The notes under the pieces are model-generated. The model had not been told where the DNA came from. It saw only the letters and a program-made list of their open reading frames with translations, and did no database searches. From contig QKYT01000363.1 of NCBI GenBank assembly GCA_003550305.1, positions 95,553 to 116,943 on the forward strand: a DNA stretch of 21,391 bases, read 5' to 3'. The translations under genes were made by a program, and so were the position numbers. Numbering within the stretch: position 1 is the first letter of the stretch; each line of letters opens with the position of its first letter. Shown piece by piece: positions 1 through 21,391 of the stretch. Origin of the DNA: Glomus cerebriforme (taxonomy: Eukaryota; Glomeromycota; Glomeromycetes; Glomerales; Glomeraceae).

Positions 1-158
1 ATAGAAGTACTGCACTCCCATAAGTTAGGAGGCGGATAGAAGACTAGAAGTACTGTACTCCTATAAGTTAGGAGGCGAATAGAAGTACTGCACTCCCTTA
101 AGTTAGGAGGCGGATAGAAGACTAGAAGTACTGCACTCTTATGTGTTGGGAGGCAGAT
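1..158. repeat. 35-bp minisatellite in 78-bp higher-order units
   Basis: Four copies of a 35-bp unit (core AGAAGTACTGCACTCC, then TAAGTTAGGAGGCGGAT) lie at 3-37, 46-80, 81-115 and 124-158. An 8-bp block, AGAAGACT, sits between copies 1 and 2 and between copies 3 and 4, so the array is really two 78-bp dimers (3-80 and 81-158). The last copy is the most diverged. The array may continue to the left of the window. No coding function is apparent. Confidence 0.9.
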
Positions 159-1025
159 GGTGATGAAGTGATTTATTTAAACCAATTAGTATACCATATA
201 CATACCTTTATCCATGATTTAGAACGAAGAATTAAAGAAAATTTTTTTTAGAATTTGGAGAATATAAATATATTTTTTATACTTTATTTATGTCATTTAC
301 AGGTAAGTATCTGTACTTATATCATATTATGTCATTTTATCAATTTTTATTATTTTGCATAAAAAAAAAATCATTTCGCGTTTTGATCAGTATGATGAAA
401 GACGCGTAAATTCTACTATAATTTTTTTTGTAATCATTTACCTTAATTTTGTATGACAAGAATTGCATTAGATACCTCCAGTTGTATCATAGGGATATGG
501 TAATGATATTAACGATTACTGTACTATATAGTCACAATATCAAAATAACGTTATACCAAAGTATCATCGTATAAATTTTGAATCGCGATAATACTGTATC
601 ATAATGGTTAGTATTGGACTGTTGGCCTTCGTAATAATTGTTGTAATTGATGTAATGTTTGGAATGGGTATAATTTTCAAAATTAAAATTACATTATTAA
701 TCTTTTCTTTAGTTTTTGTCCTTCTTCACATACTAATTTCATAAATCTTTCCAATTAATAACCCTTTAGCTCAACTCGTTTCTATAAAATAGGAGCATCA
801 CACCTGTACCAAAGCTGGCAAACAAATAGAGCGGGATAGAGTGACTTATCTACTGCTAAGAAATGTAAAATATGTTCTAGTAATTCCTGTATATTAAAAA
901 TACTTGATTTCGCCATGAAAAATATGTATTATATCCTATATACTGTAGTATTCAACGAAAAAATCTTCTGAGCAAATGATCACCACCCTAGATCAGACTT
1001 GATGTAATAACCCTCGTTCTAATAA
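159..1025. other. AT-rich stretch without a convincing gene
   Basis: No homologous protein, tRNA or repeat family was recognised here. A CAGGTAAGT string at about 300-308 resembles a perfect 5' splice donor, but no matching exon is evident. A short hydrophobic ORF at 604-744 is listed separately. The stretch may include the lost 5' end or promoter of the F-box/LRR pseudogene that follows. Confidence 0.4.
604..744 (+). CDS. possible 46-residue two-helix membrane peptide (very tentative)
   Basis: An ATG-started ORF of 46 codons ends in TAA. The product is almost entirely hydrophobic: a first stretch of V, I, L, F and G (about residues 2-25), a short basic turn (KIK, about 26-28), and a second hydrophobic stretch to the C-terminus. 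That shape fits a two-pass membrane peptide. Its Val and Gly content is higher than expected from random AT-rich DNA, which favours Lys, Asn, Ile and Tyr. I recognise no family, and no promoter or splice signal supports it. It could be a chance ORF or a fragment of a larger lost gene. Confidence 0.15.
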   Translation: MVSIGLLAFVIIVVIDVMFGMGIIFKIKITLLIFSLVFVLLHILIS

Positions 1026-2244
1026 TATATAAAAAATTATTTGAAGTACTTAATCTCGATAAAAAATGGCACTTGTTCTACCAATAAGATTCTAAATTTC
1101 TTAGCCAAAGATAACACGCTATATCCCATTTTGCTCGTCTCTAAACTTTGGTTCATGTGTGCCAGTCCAATTTTATGGCATCGTATCAAATTGATGGGAT
1201 ATGATTATGATATTCATGGCACAATGTGACTGGAAAAGTTTATCCAAATAAATTCTAGACCAATTTATAAACATAGTCTGCAATACCTCACAATTGCACA
1301 TCATTCTAATCTTTTGAATGAGATAATTGAAAAAATCGTCAAAAATTTTCCAAATATAATTCATCTAGATTTGGGAGGAAGTGCAGGCTTTGATGATACA
1401 GCCTTAATTAAAATTTCTCAAGTATATCCTAACCTGATCCATCTTAATATTTCTAATAATGGAGATTTAAATAACCATTCTATTACTAAAATTCCAAAGA
1501 AATATAATAAATTGCAGTTTTTAGATATTAGTTATGGCGGAAATATTACCAGTAAATCACCCTGTGAAATTGCGCACTCATGTAATAAGTTAAAACACCT
1601 AGAAATTGGTGGATATCAGAATCGTGTTACTGATAGTATTGTACATATTATCGCAGAATTCCACCCTACCCTCCAATCCTTAGATATTAGTGATTGTAAT
1701 AGACTTACCAATACTGCTATTTATACCATCATAGGTTTATGTCCAAATCTAAGAAGTTTAAAACTTAAGCATTGTGATGGAATAAGTGATACAGCCATCA
1801 GAAAAATCACACAATATCATTATTTGGAAACATCTAGAACTACGTAGTGTGAAAGTTCTTAGTGATAAATCAATGTGCATTATTGCACAATCATGTCCAA
1901 ATATCCAATATTTTGACTTGCAATTTTGCAATATTACCGACAGAGTTGTAGAAGAAATAGCTCTATCATGCCATAAGTTAAAACATCTTGACTTATATGA
2001 AGTTGTGCATATTTCCAATTCATCGATTTCTAAAATCACAAAAATATGTCCTAGTATTGTATATCTTGATCTTGGACATGCTGAGTTTATTTCTGATGCA
2101 ATACTTAAAGCTGTTGCAGAACATTTAAATGCTCTAGAATATTTTGGCCTGAAAAATTGCCGTAGAATTAGTCAAAAAATAATAGACACGCTATTTCCTG
2201 ATCTTGAAATAGGCGGGTATTACTCATTACCACTTGGACGCTAA
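1026..2244 (+). pseudogene. F-box / leucine-rich-repeat protein, disrupted
   Basis: The reading frame begins without an ATG (open from 1026). It first gives the second half of an F-box-like segment: LLVSKLWFMC followed by PILWHRI, the usual 'LLVNxxW...PxLW' pattern. About nine or ten cysteine-type leucine-rich repeats of roughly 26 residues follow (for example LQSLDISDCNRLT, LRSLKLKHCDGIS, IQYFDLQFCNIT). In family members the F-box recruits Skp1 of an SCF ubiquitin ligase and the LRRs select the target. Two lesions break the gene. A TGA at 1227-1229 interrupts one continuous frame just after the F-box. A frameshift at about 1801-1830 moves the remaining LRRs to another frame, which runs to the stop at 2242-2244. 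No GT-AG intron obviously removes either lesion. Sequencing error is an alternative explanation. F-box/LRR genes are abundant in Glomeromycotina. Confidence 0.75.
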
Positions 2245-2259
2245 GAATGGATGAATTTG

Positions 2260-3440
2260 GGTAAATTTTCTGAGCTGATGATCACTTTCTGGCTAAAGTT
2301 ACTGCTCCAAGCTTAATTTTTATGTGAAACAGCTTTCTTGATCTTAATGTGCTTTGGTCATGCCTTCAATTGTCGCTTATAATCAGCAGTCCTTTGTAGT
2401 TTTGCATTAGAATCAGATGCGTCAGAAGTCTCAGATGAGCTGGATGAATCAGATTCCATGTTCTCAAATGAACTATTTGTGGATTCTTTGCTACAATTGC
2501 AATGCTCCATAGCAAATAATTTGTCTACATCATCATCCAGCTACTTTACACATTCTTCTAGTTGATTAACTCTTTTTTTTAAGCTTTTTATGCTGGGAAT
2601 AATAATCATCCAGTTCTTTCTCTAGCGCCCTATTTCCACCAGAAGGCACATCATACACTTCTGCATTTTATTTATCTAGTCCTAATAACCAGGCTAATTT
2701 TTCTGTACGTCTGATATTCTGATGGCCTTCTCGATCCCATGTACTATCAGATGAATGCTTTTGATCAGTTATCATTTTCGTGATATATTCTATGTGCTAC
2801 ATCTTTAAGCGAATAAAAAAAATAAATTATCTTTTTCACTGCTTAGGAAAGTTCTTCTAGTATTTTGAGTCTATCAACCAACTCATCTAAAGAAGGTTCT
2901 AATCCCCATAATTTGACTTTATCTTGATTTGTAGGTAATATTCTGCAAAGAAATTTTTTCTAAGATTTTTCTTATCACATCCAGAAAGCTTTCTAAACCT
3001 TTCTAACTTTAATAAAATGCCCTTACTGATTCATTGCCTTATTTCAACTCTTCTATTTTGTATTTTCGTATTTCAGTAGAAAACGTTGGGTCTCTAATTA
3101 AATATCTAACTAACTCTTTTAAAGGTTTTTTAATCCCAAACTCGTCTACACGCTTTTTATTATCAAGTGATAATCCAGCAATAAATTTTATTCTAACATC
3201 TATATCATCCAGATCCTTACCAACACATATAGCATAAATTTTAATTTGATAAAAATATGCACTTACAGATGAACTGCCTTGGTTAGGATTTGGTATTTTT
3301 TTATCTTTTTCATATTCTAAGACTGGAGAGCTTGGTTGGAATGCAAAATCTCTATCATTTGTTCAATCCACCCAATTAATTGCCATAATGAATTAGTCGT
3401 ATAATATACTGTTTCTCTAATTAAAAGATAAAATTCTTAC
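2260..3440 (-). pseudogene. Gag-like (retrotransposon capsid-type) protein, decayed
   Basis: Minus-strand translation, followed across several frameshifts and stops, gives one recognisable protein. It starts near 3440 with a Trp-rich segment (SLWQLIGWIEQM). Next is a helical region with a capsid major-homology-like core (IKFIAGLSLDNKKRVDEFG, then KKPLKELVRYL; about 3090-3235). A second, similar segment follows (LPTNQDKVKLWG, then LDELVDRL; about 2865-2945). Then come a coiled-coil-like part (VNQLEE, LDDDVDKLF) and a Ser/Asp-rich tail (SDSSSSSETSD; about 2405-2460). The pattern 'F(I)xGLxxxNKxxVxxxGxxxPLxELVxYL' is typical of Ty3/gypsy-type Gag. No reverse transcriptase is visible nearby, so this may be a solo or domesticated Gag-like gene that later decayed. 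The family is assigned from pattern only. Confidence 0.55.
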
Positions 3441-3702
3441 AATCATTGCTCTGAGGTAGAGAGCTAATGGTTACTTATTCATGATTAGTGAAAGAAAGCT
3501 ATAAATTATTACATATAAATTATAGAAAAATAAATCGAAAGCTAGATATCCCAGTAGGTTAATATCCTGGGTTTACAATAACAAATTATCACTTACGTCC
3601 TCTTAGGTGCAAGAAGGTTGTGATCAATTTTCGTCAAAAATCTTGAATGGCTTCACTTGTTTGATCGAATGTATACAGAGCATTATCATTATATTGGTAG
3701 AA
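3441..3702. other. spacer between two decayed genes
   Basis: This is AT-rich DNA between the Gag-like and recombinase pseudogenes. A weak hairpin with CCCAG/CTGGG arms lies at about 3551-3572. No terminal inverted repeats or target duplications were seen that would mark an element boundary here. Short plus-strand ORFs at 3607-3854 overlap the recombinase remnant on the other strand and look like shadows. Confidence 0.4.
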
Positions 3703-4835
3703 TTAATCTATTTTTTCTTTTATCTTTACCTGATTGTTATGCAACCCCTTCGAATAATTGCAAGGTGGGTCATTCATTATGCCATAACATTCTACCAATT
3801 CTGATCGACCTACTACTTGTTTGCATGCTAATTTTCACAAACATTGGTAGTTAGAATCATTCTTACCTTCATGAATCCTGGAAGTGTGGTCTGTACCTAT
3901 CTTCCTCAATTTATTTGAAGTAATTTCATGTTTAACTAGGATAAGGTTAATTGGATTTACATTAACTATATCACTTTTGTTTTTTTGTAAAAAGTAAAAT
4001 TTTTCTGATATTGCTTTCTGAATCCAAGTAAGCAACTCTTTTGCTTGTAGCAGGTTTTTTTCCATTAAAAGGAAAAGCTGAGGTTCCTCTATTCCTGTTT
4101 CTTTTTTAGTTTTAGAGTAACCAGTGCAATACCAGGAATACTTAGGGCTATACCAAAGGTCTCTCTTGAGACCACCCATGTCTCGTCTAATACTTCATAA
4201 TTATCAATATAAAGAGTGGTTATATCTGCCGGTCACATGCTTAACATTATCATTATATCAAGCAAATTTTCCTTAGAAGGTAATATGGAGATATCACATT
4301 TCTCAAGTCTTTTCTGAACTGGTTCTAAGTAGAAGTATGGAGGCCAGTCGACACCTTCATCTTCATCAAGTATAAGCCATTCTGCTTGAATTTTATTCAA
4401 TTTCGTAGTAATATAAGGAATTTTGGTCACTTGTTTTTTAAGATTATCAGCTTCTCATTTCTGTAACTTATTTCATAATAAAATCAGTCGAGAACTTCCA
4501 GCAACTGCATTAAATGCGGAAGTGCCCAAATCATATGAAATTTGTTTTATTTTCTCAGATGAATAATCATTATCCACAATTTCTTGAGCAATTTTATCGA
4601 CAGTATCCCTACCTTCTTCACCTTCTTCATACTTTCCAGAAGGTTAGATGGGAATGAGAACTTCTGCTTGTTCCTTAATAAGCTCTAATTGCTAGAAGCA
4701 TGCTCTAGCGTAAGCTTTTGCCTTACGATCCTTCAAATTTTTGCCAAACTCCTCTGTGTATCCAGCTAGTTCAGATAATAGAGTTTTAGAGGTCCATTTA
4801 TAGTGTTTCATATAATTTGTAGTGACTTTTGACAT
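3703..4835 (-). pseudogene. tyrosine recombinase (integrase-like, Crypton-type), disrupted
   Basis: An ATG at 4835-4833 opens a frame broken by several stops, and the protein then shifts frame at about 4090-4180. The N-terminal half has a helical core-binding-like part (YKWTSKTLLSELAGYTEEF; KIAQEIVDNDYSS). The catalytic half shows box I as LLDIMIMLSM-stop-PADITTLYI. It aligns with the family pattern '(L)xxxTGLRPxEIxxL', with the invariant Arg codon position now a TGA (4233-4235). Box II appears as KLRKIGTDHTSRIHEG. The likely nucleophile Tyr is in VECYGIMND (codon 3784-3786). Tyrosine recombinases cut and rejoin DNA through a 3'-phosphotyrosine. Stand-alone eukaryotic ones define Crypton transposons, and DIRS elements also carry one. 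The gene cannot make an active enzyme. Attribution rests on motif order and not on a database match. Confidence 0.6.
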
Positions 4836-5033
4836 ATTGTTTTTTAAGCACAGTATAGTCAAGTATATTAAAATGTATTGACTTTATATTACACATAAAA
4901 AATTCAATTCGAAAAATTTCCTTAGAGCTATGCTTTTTCAGAAAGGGATAATATCAGAGATGGCTCTTGACTAGATTAAAGGAGTGAAAAAAATGATATA
5001 GTTTATGCTCTAGACTGGCATAACACATTTTTG

Positions 5034-5375
5034 AATATCTATAATAAAAAATGAAGATAAGTTTAACGTATATTAATCTTAAAAACTTTTTTAGAAAGAA
5101 GTACTATGGTATTTGGTCTCTTTGGTGAATATATATCTGATTCAGAGCTCGATAAAGATATCTCTTCTAATTACCCATCTTGGTCTTGCCTATATAAGAA
5201 AAATGATGGATTTATCTGCGAAGAAAATTACTTACACAAGGACGGGTGTGTCAGACATTATAAATCTCTGCCAGAGAAAATGTGCGCATCTTGTAATAGG
5301 CTAATCCATTCTCAGACTGGCTTTTATATGATACATAAGAAAAACTGGTTAGAGAGTCACAAAAAGAGTAAGTAG
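5034..5375 (+). pseudogene. Cys/His-rich zinc-finger-like ORF, copy 1 of a tandem pair
   Basis: An ATG at 5106 opens 89 codons. The core is KKNDGFICEEN, then CVRHYKSL, CASCNRLIHSQTG and a final IHKKNW. Its C..G..C...RH...L...C..C...TG...H arrangement suggests a small zinc-binding fold. I know no named family for it. The DNA upstream (from 5034) aligns with DNA upstream of the second copy, but here it contains stops in the matching frame. Copy 1 therefore seems to have lost its N-terminal part, and 5106 may be only a secondary start. It lies on the strand opposite the flanking recombinase and primase-helicase remnants. Confidence 0.35.
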
Positions 5376-5667
5376 GATTTGTAATTTTGCTGAAGGCGTT
5401 AAAAACAAAAGAATTTTAAATATCTATAATAAAAGTGAAAGCGAAGTTTTAAGATTATTAATATCAAAATTATCTCGTATGGGTTGTTTTATCTGCCAAT
5501 ACATCAAGAGAGATGGTTCGAATTGTGAGAATGGGAGCATGAGTGAATTAGGGTATTCCAGACATTTTAATGTCCTTTCTAGAACAATATATCCTGTCTA
5601 TAAGAAGAGAATCTATTCCGGTACTGGAATCTGTAACACACATGGTGAAATTTATGACCATGCCTGA
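5353..5667 (+). CDS. Cys/His-rich zinc-finger-like ORF, copy 2 of a tandem pair (fragment)
   Basis: The frame is open from 5353 to the stop at 5665-5667; the first ATG is at 5479 (62 codons). The sequence MGCFICQYIKRDGSNCEN, then GYSRHFNVLS and TGICNTHGE, parallels copy 1. Shared features are a K(R/N)DG..C motif, a [G/C]xxRH motif, and a TG...H end. The upstream part NIYNKSESEVLRLL corresponds to a stop-riddled stretch before copy 1. The two copies are offset by about 373-385 bp and are strongly diverged, so the duplication is old. Cys(x2)Cys, C and H spacing suggests metal binding. The product is unknown, and the lack of an early ATG suggests a fragment. Confidence 0.35.
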   Translation, partial: RVTKRVSRICNFAEGVKNKRILNIYNKSESEVLRLLISKLSRMGCFICQYIKRDGSNCENGSMSELGYSRHFNVLSRTIYPVYKKRIYSGTGICNTHGEIYDHA

Positions 5668-5810
5668 CGCGAAAGTAAAAAAACTCCTTCAACTAAAGAT
5701 CTTCAGGAGGAAAAGTTTTTCACTGTTTCCTTACTATAGCTCGAAAGATTTTTTGCAAAATAGTTAGATTATTTCCTGCAATATCAAAGGTATAAGAAAA
5801 GGCTGAAGTA

Positions 5811-8800
5811 TTATTTTTCCTGCTCTATGGAATCAAATAATTCCTGAATCTTATTATCTGTTTTTGATCTATATGGTGAAAGCTCTGGTGCGCCTTTATT
5901 TCCGAAAACAGTACCGTTATATAGCCGACGATTAATTTGATATGAGAATTGTCAAACTTGTTGTCCTTTAGGCCCTATTCTTTTTTTATTACTTTTAACA
6001 GTATATCTACACCAATTACCAGCAATTGCATTAATTGCTTTTATAGCTGAATTAAGATCTGGTGTTTCTTTTGCATGAGATTTAAAGCCAAAGAGCAATA
6101 AGAATTGATTTCAGATTTCTATAAATCTTTCACATGATTGGGTAAATGCTTCTGAAATAATATTACTCGAAAAAGTACACATATTATCAATTCCAGTAAA
6201 ACCTAATATTTGAAAAAGTTCCTGTATCGCCTCCCACTGTTTAGATAAATATGCTTTTCGTAAATCAATTAAAGATGAATCTGAGAGATTATGCTGTATA
6301 GCTTCTTTAGTTTTTAACACTTTCAAAGCTTTTATTGCATTTGAACCTTGCCTTCAGAAATATGCCAGTCTTTTAAAATGTCATAAAGTTTCAGGATTAT
6401 TAAATTTTTTTACAAAATTAACATTGCAGAGATTAATCTATTTGACGTCATCTATACTCCAGTCCCGATTATCATCCTTACCTCCAATATCTTCTGAAGC
6501 ATATATTCTCTATAAATAATGTCATTGCAATATCATATTATCAGTGAATGAGCATGTAGGAATTTGTTTAAGAATTTCAGCATCATCCAGAAAAATATCA
6601 GGTGTATTGGATATTAATTCTGCATCGGAGCCTTTGATATTTTCTTCAACCGCCTTAATAGTATTAGAAACTATTTTCTTATCAGCCATGGTACTTTCTG
6701 CAGAAATAATCTCAAGTGAAGCTTCCGTACTAGAAACAAGACTGCAAAGAATTTTGAAAAAGTACTTAGCTGATAAACATCTCTAATATTCAGTCTCAAT
6801 ATATGTTTCAACTGCCAGAGATGCATCAAGAGCATAACAATCAGCGATTTTATCCCATTTCTGATGTCCTTTACTACTGTTGGTAAATTAATAGGCCTTA
6901 AAGTAGAAAGTTCAGCACGAATAAGATTATGATTTGGCTTTTAGAATACTTCGAAGGACTTTTTGCTATGATATAAAGAAATGATGCATTGTGGACAAAC
7001 CTGAATTTGGTAAAGCATTTGTGCAAAAGTTTCAACATGTACTCCTGTTTTAATATTGCTAATCCCTATAATAGCATCAAAATGATTAGGAATTTCAAAA
7101 GAGATGCCAGCTTTTACAATACTTATGTAAATTATGCAGTCAAAAGAACTCCAGGTAGCATTAATATTAGTGAAATCCTCTTGTCTTTACATTCCATCCA
7201 TTTGGCCAAAATAAACTTGCATTAAAATAGGTGAACTATTAGGTTTTTGCAATACGGAAGCTTGGTCTGCCAAAGCCAGGCTTTTTTACATGATGTTATT
7301 ACAAAAGCAACACGCTTACCTTCTCGGAGCATTTTAAGACCTCTTCTCATGGCCTCTGAACTTTTGTTCAGATCATAAAAAATCTTAACAGTTTCGCCTA
7401 TACGTGGTTGATATTTATTATTGAAAATTCATATATTATTACCTTGATATTGTTTTAAGAAAGTTATAGTGAAGTCATTCGCAAAAGCATCCATAGCCAC
7501 AACATGGTTAGCTGACTTTAACAAATCTCACATAGCATTTTTAGATTCTTGTGCATAAACTCTACTAGACATTTGATGCATAATCACATTTATTTTATCT
7601 AAAATAATTACATATGGATGCCTTCCGTAAAGCTCAATACGATGGGTGCTTTCAACCTGGATGATGATAATATCCCAATCACTTATAGCTAAACTACCTT
7701 TAACTTCTTGATATTGGCATATACGAAGTTCCAAACTCTGTAATATTTCAACTTTAGTTTTAGTCTCATTGCTAAGAGTTTTACGATATGAAATCCAACT
7801 AAAACAAGACAAATCTTTTTTATTTCCAGCTAAAGAAATGAGAATTCCTTTTAAGGCTTTTGTTTTACCCGTACCTACGGGTGAATGAATAAGAGTTGTG
7901 CTATACACAGAACTTAAGAAATCTGGATAAGCTTCTAGAGCTTCTTCCATCTCTTTTACATTAATATTTTTTTCAGACAATTCAGGAAGTAAATGTGATT
8001 TTTTTATAACATTAATTAATCTATCATTCAATTCCCATTTAGGTCTTTCTTTTAGCTTGATTATACCGGATGTTTCTCCAAACGCTAATTCCTTATGATC
8101 AGATTTGTACTGTTTTTGCCAGTAGCATTTAAGTATAAAGCATCCATTGCTTTGAAGAAAGCCATATAACTGATCTTTTTTATGTCTGATATTGCAAATC
8201 GGGCATGCTTCCAATGACCGAGCTTGAAAGTTAATAAATCCCTTTCTAATGTTGCCAACCTTAAACCATCTATATTTTGCGATAACCAAACTAGCTCCTT
8301 TACTCAAGGTGGTTTCATCTTCAATAGGTTGGAACTTCTCTTTTTCTGGCTTTTCAGGAGAAAATGTTTGGGGCCAGATTTCAGAAGCATCTAACTTAGG
8401 CTAAACTAAATAATTTTTTAACTTGCAATATCCTTTCTTGACTGAAGAAATCGCAGGTCTTTTGATTCTATCTTCTTTTGCTGATCCAAGGAGCCGAAGA
8501 CTAAAGCGTGATTTATAAAGATCTATGTCAATGAATTTTGGATATAGTTTTCCAACTCTCTTAGCAACTTTTTTCACAAAATCTCTAAGATCCCTTTAGT
8601 CAATAAAATGGGTATAAGGATATATGATATGCCAACTGCATTTATTAGCATTAGACGAACTAGCTAAAGCAAAAGTATTTAAAATTATGAAATGATTTAA
8701 ATCAGAATATATAATATCAGCACAGGCAATTAAGATTCTGGATAATAAATCTTTGTGAGAAATTTTATATCCATCTAAGAAAGAGAGTTCAGGATTCATG

Positions 8801-8853
8801 GGATCTTGAAATTTTAAAAAATTTACTAATCTGAATTGTAATACTTTTTTCAT
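5811..8853 (-). pseudogene. primase - zinc ribbon - UL9-like SF2 helicase (replication origin-binding-protein family), decayed
   Basis: One protein of roughly 1,000 residues can be followed from 8853 to the stop at 5811-5813 through more than ten stops and a few frameshifts. (1) The C-terminal half of an archaeo-eukaryotic primase: SSSNANKCSWHI (about 8626-8660), equivalent to the catalytic His motif, and DIDLYKSRFSLRLLGSAK (about 8480-8535), equivalent to the 'D..VY..NRxxR' motif. (2) A zinc ribbon: CPIC at 8194-8205 with later Cys residues. (3) Helicase Walker A SPVGTGKT (about 7862-7890). (4) Walker B IILDK at 7594-7608, where Lys replaces the expected Glu. (5) The second helicase lobe (VAFVITS; FDAIIGISN; VETFAQMLYQIQ). 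(6) A long C-terminal region with NSAIKAINAIAGNWCRY. Codons 8853-7530 stay in one frame, with stops at 8596-8598, 8401-8403 and 7528-7530. The family would prime and unwind DNA during replication of a mobile or viral replicon. This copy is dead. Confidence 0.7.
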
Positions 8854-9452
8854 TAATATTGGTACTACAGTTTTCTCATCAATTTGTCCATTTTTCTTAT
8901 AGAATTATTAACCTGATTTTGACTAGATAAACTTTGTGAATTTTGAACAAAATTATTGAATGAATTCTGATTGAAAGAATTTTGAGGATTATCAAAGAAG
9001 TTGGAAGAGTTTATCAATGTAATATTTGTAGGATTAATAACTAAATAATGTAAAATGAAAATTTAGGCAAAAGAAAACTGAAAATTTTTGGATCACTGAG
9101 CATGAATCCAATGCTCTACAACAAGGGTGTAATAAATTACATACCATCAGTCATTAATGAAATTAAATTGAAAAAGATACTGGATTATTATATAATTATG
9201 TAAAAATTTTATTAACACAGTTTGATATTTACAATATGAATATAATAGCAATACAGCATGCTCTGTAAACCTATAAATATTTGCCAGAAATTTTCAGACA
9301 AATCTAATGAGCTTTAAATTCTGAAACGTTTATGGACCAATCACGAATTGCAATATTGTCGGTCAGTATTAAATTTTAACACGATTTAAGAACAAATTAC
9401 AGATAATCACATTCGTATATTAAAAAAAATATTGGATTATATATACAGGGAA
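8854..9452. other. interval between the primase-helicase remnant and the RdRP 3' end
   Basis: On the minus strand the 8870-9060 part reads as an Asn/Gln/Ser-rich peptide without an ATG (NSFNQNSFNNFVQNSQS), ending in a stop. It is followed in another frame by a peptide that joins the primase remnant. It may be the decayed N-terminus of that gene. No catalytic DxD/DxE primase motif I could be found there. The rest (9060-9452) would contain the 3' UTR of the RdRP gene. No clear AATAAA signal was seen. Confidence 0.35.
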
Positions 9453-12400
9453 TTATTGAAATACTTTCTTACGTTTCAACCACTTTTCATCTATTCTTAA
9501 TGCTTGCCAAACCTCATCAATGACTGATCTTGGCCCTCCAACAACAAGATGTCGTTCATTCTCTAACATTTGTGATTTAATATTGCATAAAGTACGGAAT
9601 GCAATAGCCCAACAAATTTGTTTATCCGGTTTTTCACCAACAGAAGAAAGGTAAAGAGATGCAGCTTTCAATTTTAATTCAAATATGGTAAGTGGATCTA
9701 ACCTGCTTTCAAAAATCGTTGATCTTCGATCTTTTAAAAATTTAAAAGTTTTACTTTTATATTTTTCCACCGGTGGGGTATTTAAAAATTTCTTCAAAAA
9801 TTCGTAATCTACACTTTTACATTCTTCATTCTCATTAGGTGCATTTATATTATAAAAAGTGGATTGTTTTGAAGAACATGATGGTAGCGATTGTTCATTT
9901 TCTTCTCGATTCTGATTTCCTAATATTTGAGCATATTTGCTATTGTAATTTTGAACTAATTGTGATATATATGTAGATATTAGATTTAAATCATCTAGAT
10001 ATAAGGAGTCTTCCTCCATTTTTTGAGCACGAGCCACTTCATCATACCAGAAGTTATATATATGTGAATCTGGCTCTACGTTCATTTCTGCTACCAATAA
10101 TCCCTTATTATTTATTATTTCGCTCATCTCATTTTCAATTTCAATACATAATGAATCCATTATACCTTTGACTCCAAAATTAACGCCGTTTGATACTTGT
10201 TTAGATTTTGATCGAATTTTATAATTATCTTCTTTTTCCATCCAATAAGGAACAGGTAGTTTTCTAAATATTTCATAGTCATTTTGCTGAACATTTGGTT
10301 TGATAATAAGTCCCCGTTTAGTAGCATCAATAAGTTGTGCGTTCATTTGAGCGAGATAAATTGACTGTTTATCAAATATCCCATATTCGGAGGATTGAAG
10401 TTTGTGCCAGCGATCATATAGACCATGCGGTGTTTCCAAATCTTTAAAATAAATGTCCAAAATGATTTCTTGTATCACAGAATCCATTTGATTTGAATTT
10501 ACAGAAGATAATAATTCGTTAAGAGTTTGATTATTTTTATCAAACGCATTTTTGATTCTCGGATCGAGCGATAAAATCGGAGAATTCTTGTAAGCTTTGA
10601 CAATTTGTGGATCCCAGCAACAAAAAATCTGTAAATGAAATATGTTAGAAGGGATTAAATTTTTTACAAAATCGTAGGAAAAAAAATGCATACCTTGTCG
10701 CCATCATAATCTCCTCCACTTAAATTAGTTGCTAGCGATGCATCACCCTTTTTAGCAACATTTACAGGAAATATGACTACATTATAGTAGATACTTAAAT
10801 CCATATTTTTAACCGCTCTGACTTTAACGATATCGGAAGGTAAACCACACGGGTTCCTAGCTAAAATTACTTCATCTTCAATAATTCCAAATGGCAATCC
10901 AGTGCGTTCATCCCGCCCTGCTTCCCTGTCCAATTGAATGAAGACTTCTCCCGGTTTTAATGTTTTTGTCGGATCAGCAATACATATTAACATACGAGAC
11001 AAAGGGATATTTATCCGAAATTTAGTAAAAAGTGACTTTAATGTTGATGAAAGTACGTTTTTTAAATTTTTTGCCAAGTAAGGGCATGTTGAAGGAGTAA
11101 ATCCTGCCTGTAACATTTGTATACATTGTTCAGATGGATTGTCCGGAAACCCCGACATAGTATAACTCTCTAATTCTAAATCTATATATAGATCAAAATT
11201 GTTATTTTCATCATCCGAAGAATCGTTTTCAAAATAATGATTATAAAATATCTCCAATCTATTTCTCATGATGTTGGAGTTATTTGTCACCCATGATATT
11301 AAAGAGCGTGGATTATCACATCCAATAACTTCGGATTTAATTTTTTCAGCGTATTCCTTCATCATCTCGAGGAAAACATTAAGAGACACACCGCCATTAT
11401 ACAAAACTCGAATTAATTGACTATTTAAAGCACCGGGTTTTGTTGGTGGAACAACAACATGTAAGACCTCTAAAGTTCGCAGATGAATATAGTCATCATC
11501 ATTTAAATTAAGTTTGTATTTTATTTGGGATTCTCGCAATTCAATCCACTTATTTTCACTAAAATCTCTTCGTGGATCAATATACCAAACTCCTTTTGCT
11601 CCTCCAATCCTACCTTGAATCGCGGAAGGGGTTTCTTTACATCCCAAAATTTCAGCTACTTCTTTCATAGCTGCCAGAGATATAGCAGCACATCCATCTG
11701 TGAAACAATGACCATTAATTGTAATATCGTCAGTGTATAGAATTTCTTTTGGTTTAAAGACAATAGTAGGTGTAGTATTAGAAAATCCTAAAGAAATACG
11801 AGAATAAAATTTTGCAGTGGTCATATTTTTGTTGAGCTCTATTGGTAAATTATAATTAATTACTTGCCAAATTGACATATTGTCGGAAATGTCTGGTCCA
11901 CTTGTTGCAAAATAATATAATATATTGGATTTAGCATATAAAAACTCGTACGTCCTTCCTGCTAATGATAAAGGAAATAACAACAGGCTTTTCAACTTTA
12001 ACTTTTGATTATCATCCAAACTATCAGTGTTTTTAATCTTCAGATGTAGAAATCTTTCGGATGATAATAATCTATAATACCTTTTGGAATGACCTATTTT
12101 TGGAGGATTTAATGTTAATATTAATTGGTTATCTTTGAAAAGCACTTCTCCTGAAAATAGAATATGAACTCTAGATCCAGTGTTGGGAAATTTCTTTAAA
12201 CTTAAATGCCATATATTAGCGAGATTTCGATTTATTATCTTTTTCATTTCAACAAAATTGTTTACATTTGAAAGTTTTGAAAAATGTTCTTCACAAGCTT
12301 CATATAGAATTTCATGAATATCTACACCAAACTTAATTTTAATCTGATTCCAGAGCCTGTTTGTTGGTTCAATTGGACCGAAAGGTTTTAAAATTCGAAC

Positions 12401-12922
12401 AATTTCATATCGATCCAAAAATGCTATTCCTTCAACATACTGTTCATATTCTTCCGGCATTTTTGTTGTTGAGCGATATTGTGTAATCCAAGGATTTTCA
12501 ATTGTTGACGAAAATATTATTGAAGATTTTGATGATGATGGCAAAGAGGAGGATTCGTCACTCTGGTTGAGCGAATATTCCCATTCTTCATCATTATTAT
12601 CTCCTGGTAGATTAACATAAACCTTGGTTAACTCTTCCATAAAGATCTCACGCAATTGTGAAATGTTTTTCAAAGTCTCGTTTTCATTTAGCTTATTATT
12701 TACAATGAATTGTCGAACAGTTTTATCAAGTAAATTCGAATCAACCTTCGCGATTTCATTCATACAAATTCTTTGATCACTTGTAACAAACAATTCGTTA
12801 CAACCCGGAATGTCGTTCATGGTAAACTTTTGAAGACGACGTATATATGGTAATACTACTTTATGACTGTCCCCGGGTTCATTAAGAGAATTTATAGAAG
12901 ATATAGAAGAATTGATATTCAT
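9453..12922 (-). CDS. RNA-dependent RNA polymerase (QDE-1/Rdp1 type), two exons
   Basis: Exon 1 runs 12922-10694 (743 codons) and exon 2 runs 10628-9453 (391 codons plus stop); splicing a 65-bp intron gives about 1,134 residues. This is the eukaryotic cell-encoded RdRP family, which makes double-stranded RNA from aberrant or transposon transcripts for Dicer and Argonaute. Diagnostic signatures are DGCAAIS (409-415), GRIGGAKGVW (437-446), ARNPCGLPSDIVKVRAV (688-704) and the catalytic metal-binding SGGDYDGDK (735-743). After the splice the frame continues FCCWDPQIV, as expected for the family, and IDATKRGLI follows in exon 2. The N-terminus has a Ser-rich acidic linker (about 105-140). The length is shorter than Neurospora QDE-1 and close to yeast Rdp1, so an upstream exon is not excluded. 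The frame is intact among pseudogenes, which argues that it is selected and expressed. Confidence 0.93.
10629..10693 (-). other. 65-bp phase-0 intron in the RdRP gene
   Basis: The minus strand reads ...GACAAG|GTATGC and ends ...CATTTACAG|ATTTTT, with a CTAAC branch-point-like motif about 20 bases before the acceptor. Both exons end and begin on codon boundaries. Removing it joins the catalytic GDYDGDK to FCCWDP, matching the family. Without splicing, translation would stop nine codons after the active site. The intron thus sits immediately behind the metal-binding loop. Confidence 0.9.
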
Positions 12923-12966
12923 ATTTATAAAAAAAAAAAGTAATTTTAAAAAAAAAGGTAGCTAAT

Positions 12967-12975
12967 ATTTATATA
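12967..12975 (-). promoter_or_regulatory. possible TATA element of the RdRP gene
   Basis: The minus strand reads TATATAAAT about 45 bases upstream of the ATG at 12922, followed by T- and A-rich tracts. In DNA this AT-rich such a string can occur by chance, and no transcription start is known. Confidence 0.2.
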
Positions 12976-12979
12976 AATA

Positions 12980-14052
12980 AGTTTCATATTCGATAAAAAA
13001 GGAAACAAACAACGTTAGCTGGCTTTTTTTGTTTTTGTTTTTTTTTACAACGTCGCGTTGGATAATAATTCCTCATTTTAAAATAATACATTTTCCTTTG
13101 GTAAAAAAGAAGGTTTATGGAGTATTACTGAAAATATATTTTTATACTAAATTTAAAATAAGCATATCTGACCATACTCTGTCCCATATATTAAAGTATC
13201 TGAAATTAAAGATTTATAATCAAAAGGGAATGCTTAATTGTGGAAATATATGGTACTATACTTAATAATTTTATTTTCTAGAGTAAAATAACCATTTTCA
13301 TTATATCTATCAATTGAAACATAATTTCAATAAACTCACAAAGATTCTGAATAAAACTAAATTAAAAATCCACTCAATTAAATCATTTGAATTTAAATAT
13401 TATTATAAATTTGAAATATTTTGCAGTAGTTTTCCATTCTATCTCTTATTATAAAGTTTGATATTTCTTATTATTGAATTTGATTTTTGTTATAAAATTT
13501 GATTGATTGGAATTAAAGATTAATTAATGAATTAATTTAAATTTCATCTTAGATAAATTTCAAATTCAAATTTTGGTAATTTTAATAATTAAAAATTTTT
13601 GTTTTACCCTTGAATTTTATTTTACTTTATATTATATACAAATATATTAAAAATTTTTTGTTTATAATATTTGTTACATTAATATAATTGATAATAAAAA
13701 ATTTTTCTGTACTATAGTTATTAATAAAAGTATGATAATTAATACAATATTATTTTACATTAGTAAACTCTTTTATTATAACAAAAGTAAACTAAGAATT
13801 ATTTATAAATTTTCCTAAAGTTGTCTTTTATTTACAAATAAAAATAGTGAAAATAGTAGATTAAAAGATAATATTCTATTTTTTAATGGTAATGTTTTAT
13901 TGAAATAACTTTTTTCCATAAATTTTTGACCATTTTTTTGAAAAAATAAAACACAACTTTGAAGCTTTTCTAAGTAGTAGAAGGCTTCAAAAGTCTAAGT
14001 AAAGATGCTCTTATTTTTATTTTACATATAATTTTATTAGTTTAAGTTATTT
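12980..14052. other. very AT-rich region upstream of RdRP, no gene seen
   Basis: There are long runs of A and T and no recognisable protein. A 78-codon ORF at 13029-13265 (+) is compositionally what random AT-rich DNA gives and matches nothing I know. This interval should contain the RdRP promoter. Confidence 0.5.
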
Positions 14053-14383
14053 ATAATAATTTTTTATAAAGACTAAATAGAAAGATTTATTTAAGAGAAG
14101 ATTCAGATAGACTGGTTTAAGAGATTAGTTTAATAGTATTAAAGCACTAGAGTATGAGGAAGATTTAGAGCATATTTTATCTAAGGAAGCCTAGCAATGA
14201 AGTCTTACTCTAAGAACCTGTATTTCTAAAGTACAATAAGTAGCATTTTTTCATGTATTGAGATGAAGGATAAATTATAGAATGTATTTACTTATTAATC
14301 ATATCATTAAAAGCTAAATTAATAAATGTTACATTATATATCTGTCTTGCTTTTAAAAAAAAAAAATAATAATTTTTTATAAA
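14053..14383 (+). mobile_element. family-R retroposon, 5'-truncated copy with poly(A) and 18-bp target duplication
   Basis: The body at 14071-14365 ends ...GTCTTGCTTTT followed by a run of 12 A. It is flanked by perfect 18-bp direct repeats, ATAATAATTTTTTATAAA, at 14053-14070 and 14366-14383; the last A of the run is shared. The body contains only the 3' module of family R (C module: GATTCAGATAGACTGG..., AGCACTAGAGTATG..., TTATCTAAGGAAGCC...). A poly(A) tail, variable target duplication and 5' truncation are the marks of LINE-type target-primed reverse transcription, acting on a LINE or SINE. No coding capacity is seen. Confidence 0.75.
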
Positions 14384-14819
14384 ATACATCCATAACTTTT
14401 TACCTTTTTTTTAAATAATGACTCATTTTCTTTTGTACTAATATATTTGGATATTCTAAGTTCTTAAGAGAAATGTTTCTACTTTAGCCATTAGACAAGT
14501 GGAATTAGAAAAAAGAAAGGTAAAGAAAGTTTTATAGGAAAAACCTTACTCTAAATTTTTATAGATGCAAACTTTTTTAAAAAATGTAAGTTTGATAATT
14601 TTTTCTTTTATTATAATTTTTATTTCTATTTACTTGTAAAATACTGATTCATTCAAAGGGTATGTTATTATTTCACTCCTGAAAGATGATATAGCTGAAA
14701 AAATATATTTGCAAATTTATTAAAGTACCTTGAGCTTTTTTTTTACCATAACTACTTTACAGTCTATTTTGCTATTTTTGAAATGTTAAGGATACCCAAA
14801 AAAAAATTTACAAAATAGT
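14384..14819. other. AT-rich interval, nothing recognised
   Basis: No gene, RNA or clear repeat was seen between two family-R copies. Short A/T tracts only. Confidence 0.4.
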
Positions 14820-15460
14820 CATTAATAGTGATTGGTTTTCATTATTATTATATATCACAGTTATTTATTTTACAGAGATGATTCTTATTTTAGCTCCTTA
14901 AGATAGTATTATGCATTATTAAGAAAAATCAAAAAAAGTTAAAAATAAAAGTATTAGATGCAGGATCGAATAGGGTGTATAAGTTTTAGATTTGAGGATA
15001 TAGTTATTAGAGAATTATTTTATTTATAATAGGTATATCAAAAATTAAGATTCTTAGAAAGGCTAGTATCAGGATACCATTTTCTGCATTAGCAACTATT
15101 TTGATTTAATGAATAGTAAAAGTTTTATACTATTAGGAATTGGCCTATTATGATTAAAATACTACTAGATGTGTTTATGACAAAAGTTTTAAACAAAAGT
15201 AATAATGAAATAGTATAAGTAATCAACTCAATTTAACTGAAGTATTTATTTTATTATTAGAAACTGGTTTAGTAAGATAGAGGAATAGAAATAATTTAGC
15301 TTTATTTTTTTATTTATATTTTATTGTTAATTATTTTTTAGTTAGTCTCTTTTTTCTGAAGGTTGGTACTAATAGCTGACTTTTATAATTTCATTAATAT
15401 TTTATACTAGTTTAAAATTTCACAGTTATTGAATCTAGGATAATTTTCTCTACTGATCCC
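14820..15460 (+). mobile_element. family-R retroposon, 5' modules (copy 2)
   Basis: This stretch aligns over about 600 bp with 16105-16760 at a nearly constant offset of about 1,284. Shared landmarks are GATGATTCTTATTTT...CTTAAG, ATAGGTATATCAA...GATTCTTAGAAAGG, ATTAGGAATTGGCCTAT, GAAATAGTATAAG and GTTAGAAACTGG. The repeated B module (GGTTGGTACTAATAGC..., TTATACTAGTTTAAAA) then follows. It lacks the C module and poly(A), so it is 3'-broken or interrupted. It carries an empty TA site (near 15212-15222) corresponding to the mariner-like insertion in the inverted copy. Confidence 0.6.
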
Positions 15461-16104
15461 TATGTCCATTTTTTTAAAGATGTTTTGGAAAGAAAAGTTG
15501 CTCTTTTTGCTATTTTACACTAAGAAAATGGTCTTTTAGTTTTAGGAAAAGTTGCTTTACGCTGCTGAAGTTAACTAAAAAAAATTAAAAAGTTTGGACT
15601 ATAGTCTCTGACTCACCAAGTTTTTTCGCAAGTCAGGTTTACAATAACTTTCAGTCATCTACGTCTTTCTCTAAGTTGATATTCAAGAGGCCGTTTGGTA
15701 TTCTAAGGTACCCTTTATATGTACAAGACAGACGAATTGGACTTGTAGCTGCTTTTGGTAGATCTAAAAGTAAATCTTATGCGAAGTTTCTTTTAGAAGT
15801 TTAGCACTTTTCACAAAGTTGACATATGGGCTTGATGCAGCAGGGAAAGGCTTTTCTAGTATTTAAATTTAGTGAAATTTTTCCTTTTATAATTTTAATT
15901 ATTATTTTTGGTGATGAAAAAGTAGTAGGACATCTGTTATTTGAATACTCATAAAAACAAAAGTCAAACCGACTAAAAATCTGTATAGTCTAAAAACTCA
16001 AAGACCTTGACTTTCCAAAAATTTTTTTTTTACTTGTTTTAGTATTTTGGATTTTAGGTGGGAGATAATAGAATACCTGAAAAATTGATTGATAACTAAT
16101 CTCC
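15461..16104. other. unassigned interval with one 71-codon open stretch
   Basis: This lies between two family-R copies. Bases 15589-15804 (+) are open for 71 codons without an ATG. They read WTIVSDSPSFF, KRPFGILRYPLYVQDRRIG and LVAAFGRSKSKSYAKF, and the stretch is clearly less AT-rich than its surroundings. It may be a fragment of a mobile-element protein, but I do not recognise it. No splice sites or start support a functional gene. Confidence 0.25.
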
Positions 16105-17365
16105 TATTAATGATTAGTTCCCTTATTGTAATACTTCTCTTAAGTTTTAGTTTTATTGTAATGATTCTTATTTTTACCTCTTAAGGTAACATCATAATTA
16201 GTGATAATAAAAAAAAGTTAAAAAGGTATGGATAATATGGGTATAAGGTCAATTTGCATTACCATAAGCGATTGAAGAGAGTAATCATGTGACTGGAAGT
16301 TTTTTTTCAAATAGGTATATCAAGGATCAAGATTCTTAGAAAGGACAAGCTGAATAGTTAAGGTACATAAGTATATATTTACTCTTAGGTAAGAAGTCAT
16401 CTTGATTCGCAAAAAAATGTTTGGCAGTACCATTAGGAATTGGCTTATTTGAAAGAAGGTATGTTTATGGCAAAGGTTTTTAGACAGAGCAGTAAATGAG
16501 ATAGTATAAGCAGTTGTCTTAATTCATCTGGAGTATCTATTGAGCTGTTAGAAACTGACTAGGTGGGTAGAGAAATAAAAGTATGATTAGCTTAGTTTTT
16601 TTTTTTATATTTTTAGTATTAATTATTATTAGTTTATCCTTCTTTCTGGAGGTTAGCACTAGCATCTGGCCTTTATAAATCTTTTTAAACGTTTTATGCT
16701 AATTTAAAAACCCAAAAGCTGTGAATCTGATATCCTTTGTTCTGGAGATTGATACTAGTATCCAGTTTAAAGATTGGAACTGGATTTAAAAAATAAATCT
16801 GGTTTTATTTTAACTTATAATATATCCAGTTCCTTCAAATCCTTCAGATTTATATCTGGTTTTATTCAGTTTTCCTTCAGTTATCCAGATATAATAAATC
16901 TGGTTTCTTTCGTTCCATCCAGATTTATTATATTCAGTTTCCTTCGATATTCAGTTTTAAATCTGAATCAAAGGAAACTGGATTTAAATCCGAATATCAG
17001 ATATCAGTTCTAACCACTAATCCAGTTTCTATAAACTTATTAATATTTCATGCTAGTTTAAAAATCCATTGAGATTGTAAGAAGATTCAGAAGGACTGGT
17101 TGAAAGATTTGTTTTTGGTTTCTGATACTGGAATATGGGAAAGATTCAAAGTATATCTTATCTAAGGAGGTTCAGCAACATAACCTCACTCTGAGAACCT
17201 ATATTATGTAAGTGCAACAAGTTAGACATTTCTGTCTCCAATATGAAAAAAAAGGCTTATCTCTGCATAGCTATTTTTATTATCTTTATATACATAAACG
17301 TAAAATCTTTATATGATATTATTTAATAAAGCATTTGCTTAGTCAGCTTGTCTTCAAAAAAAAAA
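16105..17365 (+). mobile_element. family-R retroposon, longest plus-strand copy, with nested MITE
   Basis: The copy runs through all modules: P (about 16105-16220), Q (about 16312-16600), B1 (about 16640-16710), B2 (split by an insertion at 16768-17019) and C (about 17080-17350). It ends ...CAGCTTGTCTTC followed by 10 A at 17356-17365. Without the nested element and its duplicated site it is about 1.0 kb. No long ORF is present, so it looks like a non-autonomous retroposon or the 3' end of a LINE. No convincing target duplication was found for this copy. Confidence 0.6.
16768..17019. mobile_element. 252-bp hAT-like MITE nested in family R
   Basis: The element is bounded by perfect 8-bp direct repeats ATCCAGTT (16760-16767 and 17020-17027). 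Its ends are imperfect terminal inverted repeats, TAAAGATTGGAACTG on the left and TAGTGGTTAGAACTG on the right (read inward). Both fit the hAT end pattern YARNG. The interior is rich in repeated AACTGGATTTAAA and CCAGATTTATTAT-type words. The 79-codon ORF inside is a by-product of these repeats. The inverted R copy at about 17955 carries the uninterrupted sequence (a single ATCTGGTT), which serves as an empty site. Confidence 0.8.
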
Positions 17366-17383
17366 TACAATTATTATTATTTT

Positions 17384-17581
17384 AAAGAAGATTCAGATAA
17401 ACTGATTTAAGTAATTAACTATTGATTTCTTACACTAGAGTATGGAAGAGATTCAGAGTATATTTTGTCTAAGAAGGCTTAATAATGAGACTTTACTTTA
17501 AGGACCTATCTGAGCGAGATATAGCAAGTGACACAAACTCATATATTGGAGTAGGAAGGATACTATAGAATATATAAACTA
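17384..17581 (+). mobile_element. family-R C module, copy cut short by a converging copy
   Basis: Starting AAGAAGATTCAGATAAACTG and continuing ACTAGAGTATGGAAGAG... and TTTGTCTAAGAAGGCTTA, this matches the C module of the copy ending just before it. It stops at about 17581, where a T-run begins that is best read as the poly(A) tail of a minus-strand copy. It therefore lacks its own 3' end. Confidence 0.55.
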
Positions 17582-18935
17582 TTTTTTTTTTTTTTGAAAA
17601 TACAATAAATAAGAATTTTATTATATTTAAAATACAAGATAGTATGTTATATGGCTTGCCATACAAAGTAATAATATTCATGTATCATTTTCCTATTAGA
17701 AAAATACTACCGATCTGCATTTATATGATATAAGTCCTTAAAGTGAGTATTAATAGTTAAGGCCTTCTTAGATACAAACTATACTTTAGTTCTCTCCCAT
17801 ATCCTAGTGCTAAAATTAATAAAAAATTTATTTAATTAATCCACCTAAATCTCCTTTCAAATGAAATACTTTTTATCCAATTTACCTGAATCTTTCCTTA
17901 ATACTATAGATCTTCAAACTAGCATGAAACGTTGATAACTAAGTTTATAGAAACCAGATGCTAGTACTAATCTTCAAAGAAAAGAATATCCTCAGTATAT
18001 TTTAAGATTTTCTAATTAATATGAAATAGTTTAAATAGATTTATAGAAGCCGGCTATTAGTATCAACTTTTAGAAAGAAGAAACTATCTAAAAAAACTAA
18101 TACTAAAACATATAAGAAAGAAAGAATACATTAAATACTTTTATTTCTCCACCCTACAAAGCCAGTTTCTAATGATGTTGTAGATACTCCAAATGAATCA
18201 AGATAACTGCTTACAGTAGACAAAAATAGTTTCCAGAAAAATATTTTTATTTATTATGCAACAAATAAGTGTCAGTGACACATAAAAATTTGCGGATATA
18301 CCCTTTGTGATGTGAAAAATTAGATATCAAAAGCATATTAGTAACAAATCACATGCTTTTCATCTATTAAAATTTGTCATTCAAAAAATTATTCAAAAAA
18401 AATAAGTAGCCAATTTTTGACTAATTGAGCAACTTTAAAAAGCAGTTCTGTGATAAATATCCAACCAAATTTAATAATTTTTTTTTATTTTATTTGTTGA
18501 ATCATAAAGTATANCTGATAAAATTTTCATGTAATATTAATGATAAAAATAAAGNNAAATTTNNAAAANCTTNAAAAATCATGAAATTTTCAATTGATTG
18601 AATTTAAAGTATTATAACACGAAATTTGATTAAGAAAAACCATATTGTGTATTAAGACAAAAATATTTTTCAAACCTGTTTCCATATAAATCTTATATTG
18701 TTTTAATAGATTATAAGTAATTTATTAGATAAATACTNACTGGAAAAATTATTCTGAAGACTTTTTTCGTCTACTGTATATTGTCTCATCTATAACTCTT
18801 ATCTAAAAACCTTTGCTATTAACATATCCTATAGTCTTTCTTTTAAATAGGCCAATTCCTAATGGTATCATCAGACATTTCTCAAAGAATCGAATTGACT
18901 ACTTACATAAAAGATGCCATATTAGTAAGGTTGCT
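17582..18935 (-). mobile_element. family-R retroposon, inverted copy with nested mariner-like MITE
   Basis: Read on the minus strand, Q begins near 18935 and contains ACCATTAGGAATTGGCC. It is interrupted by a DNA transposon (18214-18776) and resumes AAGCAGTTATCTTGATTCA. It then continues through B1 (about 18015-18090), B2 (about 17915-18000) and C (about 17600-17905). It ends ...TTGTATTTTC plus about 15 A (T-run at 17582-17596 on the plus strand). The P module is absent; the 5' limit lies next to a foldback element. The copy points tail-to-tail at the plus-strand copy at 17384. Confidence 0.6.
18214..18776. mobile_element. 563-bp Tc1/mariner-like MITE at a TA site
   Basis: The ends are inverted repeats of about 31 bp with some 25 matches, both starting CAGTAGAC and containing CAGAA at the same place. 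The element is flanked by TA on both sides (18212-18213 and 18777-18778). Removing the element and one TA restores the family-R sequence GA(T/C)A(G/A)TATAAGCAG seen uninterrupted in other copies. No transposase ORF is present, so mobilisation would have been in trans. Eight ambiguous bases lie inside it. The class is assigned from the TA duplication and the inverted repeats only. Confidence 0.8.
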
Positions 18936-18944
18936 TGCCGAAAC

Positions 18945-20184
18945 TAGTGCTCCGAATGGTTCAATTCAGTTTAGTTCTTAGACTGAATGAAAACTTCAGT
19001 TCGGTTCAGTTCCTGGAACCAGAACTGAAAAATTCGGTTCAGATCGAACCAAAACTTAATAAAAAAGTAAAAAATGCGAAAATTTAAATTTGAATAAATC
19101 GGCATGCACTGATCCATAAAACATGAAATATAGCTCATTCGAATCGTCTCAATGAGACGAATCAAATGGTAGTAAAAGCAAAATTCTAGCATTGATATTT
19201 CGTTCGCTATCGATAAAAATGTAAATTTCTTTAAGTACGATTTGCTGATGAAGTATCGATGCTAGAGTCATGAATTTAGTGTCATTCGACGCGTCTTGAT
19301 GAGACGATTCCAAAGAGCTATAAAACGTCAACATTGGATTACTAGAAGAGGAGTAAACTTAACAGTTCCAAAAATTCAGAATTTTAAATTTCAAAAATTT
19401 TAAAATGCTGACTCCGACTTTATATTTGATATTGTGCACCATCCAGTGATCCAAATTTGATAAAACGTAGCTTGTTGGAATCGTCTATTCAAGACGCATC
19501 GAATGGTACTAAAATTAATATTCTGGAATTAATTCATCAATCGCTACTAATGATGTATTAGATAAAAGCATTAGGACACAATTAGCTATTGATATATCAC
19601 TGCTAGAGATCTGAATTTGGTACCATTCGCTGCGCTTTGAATAGACAATTCCAACAAGCTACGTTTTATCAAATTTGGATCACTGGATGGTGCACAATAT
19701 CAAATATAAAGTCGGAGTCAGCATTTTAAAATTTTTGAAATTTAAAATTCTGAATTTTTGGAACTGTTAAGTTTACTCCTCTTCTAGTAATCCAATGTTG
19801 ACGTTTTATAGCTCATTGGAATCATCTCATCGAGATGCGTCGAATGACACTAAATTCATGTCTCTAGCATCGATACTTCATCAGCAAATCGTACTTAAAG
19901 AAATTTACATTTTCGTTAATAGCAAACGAAATATCGATGCTAGAATTTTGCTTTTACTACCATTTGATTCGTCTCATTGAGACGATTCGAATGAGCTATA
20001 TTTCATGTTTTATGGATCAGTGTATGCCGATTTATTCAAATTTTCGCATTTTTCACTTTTTTATTAAGTTTCGGTTCGATCTGAACCGAATTTTTCAGAT
20101 CCGATTCCAGGAACCGAACCAAACCGGAATTTTGGCCGGTTTCGGTTCAGTTCCCAGTTTGAACTGGAACCATTCGGAGCACTA
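18945..20184. mobile_element. 1,240-bp hAT-like foldback element
   Basis: The two halves are inverted copies around 19564/19565. Termini are TAGTGCTCCGAATGGTTC (18945-18962) and its inverse (20167-20184), fitting the hAT end pattern YARNG. Flanks are GCCGAAAC (18937-18944) and ACCGAAAC (20185-20192), an 8-bp duplication with one mismatch. Subterminal DNA on both sides repeats CGGTTCAGTTC-like words, of the sort hAT transposases bind. No transposase is encoded. The mirrored 61-codon ORFs (19149-19334 minus, 19795-19980 plus) simply reflect the symmetry. Confidence 0.85.
19315..19814. repeat. perfect 167-bp inverted repeat within the foldback element
   Basis: Bases 19315-19481 are the exact reverse complement of 19648-19814, compared base by base. 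The central ~165 bp (19482-19647) is itself an imperfect palindrome. Outside this pair the arms (for example 19160-19314 against 19815-19969) are only about 93-94% alike. Confidence 0.9.
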
Positions 20185-20440
20185 ACCGAAACCCATCTGG
20201 CCCAACACGAAATGCTGAAACTTTTATATAGTGTCGAAACTGCAAAACTGCAAAACTGCCAAAACTTGCGAAAATGCCAAAATTTGTGAAATCTTTATAA
20301 TAAGTTTATCCATAGTTTTGGCATAACAAGTAGTAATATTTTATATGAGTTTNGGNATAGTTTNGCCATATAATTCAATAAATTTATATGTAATTGAATA
20401 ATTTATTGTAATTTTTATGTTTATTTAATATTATAATAAA
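20185..20440. repeat. short irregular repeats next to the foldback element
   Basis: Bases 20235-20291 are a degenerate 8-10-bp tandem repeat (AAACTGC / AAAACTGCC / AAAATGCC). About 24 bp around ATAGTTTTGGCATA (from 20305) is repeated directly near 20348-20371, with three ambiguous bases in the second copy. No gene is seen. Confidence 0.5.
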
Positions 20441-20442
20441 AG

Positions 20443-21391
20443 ATTACATTTCTTTGAAGTAAACTCCATCTNTGAGTTCAGTTTNTCTGANAAGGTTTNG
20501 CAANCTAAAAAAATAAAGAAAGAAATGTTAGTAACGTTTCTTTAATATTAAAAAACTCTTCCCTTCTTTTCAACTTACATTTCAAGTCCATTTTACCCAA
20601 GAAGTTCAGTAACCTAAAAAAAATAGAAAAAGAAATGTTAGTAACATTTCTTTGATATTAAAAAACTCTCCCCCTCTTTTTAACTTACATTCCAAGTCCA
20701 TTTCGCCCAAGAAATTCGGTAACCTAAAAAAAATAGAGAAAGAAATGTTAGTAACGTTTCTTTAATATTAAAAAAAATTTCTCCTCTTTCTAACTTACAT
20801 TTCAAGTCTATTTTGCCTAAGAAGTTCAGTAACCTAAAAAAATAGAGAAAGAAACGTTAATAACGTTTCTTTAATATTAAAAAAAAATTTCCCTCTTTCC
20901 AACTTACATTCCAAGTCTATTTCGCCTAAGAAGTTTGGTAACCTAAAAAAAGTAGAGAAAGAAACGTTAGTAACGTTTCTTTGATATTAAAAAAATATTC
21001 CTCCTTTTTAACTTACATTCCAAGTCCATTTCGCCCAAGAAGTTCGGTAACCTAAAAAAAATAGAGAAAGAAACGTTAGTAATGTTTCTTTTAATATTAA
21101 AAATAATATTTCTCCTTTCCAACTTACATTTCAAGTCCAGTTCGCCCAAGGAGTCCGGCAACCTAAAAAAAATAGAGAAAGAAATGTTAGTAACATTTCT
21201 TTAATATTAAAAAAAATTTCCCCTCTTTCCAACTTACATTCCAAGTCCAGTTCGCCCAAGGAGTCCGGTAACCTAAAAAAAATAGAGAAAGAAACGTTAG
21301 TAACGTTTCTTTAATATTAAAAAAAAATTTTCTCTCTTTCTAACTTACATTTCAAGTCCAGTTGTCCGGTAACCTAAAAAAAATAGAGAAA
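20443..21391. repeat. ~110-bp satellite array, running off the window
   Basis: Using AACCTAAAA as phase marker, monomers start at about 20502, 20611, 20721, 20831, 20940, 21049, 21160, 21270 and 21371, so the period is 109-111 bp. The last full unit is shortened to 101 by a ~9-bp deletion. A degenerate partial unit precedes (from about 20443). Each monomer has a palindrome with arms AAAGAAACGTTA around a central base, then AATATTAAAAAA, a pyrimidine tract (TCTTTCYAACTTACATT) and CAAGTCCATTTCGCCCAAG. Minus-strand ORFs across it are not genes; the unit is not a multiple of three. Confidence 0.93.

Follow-up and report, generated by a model that had tools for sequence, protein, structure and literature searches.

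The closest described counterparts of the element considered here are gadMor-hAT-1784 and gadMor-hAT-8043 of Atlantic cod, non-coding hAT-derived MITEs of ~1.33-1.4 kb found at inversion breakpoints; gadMor-hAT-1784 has ~600-bp inverted repeats of tandem 167-169-bp units, some of them inverted (PMC12368964). Galileo, a P-superfamily element of Drosophila, shares long and variable inverted repeats, some with internal tandem repeats, and has recruited inner sequence into them, but it has a P-type transposase, direct rather than alternating repeats, and the target GTATTAC, of 7 or 8 bp (PMC4168063). Tm1, a Mutator/Foldback family of root-knot nematodes, is likewise a foldback, and its composite inverted repeats contain short repeats in varying number, but it has 9-bp target duplications, ~14-bp repeats and a Mutator-type transposase (PMC3169594). 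Transposable elements of R. irregularis and of Anopheles are treated in other reports (PMC11075540 and PMC3442997, respectively). A SPAdes assembly of the species studied here, with 15,087 scaffolds, differs from the assembly that we analysed (PMC6281316).

Here we describe an insertion in the arbuscular mycorrhizal fungus Rhizophagus (Glomus) cerebriforme which, to judge from its sequence, is a non-coding foldback element of hAT type. It is a single insertion of 1,240 bp with ends TAGTGCTCC..., at positions 18945-20184 of the window, by which we mean the whole 21,391-nucleotide stretch of DNA analysed. Compared by description, it resembles the cod elements in being a non-coding hAT MITE with inverted repeats of ~169-bp units (here 1.24 kb, with half-modules of 169.5 bp on average), so that its nested architecture is already known in kind, and the first-pass annotation was only partly right in calling this nested symmetry unlike that of any standard hAT MITE it knew. 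What sets the fungal element apart from the cod elements, as far as the accessible text describes them, is a ladder of unit numbers with target duplications, co-variation of the two arms, and the occurrence of its module in other superfamilies (PMC12368964). The novel part is this last one, a hairpin module common to hAT- and CACTA-type MITEs. In the open-access literature we found no report of this fungal element or of a module shared between MITE superfamilies, which is a weak negative.

The left terminal inverted repeat (TAGTGCTCCGAATGGTTC, 18945-18962, forward) is 100% complementary to the right one (20167-20184, reverse), and the two are flanked by the target-site duplications GCCGAAAC (18937-18944) and ACCGAAAC (20185-20192), which agree at 7/8 bases. 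Inward of the terminal repeats lie a left subterminal region with GGTTCAGTTC-type repeats (18963-19055, forward) and a right one with GGTTC-type repeats (20074-20166, reverse), the inner limits of both being of our choosing. The short-TIR consensus of hAT elements is YARNG; the ends of our element are of this type, reading TAGTG in most copies and TAGTA, TATTG or TAATG in some. Between 18945 and 20184 there is no open reading frame that reaches 90 aa. This lack of coding sequence, the many copies, the target duplications of 8 bp and the ends of TAGTG type together support a hAT-type foldback, in keeping with the 'foldback hAT-like element' of the first-pass annotation. The element also has the marks of a MITE, namely no coding capacity, TIRs and many copies, and at 1.24 kb is longer than the usual MITE; its arms of 461, 100 and 18 nt per side within 1,240 bp are those of a foldback. 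An Rfam search of 18900-20230 for ribozymes and known RNAs gave seven matches (E up to 1), none of which reached its gathering score; every one was to a microRNA-precursor model, and we read these as models that score any long hairpin. Elsewhere in the window there is an RNA-dependent RNA polymerase gene (PF05183, 9453-12922, reverse strand), present as two overlapping ORFs in different frames that are probably one gene with an intron, and with relatives across Glomeromycotina; the polymerase is 99% identical over its length to one recorded under the name Glomus cerebriforme. An ORF at 7528-8307 (reverse strand) has a weak match to Herpes_ori_bp (E 4e-6), a replication-helicase-like domain.

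The interior of the element is composed of six ~170-bp half-modules of alternating orientation, which make up three hairpins with a period of 339 bp; half-module limits were set by halving the period. Hairpin 1 comprises half-module a (m1, outer arm, 19056-19225, forward) and half-module b (m2, inner arm, 19225-19395, reverse), hairpin 2 comprises c (m3, left arm, 19395-19564, forward) and c' (m4, right arm, 19565-19734, reverse), and hairpin 3 comprises b' (m5, inner arm, 19734-19904, forward) and a' (m6, outer arm, 19904-20073, reverse). There are thus three types in the order a b c / c b a, with mirrored pairs 95% (m1 and m6), 97% (m2 and m5) and 83% (m3 and m4) identical, and different types 58-64% (58% for m1 and m2). 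The six pairings tested, of 15 possible, have 57-97% identical columns vs shuffle maxima of 43-49% (30 shuffles each). The long arms, 19086-19546 and 19583-20043, are 93% complementary across 461 nt and mirror one another about 19564/19565. The arms of hairpin 1 (19129-19201/19250-19322, centre 19225.5) and those of hairpin 3 (19807-19879/19928-20000, centre 19903.5) are in each case 75% complementary, and both centres are 339 bp from that of the middle unit (19564.5). DNA folding of 19086-20043, a check proposed in the first-pass annotation, gave -477.2 kcal/mol vs a mean of -94.9 for 20 shuffles, and single units folded with z-scores of -10.4 (RNA, 19103-19345) and -9.2 (DNA, 19468-19661).

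The architecture described in the first-pass annotation is therefore confirmed as to its mirror axis, its three units 339 bp apart, and its blocks as imperfect palindromes of one consensus, while two of its generalisations did not hold. It had the coordinates of all mirrored pairs summing to 39129; for the arms 18990-19089/20034-20133 the sum is 39123, which shows that the window element does contain indels and that these are balanced only overall. It also gave every half-block a mini-palindrome of the CGTCTC...GAGACG type, and was correct about the six positions (19145-19159, 19292-19306, 19482-19496, 19633-19647, 19823-19837 and 19970-19984) but not about the type, which fails at 19482, where the sequence reads CGTCTATTCAAGACG, and at 19633, where it is degenerate; a search allowing up to five mismatches recovered five of the six and missed 19633. 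The mini-palindromes are spaced 147-190-151-190-147, and this spacing is the same or nearly so across dozens of copies. Hairpin 2 has an asymmetric tip (19529-19600, approximate limits), which lies at the midpoint of the large palindrome, and every one of the 30 complete three-unit copies can be oriented by the surrounding 120 bp (19505-19624).

A search of the genome (112.5 Mb in 1,117 contigs) with the full element gave at least 85 matches, with the best 40 of 481 first-look candidates scored; one copy is often counted on both strands because the element is a palindrome. A degenerate pattern of the left TIR matched exactly at 46+37 places (83) vs 1+0 for its reversed control. We examined 55 loci, consisting of the window element, 38 loci of a first set and 17 of a second (L092 is the same site as L044, and in L078 and L086 the similarity to the element is limited to its end or close to it). 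Three units were found at 31 loci, two at three, one at two and none at two, while 17 were left unclassed as truncated, one-ended or gapped; the three-unit class consists of 30 complete aligned copies and L092, which carries a nested insertion. Target duplications measured at 38 insertions are exact (8/8) in 26, 7/8 in nine, 6/8 in one and 5/8 in two, and random re-pairing of left and right 8-mers, for 32 of the 38, gave agreement at 7/8 bases or more in 2.7% of cases, true partners brought together by chance being counted among them. The target bias of hAT elements is nTnnnnAn. Pooled with their reverse complements, the 26 exact duplications give nTTATAAn and match this bias, T at position 2 being found in 34 of 52 readings in an AT-rich genome; A at position 7 then follows from the symmetry of the pooling.

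The arms of the 30 complete copies do not sort into a left clade and a right clade. No near-fixed base difference separates left from right in these copies, near-fixed differences being confined to five gap columns, of which column 34 is one and the other four lie at the segment edge, and the asymmetric centre is common to all 30. The distance between left and right arms within a copy is 0.0836 vs 0.1045 when arms are re-paired between copies, a value reached by none of 10,000 permutations, and the same holds for transversions only (0.0157 vs 0.0241, 0/10,000). Transversion doubletons fall in both arms of one copy in 6 of 26 cases (0.44 expected), non-CpG transition doubletons in just 1 of 23 (0.39 expected). 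A left arm has its own right arm as nearest right arm in 8 of 30 copies, or 10 of 30 by transversions, and 11 of 45 gap columns are shared between arms, 10 of the 11 coming from the single copy L033. CpG transitions, which account for 937 of 2,514 substitution cells and occur in 140 of 1,234 columns of the 30 three-unit copies, suggest decay of methylated cytosines.

These data are best read as partial homogenisation of the arms by template switching or conversion. The main rival is that the palindrome formed once and decays freely, its arms appearing alike within a copy because the assembler blended them, which we regard as unlikely, if the most serious of the alternatives. Arms that are ~92% alike are hard for short reads, parallel CpG decay can mimic sharing, and the private variants shared between arms are few and unevenly spread. 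However, blending does not readily account for a signal that persists in transversions, or for the lack of near-fixed left/right base differences in copies whose central tips all differ between the two sides.

The hairpin module is not confined to this family. Its ~33-bp palindrome has 553+536 matches in the genome (at most three mismatches) vs 0+0 for the reversed pattern; a near-palindrome can match both strands at one site, so that sites are fewer than 553+536, with ~100 among the matches listed. Among 17 further loci, a sample of the palindrome matches that was read in two sets of 11 and six, the half-module with this palindrome is present in at least three MITE families (F2, F3 and F4) besides the window family (F1). 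CACTA/EnSpm elements are marked by CACT ends and a 3-bp target duplication. Family F2 (L094, L095, L099, L100, L101 and L104, with L110 matching too) measures 533-552 bp, has ends CACTGGTC...GACCAGT(G/A), the right end being CCAGTA in two of six, and is flanked by matching 3-bp duplications in all six (TAA, TAG, TGT, ACC, TTA and CAT); with its CACTGG ends it looks like a CACTA-like MITE. It carries the half-module as an inverted pair, so the two families of one genome are alike in the half-module and unlike in ends and length of duplication; the window element and L095 are 76% identical over 119 bp. F3 (L096-L098) has ends TAGAGCTCC... and duplications matching at 7/8, 3/8 and 8/8 bases, but these loci share flanking sequence and are therefore not independent insertions. 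All three F3 copies sit within a longer stretch of DNA that is in turn repetitive in this genome. F4 (L102 and L103, with related stretches in L105-L109) has ends TAAAGATG or TAAGGATG, and has two modules in most of its stretches and three in L108. Its duplications are 8/8 in L102 and L103, and none was found in L105-L109 with the end patterns used, so that the placement of F4 in hAT rests on the former two. By their 8-bp duplications at a few loci, both F3 and F4 look like hAT-type elements.

Similarity of the module between families far exceeds chance, the window element matching the module loci with E values of 1.8e-20 (L095), 1.2e-22 (L097) and 4e-16 (L102). In a midpoint-rooted tree of ~110 bp of the module, with F4 entered in both orientations and branch support left aside, F1 modules group together and those of F2, F3 and F4 stand apart, and each family thus seems to have its own module lineage. 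Identity between families is 71-83% in the palindrome core, 52-63% in the hairpin tip and 52-83% in the outer part. The core is the best-kept part in five of six family pairs (F2-F3 is the exception), a figure that is biased upward because loci were picked by that core. Palindrome centres lie 147 bp apart in most F1 outer hairpins (window 19152-19977) and in most of the spacings between F4 modules (L102, L103 and L108), possibly reflecting a nucleosome-length constraint, possibly by coincidence; as a rule for the module a nucleosome-length spacing was rejected, since the distance is 151-161 bp in F2 and 108-138 bp in F3. A search of viral contigs with one 33-place pattern gave no exact match, records near the window's genome possibly having been excluded. 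A hAT domain beside a module on contig C572 was also set aside, the module being part of an F4-like copy that lies in sequence common to C572 and C816.

It is conceivable that the module is a small mobile element in its own right, or a functional cassette, and that several MITE families either received it by insertion or captured it. Its occurrence in four or more families that differ in their ends, usually as two or more modules per element, would fit such an origin, as would the conservation of the palindrome in five of six pairs, subject to the bias just noted. We consider it a less than even prospect all the same, and on balance unlikely, in that no free-standing copy with ends or duplications of its own occurred in the sample of matches read. 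Still more doubtful is the fuller proposal that the ~100-bp half-module with its ~33-bp palindrome is an exchangeable cassette, spread across hAT and CACTA elements of this fungus, multiplied within them and kept because it benefits the elements that carry it, for instance by offering a site for protein binding or hairpin formation which aids copying or the escape from silencing.

One-, two- and three-unit copies of the window family are all present in the genome, as the first-pass annotation had proposed to look for. Aligned with one jump to the majority sequence of the 30 three-unit copies, the short forms are missing 677-678 bp (the one-unit copies L080 and L090, and L089, an unclassed locus with one unit and without a right end) or 338 or 341 bp (the two-unit copies L046, L082 and L084). 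Against a period of 339 bp, they thus lack whole periods. The junctions of L080, L090 and L089 lie at mini-palindromes, between 19138-19168 and 19816-19847 in the better-scoring orientation, and those of the two-unit copies lie at three different places. There are thus no fewer than four different junctions, and a single event may account for those of the one-unit copies. In L090, at 243-430, both arms of the one hairpin have by eye the same type of tip, as though one arm had served as template for the other, and on this point the sequence identities give a mixed picture. Two copies have no hairpin, L088 (104 bp, exact duplication) and L083 (115 bp, duplication 5/8), and hold between their ends just sequence similar to the left subterminal region. 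None of the best-scored candidates was seen to have more than three units, L043 with its gap being left out of this count. L043 (3.3 kb) was considered as a longer form and rejected, since its extra length is an N gap and the parts on either side of this gap correspond to overlapping stretches of the reference (51-811 and 677-1240). L092 (2.7 kb) was rejected too, as its extra 1,450 bp seem to be a second TAGTG-ended element nested in the copy. That insertion, at 587-2036 of L092, has ends TAGTGTTTC.../...AGTACTA and GATCTGA-type subterminal repeats, and is apparently another MITE.

We infer that units were lost, not gained. In the opposite scenario the one- and two-hairpin copies would be ancestral and the three-hairpin element would have grown by tandem duplication; the one-unit form is indeed the simplest foldback, and its outer flanks are alike. 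This is improbable, however, as the units of the three-unit element are just 58-77% alike by stretch, which is not what a young tandem duplication would leave, and as each short form can be aligned as two segments of the three-unit element that meet at matching places in two units. That the symmetry itself was created by a collapsed or chimeric inverted repeat in the assembly, a worry raised in the first-pass annotation, is very improbable, for although assemblies do break at such palindromes, and N gaps lie inside the element in L043 and L093 and 1-12 Ns in 15 of the 30 copies, the module order, asymmetric centre and 147-190-151-190-147 spacing recur at dozens of sites, each with flanks and a target duplication of its own, which rules out a local artefact for the architecture while leaving the fine identity of the arms exposed.

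The genome offers candidate sources of transposase. There are at least 143 matches to Dimer_Tnp_hAT (150 of 265 candidates scored), and 27 to Transposase_21, 24 of them above the cut-off, which are putative CACTA partners. We found no autonomous partner with the TIR of the window element. One of the hAT loci, L057, ends in GATCTGTTAGGAACACTA, which is related to the end of the window element, but it was set aside as the autonomous partner since its upstream (5') side falls in an assembly N gap. L057 also carries GATCTGA-type repeats and a related end, like the 1,450-bp insertion in L092. The module was not found in any of the best 30 of the 143 hAT transposase loci (pieces of 2-3 kb, at most five mismatches).

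Taken whole, the explanation that we hold to be very probable is of a non-autonomous hAT-type foldback MITE that is mobilised in trans, loses whole units and copies one arm from the other, and whose module has reached other MITE families. To judge from the ends and duplications, a hAT transposase acting in trans would cut at the element ends and paste the element elsewhere. The interior is probably dispensable for this, since the zero-hairpin copy L088 has an exact duplication, though L088 may have lost its interior after insertion. During copying or repair, the self-complementary, repeated modules may pair with one another, and whole units could then be lost by recombination or slippage between units of the same orientation, either before or after insertion. 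Template switching or gene conversion would copy one arm onto the other, such that the large palindrome stays symmetric. The proposed changes in unit number and the copying of arms derive from the junctions and from arm sharing, respectively. The module may have reached the other MITE families through like recombination or through nested insertion.

Dozens of natural copies of this element give a view of the ways in which a long palindrome stays symmetric and comes to vary in its number of hairpin units in a eukaryotic genome. The unit length of ~169 bp, as in the cod hAT MITE, may be a coincidence or reflect a common constraint. If the cassette were confirmed, unrelated DNA transposons would share an internal part, for which the central domains common to different SINE families offer a comparison, and a selected function of MITE interiors would become directly testable.
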